Shown: one piece after another, positions 1 to 64,000 of the stretch
Position numbering within the stretch: position 1 is the first letter of the stretch
How the letters are laid out: the number at the start of each line of letters is the position of its first letter
NCBI RefSeq assembly: GCF_004364645.1
Contig: NZ_SOAW01000001.1
Span: 1,984,001-2,048,000 of the forward strand
Source of the DNA: Naumannella halotolerans
GTDB lineage: Bacteria; Actinomycetota; Actinomycetes; Propionibacteriales; Propionibacteriaceae
DNA: 64,000 nt
Direction: 5' to 3'
The notes under the pieces: model-generated
Seen by the model: the letters and a program-made list of their open reading frames with translations, nothing else
Told to the model about the DNA's origin: nothing
Database searches by the model: none
Made by a program: the position numbers and the translations under genes

Positions 1-749
1 CCGTCGAGCTTCACGTAGTTCAGGTGCAGCGCCTTCGCCTTGGCCTCCAGCGGATCGGCGGCCGCCGCGTCCTCGAACTCGGCATGCGATTCCTGACGGA
101 AGTCGGCGTTCTCGTCCAGGGTCACCTTGCCGTCCAGGGCGACGATGTCACCGGCACCGGTCTTCACCAGCGGGTTCACCTCGACCAGGGTGGCGTCCTC
201 TTCGTTGTAGACCGTCCACAGGGTCTTCAGCACCTCGGCGATCTTGGCCGCGTCCTCACCCTCGAATCCTGCGGCGGTGACGATCTCGGTCGCCTTGGCA
301 TCGTCGATGCCGACGTTCGGATCGACAGGTACGCGGGCCAGCGCCTCGGGGCGCTCCACGGCGAGCTGCTCGATCTCCATGCCGCCCTCCTTGGAGCACA
401 TGGCGAGGTAGGACCGGTTCGCCCGATCCAGCAGAATCGAGAAGTAGTACTCCTCGGCGATGTCTGCGCCCTCGGCGATCATCACGGTCCGTACCTCGTG
501 ACCCTTGATGTCCATGCCGAGGATCTCTGCCGCCTTCTGCTCGGCCTCCTCCGGGCTCTTGGCGACCTTCACGCCGCCGGCCTTGCCGCGGCCACCGGTC
601 TTGACCTGTGCCTTGACGACCACCACCGGGCTGCCGATCTGCTCCGCGGCCTGCTTCGCCTCGGCCGGTGTGGTCGCGGTCAGCCCCTTGAGCACCGGCA
701 CGCCGTGCTTCTCGAACACGTCACGCGCCTGGTATTCGTAGAGATCCAC
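1..749 (-). CDS. sucC: Succinyl-CoA ligase (ADP-forming) beta subunit, 3' part outside window
   Basis: Reverse-strand translation begins [16 protein letters not shown] and continues with [19 protein letters not shown], the N-terminal ATP-grasp signature of the TCA-cycle succinyl-CoA synthetase beta chain, which with SucD interconverts succinyl-CoA and succinate. About 249 codons are present; the C-terminal CoA-ligase domain lies beyond the left edge. The GTG at 749 is chosen because homologues start MDLYEYQ and a GGAG lies five bases upstream. It is divergent from the M23 peptidase gene across a 495-bp gap. Identity is clear from the translated N-terminus. Confidence 0.93.
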
Positions 750-1244
750 TAGCGCTCCAATCCTGTTGTGTGAATGGGCGGCGGACGAGCCGCCGCCAGA
801 GGCGACTGTATCCCGTCAGCGCTGTGGATCGCGCGCCGGGTCGGGCCGGTCGCGTGGTGCTCTCTCAGGCGACACCCGCCGTTCACTCAGACAACCGCCC
901 GGCCAGTCTGAGAGAGCCCCTCAGACAGAACCCCGGGTGCGCGCCTGCGACGCGCCGGAACCGCCTCCTCGCTATGTGTTTCAGGTCACTCCCGACCCTG
1001 GGAGGGGAATCGCCGGAATCCCGGGAACTCTCCGTGCAACCGCACCAGGCCTGGCTCTGCGCGGGCCGAACCGGGACCGCGGCGGTACCGGCAACGCACC
1101 GGCAACTCCGGAGTTGGAAGTCTCCCTGAGAATTGCTAAGGTTTTTTCCACGTTCCGATTGATCTCCGGTGCCCGGCTGGTTATCGTCGAGCGGAGCGTG
1201 AGCAGGCGGGAACGACGAGAGACGTCGCCCTTTGAGGAGATTTC
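750..1244. other. 495-bp divergent intergenic region
   Basis: No convincing gene. Short reading frames here lack a ribosome site and have mixed codon use. The left half holds the CTCAGAC/GTCTGAG repeat cluster described separately; the right half is more A/T-rich around 1130-1150. It must carry promoters for sucC and for the peptidase, but I cannot place them with confidence. Confidence 0.5.
859..926. repeat. Mutually exclusive inverted repeats upstream of M23 peptidase
   Basis: GCTCTCTCAG at 859-868 is matched by CTGAGAGAGC at 908-917. CTCAGAC at 886-892 pairs with GTCTGAG at 906-912, and a third CTCAGAC lies at 920-926. The arms overlap, so only one hairpin can form at a time. This is the layout of a conformational switch, but function is inference. 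Confidence 0.45.
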
Positions 1245-2339
1245 GTGACGAAGAACGCGTGGGGATTCAAGAAGAGTCGCAGCGGGCACACCGCCGATGA
1301 CACTTCTTCGATTCGCACCACCGTCACCCAGGGCATCGGAGCACTCGCCATCTCCGCGCTCGGACTTGCAGTCGCCGCCACCATCACCTTGAACTCCACG
1401 GTGAACACGGTCAATGCATCGCAGACCGCCGTCGCCTCCGAAGCGGGTCAGCCCAACTCCAACCGCGCCGAGCCGGCTGCAGGCGCCGAAGGTACCAGCA
1501 GCGTCGACGCCGAGGCCGCAGCCGACGCCGCCGACAGTGCCGAGAACGCCGAAGCCTCCGCCGAGGACGGCGATCTGGAGCAGTTCTCCCGCGACCGCGA
1601 GGGCAGGGCGAGCCGGAGCACCATCCGGGTGGCACTGGACACCGCCGTCGAGAGCGAAGTCGCCGCCGACCGCACCGAGAGCCTGGACGAGGTCGCCGAG
1701 AACGCCGGCAGCGAGTCCCGCAAGGCCGTTGCCTCCGCCCGGAACGAGGCCCTCGAGGCCGAGGTCGAAGCGGCCCGCCGCGAGGAGGCCCGCGCCCAGG
1801 AGGCCAAGAAGAAGGCCGAGGAGGAGGCCAGGCAGGCCGAGGACTCCGGCACCTTGCAGAACCAGCAGAACGACACCAGCGCGCCGACCACCAGCATCGC
1901 CAGTGGCGAGGTGTCCGGTGAGGGTGGCGTCAGCCCGATCGCCAAGGGCTCCTACCGGGTCGGCGCCCGCTGGGGTGCAGTCGGCTCCTGGTCGCGCTAC
2001 CACACCGGCCAGGACCTGCCGGCCTCGGTCGGCACCCCGATCCGCGCAGCGGTCGACGGCACCGTGATGCCGGCCACCGGCGGTGGCTGGGCCGGCACCC
2101 ACGTGATCATCAAGGCCGCCGACGGCAGCTCGACGCTCTACGCGCACATGTCCAGCACCTCGGTCAGCCCGGGCCAGAGCGTCAAGGCGGGCCAGAACAT
2201 CGGCGCCGTCGGCATGACCGGTCGTACCTTCGGTCCGCACCTGCACTTCGAGTACTACAAGGCCGGCGTCAGCCCCGGCGATGTCTACAGCAGCTCCGAC
2301 CCCTACGCGTGGATGCTGTCCAAGGGCGTCCAGCTCTGA
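1245..2339 (+). CDS. Membrane-anchored or secreted M23 (LytM-type) peptidase
   Basis: A 364-aa protein with a signal/anchor segment at about residues 30-50, an Ala/Glu-rich coiled-coil stretch at about 90-200 and a C-terminal peptidase M23 domain at about 230-345. The zinc site is visible: His253 and Asp257 in HTGQD and the HLH motif at 332-334. Such enzymes cleave peptidoglycan cross-bridges, or activate amidases if inactive; here all metal ligands are present. GTG at 1245 is preceded by GAGGAG with a 5-base spacer. The gene stands alone, followed by a strong hairpin. Confidence 0.9.
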   Translation: MTKNAWGFKKSRSGHTADDTSSIRTTVTQGIGALAISALGLAVAATITLNSTVNTVNASQTAVASEAGQPNSNRAEPAAGAEGTSSVDAEAAADAADSAENAEASAEDGDLEQFSRDREGRASRSTIRVALDTAVESEVAADRTESLDEVAENAGSESRKAVASARNEALEAEVEAARREEARAQEAKKKAEEEARQAEDSGTLQNQQNDTSAPTTSIASGEVSGEGGVSPIAKGSYRVGARWGAVGSWSRYHTGQDLPASVGTPIRAAVDGTVMPATGGGWAGTHVIIKAADGSSTLYAHMSSTSVSPGQSVKAGQNIGAVGMTGRTFGPHLHFEYYKAGVSPGDVYSSSDPYAWMLSKGVQL

Positions 2340-2351
2340 TCCCGTGGTTCC

Positions 2352-2400
2352 CAGCCCTCGGGCTGCACGGCAATGGCCGGCCCACTCGGGCCGGCCATTG
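2352..2400 (+). terminator. Terminator hairpins after M23 peptidase gene
   Basis: A perfect 13-bp stem (2371-2383 with 2388-2400, loop ACTC) is preceded by a smaller CAGCCC/GGGCTG hairpin at 2352-2365. There is no T-run, as is common in high-GC actinomycetes. Confidence 0.75.
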
Positions 2401-2466
2401 CTGCGTCCACGGCCTCGGTGAGGCTCGGCGCACGCCTCCCCACCGGCTGGACCGAGCCTGGGCTGC

Positions 2467-2494
2467 CCGTACTCTCGGGGCCGTACTCTCGGGG
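2467..2494 (+). repeat. 14-bp perfect tandem duplication abutting a start codon
   Basis: CCGTACTCTCGGGG occurs at 2467-2480 and again at 2481-2494, ending one base before the ATG of the next gene. The second copy supplies the G-rich ribosome site. Confidence 0.85.
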
Positions 2495-2495
2495 G

Positions 2496-2870
2496 ATGGG
2501 TTGGGAGGCTGAGGACTGGGTACTGCAGGCGAAGGCGGCCAATGCTGAGCGGCACACACGCACGGCCGGTCGGCGGGATCTGGTGAACGACCTGGCCTCG
2601 ATGCTGTTCGTCGCTGACCCGATCGGCCTCGACTCCGGCACCAATACCGACGAGTACCTCCCCGAGGCCGAGACCGTGGTGATCGGCTTGCCACCGACCG
2701 CCGGCCCGGACGACGTCCTGACTTTGCTGCACACGACGTTCGTGACGCTCTTCGACAGCGACATCGCAGGACCGCGCAACCGGCACACCGAGCTTGCCGG
2801 TCGGATCTGGAAGCACTGGGCCACCTACCGCGATCAATCATCCGACAACGAGAGTCCGCGGAGTACGTGA
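2496..2870 (+). CDS. Small hypothetical cytoplasmic protein (124 aa)
   Basis: The translation starts MGWEAEDWVLQAKAAN and contains ADPIGLDSGTNTDEY and later ELAGRIWKHW. The DPIGL...DEY pattern resembles small uncharacterised actinobacterial proteins, but I cannot name a function. No signal peptide or membrane segment is visible. ATG 2496 is preferred over an in-frame ATG at 2373 because the latter lies inside the upstream terminator hairpin. It is convergent with pcrA, with a 40-bp gap. Confidence 0.6.
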   Translation: MGWEAEDWVLQAKAANAERHTRTAGRRDLVNDLASMLFVADPIGLDSGTNTDEYLPEAETVVIGLPPTAGPDDVLTLLHTTFVTLFDSDIAGPRNRHTELAGRIWKHWATYRDQSSDNESPRST

Positions 2871-2910
2871 CGAGGTCGGGCCGGGTCCCATCGGCCGGCC
2901 CCGAGGATCG

Positions 2911-5412
2911 CTACAGCTTCTCCAGCGGCGCGTGGCGCAGCGCCAGCCGCTTCGTCCCGGCGGAGCCGAAGTCGACATCGGCCTTGGCCTCCTCGCCACT
3001 ACCGGAGGTGGCGACGACCGTACCGAGACCGAAGACGCTGTGCAGCACCTTCTCCCCCACCTCGACGCTGGCCAGACGCTGCCGCGGCTGCTTCGGACCG
3101 GCGCTGAACGGTGACGGTCCGGCGCTGCGCCGTCGGCTGCTGTCGGCACCGGCCCAGGTGAGCGGCGTACCGCCGAGCTTGCGCCAGTCGAACAACCGGT
3201 CGGGGATCTCGGCGATGAACCGGCTGGCCGGGTTGTACTGCGGCGCGCCCCACATGGTGCGACGCTCGGCGCGGGTCAGGTAGAGCCGTTTGCGGGCGCG
3301 GGTCAGTCCGACATAGGCCAACCGGCGTTCCTCCTCCAGCTCGGCGGGATCGGTGAGTGCCCGCTGGTGGGGGAACAGTCCCTCCTCCATCCCGGACAGG
3401 AAGACGGTGTCGAACTCCAACCCCTTGGCGGTGTGCAGGGTCATCAAGGTGACCACCCCTTCCCCGTCCTCACCGTCGGGCACCTGGTCGGCATCGGAGA
3501 CCAGTGCCACCCGCTCGAGGAAGGCCGACAGGGAGGGATCGGGTTCGGGCGAGCCGTCGGCCAGGCCGATCGCCTCCCCGTCATCGGCCTCTTCCGAATC
3601 GTCGTCGGCGACCTCGTCGTCGTCGGCGACATCGCTCAGATCGACCGCCGAGGCGGTGGCGACGAACTCGGCAGCCACCGCCACCAGTTCGGCCAGGTTC
3701 TCGATCCGCGACTGGTCCTGCGGATCGCTGCTGTTCTGCAGTTCCTCCAGGTAGCCCGAATCGGTCAGCACACTGGACAGCACCTCATCGGCCGGGGTGC
3801 CGTCGGTGGCCATCCGACGGTGCCGTTCCAGGAACTCCACGAAGGAGGCGATCTGCTTCGCCGACCGGGTGGCCAGCCCGGGCGCCTCGGTGTGCCGGGC
3901 CAGGGCATCGGAGAAGCTGATCGACTCCCGCTCGGCGAGCGCGGCGATCGCCGCCTCGGCCCGGTCGCCGATCCCCCGCTTCGGTACGTTCAGGATCCGC
4001 CGTACCGAGACGTCATCGGCCGGGTTGGCGATCGCCCGCAGATAGGCGATGGCGTCGCGTACCTCGCGGCGTTCGTAGAAGCGGACGGCGCCGACGACCC
4101 GGTACGGATGCCCGCTGCGGATCAGCACCTCCTCGAACGCCCGGGACTGGGCATTGGTCCGGAAGAACACCGCGACCTCACCCCAGGTCGTCTTCCCGGC
4201 CCGCCGCAGGGCGCTGATCTCCGAGGAGATGAACTCGGCCTCCTCGTACTCGGTGTCGGCCACGTAGCCGGTGATCAGGTCGCCGTCACCGGCATCGGAC
4301 CACAGCCGCTTGTCCGGCCGCCCGGTATTGCGGGTGATCACCGCATTGGCCGCGGAGAGGATGTTCTGCGTGGAGCGGTAGTTCTGTTCGAGCAGCACCG
4401 TCTCGGCCCCGGGGAAATCGCTCTCGAAGTCGAGGATGTTGCGGATCGACGCCCCGCGGAAGGCATAGATCGACTGATCGGAGTCACCGACGACCATCAG
4501 CTCCGGCGCCGCCTGATCGGGATCGGGTTCGGCCTCGCCGTCCGCCCCGGTCAGGCACAGCTCTCGGATCAGCGCATACTGTGCGGTGTTGGTGTCCTGG
4601 TACTCGTCGACCAGCACATGGGCGAACCGTTTGCGGTACTTCTGCCGTACCTCGGCGAAGCCCTGGAACAGGTGCACGGTGTGCATGATCAAGTCGTCGA
4701 AGTCGAGGGCGTTCGCGGCGACCAACCGGCGCTGGTACTCGGCGTAGGCCTCGGCCTGCACCGCCTCGTCGGTGTCGACCGTCTGACTCTTGGCCGTCTC
4801 GAAGTCGCGCAACTCGTTCTTCGCCTTCGACACCCAGTTCAGCAGCGACCGGACCGGGTACTTCTTCGGGTCCAGACCAAGATCAGCAGCGACCAACTGC
4901 ATCAGTCGTTTGGCGTCGGCGTCGTCGTAGATGGAGAAGCTGGACGACATCCCGAAGTGGGAGATCTCCGAGCGCAGGATCCGGGCGCACGCGGAGTGGA
5001 AGGTGGACACCCACATCATCCGGGCCCGCCGGCCGACCAGCTCCTCGACCCGGTGTCGCATCTCCGCGGCGGCCTTGTTGGTGAAGGTGATGGCCAGGAT
5101 CGAACCGGGGTGGACGTTGCGCTCACCGACCAGCCAGGCGATCCGGCGGGTGAGTACCCGGGTCTTGCCCGAACCGGCACCGGCAACCACCAGCACCGGT
5201 CCACCGGTATGGGTGACGGCCTGGCGCTGGGGCCCGTTCAGCCCTGCCAGCAGTTCCTCTGCCGGCACCCCAGCCGACCTCGCGACCGGAGTCCCCCGGT
5301 CCGGTGTCGCAGTTCCGACGGCCGCGTCGGGGCCCGTCGCCGACCGATCCGCCGCAGCATCGGGTCGCTGATCGACGGGTTCACTGAGGCCGGGCAACGG
5401 GTCGGAGGTCAT
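2911..5412 (-). CDS. pcrA: ATP-dependent 3'-5' DNA helicase, UvrD/PcrA family
   Basis: An 833-aa superfamily 1A helicase acting in repair and plasmid-type replication. Motif I GAGSGKT lies at about residues 78-84, followed by Walker B DEYQDTN, QNYRST (motif IV), LMTLHTAKGLEF (motif V) and LAYVGLTRARKRL (motif VI). A highly acidic stretch (VADDDEVADDDSEEADDGE) sits in the 2B region before the conserved FLERVALVSDAD and is longer than in mycobacterial UvrD1. ATG 5412 is chosen because residues upstream of it are non-conserved; GTG 5460 and ATG 5442 remain possible. The C-terminus has the Tudor-like segment GEKVLHSVFGLGTVV. Confidence 0.93.
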   Translation of the reverse strand: MTSDPLPGLSEPVDQRPDAAADRSATGPDAAVGTATPDRGTPVARSAGVPAEELLAGLNGPQRQAVTHTGGPVLVVAGAGSGKTRVLTRRIAWLVGERNVHPGSILAITFTNKAAAEMRHRVEELVGRRARMMWVSTFHSACARILRSEISHFGMSSSFSIYDDADAKRLMQLVAADLGLDPKKYPVRSLLNWVSKAKNELRDFETAKSQTVDTDEAVQAEAYAEYQRRLVAANALDFDDLIMHTVHLFQGFAEVRQKYRKRFAHVLVDEYQDTNTAQYALIRELCLTGADGEAEPDPDQAAPELMVVGDSDQSIYAFRGASIRNILDFESDFPGAETVLLEQNYRSTQNILSAANAVITRNTGRPDKRLWSDAGDGDLITGYVADTEYEEAEFISSEISALRRAGKTTWGEVAVFFRTNAQSRAFEEVLIRSGHPYRVVGAVRFYERREVRDAIAYLRAIANPADDVSVRRILNVPKRGIGDRAEAAIAALAERESISFSDALARHTEAPGLATRSAKQIASFVEFLERHRRMATDGTPADEVLSSVLTDSGYLEELQNSSDPQDQSRIENLAELVAVAAEFVATASAVDLSDVADDDEVADDDSEEADDGEAIGLADGSPEPDPSLSAFLERVALVSDADQVPDGEDGEGVVTLMTLHTAKGLEFDTVFLSGMEEGLFPHQRALTDPAELEEERRLAYVGLTRARKRLYLTRAERRTMWGAPQYNPASRFIAEIPDRLFDWRKLGGTPLTWAGADSSRRRSAGPSPFSAGPKQPRQRLASVEVGEKVLHSVFGLGTVVATSGSGEEAKADVDFGSAGTKRLALRHAPLEKL

Positions 5413-5495
5413 CGGACCAAGAGTAGTCCTCCGGACCGTCATGGCGACCCGTCGGGACACCCCAGCACCAGGGATCGGCTTGGGTAGTGTCTGAC

Positions 5496-6731
5496 ATGAT
5501 TGGGTACGTGAATCTGAGGCGTCTGGGAACCTGGCTGCGGCGGATTCTGCTGGGCCTTTTCGGCAGCCAGCTGCTGATCATCGCAGTGCTCACCGGGATC
5601 GACTCCTACCGCAAGCGATTCCGGCCCCAGCCGAGCTTCCCCTACTGCCTGCCGCAGACCCTGGCCGACGACTCCGGTGACGTCCGGATCTACACCTTCG
5701 GTGCCGATCTGTACGACGACATGTTGGCCGACATCGATGCGGCCACCACCCGGATCGATTTCGAGACCTTCATCTGGAAGAGCGACGGGTACGGGCAACG
5801 GGTCAAGGACGCACTCACCCGGGCCGCCCATCGCGGTGTCGACGTCCACGTGATCTACGACCGGTTCGCCAACCTGGTCGTCCCCCGCCGGTTCTTCGAC
5901 CTCGACCCGAAGATCCATGTCCACGAGCACCCGCTGCTTCGCCGGGGGCAGCCGGCCTGGCTGCCGACGAGCTGGGCGCGTACCCACCGCAAACTGCTGA
6001 TCATCGACTCCAAGGTCGCCTACCTGGGCGGGTACAACATCGGTGACCTGTACGCCACCGACTGGCGCGACACCCACATCCGGCTCTCCGGTTCCCCGGT
6101 GCCGGAGCTGGAGAACGCCTTCATCGACTTCTGGAACGCCGACGCCCGCCCGGTTCTGCCGGAGGTCACCGAACGGACCTGGGACAGTCCGGTCAGGGTC
6201 CATCGCAACATCCCGTCGCTGTTCACCTTCCCGATCCGCTCGATGTATCTGGAGGCGATCGACCGGGCGAACCGCAACTGCTGGATGACCCACGCCTACC
6301 TGATTCCCGACGAAGGACTGACCTCCACCCTGATCGCGGCCGCCAGCCGCGGGGTGGACGTGCGGATCATCGTTCCGGCCGCGTCCAACCACGTCGTCGC
6401 CGACTGGCTCTCCCGGGGTTTCTACCGCCGACTGCTGGAGGGCGGGGTACGACTGTTCCTGTTCCAGAACGCGATGGTCCATGCCAAGACTGCGACGATC
6501 GACGGGATCTGGTCCACCATCGGCACCGCGAACATGGACAATCTGTCCCTGGCGTTCAACTACGAACTGAACGTGGAAATCTTGGGCGCCGAGACCGCGC
6601 AGGTGATGGAGGGCATCTTCTCCCAGGACCTGGGCAACTGTGTCGAGGTGACCTTGGAGGAGTGGGAACGCCGCTCGATCGTGGCCAAGGCCACCGAGGC
6701 GATCCTGGCGCCGCTGCGCCCGCTCTTCTGA
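5496..6731 (+). CDS. Phospholipase D-like / cardiolipin synthase-like enzyme
   Basis: A 411-aa protein with one N-terminal membrane segment (about residues 12-33) and two PLD catalytic HxKxxxxD motifs: HRKLLIID followed by GGYNIGD, and HAKTATID followed by TANMD. Two complete HKD motifs make it likely catalytic, moving phosphatidyl groups at the membrane; cardiolipin synthesis is the usual role of this architecture. It is divergent from pcrA. A GTG at 5487 is an alternative start; ATG 5496 has a more plausible spacing from GGG. Confidence 0.85.
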   Translation: MIGYVNLRRLGTWLRRILLGLFGSQLLIIAVLTGIDSYRKRFRPQPSFPYCLPQTLADDSGDVRIYTFGADLYDDMLADIDAATTRIDFETFIWKSDGYGQRVKDALTRAAHRGVDVHVIYDRFANLVVPRRFFDLDPKIHVHEHPLLRRGQPAWLPTSWARTHRKLLIIDSKVAYLGGYNIGDLYATDWRDTHIRLSGSPVPELENAFIDFWNADARPVLPEVTERTWDSPVRVHRNIPSLFTFPIRSMYLEAIDRANRNCWMTHAYLIPDEGLTSTLIAAASRGVDVRIIVPAASNHVVADWLSRGFYRRLLEGGVRLFLFQNAMVHAKTATIDGIWSTIGTANMDNLSLAFNYELNVEILGAETAQVMEGIFSQDLGNCVEVTLEEWERRSIVAKATEAILAPLRPLF

Positions 6732-6746
6732 CACCCGGTCGGGTGT
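6731..6746. terminator. Short hairpin between convergent genes
   Basis: ACACCC (6731-6736), loop GGTC, GGGTGT (6741-6746) directly follows the PLD stop codon and lies between two convergent genes. Confidence 0.55.
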
Positions 6747-6764
6747 CCCCCAGGAGACTGACCC

Positions 6765-7127
6765 TCAGGAGAACTGCAACGTCTCGCCCCACAGGACGAC
6801 GACCCCCATCACCGCGACGCTGAGCAGCGCCAGCAGTCCGAGCAGTCCCCGGGGGATGGTCTCGAAACGCCGGTTGAGCGCCGAGAGCACCGCGATCACC
6901 ACCATCAGCACCAGGGTGACGATCAGCTTGCCCACGCGAAGCGGTTCGGATGCCACCGCGGTGATCACCATCAGGGCCGCGGACGAGATCAACTGACCGA
7001 AGGATCCGACCAGCATCATCCGGGTGATCTCCGGCGATGGCAGTCGCAGTTGCGAGACCGCGCTGCCCAGCAGCAGCGCCCAGGAGACGAGCTGCAGCAG
7101 CACGATGCACTTCTCAGCCCACAGCAT
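6765..7127 (-). CDS. Small integral membrane protein, four predicted helices
   Basis: Translation from ATG 7127 begins MLWAEKCIVLLQLVSWALLLG and shows about four hydrophobic segments over 120 residues, with no recognisable catalytic motif. The reading frame stays open to an ATG at 7223 that has a fair ribosome site (AGGGG), but the extra 32 codons include TTA, AGA and many A/T-ending codons unlike this genome, so I take them as non-coding. Function unknown; convergent with the PLD gene and divergent from the GlsB-like gene. Confidence 0.6.
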   Translation of the reverse strand: MLWAEKCIVLLQLVSWALLLGSAVSQLRLPSPEITRMMLVGSFGQLISSAALMVITAVASEPLRVGKLIVTLVLMVVIAVLSALNRRFETIPRGLLGLLALLSVAVMGVVVLWGETLQFS

Positions 7128-7245
7128 GCCCGAACCGTAGACCCGCAGCAGGCGTGATCGGGCACCGACTCGCCGGGAAACCGGCAACCCTGAAACTTCC
7201 CTCAGTAAAATGGCGTTTCTCATACCGAACCCCTAGGCTTCCGGC

Positions 7246-7509
7246 ATGGGAACTATCATCGCCTACATCGTTATCGGTCTGATTGGTGGGGCAATTGCCA
7301 AAGCAATTCTCCCCGGAAAGCAGGGTGGTGGCTGGATCGCAACGATCATCCTCGGCATCGTCGGAGCATTGCTCGGAGGGTTCCTCGGTGGTCTGCTGTT
7401 CAACGTCAAGTACACCGACGTGTTCAGCTTCCAGGGCTTGATCACCTCGGTCATCGGCGCGATCCTCGTGCTCGTGATCTGGGGCTTCATCCAGAAGCGT
7501 CGCGCTTGA
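7246..7509 (+). CDS. GlsB/YeaQ/YmgE-family stress membrane protein
   Basis: An 87-aa protein with three hydrophobic helices and the family glycine pattern (MGTIIAYIVIGLIGGAIAKAI, then GGWIATIILGIVGALLGG). The family is known as transglycosylase-associated or general-stress membrane proteins; the biochemical role is unsettled. Only six bases separate a TAGGCT sequence from the ATG, suggesting a leaderless transcript. A strong terminator follows. Base composition is slightly lower in GC than neighbouring genes. Confidence 0.88.
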   Translation: MGTIIAYIVIGLIGGAIAKAILPGKQGGGWIATIILGIVGALLGGFLGGLLFNVKYTDVFSFQGLITSVIGAILVLVIWGFIQKRRA

Positions 7510-7521
7510 TCATCGTCGATT

Positions 7522-7590
7522 GAGTCCATCCACGGATGACTCAGACACGGAGGGCCCGGACATCTGTCCGGGCCCTCCGTCTGTCTTCTG
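7522..7590 (+). terminator. Strong terminator after GlsB-like gene
   Basis: A 16-bp perfect stem (7547-7562 with 7565-7580, 2-base nominal loop) is followed by CTGTCTTCTG. A smaller bulged hairpin GAGTC-ATCC/GGAT-GACTC lies just upstream at 7522-7542. Confidence 0.85.
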
Positions 7591-7763
7591 CGTGTCCGGC
7601 ACGCATGATCAACCCGGTATCCACCTCGACGCCGGCTGGCCACCGGCACCGAAGGTCGTCATCCGGCCATCACTGCCGCATCTGGCAGCTGTGGCCGAAT
7701 CACGACCGTTCATGCCGCCGGTTTCCCAGTCCCGATCGGCCCAGCCGGGGCGAACGGAACCGC

Positions 7764-7842
7764 CCGGGATCAGACCAGTCCATGATCAACCAGCCCACGA
7801 TCACACCAGCCCACGATCAGGCCACCCCGTGATCAGACCAAG
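7764..7842. repeat. Five-unit 16-bp tandem array ending in a gene's 3' end
   Basis: GATCA recurs at 7768, 7784, 7799, 7815 and 7831 (spacing 16, 15, 16, 16) within units like CCAGCCCACGATCA. The last unit overlaps the stop codon of the response regulator. The rest of 7591-7763 holds nothing recognisable. Confidence 0.8.
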
Positions 7843-8516
7843 CGCCGGTCGGTGGCCCATCGCGTCAGCTGGTGCCGGTTGGAGAGCTGCAGCTTGCGCA
7901 ACACGCTGCTGACGTGGGTCTCCACGGTCTTGATCGAGATGAACAACTCCCGGGCGACCTCCTTGTAGGCGTACCCGCGAGCGATCAACCGCATCACCTC
8001 ACGCTCGCGCTGGGAGAGCCGGTCGAGATCCTCGTCCACACTCGCCACGTCGATCGCACCGGAGAATGCATCCAGCACGAAGCCGGCCAGCCGCGGGGAG
8101 AAGACCGCATCCCCCTCGGCGACCCGACGGATGGCATCGATCAGCTCATCGGCGGCGATCGACTTGGTGACATAGCCGCGGGCGCCGACCCGGATCACGC
8201 TGATCACGTCCTCGGCGGAATCAGAGACCGACAGGGCCAGGAATCGCTGCTCCGGCAGCACCTGCAGCACCTGTTTGATCACCTCCACGCCGCCGCCGCC
8301 GGGCATGTGCACATCGAGCAGGACGACATCGGGGCGGGTCTGCGTGATCGCCTTCACCGCACTCGGCACATCGGCGGCCTCGGCCACCACCTGCACCCCG
8401 CGGTCGATCTCACTGCGAACCCCGGCCCGGAACATGGCGTGATCATCGACCACCACCACCCGCAGGGGGCCGGTCGGGGCCGGGTTCGTCTCGACGGGCT
8501 CGGTCGGTTCGGTCAT
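7833..8516 (-). CDS. NarL/FixJ-type response regulator
   Basis: A 227-aa two-domain regulator: receiver domain at about residues 18-135 with acidic pair DD24-25, phospho-acceptor Asp68 (VVLLDVHMPGG) and the conserved Lys (YVTKS), then a LuxR helix-turn-helix (LSQREREVMRLIARGYAYKEVARELF). It overlaps the kinase gene by 4 bp (ATGA), so the pair is translated together. By context it is phosphorylated by the PspC-fused kinase and probably controls the facing PspC genes, as in envelope-stress systems (inference). Confidence 0.92.
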   Translation of the reverse strand: MTEPTEPVETNPAPTGPLRVVVVDDHAMFRAGVRSEIDRGVQVVAEAADVPSAVKAITQTRPDVVLLDVHMPGGGGVEVIKQVLQVLPEQRFLALSVSDSAEDVISVIRVGARGYVTKSIAADELIDAIRRVAEGDAVFSPRLAGFVLDAFSGAIDVASVDEDLDRLSQREREVMRLIARGYAYKEVARELFISIKTVETHVSSVLRKLQLSNRHQLTRWATDRRLV

Positions 8517-9880
8517 TGCTTCAGCTCCAGTCTCACTTCGGTTCCCTCACCCGGCGCGGATCGGATCCGGGCCGTGCCACCATGTCGTTCCATCCGACCG
8601 GTGATGCTCTGTTTCAGTCCCAGCCGGTCCTCATCGACCGCCGCGGGGTCGAAGCCACATCCGCGGTCGCGGACGAAGACTTCGATCGTGTCGTCGAAGG
8701 CCTCGGCGTAAACGTCGATCTTGTCCGCACCGGAGTGCTTCGCCGCATTCACCATCGCCTCGCGGGCCGCGCGCACCAGCGCCTGACCGGCTTCGGTCAG
8801 GTCGGTGTCACCGACCACCACCACCTCGACCGGAACACCGCGTTCGAGCTCGACCTCCGAACCGGCCTGCTGCAACCCGGCCTTCAAGGTCGTCTCGGCG
8901 GTCTCCTCGTCGTACAGCCAGGTGCGCAGCTCACGCTCCTGCCGCCGGGCCAGGGTCTGCACCGCCTTCGGGTCGGCCGCCTGGCGCTGGATCAGCGCCA
9001 GGGTCTGCAGCACCGAGTCGTGCAGATGGGCTGCCATGTCGGCACGCAACTCGGCGCGTACCTTCTCCTCCCGGGCATCGATCAGTGCGCGTCGCGAGGA
9101 GTGGATCCACGGCGCGGCGATGATCGCCACACCGGCCAGCGCCAGCGCGCTGACCGCGAGCACCCCGGGGACGACACCGACGCCGAGCTCGGCGGCGGTG
9201 ACCCAGACGATGGCACAGCCCACCAGGCCGATACCGAGGATCACCCGGATCACCGACAGCGCCCTGCCGGAGGCGACGAAGGGCTGCAGGAAGGTCGGCG
9301 CGCGGACACTCCCGCGGTCCTTCTTCACCGGGTCGGCGGTACGCCAGACGAGCGCCACCCCGGCGGTGGCGATCGCCAGCGGCCAGAAGAACTGCGGGGC
9401 GTAACCGAGGCCGAGAACCTGGGACAGCCACATCGCACCGACCGCGAACAGGCCCAGGGCGACCACCGCACCGAGATCCCGTTTGCGGCGGGCCCGCACC
9501 ACCGTCCGGTTGCCGGCCCGGTCGTTGGCCGCCAGCCCGGGCGCCTGGCGCGGATCGGCCTGTGGCGGCATCAGCAGCCACAACACCCCGTAGATCAACG
9601 GGCCGAGGAACTGGAAGAGGGTCAGCCCGACGAAGCCCAGACGGACCGCCAGCACCGGCACCCGCAGGTGATAGGCCAGTCCGGAGCAGACGCCGGCGAA
9701 CCAGGCGTCCTCGGCCCGCCGTTCGGCCTTCGGCTGGGGTTCGGCCGGCTGCTCGGTGGACCGCCCGTCGTCGTGCTGACCGGTGGGTTCGTCGTACCTC
9801 GGTGGACCGGTGGGTACGGGCGGGCGCGCCGCAGCGTCCGGCTGCACCGGATCACTGTCTCCTCGCACCTCGGCACTCAT
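8513..9880 (-). CDS. PspC-domain sensor histidine kinase (HisKA_3 type)
   Basis: A 455-aa membrane kinase. A Pro-rich cytoplasmic N-terminus (about 1-55) precedes a PspC domain (AWFAGVCSGLAYHL...LLMPP), several membrane helices, the phospho-acceptor box HLHDSVLQTLALIQ and a C-terminal ATPase with N-box REAMVNAAKHSGA and G-box DRGCGFD. The class I HisKA_3 architecture pairs with NarL-type regulators such as the adjacent one. ATG 9880 has GGGG four bases upstream. It faces a second PspC gene set across a 143-bp gap. Confidence 0.9.
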   Translation of the reverse strand: MSAEVRGDSDPVQPDAAARPPVPTGPPRYDEPTGQHDDGRSTEQPAEPQPKAERRAEDAWFAGVCSGLAYHLRVPVLAVRLGFVGLTLFQFLGPLIYGVLWLLMPPQADPRQAPGLAANDRAGNRTVVRARRKRDLGAVVALGLFAVGAMWLSQVLGLGYAPQFFWPLAIATAGVALVWRTADPVKKDRGSVRAPTFLQPFVASGRALSVIRVILGIGLVGCAIVWVTAAELGVGVVPGVLAVSALALAGVAIIAAPWIHSSRRALIDAREEKVRAELRADMAAHLHDSVLQTLALIQRQAADPKAVQTLARRQERELRTWLYDEETAETTLKAGLQQAGSEVELERGVPVEVVVVGDTDLTEAGQALVRAAREAMVNAAKHSGADKIDVYAEAFDDTIEVFVRDRGCGFDPAAVDEDRLGLKQSITGRMERHGGTARIRSAPGEGTEVRLELKQ

Positions 9881-10023
9881 CGTCCCCAGCCTCACACGGC
9901 ACACGCGGGCGTGCCACCATTTCCATCCCCCAGTCTGCCCTGAAGCACCAGCGGCCCGATGGCCCCGGATATGGGGGACAGCCCCGATACCGCGGGGCCG
10001 GCACGTGGGTAAGGATGGGCCTC

Positions 10024-11295
10024 ATGAGTCAACCGGTCCTTCGTCGCCGCCGTGACGGTGGTGTGGTCGCCGGCGTCTGTCGCGGCGTCGCCGACCGGTA
10101 CCGGATCGATCCCACGCTGGTCCGGTTGGCGGCGGTGTTGCTCGCGCTCAGCGGGGGTGTCGGGCTGGTCCTGTACGGACTCGGTGTCCTGTTGCTCCCC
10201 CGCGAGGGCGAACAGGCCCCGGTCGAGCGCTACCTCCCCGGCGCCTCGTCCTGGCCGGCCTGGGTCTGGGCGATCTTCACCGTCCTCGCCTGCATCGTGG
10301 TCGCCGCCGTCCTGGGGCCGGTTCTTCCGTTCGGGGTGATGCCGGCGGTGGTGCTGGCTGCTGTCTGGTACTTCGGATACCACCGGTCGCGGCATCGGCG
10401 GACGAACCACCGCCAGCCGCTGCCTCCGCCGGTGAGGATCGACCCCCCGGTCCTGCCCGACACCGAGTTCGGCCGGGCCGCGGCCGCCTGGCGTGCACGG
10501 ATCGCCGAACTCGACCGCTGGGGCGGATCCGACACCGCCGGTGCCTGGCCGAGCTACTCCCCGCAGGCGGCAGCGAACGATCCGGTCAGCGACCCCGACC
10601 GCCCGAGCCCAGCGGCCGGTGACGCCCGGTTCGTCCCCATCGCGCCGCCGGTTCGACAGGCCGCGGCCACGACCCGTGCGCGACGGCGAACGCAAACCAC
10701 CCCGATCGGCAGGGCATTGCGCTGGACCGGGCTGATCCTGGCCGGACTGGCCTTGTTGACCTTGGGAATCCTGAACGCCAATGGGCTGCAGGTTCCCGCC
10801 CTGGTGTGGTTGGCAGCCCCCACGGCGGCGTTGAGCCTGATGTTGGTGATCGGCGCCTTCGTCGGCCGGCCACGCGGTCTCGGCATCGCCACCGTGGCAC
10901 TGGTGATCGTCACCTCGATCGCCGCGCTGGCGGGGCAGGCATCCTCGATCGCCACCCCGTACACCCAGCTGACGCATTCGGCCGAGGCAGCTGCCCCGAC
11001 CAGCCGGGATCTGGACCTCGGCACCCTCGACGTGGACCTGACGGCGTTGCGTACCGATGCCCCCCGGGCCTACTCCTACTCGGTCGAGGCCGGGACGCTG
11101 CGCCTGCACCTGCCCGAGGAGGAACGGAACCTGATCGTCGTCTATCGCGTCGATGCCGGTTCGGTCACCGGTCCCGGCCTGACCGAATCAGGGGTCGAGC
11201 TGAGCGGCACCAAGACCTACGTCACCGACCCGTCGGCGCCGCAGGTACGGGTCAACCTGACCGTTGACGTCGGCACGGTGCAGGTGATCGGATGA
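10024..11295 (+). CDS. PspC-domain multi-pass membrane protein with LiaF-like C-terminus
   Basis: A 423-aa protein: N-terminal PspC domain (RRRDGGVVAGVCRGVADRY...LLLP), membrane helices at about 40-60 and 80-115, a Pro/Ala-rich linker, three more helices, and a C-terminal beta-rich domain (DLDLGTLDVDLTAL...VNLTVDVGTVQVIG) like LiaF/toastrack domains of cell-wall stress proteins. ATG 10024 has AAGGA eight bases upstream; an ATG at 10015 does not. Likely a membrane partner or target of the divergent two-component system (inference from position). Confidence 0.85.
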   Translation: MSQPVLRRRRDGGVVAGVCRGVADRYRIDPTLVRLAAVLLALSGGVGLVLYGLGVLLLPREGEQAPVERYLPGASSWPAWVWAIFTVLACIVVAAVLGPVLPFGVMPAVVLAAVWYFGYHRSRHRRTNHRQPLPPPVRIDPPVLPDTEFGRAAAAWRARIAELDRWGGSDTAGAWPSYSPQAAANDPVSDPDRPSPAAGDARFVPIAPPVRQAAATTRARRRTQTTPIGRALRWTGLILAGLALLTLGILNANGLQVPALVWLAAPTAALSLMLVIGAFVGRPRGLGIATVALVIVTSIAALAGQASSIATPYTQLTHSAEAAAPTSRDLDLGTLDVDLTALRTDAPRAYSYSVEAGTLRLHLPEEERNLIVVYRVDAGSVTGPGLTESGVELSGTKTYVTDPSAPQVRVNLTVDVGTVQVIG

Positions 11296-11468
11296 AACTC
11301 CATCTGGGCTCATTGCTGCTGGGACTCTGCGGCCTTGCGGTTGCCGCCGGGGTCACGCTGATCGCCTATGACCAACCGGTCCCGTGGAATGCGGTGGCCA
11401 TCGGCGCACCCGCCACCTTGGTGGTGGTCGGCCTGCTCGGCATGTTCTCCTCCCGCAGACGTACCTGA
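11292..11468 (+). CDS. 58-aa membrane protein overlapping the PspC gene
   Basis: The ATG lies in an ATGA overlap with the preceding stop codon. The translation MKLHLGSLLLGLCGLAVAAG continues with a second hydrophobic segment (AIGAPATLVVVGLLGMF) and ends SSRRRT: two helices and a basic tail. GC-rich third positions and the coupled start support it as real. No family recognised; by position it belongs to the PspC stress locus. Confidence 0.65.
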   Translation: MKLHLGSLLLGLCGLAVAAGVTLIAYDQPVPWNAVAIGAPATLVVVGLLGMFSSRRRT

Positions 11469-11514
11469 CCCCCTCGATCGCCCAGAACCCGAACCAACCG
11501 AAAGGACCATTCCC

Positions 11515-11796
11515 ATGGCCAAGCAACTGACCCGTAACACCAACGACAAACTCCTCGGCGGTGTCTGCAGCGGCGTCGCCCAGTACCTCGGCGTGGACAC
11601 CGGGCTGACCCGGTTGATCACCCTGGCGATCGTCCTGCTGACCGGGATCGGCCCGTTCCTCTACCTCGGCGCCTGGTTCCTGCTGCCGGACGAGACCTCC
11701 CGATCGGGCATCACCTGGGTCACCGACGAGATCCGCAGCCGGAAGAACTCCACCACCGACGCGCCGGCACCGCACAACCCCGACGACCTGCGCTGA
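11515..11796 (+). CDS. Short PspC-domain protein
   Basis: A 93-aa protein starting MAKQLTRNTNDKLLGGVCSGVAQYLGVD, a stand-alone PspC domain with one membrane helix and FLLPDE, plus a short hydrophilic tail. Ribosome site AAAGGA lies eight bases upstream. It is the third PspC domain in 3.3 kb, in the same direction as the two preceding genes, and is followed by a long hairpin terminator. PspC domains mediate membrane-stress responses; a regulatory partner role is inferred. Confidence 0.88.
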   Translation: MAKQLTRNTNDKLLGGVCSGVAQYLGVDTGLTRLITLAIVLLTGIGPFLYLGAWFLLPDETSRSGITWVTDEIRSRKNSTTDAPAPHNPDDLR

Positions 11797-11816
11797 CCTC
11801 GCAGTGACGAGATGAG

Positions 11817-11860
11817 CAACGACCCGGCCGACCGGTACGCACCGGCGGGCCGGGTCGTTG
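11817..11860 (+). terminator. Branched terminator after PspC locus
   Basis: A 13-bp perfect stem (11817-11829 with 11848-11860) encloses 18 bases that can form an inner CCGGT/ACCGG hairpin. Confidence 0.75.
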
Positions 11861-11967
11861 TCCCCGCGCGAGTCGACCCGCCCGGAGGGAGCATCACCTG
11901 CATCGTTGCTCGCCGATCGGCGCCGGCCACCAGGCCGACACCGCCCCGGCAGCTCAGCTCAGCGAGA

Positions 11968-13551
11968 TCACTCCCACTCGATGGTGCCCGGCGGCTTGCT
12001 GGTGATGTCCAGCACCACCCGGTTGACCTGCGGCACCTCGTTGGTGATCCGGGTACTGATCCGCTCCAGCAGTTCATGCGGCAGGCGTGACCAGTCGGCG
12101 GTCATCGCGTCCTCCGAACTCACCGGGCGCAGTACCACCGGGTGGCCGTAGGTACGGCCGTCGCCCTGCACACCGACCGAGTGCACATCGGCGAGCAGGA
12201 CCACCGGGAACTGCCAGACGTCACGGTCCAGCCCGGCATTGGTCAACTCCTCGCGGGCGATCGCATCGGCCTCCCGCAGCAGGTCGAGTCGCGCCGGGTT
12301 GACCTCACCGACGATCCGGATCGCCAGCCCCGGGCCCGGGAACGGTTGTCGCCAGACCATCGCCGAGGGCAGGCCGAGTTCCTCGCCGACGGCTCGTACC
12401 TCGTCTTTGAACAACGCCCGCAGGGGTTCGATCAAGGTGAACTTCAGGTCCTCGGGCAGACCACCGACATTGTGATGGCTCTTGATGTTGGCAGCTCCCT
12501 CACCACCACCGGACTCGACCACATCGGGATAGAGAGTGCCCTGGACCAGGTACTCCACCTCCCCCTCGGCCTGCACCTCACGGGCAGCGGCCTCGAAGGT
12601 ACGGATGAACTCGCGGCCGATGATCTTGCGCTTCTCCTCCGGGTCGATCACTCCCGAAAGCGCACCCAGGAAGCGATCGGTGGCATCGCTGACCTTCAGG
12701 TCGACACCGGTTGCGGCGACGAAGTCACGCTCCACCTGTTCGGCCTCGCCCTTGCGGAGCAGACCATGATCGACGAAGACACAGGTGAGTTGATCACCGA
12801 TCGCCCGCTGCACCAGGGCTGCCGCGACCGCCGAGTCCACGCCACCGGAGAGTGCGCACAGGACACGTTTGTCACCGACCTGCTCGCGGACGGCGCGCAC
12901 GGTGTCGTCGACGATGTTGGCCGCCGTCCAGTCCGGTTTCACTCCGGCGATGTCGAACAGGAAGTTCTCCAGCACCTGCTGGCCCAGCTGGGAGTGCAGC
13001 ACCTCGGGATGCCATTGCACACCGGCCAGGGCGACCGAGAGATCCTCGAAGGCAGCGACCGGGGTGTCGGTCGTACCCGCCAGCACCTCGAAGCCCGCGG
13101 GGGCCGCCGAGACGGCGTCGCGGTGCGACATCCAGACCGACAGATCGCTCGGCAGGTCGGCCAGCAGGCGACCTCCACCGGCCACCTTCAGCGGGGTACG
13201 GCCGTACTCGCTGCGCCCGGTCTGGGCGACCGTACCGCCGAGTGCTGCGGCCATGGCCTGGAAGCCGTAACAGATCCCGAAGACCGGGGTGCCGGCACCG
13301 AAGAGCGCCGGGTCCACCTGCGGTGCCCCCTCGGCGTAGACCGAGGCGGGGCCTCCGGAAAGGATCACCGCCTTCGGCTGCTTGGCCAGCATGTCGGCCG
13401 CACTCATGGTGTGCGGGACGATCTCGGAGTAGACATTCGCCTCCCGTACCCGGCGGGCGATCAACTGCGCGTACTGGGCGCCGAAGTCGACGACCAGGAC
13501 CACGTCATGGTCGCGCTCGGGATCGGGTGCCACCGGTGAATCTGAACTCAT
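11968..13551 (-). CDS. guaA: GMP synthase (glutamine-hydrolysing)
   Basis: A 527-aa enzyme converting XMP to GMP. The N-terminal class I glutaminase has the catalytic Cys in [10 protein letters not shown] and His in VQWHPEV; the ATP pyrophosphatase has the SGGVDS loop; the C-terminal dimerisation domain ends KPPGTIEWE. The length is standard. ATG 13551 is the only start consistent with the family, with a short acidic leader before [14 protein letters not shown]. Purine partners guaB3 and guaB lie 3-5 kb away on the same strand. Confidence 0.97.
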
Positions 13552-13660
13552 GGCCCGGAGTCTAGTGAGAAATCGGAGTCCCCACCTCGCCCCCGGGGAG
13601 CAGGTATGGCTCGGTTGTCGTGGCGCGGGAGGCCGCCGGCGATCTCACGAGACAAAGAAG

Positions 13661-13688
13661 TTGAACACGATTGAAATTTCACTATCCG
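13661..13688 (+). promoter_or_regulatory. Candidate cysK promoter
   Basis: TTGAAC (13661-13666), 16-bp spacer, TATCCG (13683-13688), in an A/T-rich patch between guaA and the cysK leader ORF. The -10 match is weak. Confidence 0.4.
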
Positions 13689-13702
13689 AGACGGAGGGAA
13701 TC

Positions 13703-13744
13703 ATGTCTACTTCTCCGGTGTTCTTCTCATATGCCTATCTTTGA
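13703..13744 (+). CDS. 13-codon leader ORF overlapping cysK start
   Basis: ATG 13703 follows a strong ribosome site (GGAGGG, 13693-13698) and encodes [13 protein letters not shown], ending at 13744. The cysK ATG at 13731 lies inside it in another frame and has no ribosome site of its own. Ribosomes ending the leader would stop 11 bases past the cysK start, so cysK is probably translated by coupling. The peptide lacks Cys, so cysteine-codon attenuation is not indicated. Expression of the peptide is inference. Confidence 0.45.
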
Positions 13745-14660
13745 AGATGCGACGAAGCTCATCGGTCGCAGCCCGCTTGTGAAGTTGAACCGCGTGACCG
13801 GCGAGAACGATGCCACGGTCCTGGCGAAGCTGGAGTTCTACAACCCGGCGAACTCGGTGAAGGACCGCCTGGGGGTGGCCATCATCGACGCCGCCGAGGA
13901 GTCCGGCGAGCTGAAGCCCGGCGGCACCATCGTCGAGGGAACCTCCGGCAACACCGGTATCGCGCTGGCCATGGCCGGTGCGGCCCGTGGCTACAAGGTG
14001 ATCCTGGCGATGCCGGAGTCCATGTCGCTGGAGCGTCGCGCCCTGCTGCGCGCCTTCGGTGCCGAGCTGGTGCTGACGCCGGCCTCGGAGGGCATGAAGG
14101 GTGCGGTGGCCAAGGCCGCCGAGCTCGCCCAGGAGGACGGTGTGGTGCTGGCCCGGCAGTTCGAGAACCCGGCCAACGTGAAGATCCACCGCGAGACCAC
14201 CGCCCAGGAGATCCTCGCCGACACCGACGGCAAGGTCGACTACTTCGTCGCCGGTATCGGCACCGGTGGCACCATCACCGGTGTCGGCCAGGTGCTGAAG
14301 GAGAAGAACCCCGACGTCAAGATCATCGCCGTGGAGCCCAAGGAGTCTCCGCTGCTGAGCGAGGGCACCGCCGGCCCGCACAAGATCCAGGGCATCGGCG
14401 CGAACTTCGTGCCCGACGTGCTGGACCGCGACGTGATCGACGAGATCCTGCCGCAGGATGCCGAGACCGCCTGGAAGGTCGCCCGGGAGACCGCTGCCAA
14501 GGAGGGCCTGCTGGTCGGCACCTCCTCCGGTGCTGCGATCGCCGCGGCCACCGAGATCGCCAACCGTCCGGAGGCAGCCGGGAAGACGATCGTCGTGATC
14601 GTCCCGGACTTCGGCGAGCGCTACCTCTCCACCCCGCTGTACGCCGATCTGCTCAACTGA
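13731..14660 (+). CDS. cysK: Cysteine synthase A (O-acetylserine sulfhydrylase)
   Basis: A 309-aa PLP enzyme making L-cysteine from O-acetylserine and sulfide. The PLP lysine Lys44 is in [11 protein letters not shown], with substrate loop [13 protein letters not shown]-phosphate loop [10 protein letters not shown] and C-terminal GTSSGAA. It begins [20 protein letters not shown] as expected. It is directly followed by cysE, which makes its substrate; a stable hairpin lies between them. Confidence 0.97.
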
Positions 14661-14700
14661 GCCGCCCGGCCCGACGAACGACGTAGGCAGATGAGCGCCG

Positions 14701-14732
14701 CGACGGTGGACGGGGTGACCCGTCCACCGTCG
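14701..14732 (+). promoter_or_regulatory. 14-bp hairpin with GTGA tetraloop between cysK and cysE
   Basis: 14701-14714 pairs perfectly with 14719-14732; the loop GTGA fits the stable GNRA class. No T-run follows. It may be a partial terminator, processing or stabilising element setting the cysK:cysE ratio (inference). It also argues that cysE starts downstream of it. Confidence 0.7.
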
Positions 14733-14759
14733 ACCGGCGGTGCTGCCAGTGAGGAATCG

Positions 14760-15365
14760 ATGGTGACCACCGATGCCGACCGCCCCGCATCCGAGGGCGG
14801 TTCGTTGCTCGACCGGGTGCGTATCCGGTTCGCCGAGGACTGCGAAGCGGCCTTCCGCAACGACCCGGCTGCACGTAGCCGACTCGAACTGGTGCTCGCC
14901 TACCCCGGATTGCATGCCATCTGGCTGCATCGGGTGGCGCACGCGCTCTGGGAGACCAAGGTCCTCCGCCTCCCGGCCCGCGTGCTGTCGCACCTCACCC
15001 GGGTGCTGACCGGGATCGAGATCCATCCCGGCGCCACCATCGGCCGCCGGTTCTTCATCGACCACGGTGTCGGTGTGGTGATCGGTGAGACCGCCGAGAT
15101 CGGCGATGACGTGATGCTCTACCACCAGGTCACGCTGGGCGGCCGTACCCTCTCCCAGGGCAAGCGCCACCCCACCCTGGAGGACGGCGTGGTCGCCGGT
15201 GCCGGCGCCAAGATCCTCGGCCCGGTGACCGTCGGCGCCTACTCCCGCATCGGCGCCAATTCGGTCGTCACCAAGGACGTTCCGGCACACAGCACGGTGG
15301 TCGGCGTACCCGGCAAGGTACGCGAACCCGCCGCGGCACCGGCCGAACCCGAATGGATCATCTGA
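14760..15365 (+). CDS. cysE: Serine O-acetyltransferase
   Basis: A 201-aa hexapeptide-repeat acetyltransferase making O-acetylserine from serine and acetyl-CoA. The motifs [36 protein letters not shown] (catalytic His) and [21 protein letters not shown] are clear; left-handed beta-helix repeats continue to GVPGKV. ATG 14760 has GAGGA five bases upstream; an in-frame ATG at 14691 would put the strong hairpin inside the gene and has a poor ribosome site. Forms a pathway pair with cysK. Confidence 0.94.
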
Positions 15366-15417
15366 CCTGCGTCGATGCCGTGGTCAGCCGCCGTACGCAC
15401 GGAAACCGCCACCCGGT

Positions 15418-15435
15418 GGTATCACAGCGGTATCA
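15418..15435 (+). promoter_or_regulatory. Candidate antitoxin operator: GGTATCA direct repeat
   Basis: GGTATCA at 15418-15424 and 15429-15435 are 11 bp apart, one helical turn, ending seven bases before the antitoxin ATG. Ribbon-helix-helix antitoxins often bind such repeats to autorepress. The second copy includes TATCAT, a possible -10 box. Confidence 0.45.
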
Positions 15436-15442
15436 TGGCCAC

Positions 15443-15646
15443 ATGGCGATGACACTGCGGCTGACGAAGGCCGAAACGGCTGCGCTTCGAGCACGGGCCG
15501 AACGCGAGAACCGCTCAATGCAGGCGGTCGTGCAGGCTGCCATTCGCAGTTACTTGGACGACGCCGAACGGCGTGAACGCCTCGATACCGTTCTGGACAC
15601 TGAGCTGCCGCGCTATGCCGATGCGCTCGAGCGTCTCGGTCAGTGA
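15443..15646 (+). CDS. Ribbon-helix-helix antitoxin of a Doc-type module
   Basis: A 67-aa protein, MAMTLRLTKAETAALRARAE followed by RSMQAVVQAAIRSYLDD, the beta-strand plus two-helix pattern of Arc/CopG-type repressors. It overlaps the toxin gene by GTGA. Expected to neutralise the toxin and repress the operon through the GGTATCA repeat just upstream. ATG 15443 is chosen because the RHH fold begins there; upstream residues are not conserved in type. Confidence 0.8.
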   Translation: MAMTLRLTKAETAALRARAERENRSMQAVVQAAIRSYLDDAERRERLDTVLDTELPRYADALERLGQ

Positions 15647-16020
15647 TCCGCTATCTGTCGATCGATGACCTTCTGCATGTGGCCGAAAGGACACTCCCGT
15701 CCGTGTCCGTCCGCGACGCCGGGCTGCTTGCCTCTGCTGTCGCGCGACCGGCACAGACGGTGTTCGGGAAGGAAGCCTATCCCGGCCTCTTCACGAAGGC
15801 GGCTGCGCTACTTCACTCGACCGCACGCAACCACGCCCTGGTCGACGGAAACAAGCGACTCGCCCTTGCCGGAACGATCGCGTTTCTGGGTATCAACGGG
15901 TATCGACTGACGCTCAGCAATGATCAGGCCTACGCCTTGATCATGGACGTTGCTTCCGGTCGGACGAACGAGTTGGAAGAGATCTCCAGCCGCCTCAGCG
16001 CGGGAAGCGCACCGTGGTGA
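15643..16020 (+). CDS. Doc/Fic-family toxin
   Basis: A 125-aa protein with the Doc core motif HALVDGNKRLAL, a close variant of HxFxDANKR that binds nucleotide phosphates. Doc proteins phosphorylate EF-Tu and stop translation until neutralised. The start GTG overlaps the antitoxin stop codon, so expression is coupled. Codon use resembles the host but with more A/T-ending codons (GTATCGACTG, TTGGAAGAG), consistent with acquisition. It sits between cysE and the chorismate mutase gene on the opposite strand. Confidence 0.85.
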   Translation: MIRYLSIDDLLHVAERTLPSVSVRDAGLLASAVARPAQTVFGKEAYPGLFTKAAALLHSTARNHALVDGNKRLALAGTIAFLGINGYRLTLSNDQAYALIMDVASGRTNELEEISSRLSAGSAPW

Positions 16021-16038
16021 CCTAGTCCCGGATCGGCC

Positions 16039-16350
16039 TCAGGACTGCCCCTCGGCGATCGCGGCATGGTGCCGGACCACCTCGGCGACGATGAAGTTGA
16101 TCAACTTCTCGGCGAAGTCCGGGTCGAGATGCGCTTCGGTGGCGAGACGCCGAAGGCGCTCGATCTGCTCGGCCTCCCGGCCGGGGTCGGCCGGCGGCAG
16201 TCCCTCGGTGGCCTTCAACTCACCGACCCGTTGGGTGATCTTGAACCGCTCCGCGAGCAGGTGGATCAGCGCTGCATCCATGTTGTCGATCGAACCGCGC
16301 AGGCGCAGCAGTTCGGCCGGCACATCGGCATTGGAGGGCGTCTCGGTCAT
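16039..16350 (-). CDS. Chorismate mutase, AroQ class
   Basis: A 103-aa all-helical protein with LRLRGSIDNMDAALIHLLAERFKITQRVGELKA, the AroQ first helix with active-site Arg and Lys, and FAEKLINFIVAEVVRHH near the end. It converts chorismate to prephenate for Phe/Tyr synthesis. The short form with LPPADPGREAEQIERLR is typical of actinobacterial stand-alone mutases. GGGAG lies seven bases before ATG 16350. It is downstream of guaB3 with a 58-bp gap and may be co-transcribed. Confidence 0.88.
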   Translation of the reverse strand: MTETPSNADVPAELLRLRGSIDNMDAALIHLLAERFKITQRVGELKATEGLPPADPGREAEQIERLRRLATEAHLDPDFAEKLINFIVAEVVRHHAAIAEGQS

Positions 16351-16408
16351 GACCGGTCTCCCCCGACTTCAACCACCATGGGGCGTCGACGATCCGGGCG
16401 GCCGATGA

Positions 16409-17512
16409 TCAAGAGACCACGACCTCGACCCGCTGGAACTCCTTCACCTCGGTGTACCCGGTGGTTGCCATCGAACGGCGCAGGGCACCGACCAGGTTCA
16501 TCGTGCCGTCCGGCACCCGGGAGGGCCCGTGCAGGATCTCGGCCAGGCTGCCGACCTGCGGCCGCTGCACCCGCTCACCGCGCGGCAACTCCGCATGCCA
16601 AGCCTCGGCACCCCAGTGCCATCCGCGACCGGGCGCCTCATGTGCCCGGGCCAGCGGGCTGCCGACCATCACCGCATCGGCGCCGCAGGCGATCGCCTTG
16701 GCGATCTGACCGGATTTGCTGATCGAACCGTCGGCGATCAGGTGCACGTAGCGCCCACCGGACTCGTCGAGGTAGTCCCGTCGGGCCTCGGCCACATCGG
16801 CGAGTGCGGAGGCCATCGGCACCTCGATCCCCAGCACATCGGCGGTCGTATGTGCCGCACCCCCGCCGAAACCGACCAGCACACCGGCAGCACCGGTACG
16901 CATCAGGTGCAGGGCAGCCTGGTAGGTCGCACATCCGCCGACGATCACCGGCACGTCGAGGTCGTAGATGAACTTCTTCAGGTTCAGCGGTTCCCGATCA
17001 CCGGAGACGTGTTCGGCCGAGACCGTCGTACCGCGGATGACGAAGAAGTCGACCGCGGCCGCCTCGACCACCTGGTAGTAGTCCTGGGTGTTCTGCGGGG
17101 ACAACGATCCGGCGACCGGTACGCCGGCCTCCCGGATCTCCTTCATCCGGGCGGTGATCAACTCCGGCTTGATCGGCTCGGCGTAGATCTGCTGCATCCG
17201 CGCCGTGGCCGCCAACTGGTCGTCGATGTCGGCTAGCTCGACCAGCAACGGCTCGGGATCGTCGTAGCGGGTCCACAGCCCCTCGAGGTTCAATACCCCG
17301 AGTCCGCCCAACCGTCCGATCTCGATCGCCGTCGCCGGCGACATGATCGAGTCCATCGGGGCGGCGATCAGAGGGAAGTCGAAGGTGAGCGCATCGATCC
17401 GCCAGTTCAGGGAGACCTCCTCGGCCCCGCGGGTACGGCGCGACGGCACGATCGCCACGTCGTCGAGCGAATAGGCACGGTGGGCGCGTTTGCTGCGGCC
17501 GATGTCGATCAT
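16409..17512 (-). CDS. guaB3: GuaB3-family IMP dehydrogenase-related protein
   Basis: A 367-aa TIM-barrel protein like IMP dehydrogenase but without CBS domains, starting MIDIGRSKRAHRAYSLDDVAIVPSRRTRG as in the actinobacterial GuaB3 family. GAAGVLVGFGGGAAHTT replaces the GPGSICTTR catalytic Cys loop of GuaB, so standard IMP dehydrogenase chemistry cannot be assumed. It lies 17 bp downstream of guaB, and the pairing is conserved in actinomycetes. The exact substrate is uncertain. Confidence 0.9.
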   Translation of the reverse strand: MIDIGRSKRAHRAYSLDDVAIVPSRRTRGAEEVSLNWRIDALTFDFPLIAAPMDSIMSPATAIEIGRLGGLGVLNLEGLWTRYDDPEPLLVELADIDDQLAATARMQQIYAEPIKPELITARMKEIREAGVPVAGSLSPQNTQDYYQVVEAAAVDFFVIRGTTVSAEHVSGDREPLNLKKFIYDLDVPVIVGGCATYQAALHLMRTGAAGVLVGFGGGAAHTTADVLGIEVPMASALADVAEARRDYLDESGGRYVHLIADGSISKSGQIAKAIACGADAVMVGSPLARAHEAPGRGWHWGAEAWHAELPRGERVQRPQVGSLAEILHGPSRVPDGTMNLVGALRRSMATTGYTEVKEFQRVEVVVS

Positions 17513-17529
17513 GTCAGTGGTCCCCTGGC

Positions 17530-19544
<2,015 letters not shown>

Positions 19545-19548
<4 letters not shown>

Positions 19549-21245
19549 GCCCGTCACGTGCGGCATCGGCAGCCGTTCGTACCGGCACCGAGGCGGTGCG
19601 ACGGCTGCTGCCCCGACGCGCCGACTACGCCGGGCTGCGACGCAGCTGGCGCTCCGATGTGCTGGCCGGCATCACCGTCGGCGTGGTCGCCCTGCCGCTG
19701 GCCCTGGCCTTCGGCATCAGCTCCGGGGTGGGCGCCGCGGCCGGACTGATCACCGCGGTCGTCGCCGGGCTGATCGCCGCGATCTTCGGCGGCTCCAACG
19801 TCCAGGTCTCCGGCCCGACCGGGGCGATGGCGGTGATCCTGGCCCCGATCGTCGCCGAACACGGCATCTCCAGCCTGGCCCTGGTCACCGTGCTGGCCGG
19901 CATCCTGGTGCTGTTGCTCGGGATCTTCCGGCTCGGCCGCGCGGTCACCTTGATCCCCTGGCCGGTGATCGAGGGGTTCACCCTCGGGATCGCCGCGATC
20001 ATCTTCCTGCAACAGGTTCCTGCCGCCTTCGGCGTCGACACTCCGGCAGGGATGCGTACCCTGCCCGCAGCCTTGCACGTGGTGACCACCGCCGACTGGT
20101 CGCTGGCCGTCCGGACCCTCGCCGTGGTCGCCGCAGTCGCGCTGCTCATGATCGTGCTGCCACGGATCCGGGCCGGATTCCCCGCCAGCCTGGCAGCGGT
20201 CGTGGTGGTCACCGTGGTCGTCCAGTTCGCCTCCGTACCGGTGCCGCGGATCGGTGCCCTGCCGACCGAGCTGTCGACCCCGGCCCTGCCGAATTTCGAT
20301 CCGGTGATGGTGCAGTCCCTGGCCGGTGCAGCCCTGGCGATCGCCGTACTGGCCGCCATCGAGTCCCTGCTCTCGGCCCGGGTGGCCGCCTCGATGGCAC
20401 CGACCGGCCCCTACGACCCCGACCGGGAGCTCACCGGGCAGGGATTGGCCTCGGTCGCCTCCGGGCTGTTCGGCGGGATGCCGGCCACCGGTGCGATCGC
20501 CCGGACCGCGGTGAACGTCCGTTCCGGTGCCCGTACCCGGGTCGCGGCGGTGACCCACTCCCTGTTGCTGCTCGGTGTGGTCTACCTGGCGACCGGCCCG
20601 GTCGCGGCGATTCCGCTGGCCGCCCTGTCCGGGGTACTGATGGTGACGTCGTTCCGGATGGTCTCGGCCACGACGATCCGGCAGATCCTGCGCTCCACCC
20701 GCTCCGATGCGCTGATCTTCGTGGTGACCGCCGTGGTGACGGTCTGTTTCGACCTGATCGAGGCGGTGCAGATCGGGATCCTGATCGCCGCCTTACTCGC
20801 CCTGCGCGGAGTTGCCGGCCGGAGCACGGTGGAACGGGAGGAACTGCCCGGTGAGCACCATCGCGGAGATGAACGGATCGCCCTGTACCGGCTGGACGGT
20901 TCGATGTTCTTCGGTGCCGCCGACCGGCTGGCCACCGGGATCGCCGACCAGGCCCATGCCGCCGACGCCGATGTGGTGATCATCGCCATGTCCCGGTTGG
21001 GGATGCTGGATGCGACCGGTGCGAACAGCCTCGCCCAGCTGGTCCAGCAGCTGGAGGCGCGCGGCCTGACGGTGTTGATCAAGGGGGTACGCCCGGAGCA
21101 TCGTGCCCTGCTGGACCGGGTCGGGGTGCTGGACAGCCTGCGGCACCCGAACCACCTGCTGGACAGCCTGGACGCCGCCGTGGCCCACGCGCGTTCCCAT
21201 GTCGCACGTCTGCGTACCGGCGCGCCGGGGACCAGCGACTCCTGA
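19545..21245 (+). CDS. SulP-family anion permease with STAS domain
   Basis: A 566-aa transporter: a basic N-terminus, about 10-12 membrane helices with the family signature (GITVGVVALPLALAFGISSGV, SGPTGAMAVILAPIV, ATGAIARTAVNVRSGARTRVAAV), then a cytoplasmic STAS domain from about residue 445 (IALYRLDGSMFFGAADRLATG...MLDATGANSLAQL). SulP proteins carry sulfate, bicarbonate or other anions; the substrate cannot be read from sequence. Coupled to an upstream ArsR regulator, an arrangement known in other bacteria. Confidence 0.9.
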
Positions 21246-21264
21246 GCGGGGGGTACGGACCGGC

Positions 21265-22644
21265 TCAGAGTGCGATGCAGATGTTCTTCACCTGGGTGTA
21301 GGCCCAGATCGCGTCCATCCCCTTGCCCCGGCCGTACCCGGACCGTTTCATGCCGCCGAACGGGATCTCCACCCCACCCGCGACACCGTAGGTGTTGACG
21401 AACACCTGTCCGGCCCGGATCGCCCCGGCCACCCGGTGGGCGGTGGACAGATCGGAGGTCCACACTCCGGCCACCAAGCCGTAGGGGGAGTCATTGGCCA
21501 GTGTGACCGCCGCGGCCTCGTCGTCGAAGGCGGTGACGGCCAGCACCGGGCCGAACACCTCCTCGGTGAAGATCTCCATGTCCGGGGTGACCTCGGTGAT
21601 CAGCGTCGGTTCGACGTACCACCGGTCGGGAAATGCCTCCGGCGCGCCGCCGCCGGTCACCACCCGGGCACCGTCGGTGCGGGCCGTCTCGATCATCGAC
21701 AACGCCCGCTGCAGCTGCTGGGGTGCGACCACAGGCCCCAGATCGGGGTCCTCGAGGCCCGGACCGATGCTGAGGCCGGCGAAGGCCGCGGCCACCCGGG
21801 TCACCAGTTCGTCGTGGATCTCGCGTTGCACCAGCAGCCGCGAACCGGCCGAGCAGCTCTGCCCGGCGTTCTGGATCAGCGCCTTCACCACCGCCGGTAC
21901 GACCCGCTCGAGATCGGCGTCGGCGAAGACCACATTCGGTGACTTCCCACCGAGTTCCAGTTCCACCGGGACCAGTCGTTCGGCGGCCGCCTTGGCCACG
22001 ATCGTGCCGGTGGCCGCCGAACCCACGAAGGTCACGTGGGCGATCTCGGGATGCTGCACCAGGGCGGCGCCGGCCTGCCCGTGCCCGGTGACGATGCCGA
22101 CCATCCCCTCGGGGATGCCTGCCTGCACTGCGAGTTCGGCCCAGCGCAACGGGGTCTGCGAGGCGAGTTCGGAGGGTTTCAGGACCACCGCATTGCCGCC
22201 GGCCAGGGCGGGTGCGGCAACCCGGGTGATCATCTGCAGGGGATAGTTCCAGGGGATGATCTGCCCGCAGACACCCCAGGGCTCGCGGACCGTGAAGTCG
22301 ACCGTCTCCGGGCCCAGCGGGATGCTGCGGCCCTCCAGCTTGTCGCAGGCACCGGCGTAGAAGTCCAGATAGCGCGTGCTGACCGCGACATCGGCCCGTG
22401 CCTGGGCCAGTGGTTTGCCGGTGTCGCGAGTCTCGGTGCGGGCGAGCTCCTCGGCATGCTCGGCCAACAGCTCCCGCAGTCGCCGCAGTGCCTGAGCCCG
22501 GTTCACCGGGAACCGCCACTCGTGGCTGGTCCGGTACGCCGCAGCTGCGGCGTCGACGACGGCAGCGATCTGCTCGGCGTCCATCTCGACCACCTCGGCG
22601 AAAGCCTGCCCGGTGGCCGGATCGATCGCGGGGAAGGTGCTCAC
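21265..22644 (-). CDS. NAD(P)-dependent aldehyde dehydrogenase
   Basis: A 459-aa ALDH-superfamily enzyme with WNYPLQM, the general-base Glu in ELGGKSPNVV, the catalytic Cys in QNAGQSCSAGSR and EIFTEEVFGPVL. It oxidises an aldehyde to the acid; betaine-aldehyde or aminobutyraldehyde dehydrogenases are the closest in style (WAYTQVKN tail), but the substrate is not determined. The GTG start overlaps the upstream SDR stop by 4 bp, so the pair likely oxidises an alcohol through an aldehyde to an acid (inference). Confidence 0.9.
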   Translation of the reverse strand: MSTFPAIDPATGQAFAEVVEMDAEQIAAVVDAAAAAYRTSHEWRFPVNRAQALRRLRELLAEHAEELARTETRDTGKPLAQARADVAVSTRYLDFYAGACDKLEGRSIPLGPETVDFTVREPWGVCGQIIPWNYPLQMITRVAAPALAGGNAVVLKPSELASQTPLRWAELAVQAGIPEGMVGIVTGHGQAGAALVQHPEIAHVTFVGSAATGTIVAKAAAERLVPVELELGGKSPNVVFADADLERVVPAVVKALIQNAGQSCSAGSRLLVQREIHDELVTRVAAAFAGLSIGPGLEDPDLGPVVAPQQLQRALSMIETARTDGARVVTGGGAPEAFPDRWYVEPTLITEVTPDMEIFTEEVFGPVLAVTAFDDEAAAVTLANDSPYGLVAGVWTSDLSTAHRVAGAIRAGQVFVNTYGVAGGVEIPFGGMKRSGYGRGKGMDAIWAYTQVKNICIAL

Positions 22645-23432
22645 AGGTCACGACCCCCGTCGACGTTCAGGGCGATCCCGGTGACGTAGCGGGCATCGTC
22701 GGAGGCCAGGTAGGCCACCGCGGCAGCGATGTCCTCGGCGTCGATCGCCGTACCGAGCGGGATCGTCGCCGCCATCTTGTCCAACAGCTCGTCCTCGGCC
22801 GCGAGCCCGAACTCGCTCAGCATCGGCGTCTTCACCGCGACCGGGTTGATCGCATTCACCCGGATCCGGTCGGTGGCCAGCTCCAGGGCCAGCTCGCGGG
22901 TGAGCCCGAGGACACCGCTCTTGGCCGCGGCATAGGCCGACAGCCCGGGCCGGGGGTGGACCGCCGAGGTGGAGGCGGTGGCGATGATCACTCCGCCACC
23001 GCGTCGACGCATGGCCGGGACGACCGCCTGGGCACCGAGGAAGAAGGCGGTCAGATTCACCGCGATCAACGCATCCCACTCACCCCGCGTCACTTCTGCC
23101 AAGGGTTTGGCCGCCTGGGCCAGACCGGCGTTGTTGTGGAAGATGTCGACCCCGCCGAAGGTTTCGACGGTCCGCTCCACCGTGGCCGCCAGTGCTTCGG
23201 CGTCGGTGACATCGGTGAGGCTGGCGATCGCCCGCTGCTCCCCCGCCAGCGCAGCGGTCGCCTCGGCACCGGCGAGATCTCGATCCGCAGCGACCACCCG
23301 GGCTCCCTCGGCGGCAAGCCGCAGGCAGGTGGCGCGGCCGATGCCGGATCCGGCACCGGTGACGATCGCCACCTTGTCCTGCAGTCGGCCGGCCACGGGC
23401 CGGGGTGTCGCTGTCGTTGTCGTCCCATTCAT
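22641..23432 (-). CDS. Short-chain dehydrogenase/reductase
   Basis: A 263-aa classical SDR: cofactor loop TGAGSGIG, NNAG, catalytic Ser in TASTSAV and YAAAK, and PVAVKTPML. Asp in VVAADRDLAG after the second strand suggests NAD rather than NADP. It forms a two-gene operon with the aldehyde dehydrogenase (GTGA overlap). The specific substrate is unknown. Confidence 0.9.
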   Translation of the reverse strand: MNGTTTTATPRPVAGRLQDKVAIVTGAGSGIGRATCLRLAAEGARVVAADRDLAGAEATAALAGEQRAIASLTDVTDAEALAATVERTVETFGGVDIFHNNAGLAQAAKPLAEVTRGEWDALIAVNLTAFFLGAQAVVPAMRRRGGGVIIATASTSAVHPRPGLSAYAAAKSGVLGLTRELALELATDRIRVNAINPVAVKTPMLSEFGLAAEDELLDKMAATIPLGTAIDAEDIAAAVAYLASDDARYVTGIALNVDGGRDL

Positions 23433-23493
23433 CGATGACCACCTTTGTCACGTGAGGTCCTTGCCGCGGCGCTGGGCGGCGCTGCACGGCTCA

Positions 23494-24969
23494 TCATGCC
23501 GGGTCCGCCCGGGGCGGGGAGATCGGCATCCTGCCGGCGAAGGCAGGCCAGACATAGGCGGCCTGGACGAGCACGATCGCCACGGCGAACCCGATCAGCG
23601 CCTGGGCCAGCAGCGGAATGATCCCGATGTACTCGGCCATCGAGAGATAGACCAACATCAAGATCATCACCGTCACCAGCGCGCGTTCGGCCATCGGCCC
23701 GAATCGGGCCAGGGCGAAGAAGCACACACCCCAGGCCAGGTACCAGCCGTGCAGCACCGCACCGGTCAGGGCCAGCGCCAGCATCGTGCCCACCAGTACC
23801 CGCCAGGGGTCGCGCGATCCGTACCGGATCAGCAATCCGATCACCAGCGCTGCCAGCACGAACCGTCCCAGCCACAGCGCCACCGCACCGGGTACCCCCA
23901 ACTGGGTCAGGACACTCACCGGGGCCGGACTGGGGACCGAACCCGGGGTGCTGAGCGAGTACAGCCAGCCGAGGCCGAACCCGAGTGCGTAGGAGACCGC
24001 CACCAGGGTCAGGATGGACACCGCCGCAGTCACCGCCACCGGGAGCAGGCAGCGTCGGGCGTCGGCGACGACCGCGGACCAGCCGCGCCAGTCGGGATCG
24101 ACCGAGCTGTGGTGCAGCCGCTGGACGATCAGCAGGGCGATCCCCAGACCGGCGAGGGCGGCCGGCTGTTTCACCGCCACGGCCAGTCCCAGCAGCACCG
24201 GCGCTCCGAGCAGCGGCCAGCGACCGGCCACCGCCCACCAGAGGGCGGCGGCCACCAACCCGACCATCAGGGCGTCGTTGTGGGCACCGCCGAGCTGGTG
24301 GACGACGACGATCGGGTTCAGCAGGCAGAACCATCGGGCGGGCCCCACCGCGACCCCGGCCGCCCGTGCAAGTCGCGGCAGACACAGACCGAGCAGGACG
24401 ACTCCGAGCACTGCCGGCAGCCGCATGGCCACCACCCCCCAGTAGGGATGGAAACCGGTCACACCGGCGGCCAGCCAGGTGGTGATCAGGTGCAGCGCCG
24501 GGTAGACCGCGGTCGACCCCTGCCAGACCCCGTCCACCTGGTCGGAGTACGGACCCGGCAGGGCGGACAATCCGACCAGGTAGGGATTCGCTCCCTGCTG
24601 GACGGTCCAGGCCTGATCGGCGTACAGGTAGGGATCGTTCGACATCACCGGCGGTACGAACAGCAGCGGCAGCGCCCAGAGGCCGAGCACCGACCAACTG
24701 TTGATCGGCCGGGTCGAGCACATCTCCGGCCGTAGCAGCAGCCAGCCGAGCACACTCAGCAGCACGCCGACGACCACCGCTGTCTGACCGGTCTGCAGGG
24801 GTATGGGCAGGAGGCCGAACACCGGGCTGGTCGTCGGCAGGAAACCCGGGGTGAACATCGCCACCCCGAGGACCAGACTGCCGAGGAGACCGACCAGCAC
24901 ACCGGGCACCCAGCTGGGCGTGACGGGCGGGGACGGGTGCTGAACCGACCGGGGTTGGGCTGCGGACAT
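23494..24969 (-). CDS. GT-C polyprenyl-phosphomannose-dependent mannosyltransferase (MptA/B-like)
   Basis: A 491-aa protein of about 12-14 membrane helices. The extracytoplasmic loop MSNDPYLYADQAWTVQQGANPY has the acidic pair of GT-C enzymes, followed by LSALPGPYSDQVDGVW and PALHLITTW as in actinobacterial alpha-1,6-mannosyltransferases that build lipomannan or related glycans from polyprenyl-P-mannose. ATG 24969 is chosen; ATG 24978 and 24981 are alternatives and none has a strong ribosome site. The GT4 enzyme at 36 kb may act in the same pathway (inference). Confidence 0.82.
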   Translation of the reverse strand: MSAAQPRSVQHPSPPVTPSWVPGVLVGLLGSLVLGVAMFTPGFLPTTSPVFGLLPIPLQTGQTAVVVGVLLSVLGWLLLRPEMCSTRPINSWSVLGLWALPLLFVPPVMSNDPYLYADQAWTVQQGANPYLVGLSALPGPYSDQVDGVWQGSTAVYPALHLITTWLAAGVTGFHPYWGVVAMRLPAVLGVVLLGLCLPRLARAAGVAVGPARWFCLLNPIVVVHQLGGAHNDALMVGLVAAALWWAVAGRWPLLGAPVLLGLAVAVKQPAALAGLGIALLIVQRLHHSSVDPDWRGWSAVVADARRCLLPVAVTAAVSILTLVAVSYALGFGLGWLYSLSTPGSVPSPAPVSVLTQLGVPGAVALWLGRFVLAALVIGLLIRYGSRDPWRVLVGTMLALALTGAVLHGWYLAWGVCFFALARFGPMAERALVTVMILMLVYLSMAEYIGIIPLLAQALIGFAVAIVLVQAAYVWPAFAGRMPISPPRADPA

Positions 24970-25037
24970 CGGGCCCATCATGGCAGAGCCCGGCAGCGCC
25001 TCGAGCGATCCAACGGCCGAGGCGCGGTGATCCCGGC

Positions 25038-25943
25038 TCAGCCGACCTCTGCCCGGACCGTTTCGGCAAACGAGGTGTCGCCGAAATCGAAGTCGTCGGC
25101 GAGCAGCTTCGCCGGTACGGCCCGTTGCGAGGCCAGCAGCAGTTCGTCGACGAAGTCGGTGCCCATCAGCACCCGGATCGGCAACAACGGGGTGGGGATG
25201 ATCGCCGGACGGTGGACCGCCGCGGCGAGGGTACGGGTGAACTCCCGATTCGTCACCGGCGTCGGGGCGGACAGGTTCACCGGCCCGGAGAGCTGGGAGC
25301 CGAGCAGATGCACCTGGGCGCGGACATGGTCTGCCAGGGAGATCCACGGCATCCACTGCCGACCCGACCCCAGGCGTCCGCCGGCACCGAGCCGGAAAAT
25401 GGGGGCGAGCGAGCCCAGCAGCCCGCCGGATCCGGAGAGCACCAGGCCGGTCCGCAGCGACACCACCCGCACCCCGTTCGGGGCGGTTGCGGCCAGCTGC
25501 TCCCACTCCTCGACCAGGTCGGGCAGGAATCCCTCGCCCCGGACATGCTCCTCGGTCAGTTCGGCGTCACCGGCGGTGCCGTAGTAGCCGACGGCCGAAC
25601 CGCAGAGGAAGGTCTGGCACCGGGGTGCGTCGGCCAGTGCGGCGACCACTGCGGAGACTGGCTCGATCCGCGAGCTGCGCAACAGCTCGCGGCGCCTGTC
25701 GGTCCACGGCCGGCCCGCGATACCGGCACCGGACAGGCAGATGACGGCATCGACGTCGCTCAGTCCCGGTCCGTCGATCCAACCCGATCCCGGCTCCCAC
25801 TGGCGCTGCCCCGGCTGCTCGGCCGGATGCCGTACCAACTGCACCGGTTCGTGCCCGGCCTGGCCCAGGGCCTGCAGCAGGGCCGTCCCGATCAGGCCGG
25901 AACCACCGGCCACGGCCACCCGCAGTGTGCGCTGCTCATCCAT
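25038..25943 (-). CDS. TIGR01777-family NAD(P)-binding epimerase-like protein
   Basis: A 301-aa extended-SDR protein: Rossmann loop GGSGLIGTALLQAL, LSGAGIAGRPWTDRRRELL, GSAVGYYG and FRLGAGGRLGSGRQWMPWISLADHV, diagnostic of this family, with DUF1731-like C-terminus (LLASQRAVPAKLL). The family has been linked to cell division inhibitor SulA by old annotation and to cofactor-dependent reductases, but its reaction is unknown. Length is typical. Lies alone between the mannosyltransferase and the groESL terminator. Confidence 0.88.
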   Translation of the reverse strand: MDEQRTLRVAVAGGSGLIGTALLQALGQAGHEPVQLVRHPAEQPGQRQWEPGSGWIDGPGLSDVDAVICLSGAGIAGRPWTDRRRELLRSSRIEPVSAVVAALADAPRCQTFLCGSAVGYYGTAGDAELTEEHVRGEGFLPDLVEEWEQLAATAPNGVRVVSLRTGLVLSGSGGLLGSLAPIFRLGAGGRLGSGRQWMPWISLADHVRAQVHLLGSQLSGPVNLSAPTPVTNREFTRTLAAAVHRPAIIPTPLLPIRVLMGTDFVDELLLASQRAVPAKLLADDFDFGDTSFAETVRAEVG

Positions 25944-26000
25944 GGCTCGACCCTACGTGCCCGGACCGACATCGCCGGCCCACGGGATGAGGGACCGGAC

Positions 26001-26047
26001 AGGAAAAGGCGCATGGCGCCGGACCGTGCGGTCCGACGCCATGCGCC
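26001..26047 (-). terminator. groESL terminator
   Basis: An 11-bp arm pair (26008-26018 with 26037-26047) plus an inner 6-bp pair (26021-26026 with 26029-26034), followed on the transcribed strand by TTTTCCT. One of the few terminators here with a T-run. Confidence 0.88.
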
Positions 26048-26081
26048 GTGTTCACCCGGGATCACCGGGTTTCGGGTCAGC

Positions 26082-27698
<1,617 letters not shown>

Positions 27699-27992
27699 TT
27701 ACTTGTTGACGACCGCGAGGATGTCGCGGGAGTTGAGCAGCAGGAGGTCCTTGCCGTCGTACTTGACCTCGGTGCCGCCGTACTTGCTGAAGATCACGAC
27801 ATCGCCCTCGGCGACATCGGACGGGATGCGGTTGCCCTTGTCATCGACCCGGCCCGGACCGACCGAGAGGACCTTGCCCTCCTGCGGCTTCTCCTTGGCG
27901 GTGTCCGGAATGACCAGGCCTGAAGCGGTGGTCTGCTCGGCCTCCAGCGGCTCCACGAGCACGCGGTCCTCGAGCGGCTTGATCGTTGCCAC
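27699..27992 (-). CDS. groES: 10-kDa co-chaperonin GroES
   Basis: A 97-aa protein starting [30 protein letters not shown] with mobile loop and [17 protein letters not shown], standard length. It caps the GroEL ring. First gene of the groESL operon; a TTGACC-17-TAGATT promoter flanked by two CIRCE boxes lies about 115 bp upstream. Confidence 0.97.
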
Positions 27993-28075
27993 GACTAACC
28001 CCTTTCACGGGTGTGAATGTGTCTGTCTACCTGTCGACCCGACGATGTCGTCGCGGGTGCCACCACCGGATCTTG

Positions 28076-28102
28076 TTGGCACACTCCCACGGAGAGTGCC
28101 AA
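28076..28102 (-). promoter_or_regulatory. CIRCE element, proximal copy
   Basis: TTGGCACAC-N9-GAGTGCCAA, one mismatch between arms. HrcA binds CIRCE and represses groESL outside heat shock. It lies just downstream of the -10 box. Confidence 0.85.
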
Positions 28103-28107
28103 CTACG

Positions 28108-28136
28108 AATCTAGGCCCTGATTAGCACTCGGTCAA
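28108..28136 (-). promoter_or_regulatory. groESL promoter
   Basis: On the reverse strand TTGACC (28136-28131), a 17-bp spacer and TAGATT (28113-28108). The -35 box lies in the 9-bp centre of the distal CIRCE, so HrcA would cover both ends of the promoter. Confidence 0.8.
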
Positions 28137-28148
28137 GCCGAGTGCCAA
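28122..28148 (-). promoter_or_regulatory. CIRCE element, distal copy
   Basis: TTAGCACTC-N9-GAGTGCCAA matches the consensus almost exactly. It overlaps the -35 box of the groESL promoter. Confidence 0.92.
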
Positions 28149-28219
28149 AGTATCGAGGTCCTTCGTCACAGCCCACGTCCGAGCAACGATCGACGACCGG
28201 CAAGCATTCCGGGCAGCCG

Positions 28220-29374
28220 TCAGAGCCGGTCCACCACGACCGCCACCGCACCCTCCGCGGTCGGGGTGAGGATCAGCGTGGCTGCACCCGTTCCCCGGGG
28301 ACGCAATCGACGACGCAGTTCGGCCGGGTCGACCTCCACCCCTCGCTTCTTGATCTCCACGGTGCCGATCCGATGCTGCCGTACCCAGGACCGCAACAGC
28401 TTCTCCTTCAGCGGCAGCACCTCCCGTACCTGGAAGCTGCGTGCCCAGGGTCGACCCTCCCCTTCACCGGTGAGATAGGCGATGCCCGGGGACAGGCGCG
28501 CCCAGCCGTGGGCCGCAGCCAGGCTGTCGACCGCCCGGGCGGCGATCACCGCCGGGTGCGGTTCATGGATCCGGTCCTGCAGCGCCGACAGCGGAGCCGG
28601 GCCGGCCGCGGTTGGCCGGAACTCCTCGGCCGTACCGTCGGCGGCCAGCAGCGTCACCGCACGCCGCCCGGGATCGGCCAGCCGCCCGGTGAGGACGGTG
28701 AGCTCGACCGCGTCGTTGCCGATCCCGACCCAGTGAGCCTGCCAGTCGTCGGCGAGCAGATCATGGGGTGCCCCCGGACCCAACTTCACACAACCGCCCG
28801 GCGCCCGGTCGAGCAGGGCCGTGACCGTCGCCCACGACGGTGACAGGTCTTCGATCCGCCAGCTGCGCCGGGCCCCGGCCCGTCGGGCTGGATCGCAGTA
28901 GACGAGCTCGTCGGTGAGGGTGAGGTCGGCGCCATCGGCCCGTTCCACCTCGACCCCGAGGTTGGCCGAGGCCAGGACCGCGGTCACCGGGTCCAGCTCG
29001 ACCGGGCGTATCCGCAGCCCCGCATCGAGCAGCGCGAGGGCATCGATCCCCAACCCGCAACCGAGATCGGCCACCTTCGCTGCCGGTGCCGCAGCGGCGA
29101 TCAGACCGGCTCGCCACCGTGCCAGCACCGGCCGGGTCGCCTGTTGCAGACCCGCATCGGTGAGGAACAACCGCTGCGCCAGCGGCCCCAGTTTCGTCTC
29201 GCCCTTGCGGCGCAACGCGATCTGCTGCAATGCCGCAGCCGCCAGATCGGCGGGGAAGTGGGTACGCAGGGCCGCGGCCGCAGCCAGTGACGTCGGATCG
29301 GGCTGCGCGGCGGCCACCGCCAGGGCCCGGGCGCCGTCTTCGCTGACCAGGAGTTCGGCGGTGGGCTGATCCAT
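28220..29374 (-). CDS. Class I SAM-dependent methyltransferase with THUMP-like C-terminus
   Basis: A 384-aa protein: helical N-terminus, Rossmann SAM-binding loop VADLGCGLGIDALALLDAG, YCDPARR, and a C-terminal THUMP-like region (VREVLPLKEKLLRSWVRQHRIGTVEIKKRGVEVDPAELRRRL). The combination is typical of an uncharacterised actinobacterial family thought to act on nucleic acid. The substrate is unknown. It is divergent from the TauE/SafE gene and lies upstream of the groESL control region in the same direction. Confidence 0.85.
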   Translation of the reverse strand: MDQPTAELLVSEDGARALAVAAAQPDPTSLAAAAALRTHFPADLAAAALQQIALRRKGETKLGPLAQRLFLTDAGLQQATRPVLARWRAGLIAAAAPAAKVADLGCGLGIDALALLDAGLRIRPVELDPVTAVLASANLGVEVERADGADLTLTDELVYCDPARRAGARRSWRIEDLSPSWATVTALLDRAPGGCVKLGPGAPHDLLADDWQAHWVGIGNDAVELTVLTGRLADPGRRAVTLLAADGTAEEFRPTAAGPAPLSALQDRIHEPHPAVIAARAVDSLAAAHGWARLSPGIAYLTGEGEGRPWARSFQVREVLPLKEKLLRSWVRQHRIGTVEIKKRGVEVDPAELRRRLRPRGTGAATLILTPTAEGAVAVVVDRL

Positions 29375-29387
29375 GTCTCCGAGACTA

Positions 29388-29429
29388 GGGCCACCACGAC
29401 CGGGGCCACCACGACCGGGCCACCGACGG
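29388..29429. repeat. 15-bp tandem repeat, about 2.7 copies
   Basis: GGGCCACCACGACCG at 29388-29402 and 29403-29417, then a partial diverged unit. It lies between two divergent genes. Confidence 0.75.
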
Positions 29430-29472
29430 AGCAGCCGCCCTGAGCCGATAGGCGACCGCTAGCCTGAACCCG

Positions 29473-30222
29473 GTGAGTCCCCTGATGTTGATCACCTGCT
29501 GCGCCGTGGTGATCCTCGGCGCGGCGCTGCAACGTGTCGCCGGGATGGGCATGGGGCTGGTCGCCGCACCGATGCTGACGTTGTTGCTGGGTCCGCTGGT
29601 CGGGGTGACGATGAGCAATTCCGTGGCGGTGGTGGCGGCGACCCTGGTGATGCTGGCGACCCACCAGCACGTGGACTGGCGACGGTGGCTGCAGATGGCG
29701 CCCCTGCTGTTGATCGGGACGGCCGCCGGCACGCTGGCGGTCGACCGGATCAGCATCGCCTGGTTGGACGTGCTGGTCGGGCTCAGCGTGCTGCTGGCAT
29801 TGTTCGTCAGTTTCCTGATGGCACGGACTGCGACGGTACGGGGTGGTCGCCCGCTCGCCATGGGCGCCGGTTTCGCGGCCGGTTTCATGAACACCACCTC
29901 CGGTGTCGCCGCGCCGGCGCTGACCGCCTACGGACTGGCGATCAAATGGGAGCAGCGCTCGTTCGCCGCCACCTTGCAACCGACCTTCCTGGTCGCCAAC
30001 GTGGCCTCACTCGTGGCCAAGGCCGGAACCGGTGCCGTGCCGCTGACCAGCCTGCCCGCCTGGTGGGCGACCCTGATCCTGCTGGCGGCCGTCCCGGTAG
30101 GGGTGTTCATCGGTCGGGTGCTACACAGCCGTACCCCGGTCGCGGTGGCCCGCGGGCTGGGGGTCGCGATCGCCCTGATCGGTGGCGTGGTGGCCGCGGT
30201 ACGTGGCTTCATCGCGATCTGA
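29473..30222 (+). CDS. TauE/SafE-family permease
   Basis: A 249-aa protein of about eight membrane helices with the family pattern (GAALQRVAGMGMGLVAAPMLTLLLGPLVGV, then MGAGFAAGFMNTTSGVAAPALTAYGL). Members export sulfite, sulfoacetate or related organosulfonates. The substrate here is not known. GTG 29473 is the start. Convergent with fur; the tandem repeat between them begins at its stop codon. Confidence 0.87.
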   Translation: MSPLMLITCCAVVILGAALQRVAGMGMGLVAAPMLTLLLGPLVGVTMSNSVAVVAATLVMLATHQHVDWRRWLQMAPLLLIGTAAGTLAVDRISIAWLDVLVGLSVLLALFVSFLMARTATVRGGRPLAMGAGFAAGFMNTTSGVAAPALTAYGLAIKWEQRSFAATLQPTFLVANVASLVAKAGTGAVPLTSLPAWWATLILLAAVPVGVFIGRVLHSRTPVAVARGLGVAIALIGGVVAAVRGFIAI

Positions 30223-30298
30223 GGCCTGTGATCCGAGCCTGTGATCCCGGGGCCTGCGACCTCAGGCCTGCGATCAGCCGAGGCCCGTGATCAGCCGA
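30222..30298. repeat. Five-unit degenerate tandem array between convergent genes
   Basis: Units like GGCCTGTGATCCGA, then GGCCYGYGATCAGCCGA (lengths 14, 14, 14, 17, 17). The array covers the whole gap and the last bases of fur. Confidence 0.75.
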
Positions 30299-30725
30299 CG
30301 GCGGCCGCTCGGTCGGCGGCACAGTCGGCACACCACCCCCAGAACGTCACCTCGGCCTCGTCGATCACGAAACCGGGGGTCTGTTCCGGTCCCAGACAGG
30401 GTGCGGTGCCGATCTCGCAGTCGAGGTCGACGATCGTGCCGCAGCCGCGACAGACGAGGTGGTGGTGATTGTCCTCGGTCTGCAATTCGTACCGCGCAGG
30501 CGAACCCGCCGGTTCCACCCGGCGGACCAACCGGGCACCGTGCAGCACCCGCAGGACGTCGTAGACGGCCTGGGTGGAGACGGCGGTCCGCGAACGGACC
30601 GTGGCCAGGATCTCGTCGACCGACTGGTGAGGTTGATCGTGCAGGACCTGCAGGACGGCAGCGCGCGGACCGGTCACCCGAAGGCCGGCGTCACGGAGAA
30701 TCGCTGCTGTGTCCACGCCCTCCAT
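30291..30725 (-). CDS. Fur-family metalloregulator
   Basis: A 144-aa protein with an N-terminal winged helix (AGLRVTGPRAAVLQVL, STQAVYDVLRVLHGARLVRRV), His-rich metal site HHHLVCRGCG and a second CADC motif, giving the structural zinc Cys4 set. FurA-type sensors of iron or peroxide repress iron and oxidative-stress genes; no catalase gene is adjacent. TTGGAG-17-TACCAT overlaps ATG 30725, so translation might start leaderless at GTG 30716 (MDTAAILRD). Confidence 0.9.
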   Translation of the reverse strand: MEGVDTAAILRDAGLRVTGPRAAVLQVLHDQPHQSVDEILATVRSRTAVSTQAVYDVLRVLHGARLVRRVEPAGSPARYELQTEDNHHHLVCRGCGTIVDLDCEIGTAPCLGPEQTPGFVIDEAEVTFWGWCADCAADRAAAVG

Positions 30726-30738
30726 GGTACGCCCGAAC

Positions 30739-30751
30739 TGGAATCACTCCA
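30739..30751 (-). promoter_or_regulatory. Candidate Fur autoregulatory site
   Basis: TGGAATCACTCCA, an imperfect palindrome within the spacer of the putative fur promoter. PerR/Fur boxes have a similar GAAT-ATTC core; binding is inference. Confidence 0.35.
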
Positions 30752-30796
30752 ATCTGAGGGCAGCCTCCGAGTGTCCGACCGTGGGTGACCGGCCGA

Positions 30797-31216
30797 TCAG
30801 GGGGTCCGGGGCAACAAGGCCGCCTCGGCCCGACCTTCCGCGCTGACCGAACCGATACCGATCGCAGCGAGGAAGACCGTCGGTGAGCTCACCTCGGTGA
30901 CGACCCGGATCCGGGCATCGGCGACGCTCACCCGGCCTTCGACTCCGGCATCACCGAGTGCCTGCCGGGCGGCATGGCCGGCCCGCGCGGCGTCGAACGC
31001 ACCCACCAGACTGCCGGCCGCACCGGCATCGGCACCGGCTCGCGCTGCTTGCAGGGCGATCGCCTCGGCCCGTTGTTGGGCGGCGAGCTGCCGGCCGCCG
31101 TCGACCACCAGCCCCAGCAACAACACCACCATCGTCATCGACGAGGCCAGCAGCACACTGGCCGACATACCGCGCTGATCCCGAACCGGTCGCCACCGGC
31201 TGCTCCGGCGGTTCAT
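30797..31216 (-). CDS. TadG-like secreted/membrane protein
   Basis: A 139-aa protein with a basic N-terminus RDQRGMSASVLLASSMTMVVLLLGLVVDGGRQL, a pilin-like single helix of Flp-pilus assembly TadG/helicase-secretion neighbourhood proteins. The Ala-rich remainder has no catalytic motif. Last of three overlapping genes (4-bp GTGA overlaps). No Tad ATPase or prepilin peptidase is nearby. Confidence 0.72.
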   Translation of the reverse strand: MNRRSSRWRPVRDQRGMSASVLLASSMTMVVLLLGLVVDGGRQLAAQQRAEAIALQAARAGADAGAAGSLVGAFDAARAGHAARQALGDAGVEGRVSVADARIRVVTEVSSPTVFLAAIGIGSVSAEGRAEAALLPRTP

Positions 31217-31665
31217 TCCCGCCCCCGGTACCGATCCAGGGCCGCGGCTCCCTGCTGCTCGACGATCACCGTGCCCAGCGGCAGCCCGAGATCCGCGGTC
31301 CGCAAGCGGCAGGCGACACTCACCCGGACCTGGGCGGGTTGTCCTGCCGGTACGGCGAAACCCGAGGTGTCGACGACGACCGTGACGCCTTCGCAGCGCA
31401 GCCCCGAACTGGCGAGATTTGCCTGCGCCACCGAGGTCGCATCGGCCCGGGCGATCGCCGCGCTGCCGGCCAGCGAGGCCGCCCTGGCGGCCGAACCGGC
31501 GCTGGCCTCGACCGCCGTCGTGGCCAGCGCGTACCGCGACCAGACGACCACCATCGCGAGCAGCGCGACCAGGACCGGGAGCAGGATCACCGCCTCGGTC
31601 GAGAGGGCGAAACCGCGCTGAGTTCGACGGCGCTTCGATCGCGGCACGAGCCGGGTGCCGGTCAT
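31213..31665 (-). CDS. TadE-family pseudopilin-like protein
   Basis: A 150-aa protein: RRTQRGFALSTEAVILLPVLVALLAMVVVWSRY is a prepilin-like leader and helix with the conserved Glu of TadE (STEA). Two Cys (LRCEGV, VACRLR) could form a disulfide outside the cell. Minor pilins of this family join Flp-type pili. It overlaps both neighbouring genes by 4 bp. Confidence 0.8.
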   Translation of the reverse strand: MTGTRLVPRSKRRRTQRGFALSTEAVILLPVLVALLAMVVVWSRYALATTAVEASAGSAARAASLAGSAAIARADATSVAQANLASSGLRCEGVTVVVDTSGFAVPAGQPAQVRVSVACRLRTADLGLPLGTVIVEQQGAAALDRYRGRE

Positions 31666-32030
31666 CGGCCGACCACCCGTTCCCGGGGCATGGTCGCGGT
31701 CTCGCTGATCACACCCACTCCGGGAAGCAGCACCACCGACGGGGCGACGCCCCGAACGGTGACCCGTACCTCGGTGACCCCTCGCTGGACCTCGATGCTG
31801 GCGTGTTCCAGCCCGCCGCGTTCGGCGATCCGCTCACCGGCCGAGGTGGTGATCGCGGCGTCGTGGCCGCGATTGTGCTCCGCGGTCAGCTGGGCGGCGG
31901 CGAGGGCGGCATTGCGCGCATGCCAGAACGCCGCGAGCTGGACCAGACCGATCACCAGCAGCAGGAGCAGCGGCAACAGCAGGCTGGCCTCGACCGTGTG
32001 CGCCAGACCGCGTTCATTGCGTCTGCCCAT
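31662..32030 (-). CDS. TadE-like pseudopilin, first gene of the trio
   Basis: A 122-aa protein, MGRRNERGLAHTVEASLLLPLLLLLVIGLVQLAAF, with the TadE leader Glu (VEA) and one helix. ATG 32030 has GGGAG five bases upstream; an earlier in-frame GTG at 32135 lacks one. The trio starts here, 211 bp from tsaD. The usual upstream tadA, tadB, tadC and flp genes are absent, so pilus assembly would need genes located elsewhere. Confidence 0.75.
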   Translation of the reverse strand: MGRRNERGLAHTVEASLLLPLLLLLVIGLVQLAAFWHARNAALAAAQLTAEHNRGHDAAITTSAGERIAERGGLEHASIEVQRGVTEVRVTVRGVAPSVVLLPGVGVISETATMPRERVVGR

Positions 32031-32241
32031 GGTGACTCCCTCGCCGGTGCATCGAGTCTCCCCCGAGGACGCCGCGGTGTCCATGGATCCGGCGAGTTGT
32101 GAACAGGGATTCGGCGAACCGACCCGGCCCCTCACCTGCGTGATACTCGGGGTGCGGCCCAGGCCACGACGATCACCGTCACCGCGGCCCCGCCGTGCAT
32201 CACCCGGTCGGCCGACGGTCGCCCCGCCGCGACGAGTCGGG

Positions 32242-33285
32242 TCAGATGGAGATCCGGGTGACCGGCAGCCCGGGGTCGGCGCCGAAGTCGAGACCGGAGG
32301 GTGCGATGCCGGCGGCGGCGAGCCGGGCGCCGACGACGGCGATCATCGCACCGTTGTCGGTGCACAGTCCGGGACGGGGCCGGCGTACCTCCACCCCTGC
32401 CTGGGCTGCCCGTTCGGCCAGCAGCGACCGCAGCCGCGAGTTGGCAGCCACCCCACCGCCGATCACCAGGGTGGAGATCTGCTGCTCGGTGCAGGCGTCG
32501 ATCGCCTTCGCAGTCAGCACATCGGCAACGGATTCCTGGAAACCGGCCGCGACATCGGCCACCGGGATCTCCCTGCCCTCGAGTTCGGCGGTCTCCACCC
32601 AGCGCGAGACCGAGGTCTTCAGGCCGGAGAAGGAGAAGTCGAAACGGTGCCTTTCCAGATCGCGCCGCGAGGTCAGGCCGCGAGGGAACCGGATCGCCTT
32701 CAGGTCACCCTCGGCAGCGGCTGCGTCGATCACCGGACCACCGGGGTACGGCAGCCCCAGTGCCCGGGCGACCTTGTCGTAGGCCTCCCCGGCGGCATCG
32801 TCGATGGTCGAGCCGATCGGCGTGATCGAACGGGTGAGATCGTCCACCCGCAGCAATGAAGTGTGGCCACCGGAAACCAGCAGCGCCATCGACGGTTCCG
32901 GCAGCGGACCGTGGTCGAGGATGTCCACGCCGACGTGACCGACCAGGTGGTTCACCCCCCACAGCGGTTTGCCGGTGGCCAGCGCCAGCGCCTTCGCCGC
33001 GGCGATGCCCACCACCAGCGCACCCATCAGACCGGGACCGGCGGTGACGGCGATCCCGTCGAGTTCGGACAGATCGACATCGGCGGCGGCCAGCGCCCGC
33101 TGCAGTGTCGGGCGCAGCGCCTGCAGATGGGCACGGGAGGCGACCTCGGGGACGACTCCACCGAAACGGACGTGCTCGTCGACGGAGGAGGCGACCTCGT
33201 TGGCGAGCAGTTCACCGCCGCGGACGATCCCGACCCCGGTCTCGTCGCAGGAGGTCTCCAGGCCGAGGATCAGCGGCTCACCCAT
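32242..33285 (-). CDS. tsaD: tRNA N6-adenosine threonylcarbamoyltransferase TsaD
   Basis: A 347-aa ASKHA-fold enzyme that transfers threonylcarbamoyl to A37 of ANN-decoding tRNAs. The metal-binding HLVGHVG motif, [15 protein letters not shown] start, and [13 protein letters not shown] are clear. Last gene of tsaE-tsaB-rimI-tsaD, overlapping rimI by 8 bp. All bacterial t6A transfer components except TsaC/Sua5 are thus together. Confidence 0.96.
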
Positions 33286-33811
33286 GTTCCCTCCCGGTTC
33301 CGGTTCGATCGCACACCGGTCGGTTCATGATCACCGCATCGATGCCCCCGGGATAGTAACCGCGACGCCTCCCGATCTCGCTGAATCCGAGCCCGGCATA
33401 GAGTTTGCGGGCGGGCAGGTTGTCGGCGGCCACCTCCAACCACAGTTCGTCGACCGTGTCCGGCAACCGGCCGGCCGCCTCGTTGATCAACAACTGCGCG
33501 ATGCCCTGACGTCGGTGATCGACATCGACGACGATCCGATTCAGTTCGGCGACATCGCTGATCCGAATGGCGATCACCCCCGCCACCGACGGGCCGGTGG
33601 CCTCGGCCAGGCGGACCAGCCGGTCCTCACCGTCCACCTCCTCGGACCAGGCACGTTCGGACCATCGCTGGGCCGCGGGAAATCCGGTGAGCTCCAAGTC
33701 CATCAGGGCCGGAAGATCGTTCGGGCCGACGGCCCTGGTTGCGAGTCCGGTCCGTTGTGGATCGACCGGGTTCGGCAGTACTCCCGGGTTCGTCGGTGCG
33801 CTCGGGTTCAC
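33278..33811 (-). CDS. rimI: Ribosomal-protein-alanine N-acetyltransferase RimI
   Basis: A 177-aa GNAT protein with [20 protein letters not shown] (acetyl-CoA pyrophosphate loop) and [27 protein letters not shown]. RimI acetylates the N-terminus of protein S18. It sits between tsaB and tsaD with 4- and 8-bp overlaps, the conserved bacterial order. The first 20 residues are Pro-rich and variable, so a later start is possible. Confidence 0.9.
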
Positions 33812-34494
33812 TGCGGACCTCGCAGACGGATCCGACCGGCGCGGTTGACCAGCGTCGATTTCCGACTGGTGGGGGTCACGGCATCGGCTTGGCGCAGGTA
33901 GAGCGGTTCGGGCCCGACCTCGGGGAGTTCGGCACCGATCCGGGCGAGCACCCCGGCATCGATCCTCACCGGTCCGCCCGGAACCGGTTGCCGCTGTGGG
34001 GCAAGTGCTGTCCCTGGCCCGGTCACCGGCAATTCGCGCAGGTCGTCGGCCGGCCCCACGGCAGGCCCCTCGAGGCGTACCCCGTCGGCACCGTAGCGGG
34101 CCCAGTAGACCTCCTTGCGGCGGGCATCGGCCAGGACCAGGAAATCGGCCGGCGGGTCGATCACCGTGGCCGCGACCGCATCCAGTCCGCAGACCGGGCG
34201 GACCTGCGCGCCGACGGCCTCGGCCAGCGCCAGGGCGGTGGCGATCCCGACCCGGAGTCCGGTGAACGGCCCCGGCCCCATGCCGACCACGATGGTGTCG
34301 AGATCGGCCGCGGTCACGTCGGCCTCGGCCAGCGCCTCGGCGATCAGCGGCGTCAGCCGTTCGACATGTTGCCGGGAATCGTCGAGCCAGCGCGTCGCCC
34401 GTACCTCCCCATCGACAGCGACCCCCACGGCCACCGCAACCGAGGTGTCGATGCCGAGCACGACCCTGCGGCGTGAACCGGTCGGTTCAGACAT
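33808..34494 (-). CDS. tsaB: tRNA threonylcarbamoyladenosine biosynthesis protein TsaB
   Basis: A 228-aa non-catalytic ASKHA paralogue that dimerises with TsaD: VVLGIDTSVAVAVGVAV, RQHVERLTPLIAEAL, GMGPGPFTGLRVGIATALALA. ATG 34494 lies 8 bp inside the tsaE 3' end and matches the usual N-terminus just before LGIDTS. Part of the four-gene t6A operon. Confidence 0.93.
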   Translation of the reverse strand: MSEPTGSRRRVVLGIDTSVAVAVGVAVDGEVRATRWLDDSRQHVERLTPLIAEALAEADVTAADLDTIVVGMGPGPFTGLRVGIATALALAEAVGAQVRPVCGLDAVAATVIDPPADFLVLADARRKEVYWARYGADGVRLEGPAVGPADDLRELPVTGPGTALAPQRQPVPGGPVRIDAGVLARIGAELPEVGPEPLYLRQADAVTPTSRKSTLVNRAGRIRLRGPQ

Positions 34495-35458
34495 GTTCGG
34501 CCTCACCGATCCGGGCAGCCAGGTCGCGCAATCGCTGCCGGTCCCAGCGTTGTCCGACCGGTTCGGCCAGGACGGTACGCGAGTCATCGGCCTCGACCAG
34601 GAAGTCGAGCTCGAGCCGCTGTGGCGCCAACTGTTCGGCCAGCCCCCGTCCCCACTCGATCACGGTCAGCGAACTGCCGAGAGAAGCCTCCAGGTCCAGA
34701 TCGTCGAGTTCGGCCGCCGATCCCAGCCGGTAGGCATCGACATGCACCAGATCCGGATGCGAGGGCCCGGTGCGGTGGATCCGGGACAGCACGAAGGTCG
34801 GCGAGATGACGTCCTCGCCGACACCGAGCCGGTCACCGATCCCCTGGGTCAGGGTGGTCTTGCCCGCACCCAGCCCCCCGGTCGCGATGATCACGTCACC
34901 GGGTTCGGCCAGATCGGCCAGTTCCCGGCCCAGGGCTTTCATCGCCTCGGCATTCGGTACGCGGATCGCCACCGGCAGGTCGGTCACCCAGACCCCGCCG
35001 TCGGCGTGCTCCTCGGCCAGCCGGTACCCGCGCCGCTGCCACCATCGGGCCAGTTCGGGGAACTCGGATCGGACGAACAACCGGGCAGAGCGGAACCCCG
35101 CCCGGGCGGCCAGGCCCTGGGCCCCGGCGACCATCTCCGAGGCCAGGCCGTGACCCTGGAACTGCGGGTGCACCGAGACCCGGGTGAGGACAACCTCGCC
35201 CTCCGGGGTCGGTGCCAGGACGATCCCGCCTGCCGGACGGCCGTCGACCCGGGCGATCACCCCACTGCCCTCGGCCAGGGCGGCCGCGACGCTCTGCGGG
35301 GTCTCCGACAGCGCCGCCGGCGGCGGGTCGACCGGTCCACGGGCGGCGAAGGCGGCATGCATCACCGACACCAGGTCGGCGGCGTCGGCCGGCACCGCCT
35401 CGGCGATCTGCAGACCGGACCGGCCGATCTCCGGGGTGGTCGAACTGTCTTCGGGCAC
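34487..35458 (-). CDS. tsaE: GNAT acetyltransferase fused to TsaE ATPase
   Basis: A 323-aa two-domain protein. Residues about 15-165 form a GNAT domain (VVLTRVSVHPQFQGHGLASEMVAGAQGLAARAG). Residues about 175-320 are TsaE: GGLGAGKTTLTQGIG (P-loop), SPTFVLSRIH, HVDAYRLG and VIEWGRG. TsaE alone is usually about 150 aa and drives the TsaB-TsaD cycle. GTG 35458 is taken as start because a TACAAT -10 box (35469-35464) is six bases before it, implying leaderless mRNA for the operon. Confidence 0.88.
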   Translation of the reverse strand: MPEDSSTTPEIGRSGLQIAEAVPADAADLVSVMHAAFAARGPVDPPPAALSETPQSVAAALAEGSGVIARVDGRPAGGIVLAPTPEGEVVLTRVSVHPQFQGHGLASEMVAGAQGLAARAGFRSARLFVRSEFPELARWWQRRGYRLAEEHADGGVWVTDLPVAIRVPNAEAMKALGRELADLAEPGDVIIATGGLGAGKTTLTQGIGDRLGVGEDVISPTFVLSRIHRTGPSHPDLVHVDAYRLGSAAELDDLDLEASLGSSLTVIEWGRGLAEQLAPQRLELDFLVEADDSRTVLAEPVGQRWDRQRLRDLAARIGEAEHV

Positions 35459-35587
35459 CGGACGATTGTAGTGCGCGCGGCAGCCCCGGCAGGCGAGGTA
35501 CGAACAGCGGCCGCAGGTACCCGAAACTGCACGCAGCTGAGCCGCCGACCAGAACCGCGGCCACCGACGTGGCAGCATGTGGGCCAA

Positions 35588-36163
35588 ATGCCTCTGACTG
35601 CCGATGAGATCGAGCGCAGTGCCCTCGAGATCCTGGACCGCTACGGACTGGGCGACCTGTCCATGCGCCGGATCGCCACCGGTCTCGGGGTGGCGCCGGG
35701 GGCCCTGTACTGGCATGTGGCCAACAAGCAGCAGTTGCTGATCGGGCTGGCCCGGCGCATCGTCGGTGACCCCGAACCGCTCGACGGGCCGTGGCAGAGT
35801 GCTGTCGGGCAGTGGGCGCGGTCGTTGCGGTCGCGGCTGCTGGAACATCGCGACGGTGCCGAACTGGTTGCCAGTGCCGTGGCGCTGGCCGATCCGGTGG
35901 ATGCCGATCATCCCGACGCCCTGGCGCCGGCGGCGTCGCTGGGTCGTCTGCTGGTGGCGGCCGGGATGTCGGCCGGCGACGCTGTCGCCGCGGCCGACAC
36001 GGTGCTCCATTTCACCCTGGGCCAGACGATGGCCTGGCAGTCACGCGCGCAGTTCCGTGAGCTCGGGATCACCGGCCCGGGTGCGGTGAGCGACAGTTTC
36101 GACCTCGGGTTGGAACTGATCATCGACGGGATGCAGAATCGGGTCTCGACGACCCAGCGCTGA
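35588..36163 (+). CDS. TetR-family repressor, tetracycline-repressor-like C-terminus
   Basis: A 191-aa protein with the TetR helix-turn-helix (LEILDRYGLGDLSMRRIATGLGVAPGALYWHVANKQQLL) and a C-terminal ligand domain of the TetR_C type (VLHFTLGQTMAWQ). It begins MPLTADEIERSALEIL. Divergent from tsaE; its own targets are not apparent. The next gene in the same direction, a mannosyltransferase 88 bp away, has its own ribosome site. Confidence 0.87.
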   Translation: MPLTADEIERSALEILDRYGLGDLSMRRIATGLGVAPGALYWHVANKQQLLIGLARRIVGDPEPLDGPWQSAVGQWARSLRSRLLEHRDGAELVASAVALADPVDADHPDALAPAASLGRLLVAAGMSAGDAVAAADTVLHFTLGQTMAWQSRAQFRELGITGPGAVSDSFDLGLELIIDGMQNRVSTTQR

Positions 36164-36251
36164 ACGGTGTTGCCGAGTCGTCATCTCGAATTGGTGAAGC
36201 TGTCGGCTGGCTGACGTCGGTTGTCGGATCCGGTCGGGTGAGGTGGTGGAT

Positions 36252-37382
36252 GTGAAGGTTGCCATCGTGGCCGAATCGTTCCTCCCCCAGATCAACGGGG
36301 TCACCCACTCGGTGCTCCGGTTGCTGGAGCACCTGCGTGATCGCGGACACCAGGCGATCGTGCTCGCCCCGGCCACCACCGGGCGTACCCCACGGCGCTA
36401 TGCCGGATTCCGGGTCGTGTCGTTGCCGTCGGTGCCGGTGCCGGGCTATCCCTCGGTGCGGGTGGCAGCGACCCCGCAGTGGGTGCTCGAGCGCGAACTC
36501 GCCGCCTTCGCCCCCGACGTGGTGCATGTCGCGGCGCCGTTCGTGATCGGCAACTCGGCCCTGCTGGTGGCCCGGCGACTGGGACTGCCCAGCGTCGCCA
36601 TCTATCAGACCGAGATCCCCAGCTATGCCGCCCGGTACGGTCTGCCGCAGGCCGAGCCCTTGTTGTGGCGATGGGTACGCACGGTGCACCAACTCGCCAC
36701 GCTCACCTTGGCGCCATCGCGGTACGCCCGTGAACAGCTGACCGACATCGGGGTGCAACGGGTCGGCATCTGGGGCCGCGGTGTCGACTCCGAACGCTTC
36801 GACCCCCGCAAACGTGACCCGGCGTTCCGCCGCCGGTACGCACCCCACGGTGAACGACTGATCGGCTATGTCGGCCGGCTGGCCAGCGAGAAGCAGATCG
36901 AGGATCTGGCCGTGCTGGCCGATCTGCCGCGGACGAGGACCGTGGTGATCGGTGACGGGCCGCGGCGCGAACAGTTGCAGCGGGCCTTGCCGCGGGCGAG
37001 GTTCCTCGGGCAGCTGACCGGTGAGGCCCTGCCCCGGGCCATGGCCTCCCTCGACCTGTTCGTCCATCCCGGTGAGTTGGAGACCTTCTGCCAGACCATC
37101 CAGGAGGCCCAGGCCAGTGGGGTCGCACCGATCGCCCCGGCACGTGGTGGACCGTTGGACCTGATCGACTCCAGTCGTACCGGTTGGCTCTACGAACCCG
37201 GAGACCTCTCCCAGTTGCGCGCCCGTGCCCGTGACCTGCTCGGTGATGATCACAAACGTTCGCGCTTCGGCGCCGACGCCCGGGCGGCGGTCGAACACCG
37301 CACCTGGCCGCTGATGTGTGAGCAGTTGCTCACCTTCTACGCCGAGGCGATCTCGGAGCACCGTTCGACCAGGATCCGCTGA
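36252..37382 (+). CDS. GT4 mannosyltransferase (MgtA/PimB-like)
   Basis: A 376-aa GT-B glycosyltransferase: VAIVAESFLPQINGVTHSVLRLLEHL at the N-terminus, GRGVDSERFDP, YVGRLASEKQ and the nucleotide-sugar EX7E region ELETFCQTIQEAQASG. This subfamily uses GDP-mannose to extend membrane glycolipids. GTG 36252 is preferred because GTGAGG lies eight bases upstream; GTGs at 36243 and 36246 crowd that site. It may work with the GT-C enzyme at 23.5 kb (inference). Confidence 0.88.
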   Translation: MKVAIVAESFLPQINGVTHSVLRLLEHLRDRGHQAIVLAPATTGRTPRRYAGFRVVSLPSVPVPGYPSVRVAATPQWVLERELAAFAPDVVHVAAPFVIGNSALLVARRLGLPSVAIYQTEIPSYAARYGLPQAEPLLWRWVRTVHQLATLTLAPSRYAREQLTDIGVQRVGIWGRGVDSERFDPRKRDPAFRRRYAPHGERLIGYVGRLASEKQIEDLAVLADLPRTRTVVIGDGPRREQLQRALPRARFLGQLTGEALPRAMASLDLFVHPGELETFCQTIQEAQASGVAPIAPARGGPLDLIDSSRTGWLYEPGDLSQLRARARDLLGDDHKRSRFGADARAAVEHRTWPLMCEQLLTFYAEAISEHRSTRIR

Positions 37383-37439
37383 GCCGACCGCACGGCTGGG
37401 TATCCGTGCAGCGACGGACCCGTTGCAGGCACCGGCGTC

Positions 37440-37458
37440 GGCAGGGTCGGCGCCTGCC
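37440..37458. terminator. Small hairpin between convergent genes
   Basis: GGCAGG (37440-37445) and CCTGCC (37453-37458), loop GTCGGCG, between the mannosyltransferase and hydrolase stop codons. Confidence 0.4.
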
Positions 37459-37506
37459 GAGATGCCGGTGGACCGGAACGCTCGCCGACAGCAGTCGAGC
37501 AGGTGT

Positions 37507-38580
37507 TCAGTCGGTCCGGCGTGCCTTGGCGAACAGGCGTTCCAGGGCGTTGTTCACCTCGGTGTCCTTCTCGATCATGGTCTGGTGACCCGCGCCGTCG
37601 AAGATCAGCAGATCGGCCTCGGGAATCGCTTCGGCCAGCACCTCGGTGTGGGCGTAAGGCGTGATCGGGTCACGTCGTGAGCCGACGATCAGCACCGGCA
37701 CCCGGCAGATGATCGGCAGCGCATCGTGTTCGTCCAGTTCGGTGAAGGCGGGATAGAAGTCGGCGGCGTTCTCCAACGGGAACCGCTGCATCATCGCGTT
37801 CACGAACTCGATCTTGCGCTCGGGCACCCGGTCGGTACCGAAACCGATCCTCCGAGTGGCCAGATAGGCGACATCGTTGCCTCGGCTACGGGCTGCGGTG
37901 ACCACACCGGGCGCCCGCCGCAGGACCGCGGCGAGCCGCGGCACCACCGCGCTGAAGATCGGACCGGGGACACCGGGGATGATCGAGATCTTGGCCATCT
38001 GTCCGGAGCTGGTGTTCAGCAGTCCGACCGCGCGTACCTTCCTCCCCGGTCCGAACCATTCGGGTCGACGTCTGGCCAGGTGGAGGATGGCCATCGCTCC
38101 CATCGAGTGTCCGACCAGGATGATCGGTCGCTCGGCGGCGGTGGCGGTGATCACCTGCTCCAGGTCGGCACCCAGCTGCGGTACCCGGTCCAGTTCCGGA
38201 GCCGAGGTCTGGGATCGCCCGTGTGAGCGTTGATCGAAGAACACGCTGCGATACCTCCCGAGGAAGCGTCGCCGCTGGAAGAACCAGTTGTCCAGATTCA
38301 GGGCGTACCCGTGCACCCAGACCACCGTCGGTCGGTCGGGGTGGCGAGGGGCCTCGTCGATCTCGACATGCAGGTCGACACCATCGGGGGTGGTGATCGT
38401 CGTCGCGTCGGAGTGCAGCCCGAAGTACTCCTCACTGGAGCGGTCCAATCCGCGCAACCGCCGTCGGGTGATCACGGTGGCGGCGGTGACCGCGCCTCCG
38501 GCGGCGACGAGACAGGCTCCGACCAGCCGTACCGGCATCGAACGCCGGCGCTTGCCGAACCTGTCACCGCGGTCACCCAT
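37507..38580 (-). CDS. Alpha/beta hydrolase with N-terminal membrane segment
   Basis: A 357-aa protein: basic start, one hydrophobic helix at about residues 16-38 (VRLVGACLVAAGGAVTAATVI), oxyanion loop VWVHGYALN, nucleophile GHSMGAM, Asp in VGSRRDPITP and His in GAGHQTM. A conserved neighbour of alr in actinobacteria; 30 bp separate it from alr, so it is probably co-transcribed. The substrate is unknown; a membrane-facing lipase or esterase is plausible. Confidence 0.87.
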   Translation of the reverse strand: MGDRGDRFGKRRRSMPVRLVGACLVAAGGAVTAATVITRRRLRGLDRSSEEYFGLHSDATTITTPDGVDLHVEIDEAPRHPDRPTVVWVHGYALNLDNWFFQRRRFLGRYRSVFFDQRSHGRSQTSAPELDRVPQLGADLEQVITATAAERPIILVGHSMGAMAILHLARRRPEWFGPGRKVRAVGLLNTSSGQMAKISIIPGVPGPIFSAVVPRLAAVLRRAPGVVTAARSRGNDVAYLATRRIGFGTDRVPERKIEFVNAMMQRFPLENAADFYPAFTELDEHDALPIICRVPVLIVGSRRDPITPYAHTEVLAEAIPEADLLIFDGAGHQTMIEKDTEVNNALERLFAKARRTD

Positions 38581-38610
38581 CGGACTCCTCTCCTGCCACC
38601 TTCACGATGA

Positions 38611-39786
38611 TCATCGATCGAGGCTCACCCGGGGTACGCGGAGCCCGATCCGGGTGACGATCTCGTAGCCGATGGTGCCGATCTGCCGAGCCCAGTCCTC
38701 GGCCCTGGGACCGGCCGGATCGCCGAACAAGGTGACCTCGTCACCGGGACGCTCCTTCGCCTGCGGCCCCAGGTCGACGATGAACTGGTCCATGCAGACG
38801 CGGCCCCGTTGGGGAACGATCCGGTCACCCACCCGTACCTGGATCCGGTCACTGCCGGCGACCGGGATGCCGTCGGCGTACCCCAGCGGGACCAGCCCGA
38901 TGGTCGTGTCCCGGTCGGCGGTCCAAGTCAGCCCGTAGGAGACCGATTCGCCTGCTCGCAACGGTTTCACCGCGATCAACTGCGCCCGCAAGCGCATCGC
39001 CGGACGAAGCTCGACTCCGACCGAGGACGCAAGCTCACCATCGGCGGGATCGATGCCATAGGCGCCGATGCCCAGTCGGACCAGGTCATAGCGGATCCCG
39101 GGGGTGCCCAGGGCTCCCCCGGTGTTCGCCAGGTGTCGGTACGTCGGCCGCAGGCCGGCCCGGTCGGCGATCGCCAGCGCCTGTTCGAACTCCTCGGTCT
39201 GGGCGGCGATGCTGCGATCTCCCGGCAGTTCACCGCTGGCCAGATGCGACCAGATGCCGACCACCTCGATCCGGCCGCTGCGCTCCAGCTCCCTCGCTGC
39301 GGCGCACAAGGAGGCCCACTCCTCGGCCGGTGAACCGTTGCGGTGCAATCCGGTGTCGATCTTCAACTGCACCCGGGCCGGGCGGTGCAGCGAGGCCGCC
39401 TCGGCCACTCGGTCCAGCTGGGACCTGCGATGCACGGTCAGGTCGATGTCGGCGACCACGAACGGGGTGAGATCGGTCTGCTCGCCATAGATCCAGGCCA
39501 GGATCCGGCCCGTGTCACCGGCCTCCCGCAGGGCCAGCGCCTCCTGTGGCGTCGCCACCCCGAGCCAGGCGACTCCGGCCTGCCGCAGCGCGGCGGCCAC
39601 AGTGGTCATGCCGTGGCCGTAGGCGTCGGCCTTCACCACCACCATCGTCTCCGCCGGTGCCACCAGCGCGCGGATCGCGGCCACATTGTGCCGCAGGGCG
39701 TCGAGATCGATCACCGCCGAGGCGGTACGCGGGTCGATCAGGCCGGCAGCGGTTGTCCGTTCGCTCGGTACGGGTGCGGCAGTCAT
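38611..39786 (-). CDS. alr: Alanine racemase
   Basis: A 391-aa PLP enzyme making D-alanine for peptidoglycan. The PLP lysine is in VVVKADAYGHG, the opposing catalytic Tyr in SVSYGLTW, and GRVCMDQFIVDLG follows in the C-terminal domain. ATG 39786 overlaps the nnrD stop codon by 4 bp. A dozen non-conserved residues precede TASAVIDLDALRHN. Confidence 0.96.
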   Translation of the reverse strand: MTAAPVPSERTTAAGLIDPRTASAVIDLDALRHNVAAIRALVAPAETMVVVKADAYGHGMTTVAAALRQAGVAWLGVATPQEALALREAGDTGRILAWIYGEQTDLTPFVVADIDLTVHRRSQLDRVAEAASLHRPARVQLKIDTGLHRNGSPAEEWASLCAAARELERSGRIEVVGIWSHLASGELPGDRSIAAQTEEFEQALAIADRAGLRPTYRHLANTGGALGTPGIRYDLVRLGIGAYGIDPADGELASSVGVELRPAMRLRAQLIAVKPLRAGESVSYGLTWTADRDTTIGLVPLGYADGIPVAGSDRIQVRVGDRIVPQRGRVCMDQFIVDLGPQAKERPGDEVTLFGDPAGPRAEDWARQIGTIGYEIVTRIGLRVPRVSLDR

Positions 39787-41240
39787 CGATCGATGATCCC
39801 TCTCCTGGTGAGTGTCTCGGGGAAGAAGCGTGCCAGATCCTGGGGCGGGTACGGGCCAGGGTGGGCAGCTGCGGTGATCGCCTGCAAGGAGGCGGCGGCC
39901 GCGGCCGCGGCCGCCGGGTCCAGCCCGGCGGCCAGCAGGGTGCCGCAGACCCCGGCGAGCACATCGCCGGATCCGGCCTGGCCGGTCCAGGCGGGCCCGG
40001 GGATGGCGAGGTGAACCTGGTCGGCATCGGGGGTGAACACGTACTGGTTGGCGCCCTTCAGCAGCACCGTAGCGCCGGTACGGTCGGCGACCGCCCGGCC
40101 GGCGGCGATCGGGTCCTGCTCCACCGATCTCCGGTCGCTGTCCAGCAACCGGGCGAGTTCGCCGGCGTGCGGGGTCAGCAGCACGCCGCGGTGCACCCGG
40201 CGCTGCCCAAGTGCGGACAGGGCGTCGGCGTCGATCACCGTCGGCAGTTGCTGGTCGAGGATCTGCCCGACCCGTTCCTCGGCATCGGTGCGATCGCCCC
40301 ATCCCGAACCGAGCAACCAGGCCTGCACCCGTCCCTCACCGAGGGTGACGTTGGGCAGGGCACGGACGATCTCCGCCCCGTCGGCCCGTCCGACGTAGCG
40401 GATCATCCCGGCCCCGGACCAGGTGGCGCCGATGCAAGAGAGGACGGCCGCTCCCGGGTACCGCTGCGACCCGGTGTCGATGCCCAGGACCCCGCGGGAG
40501 TACTTGTTGTCGCTCGGGCCGGGTACGGGCCAGGAATTCGCCAGGTCGGCCTGCGTCCAGGCGGCCAGAGTTGCCGCTGCCGGTGGGAGGTCGATACCGA
40601 TGCCGGCGACCTCGACCGCACCGCAGTGCGGGCCCGCCGGGCCCAACAGGTGGCATTGTCGATACCCGCCGAAGGTGACCGTGGAGTTCGCCCGGATGCT
40701 GGTGCCGGTGAGCTCACCGGTGTCGGCATCGAGCCCCGAGGGAAGGTCCACGGCCAGCACGACCTGGGCTCCGGCGTTCGCCGCTTCGGCGAGCCGGGCC
40801 GGGTCACCCTGCAACCCCGGACGAGCGCCGATGCCGAACATCGCGTCGATGATCAGACCGGGAGCACCGGCGATCCATTGCAGTGCTGCATCGACGTCCA
40901 GGAACTCTCCACCTGCCTCGGTGAAGGCGGACCCGGCGGCCTCGTCGCTGGTGCCGAGCACCGCGCAGGCACGTACCCGCTCCCCGGCCGTAGCCAGGCG
41001 CTGACCGGCCCAGAGCCCGTCGGCACCGTTGTTCCCGGGGCCGACCAGGATCAGCGTCCCGGTCGGAGAGCCTGCAGCAGGCTGCGTTCCGGGCAGGTGG
41101 TCGCGATCACCGCCGCGCAGGTACGTGGTGGCCGCCTTCGCCACCGCATCGGCCGCCCGCTGCATCAACTCGCCGGTGGCCAGCTTCGGGCTCGCCTGCT
41201 CGGCGGCTCGGATCTGCGCGACGCTCCATGCGTACCTCAT
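39783..41240 (-). CDS. nnrD: Bifunctional NAD(P)H-hydrate epimerase / dehydratase
   Basis: A 485-aa fusion that repairs hydrated NAD(P)H. The N-terminal YjeF epimerase has LVGPGNNGADGLWAGQRLA and AVDLPSGLDADTG; the C-terminal ADP-dependent dehydratase has VLLTPHAGELARLL, VLLKGANQYV and AGSGDVLAGVCGTLLAAG. ATG 41240 (MRYAWSVAQIRAAE) is chosen over ATG 41258. It overlaps alr by 4 bp, the usual actinobacterial arrangement. Confidence 0.94.
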   Translation of the reverse strand: MRYAWSVAQIRAAEQASPKLATGELMQRAADAVAKAATTYLRGGDRDHLPGTQPAAGSPTGTLILVGPGNNGADGLWAGQRLATAGERVRACAVLGTSDEAAGSAFTEAGGEFLDVDAALQWIAGAPGLIIDAMFGIGARPGLQGDPARLAEAANAGAQVVLAVDLPSGLDADTGELTGTSIRANSTVTFGGYRQCHLLGPAGPHCGAVEVAGIGIDLPPAAATLAAWTQADLANSWPVPGPSDNKYSRGVLGIDTGSQRYPGAAVLSCIGATWSGAGMIRYVGRADGAEIVRALPNVTLGEGRVQAWLLGSGWGDRTDAEERVGQILDQQLPTVIDADALSALGQRRVHRGVLLTPHAGELARLLDSDRRSVEQDPIAAGRAVADRTGATVLLKGANQYVFTPDADQVHLAIPGPAWTGQAGSGDVLAGVCGTLLAAGLDPAAAAAAAASLQAITAAAHPGPYPPQDLARFFPETLTRRGIIDR

Positions 41241-41574
41241 CGTTCCATCTTCGCCCATGGCGCAACCGGGAGGCGGGCGACGGCCCGGGGGATGCGCGAG
41301 CTCGGCGGGGCACCTCGGTCGCCGGGCACGCCCGGGCGTCAGCCCCGATCGATCAGACAGTTGCAGGTCGCGACGAACCCACCGGCACCTAACCCACCGG
41401 CACCTCTCGCCCCACCGGCACTTCTCGGCCCACCGGCACCCTCAGCCCACCGGCACCCCTCTCGGCCCACCGGCACCTCCCACCGGTCCAGACGATCTCC
41501 ACCTTCCGGGCCTGCACCTGCTGATGGCTCGACGTGCCCCGGGACCGGCGAGCGTCCGGATCGATCCCGAGACC
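41241..41574. other. 334-bp gap between acpS and nnrD
   Basis: No gene seen. The central third is the CCCACCGGCAC array listed next; the rest shows no ribosome site or stable hairpin that I can find. Confidence 0.5.
41378..41486. repeat. CCCACCGGCAC repeat array, six copies and a partial
   Basis: The 11-mer starts at 41378, 41393, 41411, 41429, 41446 and 41466, with a partial copy at 41479. Spacers of 2-9 bases are pyrimidine-rich, so the period varies from 13 to 20 bp. Confidence 0.85.
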
Positions 41575-41934
41575 TCAGGAGTCCAGTCGCTCGCAGATGA
41601 CATAGGCCGCTGCGATCCCCGCGTCGTGGGAGATCGACAGATGGACCCGATCGACACCGAGTTCGGCGGCGCGGGCCGCGACCGTACCGCTGATCAGGAA
41701 ACTGGGCCGACCATGGTCATCCTTGGTCACCTCGGCGTCATGCCAGCGCAACCCACCCTCGGACAGCAATGCCTTCGCCAGTGCCTCCTTGGCCGCGAAC
41801 CGGGCCGCCCGCGACGACAGCGGCAGCGCAACCTCGGCCGGCGTCAGCCAACGGGCGGAGAAACCCGGACGGCGTTGCTCGGCCGCCGCATAGCGATCGA
41901 TCTGGCAAACGTCGACACCGATACCGATGATCAT
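41575..41934 (-). CDS. acpS: Holo-[acyl-carrier-protein] synthase
   Basis: A 119-aa phosphopantetheinyl transferase: IIGIGVDVCQIDR with the metal Asp, RFAAKEALAKAL with the catalytic Glu/Lys, and HLSISHDAGIAAAYVI. It activates acyl carrier protein using CoA, for which coaA (48.2 kb) supplies the first step. It lies 47 bp downstream of glmS, probably in the same transcript. Confidence 0.94.
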   Translation of the reverse strand: MIIGIGVDVCQIDRYAAAEQRRPGFSARWLTPAEVALPLSSRAARFAAKEALAKALLSEGGLRWHDAEVTKDDHGRPSFLISGTVAARAAELGVDRVHLSISHDAGIAAAYVICERLDS

Positions 41935-41981
41935 GATCCGACCCGCAGCTGGTGATCAGCCGACATCGGTCGCACCGATGA

Positions 41982-43844
41982 TCACTCGACGGTGACCGAC
42001 TTGGCCAGGTTCCGCGGCTGGTCGACGTCGTGGCCCTTCAGGGTCGCCAATTCGCAGGCGAACACCTGCAACGGCACCGTCGCCACCAACGGCTGCAACA
42101 GGGTCGAGACCTTCGGCAAGGTGATCAAGGTGTCGGCGTACCCGATCACCTCGGTGTCCCCCTCCTCGGCGAGCACGATCGTCCGCGCACCACGGGCCCG
42201 GATCTCCTGCACATTGGAGATCACCTTGTCGTGCAACTGATCCCGGCCCTTCGGCGGCACCACGACGAAGACCGGCAGGTCCTGCTCGATCAAGGCGATC
42301 GGACCGTGCTTCAGCTCGCCGGCAGCGAACCCCTCGGCGTGGATGTAGGCCAGTTCCTTCAGCTTCAGCGCACCCTCCAGCGCAACCGGGTAGCCGGCAT
42401 GCCGACCGAGGAAGAGCACCGAGGGTACGTCCACCAGGTCGCTGGCCAGCTTCATCACCGCACCAAGATCATTCAGCACCTTGGCGATCGCGTCCGGGGT
42501 GGCTCGCAGATCCTCCAGCACATTCGCGATCTCGTCGCCGAAGAGTGTTCCCCGCTCCTGGGCGAGGTAGAGACCCAGCAGATAGCAGGCGACCACCTGG
42601 GTCAGGAATCCCTTGGTGGAGGCGACACCGATCTCCGGCCCGGCGTGGGTGTAGATCACCGCGTCGGACTCCCGCGGGATCGTCGAACCGTTGGTGTTGC
42701 AGATCGCCAGCACCCGAGCGCCCTGCTCACGTGCGTGCCGGATCGCCATCAGCGTGTCCATGGTCTCGCCGGACTGGGAGATCGCCACCACCAGGGTGCG
42801 GGAGTCCACGATCGGGTCGCGGTAGCGGAACTCGCTCGCCAGCTCGACCTCACAGGAGATCCGGGTCCAGTGCTCGATCGCGTACTTCGCCACCAGACCG
42901 GCATAGTTCGCCGTCCCGCAGGCGATGATGATCACCTTGTTGATCTCCCGCAGGTCGCCGGGCGAGATCGTGGACTCGTCCAGCTTGATCCGCCCCTGCT
43001 CGTTCAACCGGTCCAGCAGCGTTGCCGCCACCGCCCCCGGCTGTTCGAAGATCTCCTTGCGCATGAACCAGTCGTAACCGTCCTTCTCCGCCGCGGTCAG
43101 ATCCCAGTCGACGTGATAGGCACGGGTCGGTGCCGGGTTTCCGTCGTAGTCGGTGACGATCACCTCATCGGCGGTGATCTCCACCATCTGGTCCTGACCG
43201 AGCTCGATCGCCTCCCGCGTGTACTCGATGAAGGCGGCGACATCGGAGGCGACGAAGTTCTCCCCCGTACCGACTCCCACCACCAGAGGCGAATTGCGGC
43301 GGGCAGCCACCACCCGGTTCGGCTCGTCGGCGTCCAGCGCCACCAGGGTGTAGGCACCCTGCAGCCGGCGGCAGACCTTGCGCATGGCCTCGGCCAGGCT
43401 GAACCCGCGGGAGACCTCGCGTCCGAGCAGCAGCGCCACCACCTCGGTGTCGGTCTGCGAGATCGGGTGCAGTCCGTCGGCTGCCAGTTCAGCCGCCAGC
43501 TCCGCGTAGTTCTCGATGATCCCGTTGTGGATCAGCGCGACCCGGCCGTTGCCGTTGCCCTCCCGGCCGATCCCGGTGTGCGGGTGGGCGTTGACGTCGG
43601 TGGGGCCGCCATGGGTCGCCCACCGGGTGTGGCCGATCCCGGCGGTACCGTACGGCAGCGGATGCGCCTCCAGTTCCTCGGCGAGGTTGGCCAGCTTGCC
43701 GGCCTTCTTGGCCCACCGCAGCTCACCGTTGTCGACGACGGCGATGCCCGCCGAGTCGTACCCGCGATACTCCAGCCGTCGCAGACCACCGACGAGCACC
43801 TCCGGAAGGGCCCGCGGGCCCACATAACCGACGATTCCGCACAT
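41982..43844 (-). CDS. glmS: Glutamine-fructose-6-phosphate aminotransferase
   Basis: A 620-aa enzyme making glucosamine-6-phosphate. The N-terminal glutaminase starts MCGIVGYVG (catalytic Cys2) and has HTRWATHG; two SIS sugar-isomerase domains follow (ACGTANYAGLVAKYAIE, SQSGETMDTL), ending LAKSVTVE. It heads amino-sugar synthesis with GlmM (52 kb). An NgcE-like GlcNAc-binding lipoprotein gene lies 51 bp upstream on the same strand. Confidence 0.97.
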   Translation of the reverse strand: MCGIVGYVGPRALPEVLVGGLRRLEYRGYDSAGIAVVDNGELRWAKKAGKLANLAEELEAHPLPYGTAGIGHTRWATHGGPTDVNAHPHTGIGREGNGNGRVALIHNGIIENYAELAAELAADGLHPISQTDTEVVALLLGREVSRGFSLAEAMRKVCRRLQGAYTLVALDADEPNRVVAARRNSPLVVGVGTGENFVASDVAAFIEYTREAIELGQDQMVEITADEVIVTDYDGNPAPTRAYHVDWDLTAAEKDGYDWFMRKEIFEQPGAVAATLLDRLNEQGRIKLDESTISPGDLREINKVIIIACGTANYAGLVAKYAIEHWTRISCEVELASEFRYRDPIVDSRTLVVAISQSGETMDTLMAIRHAREQGARVLAICNTNGSTIPRESDAVIYTHAGPEIGVASTKGFLTQVVACYLLGLYLAQERGTLFGDEIANVLEDLRATPDAIAKVLNDLGAVMKLASDLVDVPSVLFLGRHAGYPVALEGALKLKELAYIHAEGFAAGELKHGPIALIEQDLPVFVVVPPKGRDQLHDKVISNVQEIRARGARTIVLAEEGDTEVIGYADTLITLPKVSTLLQPLVATVPLQVFACELATLKGHDVDQPRNLAKSVTVE

Positions 43845-43895
43845 GGGCGGCAGGATACCTGCACCGGCCCAACCGAGGACGAATCGCCGGCCGAA

Positions 43896-45347
43896 TCAGG
43901 AGGTGCGTTCGAACTTGGTGACCGTGACATCGGTCCGCAGGGAGTCGGCCGCCTCCTGCATCGCCTCGCAGAACTCGTCGGCCTTGGTCTGCCCCGTCGT
44001 CAGCCGCGCCATCTCCGACTGCAGCGCCTGCTGCAGCCCGGGGTACCAGGGGACGGTCGTGGACAACACGTTGACGATGTTGTCACCGGCCGCGCGGGTC
44101 GCCCTGGCCATCGATTCCAACCCCGACGGCGGGTCGGTCAGGTTCTCCCAGGCGCCCTTCACCGCGGCCAGGGTCTGGGTCCGGGCGGTGAACTCCTGGC
44201 TGGCCTCCTCGCTGAGCAGGATCCGCAGGTACTCCAGTCCGCCCGGCTTGTTCATCGCCGCCTCGCCGATCACGTACCCGGCACCGGTACCGCCGAAGAT
44301 GGTCTCGTAGGGCATCTCGTCGTCCTCGGCGGACGGGTGCGGGGCCACCTTCATCTCGAAGGTCATCGGTACGGTCGAATCGAGGTCACGCTCCAGCCAG
44401 GAGCCGCTGGGCAGCATCGCCGCCCTGCCCTGAGCCCATTCGGTCCGGCTGGTCGACAGGTCGAGTTCCTCGGATCCGGAGAACAGGAAGCCCTGGTCGT
44501 ACAACTCCTGGAACTGCTCGGCGGCCAGCAGCAGATTGTCATTGGTCCAGCTCTCGGGGGTCAGGTTGTCGATGTCCAGGGCCACCTGGTTGCCACCGTG
44601 CTTGATCGCCGCGGTCAACACCATCACGCCGAGCTGCTCGGTGTTCAGACCCGGATGGATGATCGGCGCCAATCCGGTCGACTTGATCGTGTCGCACAGG
44701 GCCAGGAACTCGTCCCAGGTGTTCGCCGGTGACCACCCGTTGTCGGCGAACAGGGTGTTCGAATACCACCAGCCCCACATGTGGAAGGCATAGTTCAGCA
44801 CCCGCATCGTCCCGTCGAAGGACCCGAGCTGTTCGGTTCCGGGCATCAGCTGATCGCGTACCTTGGTGTTCGGGTCGTCGATCGTCGGCGCGTCGAGCAG
44901 GACCGACAGATCGGCCAACCGATTCGCCTCCACCAGTGCGGGGGTGGACATCGCCGCGACCGGCATGCCGGTGCCGGCCTCCTCCGACATCGCCTTGTTC
45001 TCCACCACATCCGGGGGATTGCCCGCGTCGAAGCGCGGTTGCACATCGGCTGCGACATTCGCCGTCACGGTCAGCGTCGCGACCTGCCCGCCGGCCCAGG
45101 TGTTGTACATGCCGATCTGGTGATCGGCATAGGAGTTGGCCGGGTCGGTACCGAAAACCACGGCGGCCAGCGCTGCGGCCTTGTCCACCCCGAAGGGATT
45201 CTCGGCGGTGCGTTCCTCGGTGCCGGTCGGCGTCGTCGTCGGTGCCGGCACGGGTAGCCGCGTGCAGCCCGTCAGGCCACCCACCGCCAGCGCGGCGAAC
45301 GCACCACGGAGCAGGCTCCGTCGACTCAGCCCGCTCGCATCGCCCAT
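43896..45347 (-). CDS. NgcE-like sugar ABC transporter binding lipoprotein
   Basis: A 483-aa solute-binding protein. The signal has a twin-arginine motif and lipobox (LSRRSLLRGAFAALAVGGLTGC), so it is probably exported folded by Tat and lipidated. The mature part resembles NgcE-type N-acetylglucosamine/chitobiose binders (YNTWAGGQVATLTVTANVAADVQPRFDAGNPPDVV, GFLFSGSEELDLS, GSWLERDL). ATG 45347 has AGG eleven bases upstream; GTG 45359 sits on top of that site. No permease genes are adjacent. Confidence 0.83.
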   Translation of the reverse strand: MGDASGLSRRSLLRGAFAALAVGGLTGCTRLPVPAPTTTPTGTEERTAENPFGVDKAAALAAVVFGTDPANSYADHQIGMYNTWAGGQVATLTVTANVAADVQPRFDAGNPPDVVENKAMSEEAGTGMPVAAMSTPALVEANRLADLSVLLDAPTIDDPNTKVRDQLMPGTEQLGSFDGTMRVLNYAFHMWGWWYSNTLFADNGWSPANTWDEFLALCDTIKSTGLAPIIHPGLNTEQLGVMVLTAAIKHGGNQVALDIDNLTPESWTNDNLLLAAEQFQELYDQGFLFSGSEELDLSTSRTEWAQGRAAMLPSGSWLERDLDSTVPMTFEMKVAPHPSAEDDEMPYETIFGGTGAGYVIGEAAMNKPGGLEYLRILLSEEASQEFTARTQTLAAVKGAWENLTDPPSGLESMARATRAAGDNIVNVLSTTVPWYPGLQQALQSEMARLTTGQTKADEFCEAMQEAADSLRTDVTVTKFERTS

Positions 45348-45805
45348 CCGTACCGTCACCTTTCGTCATTGCGGCCGACCGGTCGTGAACCGATTCCCCC
45401 GGCCGGAGAACATCCGGTGCATCGAGCCATCTGGCTCGGTGCACCCACACCTCGCGGACCCAACCGGCGCCCACGGGTGGACGATCGATTGCGGCGGCGC
45501 GAGCGTGAATACCGTACCCGGTGCCGCGGGCACCTGCTGGGCCCAACCCGCCCCGCGCGGTCTGCCCGGTTCCGCAGGTCCGTTTCGCCGTTCCGCCGCC
45601 CGCTCGTCGATCCGATCCCTCACCACCCAACCCGACCCTGCAAGTACCACTCCAACTGCTCGCGTCCACCACCCCACCGACTGGTCCACTCGCCCCCCTG
45701 TTCATGCCCGACCCGCGAGTCCAGTACCCGACCCGCGCGTTCAGTACCCGACCCGCCCGTCCAATGCCCGACCTGCCCATCCACTGATGCAACTCGCGGA
45801 AAACG
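45348..45805. other. 458-bp gap upstream of NgcE-like gene
   Basis: No gene seen; frames here are Pro/Arg-rich without ribosome sites. It contains the 20-bp tandem array and, at its right end, the left fragment of the repeat element split by the ISL3 insertion. Confidence 0.5.
45707..45786. repeat. Four exact 20-bp tandem units
   Basis: Units starting CCCGACC at 45707, 45727, 45747 and 45767, each exactly 20 bp and 75-90 percent alike (for example CCCGACCCGCGCGTTCAGTA). Ends 20 bp before the IS. Confidence 0.88.
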
Positions 45806-47234
45806 GGCTCTTCACGAACGAGGGTGTAGTCGGTTGCGCGCGTCGGTGGCGGGGTAGGGGTCGAGGTCTCCCGGATGATGGAAGTTCTTCACGCTTGCCA
45901 TCCCGAAAGACCTCGACTTGCTCCACCCTACGTTCGCAACCCCTGACCTGACCACGTTCTGCCGCCTTGATGAGCTCGGGCTCGTCGCTGTCGGCCAGTT
46001 GATCGAGCCGGACCGGGCGACGATCGAGTGCCGGCCAGTGGAGAGACAGACCCGTGGTGTCGGAAATGCGGGGCTGAGGGCATGCCGAGAGACACGGTGA
46101 CGCGTCGGCTCGCGCATGAGCCGTTCGGGCACCGGCCGACCACGCTGCTGGTCCGGGTGCGTCGGTACCGGTGCGCGCACTGCCGACGGACGTGGCGGCA
46201 GGACATGACACGCGCCGCCGCGCCACGAGCGAAGATCTCCCGCCTCGGCTTGGAGTGGGCACTGCGGGGCATCGTCATCGACCACCTCGCCGTGACACGT
46301 GTCGCCGCGGGCCTCGGCGTGTCCTGGAGCACCGCGAACACTGCGGTGCTCGCCGAGGGCAAGCGTCGACTCATCGACGATCCCGCCCGGTTCGACGGGG
46401 TGACCACGATCGGTGTCGACGAGCACGTCTGGCGACATACCCGCCTCGGCGACAAGTACGTGACCGTGATCATCGACCTCACCCCCGCGAGGAACAAGAC
46501 GGGCCCGGCGAGGCTGCTGGACATGGTCGAGGGACGCTCGAAGGCGGTGTTCAAGCAGTGGCTCGCCGCCCGACCTTCGGACTGGTCGAAGCGAATCGAG
46601 GTCGTCGCGATGGACGGGTTCGCAGGCTTCAAGACCGCCGCCGCCGAAGAACTCCCCGACGCCGTCCCGGTCATGGATCCCTTCCACGTCGTCCGTCTCG
46701 CCGGCGACGCGTTGGACCAGTGCCGACGACGCGTTCAGCAGGACCTGTTGGGCCGCCGCGGGATGAAGAACGACCCTCTCTACAAAAGCTCGCCGCACCT
46801 TGCACACCGGCGCCAGCCTGCTCACCGACCGTCAGCGGGCACGACTGGACGCGGTGTTCGCGGTCGAGGAGCATGTCGAAGTCGAAGCGACCTGGGGCAT
46901 CTACCAGCGCATCGTCGCCGCCTACCGTGAGCCCGACAAGAAGAAGGCCAAGCAGGCCATGCAGGCCGTGATCGACACGATCACCAGCGGGGTTCCCGCA
47001 ACGCTGGTCGAGATACGCAAGCTCGGCCGCACGATGAAGCAGCGCGCCGCCGACATCCTCGCTTTCTTCGACCGGCCCGGAACCAGCAACGGGCCGACGG
47101 AGGCGATCAACGGCCGGCTCGAGCACCTCCGCGGCTCCGCGCTCGGCTTCCGAAACCTCACCCACTACATCGCGCGTTCGCTGCTCGAAGCCGGCGGCTT
47201 CAGGCCTGCGCTACACCCTCGTTCGTGAAGAGCC
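45806..47234 (+). mobile_element. ISL3-family insertion sequence, 1429 bp, inactive transposase
   Basis: Perfect 24-bp terminal inverted repeats (45806-45829 and 47211-47234, outer end GGCTCTTCACGAACGAGGG) enclose a transposase gene. The GGCTCTTC terminus and the transposase motifs are those of ISL3. Ends and duplication are intact, implying recent insertion, yet the transposase reading frame is broken twice. The target was the inverted-repeat end of a 79-bp intergenic repeat. Confidence 0.95.
45882..47228 (+). pseudogene. ISL3 transposase, two frameshifts
   Basis: Three frames together give one ISL3 transposase of about 440 aa. Frame one (to about 46030) encodes DLDLLHPTFATPDLTTFCRLDELG; frame two (about 46030-46790) has the zinc-finger Cys (WCRKCGAEG, RYRCAHC) and the first two catalytic Asp (GVDEHVWRH, AMDGFAGF); frame three (about 46790 to 47228) has the Glu (GPTEAINGRLEHLRG). 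The second break is one extra A in CTACAAAAGC near 46783. A clear start codon for frame one is missing. Movement would need another copy in trans. Confidence 0.88.
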
Positions 47235-47317
47235 GGAAAACGACGCTTCACCGCGCAATCCGCCCCCTCCAGCGCCCGAAATCGACGATTCATCGCCACC
47301 ACCCGTCGTTTCCCGCG
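47233..47317. repeat. Intergenic repeat element, copy A (split by IS)
   Basis: 85 bp, with core 47235-47313 running from GGAAAACGACG to CGTCGTTTCCC. AATCGACGATT (47280-47290) is a central palindrome. Its left outer bases lie before 45806, on the other side of the IS. Confidence 0.88.
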
Positions 47318-47600
47318 CCCTGCACCGCCCATCCCGCGTGAGCGTCACCCGCCTTCGGCAGGATGATCTCGGCCGAGGCCCCGGTACCTGTTCAGTACTC
47401 CTCGACTTCACTACCCCTCGACTTCACTACCCCTCGACCGGGACGGGGCTGAACGGTCCGACGACTCCCGAAGCCGAGTCCATGCCGCCCGTCGGTCGAT
47501 CGCGGCCGAACACCCCACACCCGCGCCAACACCCCGGCTCCGAGCCCCGTAACGCAACGCTGACAAGCGCAAACCCCTGGCATCCGCCTGATCGGGATCA

Positions 47601-47685
47601 CCGGAAAACGACGTCTCATGACGCGATCCACCCCCGCAGGCACCAGAAAGCGACGATCCGTCACCACGAACCGTCGTTTCCCGCG
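47601..47685. repeat. Intergenic repeat element, copy B
   Basis: 85 bp, from CCGGAAAACGACG to CGTCGTTTCCCGCG; core 79 bp (47603-47681). Same length as copies A and C; about 70 percent alike in the interior. Confidence 0.88.
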
Positions 47686-47929
47686 TAATCCAGTCCCCAG
47701 GGCCCGATACCGCTGCCGCGTGCGAGGCCCGTCATACGCGCGGCGACCGAAGACGGCACCCGGCTCCTACCGATCGCGGCTGCACACCCACCAGCCACCG
47801 ACGCCACTCACTCCGCAGCGATCGGGTCAGGTCATGGACAGACTCCGCCCACGGTCGTAACCGATTGGCGGTCCGCATCACCACCTGCGCCGAGATGCGA
47901 AGGACCGCGCTCGACCAGAAGAGCGTCTC

Positions 47930-48014
47930 CCGGAAAACGACGCTTCATCGCGCAATCCGCCGCCTCAGGCACCCGATATCGACGATTGACCACCGCCACC
48001 CGTCGTTCTCCGCG
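47930..48014. repeat. Intergenic repeat element, copy C
   Basis: 85 bp, from CCGGAAAACGACG to CGTCGTTCTCCGCG; core 79 bp (47932-48010), with central ATCGACGAT at 47979-47987. Confidence 0.88.
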
Positions 48015-48218
48015 TGCCGCCGGAGGTCCCGGGTGAGGATCCCCTCGCCACCGGTACCGATCACCTCGTCGGTGACCAGATCCACCGGTCCGTCACCGCG
48101 ACCCACCAGGTTCCGGCACCGAAGGCGCCGGTGCACAGTGACTCACCTCACAGCATCAGGGCCCGCCAACCGATCATCGCGCTCGAATGTGCTGTGCACA
48201 CTGGTGCAGAATGGCCTC

Positions 48219-49196
48219 ATGAGCGAAGTGGCCACCGACCGGTCGTCGCCTACCGGATCGGGAGCTACCAGCCCTTTCGTCCAGTTGCGGCGCGAGGCGT
48301 GGGCGCGCTTGGCCTACTCGACCCCGATGACCGTCGACGAGCAGACCCTGGCCGAGCTTCGGGGAAAGGGCGACCCGACCAGCCTGACCGATGTCGTCGA
48401 GGTCTACCTACCTCTGACCCGGCTGATCTCCAAGTACGTCGAGCACACCGGTGATCTCTACACCGCGAGCAACAAGTTCCTCGGGTTGTCGGTGCGCCGT
48501 ACCCCGTTCGTGATCGGAATCGCAGGCTCGGTCGCCGTCGGCAAGTCAACCACCGCCCGATTGCTCAGGCAGTTGCTGGCCGACCTGCCGCAACATCCGC
48601 GGGTCAGCCTGGTGACCACAGACGGGTTCCTCTATCCCAATGATGAGCTCGAACGCCGAGGCCTCCTGCATCGCAAAGGTTTCCCCGAGTCCTACGATCG
48701 GCGCGCGCTGCAACGTTTCGTGGTCGACGTGAAATCGGGCCTGCCGCAGGTGTCCGCCCCGGTGTACAGCCACCTCGTGTACAACATCCTTCCGGACGAG
48801 AAGGTGGTCGTCGAGCAACCCGACATCCTGATCGTCGAAGGGTTGAACGTGTTGCAGCCGGCAGGCATCCGTAGTGACGGCACCTCCGGACTGGCGCTGA
48901 GCGACTTCTTCGACTTCTCCGTGTATGTCGACGCCGCGGTCGAGGACATCCGCCAGTGGTACATCGACCGGTTCCTGATGTTGCGACAGACGGCCTTCCG
49001 GAACCCGTCGTCGTACTTCCGTCGGTACGCCGAGCTGACTGCCGAGGAGGCCGTCGAGGAGGCCACCGGGATCTGGAGCCGGATCAACGGCCCGAACCTG
49101 GTGAACAACATCGCACCCACCCGCGGTCGGGCCACCGCGATCCTCCGCAAAGGCGCCGACCACGGCGTCGAGTGGGTGCGGATCCGCAAGCTCTGA
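48219..49196 (+). CDS. coaA: Pantothenate kinase, type I
   Basis: A 325-aa P-loop kinase, first step of CoA synthesis. [17 protein letters not shown] is the Walker A, then [22 protein letters not shown] and a [23 protein letters not shown]-terminus. About 25 variable residues precede [14 protein letters not shown], so a later start cannot be excluded. Part of the conserved rplM-to-groEL gene order, here separated from glmS by the repeat/IS region. Confidence 0.96.
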
Positions 49197-49564
49197 CGCG
49201 GATCGCTCCGGCGGAAGCCGCCGCAGGGGACGGTCAGGATCAGCTGTACCTGGGCCCGGTCACGCCGTACGGCGCCTGCACGGTCCGCAGCCGGTCAATG
49301 ACAAGGCCTCCGGTGCGGGCTGCTTCTCAGGACGGGTCCAGTGCGGAGATGCCGCTCACCCACGCGTCTTGTCGGCGCTCGGAGTCTTTGCGGAATCCGA
49401 CGTTTGGTCACCGCAAGAGGTGGTGTGGACCGCGCCGTCAAATGGGGCGCGGCGCCCCGCCCTACCGCCAACCGTCAGATTCCACAGATCCGTCGCCGGA
49501 CCCGTTTGTCCACAGATTCCGTCGATCGGGGCACAGCAGCAGGTCGAGTTCCCATGCTCCCGAC
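49197..49564. other. 368-bp gap after coaA
   Basis: No gene supported. It contains a near-direct repeat CCACAGATCCGTCG / CCACAGATTCCGTCG about 34 bp apart near 49480-49530 and one TTGTCCACA (49506-49514), discussed under rejected items. Confidence 0.45.
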
Positions 49565-50416
49565 ATGAATGCCGAAACCACGCATCTCCTCGCCACACAA
49601 CGGTTCATCGACCTGGGAGAACGTCCCGATCTCCGGCGTACGGTCGAGCATCTGTCACGCCATAACCTGCTGGTGAAGGTCCTGCCCAACATCTGGAGCA
49701 CGCCAGAGCTCGCGGCCAGAGCGGACGTGCGCGCAGCGGCTGTCCAACAACGCCATCGCGATGCGGTCCTGATCGGTGACACCGCCGCGTGGCTGGTGCT
49801 CGACGGACCGGCGCCGGCGGTGATCGAGGTGTCGGTCAGCGGCCATCTCCGTCCGCAACAGGGGTTCAGGTTCAGCGAGAAACAGGTGCCGGTCGAGGAC
49901 ATCGTGGTGCTGCACGGGCTGCGGGTACATTCGCCCGCCGGCACCGCTGTGGACCTGGCTGCACGGGACAACGGCGCAGCGATCGACAATGCTCTTCGTC
50001 TCGGCCGCGCACAGTTGGAGGGTCTCCACCGGGTGATGGGATCCATTCGCGGCCGTCGAGGCAACCGTCGCCGGCGGGAGATTCTGGCGGATTCCCGGGA
50101 CGAACCGTGGTCGGCGGCCGAACGGGTGGCACACCGCCTCCTCCGGGAAAGCCAGCTGACGGGTTGGGTCACGAACCGACCTATCCTCACCTCGACCGGC
50201 CGCTACCTCGCAGACCTCGTCTTCTCCGTGGCGAGGCTGATCGTGGAGATCGACGGTTACGCGACCCATGGGACGCGGAACGCGTTCGAGAGCGATCGAG
50301 AACGCCAGAACGCGCTGGTGCTCGACGGCTGGCGAGTCCTTCGCTTCACTTGGCGAACCCTGACCAGCCAGCCCGATGTCTTCCTTGCGCAGATCCGCCA
50401 TGCCTTGGCGAACTGA
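49565..50416 (+). CDS. DUF559-type (PD-(D/E)XK-like) protein
   Basis: A 283-aa protein. The N-terminal part (LLATQRFIDLGERPDLRRTVEHLSRHNLLVKVLPNIW) resembles the AbiEi-type winged helix found before DUF559 domains. The C-terminal part (YLADLVFSVARLIVEIDGYATHG...RQNALVLDGWRVLRFTW) is the DUF559 nuclease-like fold with Asp, Glu-x-Asp and a basic tail. Such genes are abundant in actinomycetes and of unknown function, possibly in defence or DNA repair. ATG 49565 lies where similarity begins; no strong ribosome site. Confidence 0.8.
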   Translation: MNAETTHLLATQRFIDLGERPDLRRTVEHLSRHNLLVKVLPNIWSTPELAARADVRAAAVQQRHRDAVLIGDTAAWLVLDGPAPAVIEVSVSGHLRPQQGFRFSEKQVPVEDIVVLHGLRVHSPAGTAVDLAARDNGAAIDNALRLGRAQLEGLHRVMGSIRGRRGNRRRREILADSRDEPWSAAERVAHRLLRESQLTGWVTNRPILTSTGRYLADLVFSVARLIVEIDGYATHGTRNAFESDRERQNALVLDGWRVLRFTWRTLTSQPDVFLAQIRHALAN

Positions 50417-50533
50417 CGTGCATCCCAACCGAGAGGGGGCGGGTCATCCACAAGTTTCGCCGCTGGGGGCGAAATCCGGCGATACGGGTGCAAGAATCAG
50501 GGCCACCGGAGACGTCCCCCACGAGGTGAGCCC

Positions 50534-51124
50534 ATGGTCCGCTGCAGAACCGTGTTGACATGCTCGGTGTTGCTGGTGTGCGCACTCGCCGGGTGCACAC
50601 CACAGACTCCGCCCCATGATCACCCCGAGCCGACTCGGGTTCCGTCGCCCAGCACCACCCCATCGCCTGACGAAGCGGAGGCAGAGGCTGCGATCAAGGC
50701 GTTCAAGGCATATCAGCAAATGCTCACAGAAACTGCGCGGGGTGGCGGTTACGACATTGTCGACGACGGTGAAGATGCCCGTCCAAGATCCGTCCTAGCC
50801 ACCACTATGGGTGACGAAACGGATTATGTGGACGGGTCGAATCAGCGTTTGAAGAGAGATGGCGAGCGCCAGGTGGAGGGGGACACAGAAATTGTGTCCC
50901 TAGAGGTTGTCACTAGCAAACACGACCCGAGCGTTCTCGGTGGCCACATCGTAATTTTGCGAGCCTGCGTCGACCGCTCGTCCGTAGTTTACGAAGGCCC
51001 AGATGGCGAGCGACCAGCTCCAGCAGATTTCATTTCGAAAACCCCAACCCTGTACTACGACGACAATGATCCCTCAGGTTGGAAAGTGGCCGTCATGTCA
51101 AGCGAGGCGGTGGACTCATGCTGA
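50534..51124 (+). CDS. Putative lipoprotein of atypical composition
   Basis: A 196-aa protein with a lipoprotein signal MVRCRTVLTCSVLLVCALAGC (lipobox LAGC), a Pro/Thr-rich linker and a domain with FKAYQQMLTETARGGGYD and DPSGWKVAVMSSEAVDSC. No named family recognised. Codons from about 50700 use far more A/T third bases than neighbours. GAGG lies seven bases before ATG 50534. It overlaps the next exported-protein gene by 7 bp. Confidence 0.75.
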   Translation: MVRCRTVLTCSVLLVCALAGCTPQTPPHDHPEPTRVPSPSTTPSPDEAEAEAAIKAFKAYQQMLTETARGGGYDIVDDGEDARPRSVLATTMGDETDYVDGSNQRLKRDGERQVEGDTEIVSLEVVTSKHDPSVLGGHIVILRACVDRSSVVYEGPDGERPAPADFISKTPTLYYDDNDPSGWKVAVMSSEAVDSC

Positions 51125-52005
51125 ACCGGGTCCTAGCCGTCACAGCGTCACTATCTTTTTGCATCTCACCGTTCCTATCTGCGCCTGTGGCATTCGCGTA
51201 TTTCGATCCACCGCGAGAGGACGATAACGGGCCAAGCTCAACCACTGTCGATCTAGGCGCGAACGACGGAGGCGACTCCTCGAACAGGTCGACTGACCCC
51301 CGCCCAGACGGTGGCGGATCAGGCAGTGGTGGATCAGGCAGTGGCGGATCAGGCAGTGGCGGATCAGGCGGAGGGAGCGCCAACGGTGACTCCCAGACCC
51401 CGCCGATCGAGTGCTTCGTGGTGGACGCAGGCTCCGATGATGAGGGATGGTGCGATGTCGGTGACGGCGGCGGCGGTGGTGGTGGCCCCACCGGTGGCGG
51501 GGGTGGCGGGGAGCCGACCATCGCGCCGGGAGAGGCGGCGCGCCGGGCGGTCGCCAATCTGACCCTGACCGCGGTGCCACCGGAGCTGTCGCCGGACTGG
51601 AACCGGAACGAATGGAAGATGCTCGCGGTCGGTTTTCCCGTCTGGGTCTCGGCCGACCCCGATTCGCTCGCGCCGTTGTCGGACGCGGAGTCCGTCGAGG
51701 GGCTGACCGTGGAATTGCGGGCCCACTCCCCCGAGGTGTCGGTCGCCATGGGCGACGGCACCACGCTCACCTGTGCGACCGAGGGACGCCCATTCGTGGT
51801 CGGTTCGGCTGAACCGGGTTCAAAGGGCCCTTGCTCCCACACCTACCAGGAACTCGGCGTGTACACCTCCACCGCGACCTACACCTGGCAGGTCGACTGG
51901 GAGGCTGGTGGCGAGTCCGGCACCATCGAGGTGTCCAACTCCGCATCGTCGGAGATACCCATCGGCGAGTTGCACGCGGTCGGCACCGGCGAGGGCCCGA
52001 ATTGA
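51118..52005 (+). CDS. Secreted protein with Gly/Ser linker and PKD-like C-terminal region
   Basis: A 295-aa protein: signal peptide (MLNRVLAVTASLSFCISPFLSAPVAFA), acidic segment, repeated GGSGSGGSGS linker (about residues 65-90), a second Gly run, then a domain WGDG-like in style (VAMGDGTTLTCATEG...GPCSHTYQELGVYTSTATYTWQVDW) resembling PKD/immunoglobulin-type exported proteins of actinomycetes. ATG 51118 overlaps the lipoprotein stop. The first 170 bp are A/T-richer than the rest, so the gene looks mosaic. Function unknown. Confidence 0.75.
   Translation: MLNRVLAVTASLSFCISPFLSAPVAFAYFDPPREDDNGPSSTTVDLGANDGGDSSNRSTDPRPDGGGSGSGGSGSGGSGSGGSGGGSANGDSQTPPIECFVVDAGSDDEGWCDVGDGGGGGGGPTGGGGGGEPTIAPGEAARRAVANLTLTAVPPELSPDWNRNEWKMLAVGFPVWVSADPDSLAPLSDAESVEGLTVELRAHSPEVSVAMGDGTTLTCATEGRPFVVGSAEPGSKGPCSHTYQELGVYTSTATYTWQVDWEAGGESGTIEVSNSASSEIPIGELHAVGTGEGPN
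51316..51375 (+). repeat. Coding 15-bp tandem repeat
   Basis: Four in-frame units GGATCAGGCAGTGGT/C encode the Gly-Ser-rich linker (GSGSG) of the secreted protein. Confidence 0.9.
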
Positions 52006-52067
52006 GCCCGTGATCTCGGTACCCGGGTACGTCGCCCGTCCACGGGGCGACTTCCAGCAATCCCGTC

Positions 52068-53417
52068 TTAGAGCGCGAGCCGGTCGCGTACCACTGCGGC
52101 CAGGGAATCGGCGATGCCGAGGGCTTCCTCATGGGTGCCGGCCTCGACCATCACCCGCACCAGGTTCTCGGTGCCCGAGGGACGCAGCAACACCCGTCCG
52201 GTGTCTGCCAACTTCTCGCTGGCCGCGCGTACCTCGTCGAGCAACACCGGGTCGGTACCCGCCCGCGACTTGTCCACCCCGCCGACGTTCACCAGCACCT
52301 GCGGCAGCCGATGCATCACCGAGGCCAGATCGGCCAGACTCTTACCGGTCTCGGCCATCCGCCGGAGCACCTGCAATGCAGTCAGCGTTCCGTCACCCGT
52401 ACCGGCCCACCGGGACAGGATCACGTGACCGGACTGCTCTCCGCCGAGCGTGAAACCCTCGGCGTTCATCGCCTCCAGCACGTACCGGTCACCGACCGCG
52501 GTACGGCGTACCTCGATGTTGGCCTCGTGCATTGCCTGCACCAGGCCTTGGTTGGTCATCACCGTCCCGACGACGGTCTCCCCGACGAGCTCACCGGCCT
52601 CGGACAGCGCCAGGGCGAGGATCGCCAGCAACTGGTCGCCGTCGATCATCCGGCCCTCGGCATCGACGGCCAGACAGCGGTCGGCGTCACCGTCGAAGGC
52701 GAAACCGGCGTGGGCGCCGCGCGCGACGACCTCGCGCTGCAAGGACTCGATGTGGGTGGAACCGCAGTCCTCGTTGATGTTGGTGCCGTCCGGCGCATCG
52801 TGGATCACGGTCACTTCGGCGCCGAGTTCACGGAAGGCGGCAGGAGCGCTGTCGAAGGCCGCGCCGTTCGCGGTGTCCAACACGACCTGCAGATTGTCCA
52901 GACCGACCGGCCGGACGGATTCGACCAGATGCGCGACGTACTCGCCGATCGCCGCCGGATCGTCGCTCACGCGACCGACATCGGTCCCGGTCGGGCGCTG
53001 CCAGGGCTGGCGCAGCTGCGACTCGATCCGAGCCTCCAGCGCGTCGTCGAGCTTCACCCCGCCCCGGGAGAAGAACTTGATGCCGTTGTCCGGCATCGGA
53101 TTGTGCGAAGCCGAGATCATCACGCCGATGTCGGCGGCACGCGACTTCACCAGGTACGCCACGCCGGGCGTGGGTACGACCCCCAGGCGGACGACATTCA
53201 CGCCTGCGCTGGCCAGGCCGGCCACGACCGCGGCCTCCAGGAATTCACCGGAGGCACGCGGGTCGCGACCGACCAGGGCAACGGGTTGGTGGCCCTCAAA
53301 GGCACCGATCTCGCCGAGAACGTGCGCAGCGGCGACCGACAGGTCGAGCGCGAGCTCGGCTGTCAGATCGACGTTGGCACGACCACGGACCCCGTCGGTG
53401 CCGAAGATTCCGGCCAC
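52068..53417 (-). CDS. glmM: Phosphoglucosamine mutase
   Basis: A 449-aa enzyme converting glucosamine-6-P to glucosamine-1-P. It starts MAGIFGTDGVRGRAN; the phospho-serine loop is VMISASHNPMPDNGIKFF, the metal loop FDGDADRCLAVD, the sugar loop GGEQSGHVI and the phosphate site RPSGTENLVRVMVE. A GTG start lies 4 bp after rpsI. With GlmS it feeds UDP-GlcNAc for the cell wall. Confidence 0.97.
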   Translation of the reverse strand: MAGIFGTDGVRGRANVDLTAELALDLSVAAAHVLGEIGAFEGHQPVALVGRDPRASGEFLEAAVVAGLASAGVNVVRLGVVPTPGVAYLVKSRAADIGVMISASHNPMPDNGIKFFSRGGVKLDDALEARIESQLRQPWQRPTGTDVGRVSDDPAAIGEYVAHLVESVRPVGLDNLQVVLDTANGAAFDSAPAAFRELGAEVTVIHDAPDGTNINEDCGSTHIESLQREVVARGAHAGFAFDGDADRCLAVDAEGRMIDGDQLLAILALALSEAGELVGETVVGTVMTNQGLVQAMHEANIEVRRTAVGDRYVLEAMNAEGFTLGGEQSGHVILSRWAGTGDGTLTALQVLRRMAETGKSLADLASVMHRLPQVLVNVGGVDKSRAGTDPVLLDEVRAASEKLADTGRVLLRPSGTENLVRVMVEAGTHEEALGIADSLAAVVRDRLAL

Positions 53418-53421
53418 GAAA

Positions 53422-53949
53422 TCAGCGCTTGGAGTACTGCGGCGCCTTGCGGGCCTTCTTCAGACCAGCCTTCTTGCGTTCCTTGATCCGCGCGTCGCGG
53501 GTGAGCATGCCGGCCTTCTTCAGCCCGGCGCGCGAGGCCTCGGCGTCGACGGCGTTCAGGGCCCGGGCAACGCCCAGACGCAGTGCGCCGGCCTGGCCGC
53601 TGGAGCCACCACCGTCGATCCGTGCGATCACGTCGTAGGAGCTCTCTACACCGGCGGTGCCGAAGGGCTCGTTGACGAGCTGCTGGTGGACCTTGTTCGG
53701 GAAGTAGTCCTCCAGGGTGCGTCCGTTGACGCTCCACTGGCCGCTTCCGGGGATGATCCGGACGCGGGCGACAGCCTCCTTGCGGCGGCCGGTGGCGGCA
53801 GCCGGGGCGACGATCGCGGGGCGTGCCCCCTCAGCGGCGGAGCTGGTGCTGCCGGCGGCCTCGGAACGGTACGCGATGTTGCGGCCGTCCTCGGCGAACG
53901 GTGCCGGCGTCTCCTCGACGTCGGTCTGCGGTGCGGTCTGCTCGGTCAC
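53422..53949 (-). CDS. rpsI: 30S ribosomal protein S9
   Basis: A 175-aa S9 with core [32 protein letters not shown] and the invariant C-terminus [12 protein letters not shown] reaching the ribosomal P site. An Ala/Glu-rich N-terminal extension of about 50 residues is longer than in E. coli, as in other actinobacteria. Its GTG overlaps the rplM stop by 4 bp. Confidence 0.97.
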
Positions 53950-54407
53950 TTGGCAGTCCCCTCGGTCTGGCTGATGCGGGTGATCTCGAATGGTTGCGGC
54001 TGCTGCGCGGTGTGCGGGTGCTCGGCACCGCCGTACACCTTGAGCTTGCGAATCTGCTTGCGGCTCAGCTTGTTCTTCGGCAGCATGCCCCAGACGGCGA
54101 GCTCGACGGCCCGACGCGGGTCCTTCTCGAGCAGTTCACCGTAGGAGACCTGCTTCAGGCCGCCGGGACGACCGGAGTGACGGGTCGCCATCTTCTTGGT
54201 GCGCTTGTCACCGGACAGGGCGATCTTCGAAGCGTTGACGACGACGACAAAGTCCCCGGCGTCGACGTGTGGGGCGAAGGTGGGCTTGTGCTTGCCGCGG
54301 AGCAGGGTGGCTGCATTGACTGCGAGCCGTCCCAACACGATGTCCTCGGCGTCGATCACATGCCAGCTCCTGGTCACCTCGCCAGGCTTCGGGCTGTATG
54401 TGGACAC
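53946..54407 (-). CDS. rplM: 50S ribosomal protein L13
   Basis: A 153-aa L13: [48 protein letters not shown], standard length with a short actinobacterial tail. GTG 54407 has GAGG six bases upstream (GAGGATTAAC). First gene of rplM-rpsI-glmM, driven by the promoter at 54561-54589 through a leader of about 145 nt. Confidence 0.97.
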
Positions 54408-54560
54408 GTTAATCCTCAATGGTTGTAGCGTTCTGTGGTTTCCCGCGGTACGGGAGCCGTGCGCTGCACGTCGTCTCGGCCTGGCCAAGTAGGCCTCGTC
54501 GACGGCGAGCTCTTCAGAAGCGGGGACACCTGAAGGCATGCCTGAGCGCAACAGCGATTA
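54408..54560 (-). promoter_or_regulatory. rplM 5' leader
   Basis: About 145 nt lie between the inferred start of transcription and the rplM GTG. A TCCCG-CGGTA-CGGGA hairpin is visible near 54437-54451. L13 or S9 leader autoregulation is known in other phyla; no match to those structures can be claimed here. Confidence 0.35.
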
Positions 54561-54589
54561 AAGATACTCCGAGGCTCGGACAGGGTCAA
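54561..54589 (-). promoter_or_regulatory. rplM-rpsI-glmM promoter
   Basis: Reverse strand TTGACC (54589-54584), 17-bp spacer, TATCTT (54566-54561): a good housekeeping sigma-factor match in an A/T-rich patch. Confidence 0.75.
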
Positions 54590-54725
54590 AACCGGCGACG
54601 GTCCGGGCCGGCTCACCCAGACCCTCGTCCCCCCGGCGGTTCACCGCCCGCGGCGACCGTGGCCACCTGCGTTGCGGTGGGGCGGGACAGCGCGTCTCGT
54701 ACCGACCGTGCAGGCCCTTCGCGCC

Positions 54726-56225
54726 TCAACCGCGCTGGATCGGCATGGTGGAGGTGTCGATCAGCGGGTTGTCGTCCTGCTCCTGGCACAACTGTTCGGC
54801 CTCCTCCCTGGTCTCCACGGTGGGGACCGACCCGATCAGCGGCCGGTTCGCCGATTCGCGCATGGTGAGCAGGGCGACGCCGCCGAGCAGGGCGAAGAAC
54901 ATGATGTAGAAGGCGGGCATGTAGCCGTTGCCGGTGAGGTTGATCAAGGTCTGGCTGATCAACGGCGTGGTGCCCCCGAACAGCGAGACGGCGACGTTGT
55001 AGGCGATCGCCATCGCGCCGAAGCGGGTGGCGGTCGGGAACAGGGCCGGCAGCGCGGAGGCGGAGATGGCGACGTAGAAGCCGACCGGCAGGGCGACCAT
55101 GAACAGGGCCACCATCACCGCCCAGAACTCACCGATGTGCATCATCCAGAACGCCGGCAGCATCAGCACCAAGGTGGAGCCGACCGCGATCGCGTACACG
55201 GTTCGGCGACCGATCCGATCACTCAGCGCGCCGATCAGCGGCAGACAGGCCGACATCACCAGCAGTACCGGTACAGTCGCGGCCGCGGCGGTGATCGAGT
55301 GCATCCCGATCTCCCCCTCCAGGTACGCCGGCATGTAGCTGGTGAGCGCGTACCCGGCGGTGTTGGTGGCCGAGACCAGCGCGATGCCGATCAGGATCAC
55401 CCGCCAGTGGTGACGGATGATGCCGCCGATCCCGTGGCGGGCCAGCGGATCGTGGTTGTCCAGCTTGATGTGGCCGGTGTTCTCGGCGCTCTCGAAGCTC
55501 GGGGTCTCCGGGATCTTCAACCGGAACCAGATGGCCACGACACCCAGCGGGATGGCGATCAGGAACGGGATCCGCCAGCCGTAGTCGACCATCCCGTTCG
55601 CGCCGGAGACGTTGGTCACGATCAGGCTGGTCAGGGCGACCACCGAGGCCCCGGCGGCGAATCCGGTGTAGGAACCGACATCGAGCCAGGAAGACCAGAA
55701 GCCACGCGACTTGTCCGGGGAGAACTCCGAGACATAGGTCGTGGCGCCAGCGTACTCACCACCGGTGGAGAAGCCCTGCACCATCTTCAACAGGTACAGC
55801 GGGACGATCGCCCACAGCCCGATCTGCGCCGAGGTCGGCAGCACCCCGATCAGGGCGGTGGCCACGGCCATCATCGCCATCGTCAGGAAGAGCACCTTCT
55901 GCCGCCCGATCCGGTCGCCGAGCGGGCCGAGCACCAGACCGCCGAACGGCCTGACCAGGAAAGAGATGGCGAAGCCGAGCAGGGTCACCACCAGCGCCCA
56001 GGGTTCGGGTACGTCGGAGACGAAGACCACGGCCAAGGTGACGGCGAGGTAGCCGTAGATACCGAAGTCGAACCACTCCATGAAGTTGCCGACGACGGTG
56101 CCGCCAATCGCGGTGCGTACCTTCTTCTTGTCGACGACGATGACGTCATCGGGCTCCAGGCGACTGTCCCCCTGCCGGGTCGGTCGGCCCTCCGGGCCAT
56201 GGTTTGCCTTCTGATTTGCGGTCAT
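54726..56225 (-). CDS. MFS transporter, metabolite:H+ symporter (ProP/MHS-like)
   Basis: A 499-aa 12-helix transporter with the MHS signatures GNFMEWFDFGIYGYLAV, RPFGGLVLGPLGDRIGRQKVL and QGFSTGGEYAGATTYVSEFSP. Members import osmolytes (proline, betaine) or organic acids such as citrate or alpha-ketoglutarate with protons. Substrate uncertain. ATG 56225 has GGGAG five to six bases upstream. It is divergent from citrate synthase across a repeat-bearing gap. Confidence 0.9.
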   Translation of the reverse strand: MTANQKANHGPEGRPTRQGDSRLEPDDVIVVDKKKVRTAIGGTVVGNFMEWFDFGIYGYLAVTLAVVFVSDVPEPWALVVTLLGFAISFLVRPFGGLVLGPLGDRIGRQKVLFLTMAMMAVATALIGVLPTSAQIGLWAIVPLYLLKMVQGFSTGGEYAGATTYVSEFSPDKSRGFWSSWLDVGSYTGFAAGASVVALTSLIVTNVSGANGMVDYGWRIPFLIAIPLGVVAIWFRLKIPETPSFESAENTGHIKLDNHDPLARHGIGGIIRHHWRVILIGIALVSATNTAGYALTSYMPAYLEGEIGMHSITAAAATVPVLLVMSACLPLIGALSDRIGRRTVYAIAVGSTLVLMLPAFWMMHIGEFWAVMVALFMVALPVGFYVAISASALPALFPTATRFGAMAIAYNVAVSLFGGTTPLISQTLINLTGNGYMPAFYIMFFALLGGVALLTMRESANRPLIGSVPTVETREEAEQLCQEQDDNPLIDTSTMPIQRG

Positions 56226-56751
56226 GGGCACTCCCTCGGTCGTTCCTCACCGTAGACCCGTCGGTCGGGGAACTGCCAGCAGAATGGCAGATTGTCGACA
56301 AACTGGCTGGTTCTGGTGATAAATGTCCTCCAGCCGTCGGGTCCGCTTGCACTGGGGGTTGTCTGCCAACTTCTCCGTGCGGAATGTGCCCCGATCGAGC
56401 CAGCCCCGCCGGGAAGATCGGATCCAGCCAACCGCCGGACCCGATCCAGCCAGCCACCGGACCCGATCCAGCCAGCCACCGGACCCGATCCAGCCAGCCA
56501 CCGCGAACCATGAGGCGTGCTGCCGGGTGCCGTCACACGACAGCTGGCCAGCCCATCGAGTCTGTTCGGATCCGTGCGATATGGGTGATTCCGGTCGATC
56601 ACCTCAGTTGATCGGGCTGCATCCAGAACTCCGTCGGCCCGCATGACGGGCTGTTCCCAGGCGAACCGCCACGCCTCGACGTGACCGGGATCGCACACCT
56701 CGACGCATACCCGGTTGGGCAAGCAGTGCTCTCGCACCCTAGTTTGTTCCC
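56226..56751. other. 526-bp gap between MHS transporter and citrate synthase
   Basis: No gene supported. It contains CTGCCA/TGGCAG (56270-56287), the 10-bp palindrome TTGTCGACAA (56292-56301), possibly an operator for the transporter gene, and the 22-bp array listed next. Confidence 0.5.
56421..56508. repeat. Four exact 22-bp tandem units
   Basis: Units start GATCCAGCCA at 56421, 56443, 56465 and 56487. The middle two are identical; the outer two differ at a few bases. Confidence 0.9.
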
Positions 56752-58032
56752 ATGACCGATTCGCTCAGCATCCGCGACAACCGTACGGGTGGCGAACAGG
56801 AGATCGCGATCAGCGACGACACGATCCGGGCCGGCGACCTGAAGCAGTTCGCTGTCGACGGAGAACGCGCGCTGGCGACCTACGATCCCGGATTCGTCAA
56901 CACCGCATCGTGCAAGAGCGCCATCACCTACATCGATGGCGAGAAGGGGATCCTCGAGTACCGGGGTTACCCGATCGAACAACTGGCCGAGAACTCCACG
57001 TACCTGGAAGTGGCCTACCTGCTGCTGAACGGCGAGCTGCCCACCCAGGAACAGCTGGACCCGTGGGTGTACGAGGTGACCAACCACACCTTCGTCCACG
57101 AGAGCCTGAAGACCTTCATGCAGGGCTTCCGTCACGATGCGCACCCGATGTCCATGCTGAACTCGTCGGTGGCCGCACTCTCGTCGTTCTACCCCGAGGC
57201 GAACCAGATCAAGGATCCGGAGGTCGCCGAACTGCAGATCATCCGGCTGATCGCCAAGATGCCGACGCTGGGCGCCTTCGCGTACCGCCACGTGCAGGGC
57301 AAGCCGTATGTGTATCCGAGCAACGACCTGTCCTACACCGCCAACTTCATGTCCATGCTGTGGAAGATGTCGGAGCCGGAGTACAAGCCCGACGAGCGGT
57401 TGGTACGGGCGCTGGAGATCCTGTTCATCCTGCACGCCGATCACGAGCAGAACGCCTCGGCCAATGCGGTGCGGGCGATCGGTTCCACCCAGGTCGACCC
57501 CTTCACCGCTGTCGCCGGTGGCATCGGCGCCCTGTACGGTCCGCTGCACGGCGGCGCCAACGAGGCCGTTCTGAAGATGCTGCGCCGGATCGGTGATGTG
57601 AAGAACGTCCCCGGCTTCATCGAAGGGGTGAAGAACGGTGACGAGCGGCTGATGGGCTTCGGCCACCGGGTCTACAAGAACTACGACCCGCGGGCGACGA
57701 TCATCAAGAAGGCCGTCGATGACGTCTTCGAGGTCACCGGGGTGAACCCGCTGCTGAAGATCGCCCAGGAGTTGGAGAAGATCGCGCTGGAGGACGAGTA
57801 CTTCGTCAAGCGCAAGCTCTACCCGAATGTCGACTTCTACTCGGGCCTGATCTACGAGGCCTTGCAGTTCCCGCCGGAGATGTTCACCGTGCTCTTCGCC
57901 ATCCCCCGTACCTCCGGCTGGCTCGCACAGTGGAAGGAACTGGTCAACGACCCGGAGCAGAAGATCGCCCGGCCGAAGCAGATCTACACCGGTTACCGGA
58001 CCCGCGACTTCGTCCCGATGAACAAGCGCTGA
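56752..58032 (+). CDS. gltA: Citrate synthase
   Basis: A 426-aa type II (hexameric) citrate synthase condensing acetyl-CoA and oxaloacetate. Catalytic residues appear in LHADHEQNASANAVR, GPLHGGANEAVLKML, MGFGHRVYKNYDPR and NVDFYSGLIYEAL. Length and C-terminus (YTGYRTRDFVPMNKR) are normal. ATG 56752 starts MTDSLSIRDN. A strong hairpin terminator follows at once. Confidence 0.97.
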   Translation: MTDSLSIRDNRTGGEQEIAISDDTIRAGDLKQFAVDGERALATYDPGFVNTASCKSAITYIDGEKGILEYRGYPIEQLAENSTYLEVAYLLLNGELPTQEQLDPWVYEVTNHTFVHESLKTFMQGFRHDAHPMSMLNSSVAALSSFYPEANQIKDPEVAELQIIRLIAKMPTLGAFAYRHVQGKPYVYPSNDLSYTANFMSMLWKMSEPEYKPDERLVRALEILFILHADHEQNASANAVRAIGSTQVDPFTAVAGGIGALYGPLHGGANEAVLKMLRRIGDVKNVPGFIEGVKNGDERLMGFGHRVYKNYDPRATIIKKAVDDVFEVTGVNPLLKIAQELEKIALEDEYFVKRKLYPNVDFYSGLIYEALQFPPEMFTVLFAIPRTSGWLAQWKELVNDPEQKIARPKQIYTGYRTRDFVPMNKR

Positions 58033-58042
58033 GCCGATCGGT

Positions 58043-58078
58043 CGAAGCGGGTGGCACCTCTGGGTGCCACCCGCTTCG
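58043..58078 (+). terminator. gltA terminator
   Basis: A 16-bp perfect stem (58043-58058 with 58063-58078), loop TCTG, 10 bp after the stop codon. Confidence 0.87.
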
Positions 58079-58123
58079 TCGTTTGCGGGAGGCCGGAGTC
58101 GAGCCGCGGCTCCCCGCCGGCGT

Positions 58124-58183
58124 CGAATGAGCCGGCCTCGACTGAACCGGCCTCGACTGAACCGGCCTCGACTGAGCCGGAAT
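58124..58183. repeat. Four 15-bp tandem units
   Basis: Units CGACTGAACCGGCCT at 58139 and 58154 are identical; those at 58124 and 58169 are variants. Confidence 0.88.
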
Positions 58184-58210
58184 GGATTGAGCGGAAGGGA
58201 TGGGCAGCGC

Positions 58211-58290
58211 GGAAGATGACGGCTGGCACTCCCCCAACCGCGGAACCGAGCAGTTTCGGGGCGAAATCTCATATCGAACCGTCGCTTTCC
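58211..58290. repeat. Intergenic repeat element, copy D
   Basis: 80 bp from GGAAGATGACGG to CCGTCGCTTTCC, the most diverged copy; interior poorly conserved but length kept. Confidence 0.65.
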
Positions 58291-58595
58291 GCCTCACCCG
58301 ACGGCGAGCACGTTCCCAGCCGGTTGCGACTGGGCCCCGCTGCCAGGTCGTCGATGCGGAACTGCACCCGTCGGTGTCGCCGCCCGACGGCACGGTCGAA
58401 CAAGTCTCATCGCAGGCACCCTCTACCGCCGGACGAGGCTGTTGTGCCCAGCGCAGCACGCCCTGGATCACCCCGGCCAGCGTGCATGCCACGTCACACC
58501 AACCGATCAGGGATTGGGTGCGCCTGATCAGAATCAGTACGTCTGGACCAGGGGGTGTGGTCCAGGATCCTGCGACCAGCACGCGCGGCTTTCGC

Positions 58596-58675
58596 GGAGA
58601 ACGACGGCCCACGCCGCCCAAACCGAGAAATCTGGCCCAGATCCGGTCGAATCTGCCAGCGAGCCGTCACTTTCC
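58596..58675. repeat. Intergenic repeat element, copy E
   Basis: 80 bp from GGAGAACGACGG to CCGTCACTTTCC with a perfect central palindrome ATCTGGCCCAGAT (58630-58642). Confidence 0.85.
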
Positions 58676-58886
58676 CACGGTTTCCACGTGCCCAAGCCGA
58701 TGAAGCGATCAGGGAACCGCGAGCGCCGAGCAGCCCCGGCACCAAGGCCGAAATCCGACTCCGGACCACCAGCCCGCTCGCCATGTCACACCAGCGGATC
58801 AGGGATTGGGTGCGCCTGATCAGAATAAGTACGCCTGGACCAGGGGGTGTGGTCCAGGATCCTGCGACAGCACGTTCGGCTTTCGC

Positions 58887-58966
58887 GGAGAACGACGGCC
58901 CACGCCACCCAAACCGACGAATCTGGCCCGGATCCGGTCGAATCTGTTGCCGAGCCGTCACTATCC
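58887..58966. repeat. Intergenic repeat element, copy F
   Basis: 80 bp from GGAGAACGACGG to CCGTCACTATCC; central ATCTGGCCCGGAT has one mismatch. Confidence 0.85.
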
Positions 58967-59094
58967 GCGGCACCCCGATTCGGAGCACCTGCCGTGCCCG
59001 CAACGTCACGCCATCGGATCAGGGGATCAGTGCGTCTGGACCCGGGCCCGGTGTGTCGTGCGGATCCTCCGGGCCCGCACCCGCAGCTTTATCC

Positions 59095-59175
59095 GGAGAA
59101 CGACGGCCCACGCCGCTCAAACCGCCGATTTGGGGCACAGATGCGGACGAATCTGCTGGCGAGCCGTCACTATCC
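59095..59175. repeat. Intergenic repeat element, copy G
   Basis: 81 bp from GGAGAACGACGG to CCGTCACTATCC; central region diverged (GATTTGGGGCACAGAT). Confidence 0.8.
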
Positions 59176-59337
59176 ACGATGCAGCCGAGGCGATGAGGTG
59201 ATCGGGGTGGTGCGAGCGCAATCCCTCCGCCAGCCAAGCACCCCAAGCCCGCAGCCAAGTCCGTCGGCACCGACGACCGCTGCGCGACGATCACGGGTTC
59301 GCCCAATCCAGTGCCGCGCCACTCGAGCACGCACCAC

Positions 59338-59460
59338 CACGCCCAACACGCAACTCCGCGCCCCAAGAAGCAACGCCGCGCTCGGGCACGCGGCTCCACG
59401 CCCAACACGCAACTCCACGCCCAACACGCAACTCCGCGCTCGGGCACGCGACTCCACGCT
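59338..59460. repeat. Compound tandem repeat (19-bp unit within a larger unit)
   Basis: CACGCCCAACACGCAACTC occurs at 59338, 59397 and 59416 (the last two adjacent). A second block GCGCTCGGGCACGCG is present at about 59378 and 59437. Confidence 0.8.
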
Positions 59461-59585
59461 CCGACGGGCAACTGCGCCCCGATACCACGGGGGCCGCGCT
59501 CGGAATGTTGCGGCGCCGCGCTCCGGTGCGGGTCGACAGGCTTCGCTTTCGGGGTTCGGGCGCTGGTCGCCTAATCTGATCGGCG

Positions 59586-60308
59586 ATGAAACCCGAGGCC
59601 GCACCCGACCACCGCCGCGAGGTGGTCTCCTTCGTTCGCCAGCGAGCGAGGATGACACCTGCCCAGCAGCGGGCCTGGTCCGACTTTGGTCCGCGCTACC
59701 TGCTCGAGGTCCCTCACGGGATCGGGCACGGTGAACTCGCCGCCACCGAGCCGCTGGACACCGCCGCTGCCTTCGGGCGGGAGGGCGAGTTGATCGTCGA
59801 GATCGGCTCCGGCGCCGGCGACTCCTTGGTCGCCATGGCTGCCGAACGACCCGATGCCGACATCCTGGCCTTCGAAGTGTTCCAGCCGGGCATCGCCGCC
59901 ACCATGATCAAGTTGGACGCCGCCGGGGTGGACAATGTCCGCATCATCGAAGGCAACGGCGTGCACGGCCTTCGACAGCTTTTCCCCGAGGGCTCCCTGT
60001 TCGGCATCTGGGTCTTCTTCCCCGATCCGTGGCCGAAGACCAAGCACCACAAGCGCAGGTTGATCAACAGCAACTTCGCCACCTTGGCCGCATCCCGGCT
60101 GGCCCCGAACGGTGAGTTGCTCTGTGCCACCGACTGGGCGCCCTACGCCGCCCAGATGCGGAAGGTGCTGGACGCCGAACCGCTGTTGATCAACGACCAT
60201 CCCGGCAGTTGGGCACCCCGGCCCGCAGGTCGCCCGATCACCCGGTTCGAGGGTCGCGGGGAACGCGCCGGCCGAGACATCCACGACCTGTCGTACCGAC
60301 GTCGATGA
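59586..60308 (+). CDS. trmB: tRNA (guanine-N7)-methyltransferase
   Basis: A 240-aa methyltransferase forming m7G46 in tRNA. The SAM loop is IVEIGSGAGDSLVAMA; the catalytic and tRNA-binding motif FFPDPWPKTKHHKRRLINSNF is diagnostic. ATG 59586 lies eight bases after a TAATCT -10 box, suggesting leaderless translation. Its TGA overlaps the ATG of a small repeat-peptide ORF; truA follows. Confidence 0.95.
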   Translation: MKPEAAPDHRREVVSFVRQRARMTPAQQRAWSDFGPRYLLEVPHGIGHGELAATEPLDTAAAFGREGELIVEIGSGAGDSLVAMAAERPDADILAFEVFQPGIAATMIKLDAAGVDNVRIIEGNGVHGLRQLFPEGSLFGIWVFFPDPWPKTKHHKRRLINSNFATLAASRLAPNGELLCATDWAPYAAQMRKVLDAEPLLINDHPGSWAPRPAGRPITRFEGRGERAGRDIHDLSYRRR

Positions 60309-60553
60309 TCGGTTGCCTGAGGCCGATGATCGGTCGCACGACAACCGACGAGCCGTCCCATGACACCCACGAGCCGTCACACGGCACCCACGCCCTGTCG
60401 CACGACACCCACGCCCTGTCGCACGACAACGACGCCCTGTCGCACGACAACGACGCCCTGCCGCACGACAACGACGCCCTGCCGCACGACAACGACGCCC
60501 TGCCGCACGACACCAACGAGATTGCGGCAATGATCAGGGGAAAGCGGCCATGA
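60305..60553 (+). CDS. Putative heptapeptide-repeat small protein between trmB and truA
   Basis: An 82-codon frame whose ATG overlaps the trmB stop (ATGA) and whose TGA overlaps the truA ATG (ATGA). After MIGCLRPMIGRTT come eight 7-residue units (DEPSHDT, HEPSHGT, HALSHDT, HALSHDN, DALSHDN, then DALPHDN twice and DALPHDT), then NEIAAMIRGKRP. Each unit has a His-Asp pair, which could bind metal. No ribosome site is needed if coupled. The array could equally be a non-coding minisatellite that happens to be in frame, so confidence is moderate. Confidence 0.45.
   Translation: MIGCLRPMIGRTTTDEPSHDTHEPSHGTHALSHDTHALSHDNDALSHDNDALPHDNDALPHDNDALPHDTNEIAAMIRGKRP
60347..60514 (+). repeat. Eight exact 21-bp tandem units
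   Basis: Units at 60347, 60368, 60389, 60410, 60431, 60452, 60473 and 60494, type GACGCCCTGCCGCACGACAAC. Similarity rises from left to right; units 6 and 7 are identical. Confidence 0.95.
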
Positions 60554-61362
60554 GGTTCCGAATCGACCTGGCCTATGACGGCACCGATTTCTCCGGGTGG
60601 GCGAGCCAACCCGGACTGCGGACCGTCCAGGGCGAACTCGAGACCTGGCTTCCGCGCGTACTGCGACTGGCCGGCCCCACCCCGCTGACGGTGGCCGGGC
60701 GCACCGATGCCGGAGTCCACGCCAAAGGGCAGGTCGCCCATGTCGAGCTCCCCGACGAGACCAATCCCTCGGTGCTCACCCGGCGCCTGCAGCGTGTACT
60801 CCCCGCCGACCTCACCATCTGGTCGATCGGCCCGGCGCCCCCGGGATTCGACGCCCGCTTCTCGGCGATCTGGCGACGCTACTGCTACCGGTTGACCGAT
60901 CGGCCACTCGATCCGCTGCAGCGCCACCAGGTCACCGTGGTACGCGAACCGCTGGACCTGCCGGCAATGAACGCGGCCGGGCAGAGCCTGCTCGGTCTGC
61001 GCGACTTCGCACCGTTCTGCCGCCGCCGCGAAGGGGCGAGCACCATCCGTACCCTGACCGAGCTCAGCGCCAGCCGGACCGAGACCGGTGTGGTCGAGCT
61101 GACCGTCCGTGCCGACGCGTTCTGCCACTCGATGGTCCGCTCGCTGACCGGTGCGCTGGTCGCAGTGGGCCAGGGACGTCGCGATCTGACCTGGCTGTCG
61201 GAGGTGGCGGCCAGTCCGCTTCGCCCTTCCTCCATCCAGGTGATGGCGGCCGGTGGGCTGACCTTGGAGGAGGTCGGCTACCCGCCTGCCGCCGACCTCG
61301 CCGACCGGGCCGAGACAGCCCGGGCGCGTCGCGACCCGAGGGAACTGAACTGTCATGGCTGA
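60550..61362 (+). CDS. truA: tRNA pseudouridine(38-40) synthase
   Basis: A 270-aa TruA: RIDLAYDGTDFSGWASQPG, catalytic Asp in GRTDAGVHAKGQVAHVEL, and FCHSMVRSLTGALVAVGQG. It modifies U38-40 of the anticodon arm. ATG 60550 has a GGGGAAAG ribosome site and overlaps both the upstream ORF and, at its 3' end by 8 bp, the next methyltransferase gene. Another tRNA-modification gene (trmB) is just upstream. Confidence 0.95.
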   Translation: MRFRIDLAYDGTDFSGWASQPGLRTVQGELETWLPRVLRLAGPTPLTVAGRTDAGVHAKGQVAHVELPDETNPSVLTRRLQRVLPADLTIWSIGPAPPGFDARFSAIWRRYCYRLTDRPLDPLQRHQVTVVREPLDLPAMNAAGQSLLGLRDFAPFCRRREGASTIRTLTELSASRTETGVVELTVRADAFCHSMVRSLTGALVAVGQGRRDLTWLSEVAASPLRPSSIQVMAAGGLTLEEVGYPPAADLADRAETARARRDPRELNCHG

Positions 61363-61951
61363 CCACTACTTCCACACCCCCGACGGCCCGATCCGCACCC
61401 GCGAGGTGACGACCACGATCTTCGGCCACGACCTCAGCTTCACCACCGCGAACGGCGTCTACTCCGGTGCCGGGCTGGATCCGGGTACGGCGATCCTGCT
61501 CCGCGAGTCCGCCCCACCCACCTCCGGACGGATTCTCGATCTCGGTTGCGGTTGGGGGCCGATCGCGATCGGCCTGGCGGTCGCCTCGAAGCAGGTACGG
61601 GTCGATGCCGTCGACGTGAACGAACGGGCCCTGGAGTTGTGCCGGTTGAACGCCGAGCGAGCCGGGGTCGCCGAGCGGGTACCGGCGATGCTTCCCGACC
61701 AGGTCGCCGACACCGCAACCTATGACGAGATCTGGTCGAATCCGCCGATCCGGATCGGCAAACCGGCCCTGCACGAGCTGTTGCTGCACTGGCTGCCCCG
61801 ACTGGCCCCGACCGGCAGCGCGAGGCTGGTCGTCGGTAAGAACCTCGGTGCCGACTCCCTGCAACGCTGGTTGATCGACCAGGGTTACCCGGCCGAACGG
61901 ACGGCCAGCGCCAAGGGCTTCCGGGTCATCCGGGTCCTACCCGGCGGTTGA
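61355..61951 (+). CDS. RsmC/RlmG-like class I methyltransferase
   Basis: A 198-aa protein, HYFHTPDGPIRTREV, then VYSGAGLDPGTAILL, SAM loop ILDLGCGWGPIAIGLAV and NPPIRIGKPALHELL. The NPP(I/F)R motif marks N6/N2 base methyltransferases of the RsmC type acting on rRNA guanine; only the C-terminal half of E. coli RsmC is represented, as usual in actinobacteria. It overlaps truA by 8 bp, so an RNA-modification operon is likely. Confidence 0.88.
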   Translation: MADHYFHTPDGPIRTREVTTTIFGHDLSFTTANGVYSGAGLDPGTAILLRESAPPTSGRILDLGCGWGPIAIGLAVASKQVRVDAVDVNERALELCRLNAERAGVAERVPAMLPDQVADTATYDEIWSNPPIRIGKPALHELLLHWLPRLAPTGSARLVVGKNLGADSLQRWLIDQGYPAERTASAKGFRVIRVLPGG

Positions 61952-62051
61952 ACGCAGCACACCCACCATTCAGCCCTTTGCGGGCGCTCGGTAGAATCGG
62001 CGACGAAGGGCAACGCAAACCGTGCGTCCCATTTCGCGGAAGGACGACCCC

Positions 62052-62258
62052 ATGGCCATTGGAGATCGCATCGAGAACGCTGCCGAGAAGGTGGCAGGCA
62101 AGGTGAAGGAAGGCGTCGGCAAGCTGACCGACGACGAGCGTCTCAAGACCGAGGGCAAGACCGATCAGGGCAAGGCCGAGGTCAAGGACTTCGGTGAGGA
62201 CGTCAAGGACCGCGCAGCGGGCGTCGCCGATTCCTTCAGCGACAACGACAAGAAGTGA
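62052..62258 (+). CDS. CsbD-family stress protein
   Basis: A 68-aa Lys/Glu-rich protein, MAIGDRIENAAEKVAGKVKEGVGKL...DQGKAEVKDFGEDVKD, the hydrophilic CsbD-like repeat. Members are induced by general stress in many bacteria; the molecular role is unknown. AAGGA lies eight bases before ATG 62052. Flanked by a strong terminator, so monocistronic. Confidence 0.9.
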   Translation: MAIGDRIENAAEKVAGKVKEGVGKLTDDERLKTEGKTDQGKAEVKDFGEDVKDRAAGVADSFSDNDKK

Positions 62259-62271
62259 GCTGATCACTCGC

Positions 62272-62308
62272 CACAACGGCCGCCGACCTGGTGTCGGCGG
62301 CCGTTGTG
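62272..62308 (+). terminator. Terminator after csbD-like gene
   Basis: A 16-bp perfect stem (62272-62287 with 62293-62308), loop CTGGT. Confidence 0.87.
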
Positions 62309-62389
62309 CGTCTGCGCTGCGGCATTCGGCCGCCGAACTCGTGGCGTAGTGTGTGCCGCGTCCTGTCCGATGTCTCCCCGAGGTTGTCG

Positions 62390-63553
62390 ATGTCGTCCCT
62401 GCGCGCCGCTTTCCGTTGGCCGATCGCCCTGCTGCTGTCCTCACTGTTCTTCATCGCCCCGACCTTCCGTGCCCTTGCCGAACCGATCACCACCGGTCCG
62501 GTACCGGCGGCGGTCTGGATGCAGGACAATCTCGACGCCGCCGAGGGTGATCCGTCGTTGTTGATCGATGTCGCCCTGGGGATGATCGCGGCCGGCCAGC
62601 ACGATCAGGCCGATCCGATCCGGGAACAGGTGCTCGCACAGGCCGCCGAGCTCGATCCGGCCGTGATCGCCAAACTGATCGTGCTGGTACGGATCGGCGG
62701 CGAGGATCCGACGACCGCCGGTGATGTCGATCTTGTCCAGCTGTTGGCCGACGGCACCAGCGTCGACGGTCAGGTGGGTGAGTATGCGTCGGCCTTCGGG
62801 CAGTCCTGGGCGATCCTCGCCCACAACTGGATCGGCGAGGACGTACCGCAGCCGGTGCTGGACACCCTGCTCGGTTTCGTCGATCCGGAGGGTTCGGGCG
62901 CCTTCGGTTTCGACGACGGCAGCGGATTCACCGCCGATGTCGACAGCACGGCGATGGCGGTGATGGCCCTGTCCGGTGCCGGCAATGCGCCCAGTGAGGT
63001 GCAGTCCGAGGCGATCGACTGGTTGGAGTCGCAACAGGCCGAGGACGGCAGCTTCCCCGGTTACGCCCAGGTGAACTCGACTGGTCTGGCCGCCGGTGCG
63101 CTGGGCGACCTCGGCCGGGACATCGGCAGTGCCCAGGAGTGGTTGGAATCACAACAGGATTCCGACGGCGGCCTGCCCGCCGAGAGCGACGGGCCGTCCG
63201 ATCTGCGCGCGACCAGCCAAGGTGTCCTCGGCCTGGCCGGAGTGGGGTACGCGACCCTCGGCGCGAGCCGTGGATCCGATCTCGGTGGCGAGGTCAGCAC
63301 CTCGGACATGGAGTCCGCGGAGGGCGTCGGCTTCAGCCCCGCGTTGGTGGTCGGGATCGCCGTCGCGATCGGCGCCTCCGTACTCACCGCGGGCTTCCTG
63401 CTCACGCGTCGCCCCAAATCCGGCTACGCCGAGGATCCCGATGCCGAGGGACCTGCGGGGGCCGCCGCGCCGAGTGAAGCTGATCATCGCAAGGGTACGC
63501 AGGCGCCTTCGGGCGAGCCCGAGGACGGTCCGTCCGAGGACCGACCCCACTGA
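62390..63553 (+). CDS. Exported, membrane-anchored prenyltransferase-repeat protein
   Basis: A 387-aa protein: signal peptide MSSLRAAFRWPIALLLSSLFFIAPTFRALA, an alpha-helical domain with squalene-cyclase/prenyltransferase-like repeats (SGAFGFDDGSGFTADVDSTAMAVMAL, AIDWLESQQAEDGSFPGY, AQEWLESQQDSDGGLP), then a C-terminal helix (SPALVVGIAVAIGASVLTAGFLL) and an acidic cytoplasmic tail. The fold is shared with cobalamin carriers and terpene cyclases; surface ligand binding is plausible, the ligand unknown. ATG 62390 has GAGG six bases upstream. Confidence 0.8.
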   Translation: MSSLRAAFRWPIALLLSSLFFIAPTFRALAEPITTGPVPAAVWMQDNLDAAEGDPSLLIDVALGMIAAGQHDQADPIREQVLAQAAELDPAVIAKLIVLVRIGGEDPTTAGDVDLVQLLADGTSVDGQVGEYASAFGQSWAILAHNWIGEDVPQPVLDTLLGFVDPEGSGAFGFDDGSGFTADVDSTAMAVMALSGAGNAPSEVQSEAIDWLESQQAEDGSFPGYAQVNSTGLAAGALGDLGRDIGSAQEWLESQQDSDGGLPAESDGPSDLRATSQGVLGLAGVGYATLGASRGSDLGGEVSTSDMESAEGVGFSPALVVGIAVAIGASVLTAGFLLTRRPKSGYAEDPDAEGPAGAAAPSEADHRKGTQAPSGEPEDGPSEDRPH

Positions 63554-63591
63554 CACACAAGCTTGACCGGCGCCTAAGCTGGACGGGTCAG

Positions 63592-63608
63592 GAGTTGAAC
63601 AACAACTC
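63592..63608 (+). promoter_or_regulatory. Small hairpin in the sodA leader
   Basis: GAGTTG-AACAA-CAACTC, perfect 6-bp stem about 55 bp before the sodA ATG. Could be an operator or mRNA structure; role unknown. Confidence 0.4.
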
Positions 63609-63662
63609 TGCTGATCGTGTCCATGAGGGTCCGATCAGGGCTCAACAGAAGAGGGAGAAATC

Positions 63663-64000
63663 ATGACCTACGAACTTCCCGACCTGCCCTACGACTACGG
63701 CGCACTCGAACCGCACATCTCGGCGAAGATCATGGAACTGCACCATGACAAGCACCATGCGACCTACGTCAAGGGCGCCAACACTGCGCTCGAGAAGCTC
63801 GACGCCGCCCGCGAGGCGGGTGACTACGCGACCATCAACCAGCTCACCACGGATCTGGCATTCAACCTCGGTGGTCACGTCAATCACTCGATCTTCTGGA
63901 ACAACCTGTCCCCGGACGGCCCGGATCGCCCGGTGGGCAACCTCGAGGTGGCGATCGACGAGTTCTACGGTTCCTTCGCCGACTTCCAGGCCGCGTTCAC
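63663..64000 (+). CDS. sodA: Superoxide dismutase (Fe/Mn type), 5' part
   Basis: The first 112 codons of a Fe/Mn SOD: YELPDLPYDYGALEPHISAKIMELHHDKHHATYV, with metal His in the HHDKHH region and GGHVNHSIFWNNLSP. It converts superoxide to oxygen and hydrogen peroxide in the cytosol. GGGAG lies five to six bases before ATG 63663. The remaining metal ligands (DxWEH) are outside the window; Mn versus Fe cannot be decided. Confidence 0.95.
   Translation, partial: MTYELPDLPYDYGALEPHISAKIMELHHDKHHATYVKGANTALEKLDAAREAGDYATINQLTTDLAFNLGGHVNHSIFWNNLSPDGPDRPVGNLEVAIDEFYGSFADFQAAF

Follow-up and report, generated by a model that had tools for sequence, protein, structure and literature searches.

The tRNA-modification genes trmB and truA of Naumannella halotolerans are separated by an array of 21-bp tandem repeats that is private to this locus. 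We consider it probable that this minisatellite grew as the trmB tail was duplicated in tandem over an ancestral ATGA overlap of the two genes, and that the old truA start now opens the 82-codon frame, ORF82, which lies between them. The process would most likely be an ordinary one, tandem duplication, in an unusually telling place. The locus was analysed within a stretch of 64,000 nucleotides, here called the window, and positions refer to it unless a locus number (L) is given.

Both flanking genes are intact, and each matched its family model above the cut-off (Table 1). The preliminary description had reported an open reading frame overlapping trmB and truA by ATGA, and this was borne out at both ends. 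Stop/start overlaps of 4 nt, as here, or of 1 nt are a feature of genes coupled by termination-reinitiation. In the window the truA frame has no start codon further upstream, and the gap between trmB and truA is 241 nt. The codon-usage score of ORF82 from its ATG was 14.5, narrowly under the threshold of 15 used by the gene caller. No promoter or terminator pattern was found at the locus, and the RNA folded no better than shuffled sequences (z 0.15). The stretch 5' of trmB (58033-59585) is without a called gene; it contains a direct repeat (58477-59178) with two copies about 291 bp apart that are 89-91% identical, plus a third partial copy, and directly 5' of trmB a second tandem array with a period of 19 or 58 bp (59322-59459).

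Table 1. Features of the trmB-truA locus, with positions in the window.
Feature	Position	Strand	Basis or remark
trmB, tRNA (guanosine(46)-N7)-methyltransferase	59586-60308	+	NCBIfam TIGR00091, 143.7 bits (cut-off 112.65); Pfam PF02390
trmB tail resembling the unit, likely seed of the array	60276-60300	+	Alignment of 25 columns, 21 of them matches and one a gap
First ATGA overlap, trmB stop / ORF82 start	60305-60308	+	Where the sister species has its truA start
Insert between trmB and truA, lineage-specific, 245 bp	60305-60549	+	Neither the sister species nor any of the other 25 family loci with adjacent trmB-truA has it
ORF82, 82-codon frame bridging trmB and truA	60305-60553	+	ATG at 60305, TGA at 60551-60553
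trmB stop, TGA	60306-60308	+	
First recognisable copy on the left, shifted in phase by one base	60326-60346 (about)	+	Wraparound alignment; extra base at 60347
Eight in-phase 21-bp units	60347-60514	+	Peptide (H/D)(A/E)(L/P)(S/P)H(D/G)(T/N)
Shine-Dalgarno-like AGGGGAAA, inside the insert, 5' of truA	60536-60543	+	Duplex -7.0 kcal/mol for the upstream stretch tested
Second ATGA overlap, ORF82 stop / truA start	60550-60553	+	truA ATG at 60550
truA, tRNA pseudouridine(38-40) synthase	60550-61362	+	NCBIfam TIGR00071, 162.7 bits (cut-off 142.85)

The array had been described as eight exact 21-bp units in frame. There are indeed eight such units, consecutive, in frame and each exactly 21 bp long, but the copies are not exact: they comprise seven different sequences, with only the units at 60452 and 60473 forming an identical pair, and within the core adjacent units are single steps apart. 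The units between 60389 and 60514 matched the consensus at 18-21 of 21 positions and the units at 60347 and 60368 at 14-15 of 21; at the right edge the match was 8/21 at 60515 and 4/21 at 60536. The likeness thus peaks in the middle of the array and drops again at its right end, contrary to the earlier impression that the repeats become more alike toward the right. Tandem Repeats Finder (TRF) reported 8.5 copies with 89% matches and a score of 218. The maximum in 20 Markov-1 shuffles of the window was 72, which places the array far above chance as a head-to-tail minisatellite. Wraparound alignment revealed single-base insertions at 60296 and 60347, with more indels from 60526 onward, where the right edge is degenerate. 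Because the leftmost copy is one base out of phase, it reads RTTT and not SHDN. A BLAST search of the organism's own genome for other copies of the unit gave a single match, the array locus itself. Outside the array the unit was found only at three mismatches, in six places as against eight for a control read backwards.

Next to this, the trmB-truA junction was compared across relatives. In the sister species, the sole other genome of the genus compared, trmB and truA overlap directly by ATGA without an insert, and the trmB tail and the truA head are each identical to the window at 37 of 45 nt. In all 26 family loci with adjacent trmB and truA, the truA frame has a start codon no more than 11 nt from the trmB stop, and in 20 of them it is exactly at -4; these starts are in-frame start codons and not mapped starts. 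An extra 20 junctions were chosen by eye from match coordinates that suggested long gaps (one of them, L173, repeats L021). Here too the truA-frame start was within 11 nt in 20/20 and at -4 in 15/20, most of the long apparent gaps reflecting either matches that fell short or a truA N-terminus that may reach further upstream. In the family, trmB was found in 182 and truA in 188 of 197 genomes, and gaps were counted for the examined loci only. Among the genomes other than its own, 55 were matched and 29 taken as loci, of which L017, L029 and L030 were left out as trmB is absent from the locus. A contig search with trmB added 80 named loci from Microbacterium, Leucobacter and other actinobacteria at 45-52% identity, which stand outside the junction counts. 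As the junction is closed in these relatives, it was this lineage that gained the 245 bp. The preliminary description had suggested counting repeat units at this junction in close relatives; the comparison was made, and it showed absence of the insert in place of any change in copy number.

The unit resembles the end of trmB, which points to growth from the trmB tail, and tandem duplication of this tail is on sequence grounds the most likely origin of the array. The array consensus aligned to the trmB tail with a score of 16, which was attained by 8 of 185,238 windows of sampled DNA from the same genome, in four places. The periodic (wraparound) alignment passes from the trmB tail into the array, and by inspection the tail peptide DIHDLSYR and the repeat peptide DTHALSHD are in the same codon phase. 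The sister species has the tail of trmB without the array. Equal or better matches to the unit occur elsewhere, at 15811-15826 in the window (score up to 19), in L121 (17) and in L133 on the reverse strand (16), and since these three places match the unit as well or better, the assignment of the trmB tail as the seed rests on its adjacency. Two further observations count against the duplication account: the beginning of the insert (60305-60325) is scarcely like the unit, and 245 is no multiple of 21.

From these data we infer the following mechanism and order of events. In the ancestor trmB and truA would have overlapped by ATGA, with the translation of truA probably dependent on ribosomes finishing trmB. 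The trmB tail would then have been tandemly duplicated over the ATGA overlap, and the 21-bp unit would afterwards have expanded and drifted. A duplication across such an overlap would be harmless to both genes, because the first copy retains the upstream stop and the last copy retains the downstream start. Preceded by largely unaltered sequence, the former truA start would now begin the 82-codon frame that ends at the new truA start. Descent from a coding trmB tail would also explain why the array shows a His-Asp pattern and uses codons much as genes do.

The array was also compared with other tandem arrays between genes. In 864 kb of the same genome 83 intergenic tandem arrays were called, the trmB-truA array included, with periods distributed as 33:24:26 over the remainders 0, 1 and 2 modulo 3. 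The array shares with minisatellites (VNTRs) its short tandem units, homogeneous core and degenerate edges; it differs in leaving an open bridging frame and in its position, the two genes at this junction overlapping in the sister species. For genes of at least 150 codons, called with a simple codon-usage caller that also served for the Shine-Dalgarno comparison below, 19 of the 83 arrays had an edge no further than 15 bp from a gene 3' end, as against 8.3 expected (reached in 0/300 permutations). With places near gene 5' ends barred, the excess was reached in 1/300 permutations; near 5' ends there were 3 arrays as against 7.9 expected. The second 400 kb alone gave 9/38 at 3' ends (3.9 expected, 5/300 permutations) and the sister species 6/23 (1.6 expected, 1/300 permutations). 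A weaker excess was seen for arrays that span the stop codon, 17 as against 9.9 expected (10/300), and 5 as against 3.5 in the sister species (64/300). The trmB-truA array is not one of the 19, because its start as called by TRF is 25 bp beyond the stop. Arrays that repeat the last codons together with the stop were observed in L203 (2529-2631), L204 (7485-7540), L207 (11809-11901), L123 (15632-15679) and L214 (15214-15264). Of the 45 intergenic arrays in the first sample, nine fall within a single 20-kb stretch (L127, 2581-13896).

A hot spot exactly at stop codons was considered and was not borne out. The 13 bases ending at the stop recur downstream in 9/245 genes, as against 0-2 for positions inside genes; yet the count remains at 4-9/245 further downstream. 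Duplications would therefore be tolerated from the stop onward, and a special mechanism is unnecessary. At an ATGA overlap this tolerance would also spare the downstream gene, because the last copy retains its start. The sister species showed no such step in recurrence, with 0/72 at the stop and 0-2 downstream. A literature search that covered few subscription journals, with sources accessible in part, found nothing on point about tandem repeats seeded at stop codons. We also considered, as a second once-overlapping case, a junction in L127 between genes that we take to be comEC-like and holA-like, where a 265-nt gap with a 44-bp array is present in the own genome. Among the 12 loci compared (one of them its own), the distance to the homologous holA start was 40-188 nt in five others; the search for holA near the comEC-like gene gave a partial match 1,252 nt away in the sister species (L184), and five loci were without a comEC match. 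As a test case this junction was uninformative.

The duplication account concerns the origin of the frame and is compatible with a function for it, so that both can hold. ORF82 may be a selected bridge that is translated by termination-reinitiation and kept open for the synthesis of TruA, in which case the frame would matter and the peptide sequence would be irrelevant. A coupling bridge of this kind is plausible from the arrangement of the genes; as a full account, selection included, we regard it as possible but somewhat doubtful. The close trmB-truA junction is conserved in the examined family loci, and the start of ORF82 is the site of the sister's truA start, with a Shine-Dalgarno match absent in both (0.1 kcal/mol here and 0.3 in the sister). 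As its start is the old truA start, ORF82 could maintain termination-reinitiation: if reinitiation took place at 60305 in the ancestor, it should also occur now and would carry ribosomes through ORF82 to the truA start. In reporters in Haloferax volcanii and E. coli, according to the accessible part of the report (PMC10666635), a spacing of about 20 nt almost completely abolishes coupling. On this evidence the 241-nt gap should break it, and without the bridge coupling should be lost. The first 464-kb sample has 13 co-directional gaps that contain an array, of which the one between trmB and truA is alone in being bridged, and the eight repeat units are in phase.

Against selection for a bridge stands the ease with which such a frame arises. 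When intergenic stretches of 241 nt were drawn at random, the bridging frame was open in 34% of them, and among shuffles it was open in 515/2000 (26%); multiplied by one third for the length, this gives a chance of about 0.1 (0.09-0.11). Four of the six frames of the array are open, and we accordingly discarded the argument that an open frame means a coding one. Where co-directional genes of the first 464-kb sample were 30-900 nt apart, 10 of the 118 gaps were bridged, trmB-truA and nine others; the rule was permissive, accepting ATG, GTG or TTG and allowing the downstream start to lie up to 90 nt from the one called. The bridging frame also contains a +1 indel. Furthermore, truA may start on its own because of its AGGGGA-type Shine-Dalgarno-like site, which at -7.0 kcal/mol is stronger than the sites of 64% of genes. 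A site at least as strong is found for 36% of genes, in 13.5% of random 17-mers and at 5 of the 20 relatives' truA starts at -4, for which the median was -5.0. The suggestion in the preliminary description of a spacer that keeps translational coupling thus agrees with the anatomy of the locus, with its old start and its handover to truA, and falls short of proof in view of the chance of 0.09-0.11 and the nine other bridged gaps. Compared with known gene pairs coupled by termination-reinitiation at ATGA, the locus has the same 4-nt overlaps, here at both ends, and a first start without a Shine-Dalgarno match; it differs in that the middle frame is a new low-complexity repeat and no gene of known function, and that the coupling is putative.

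Mycobacterial interspersed repetitive units (MIRUs) have units of tens of bp, about 50-100. They were reportedly first described by Supply et al. in 1997. According to the accessible text of a 2025 review (PMC12548453), the MIRUs of mycobacteria are seemingly mobile and insert at start codons, where their internal frame becomes coupled to the gene at -4; the extremities of their small ORFs overlap the contiguous ORFs, as stated in the available part of another review (PMC4473831). The present array has the same type of site and the same double overlap: going by these descriptions, both it and the MIRUs are operon-borne repeats placed at an ATGA overlap, and both carry a co-directional small frame that overlaps the two flanking genes. 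By analogy, the trmB-truA frame could work like a MIRU. That the array is itself a MIRU-like mobile repeat inserted at ATGA with target duplication is nevertheless very improbable. Its unit is 21 bp, resembles the adjoining trmB tail and has no dispersed copies in its own genome, and the array was apparently grown from the tail of the neighbouring gene and not inserted. A mobile element in general was rejected on similar grounds, as there was no second copy and no phage match, and a search of the plasmid collection gave a single hit, to Nonomuraea, which is confined to the truA section of the query.

The array frame was also assessed as a protein. Its codon usage is coding-like, with 0.263 per codon in comparison to a median of 0.247 for the genes of the window and a GC3 of 0.95. 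This counts against a purely non-coding reading, in which gene-like codon usage must come from a coding seed or from chance. As proof of translation it was set aside, since 6 of 44 other intergenic arrays also reach 0.263 in the best of six frames; in the same comparison 10/44 reach at least 0.157, most of them short. The differences between neighbouring units fall on codon positions 1, 2 and 3 as 3:6:4, in comparison to 89:75:133 in 37 arrays inside genes, so that third positions are not enriched (4/13 as against 133/297), a weak comparison with only 13 differences. Homologues of ORF82 were found in one of 57 genomes, its own, with no match in the other 56. A match to Pfam HALZ (E 0.0008, 20 bits, under the cut-off of 28.1) looks like a low-complexity artefact. 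No family above its curated cut-off and no PDB relative were found, and an AlphaFold model of the single sequence without alignment had no confident fold (pLDDT 59.7, pTM 0.11).

The preliminary description had proposed that ORF82 is a functional small protein in which the His-Asp repeats bind metal; although His and Asp are regularly spaced through all eight units, this reading is not supported and has hardly any likelihood, as the pattern resembles the TrmB tail, one repeat copy is frame-shifted, and the searches and substitutions above give no sign of a conserved protein. The peptide itself is presumably functionless, and as a protein ORF82 is most likely unimportant.

In a wider sense, tandem duplication across a 4-nt overlap might provide a transposon-free route to new bridging frames, although we offer this tentatively and think it rather unlikely to hold as a whole. 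The duplication would spare both genes and at the same time separate them, and the old downstream start would become that of a new small protein, whose translation would be needed to feed ribosomes to the displaced gene. On this view ORF82 is a very young example, and the arrays across stop codons elsewhere in the genome would show the process still running. In comparison with its sister species, the trmB-truA locus of N. halotolerans offers a clear before-and-after pair for the separation of closely joined genes, and it allows a direct test of whether a new intervening frame keeps the second gene translated.
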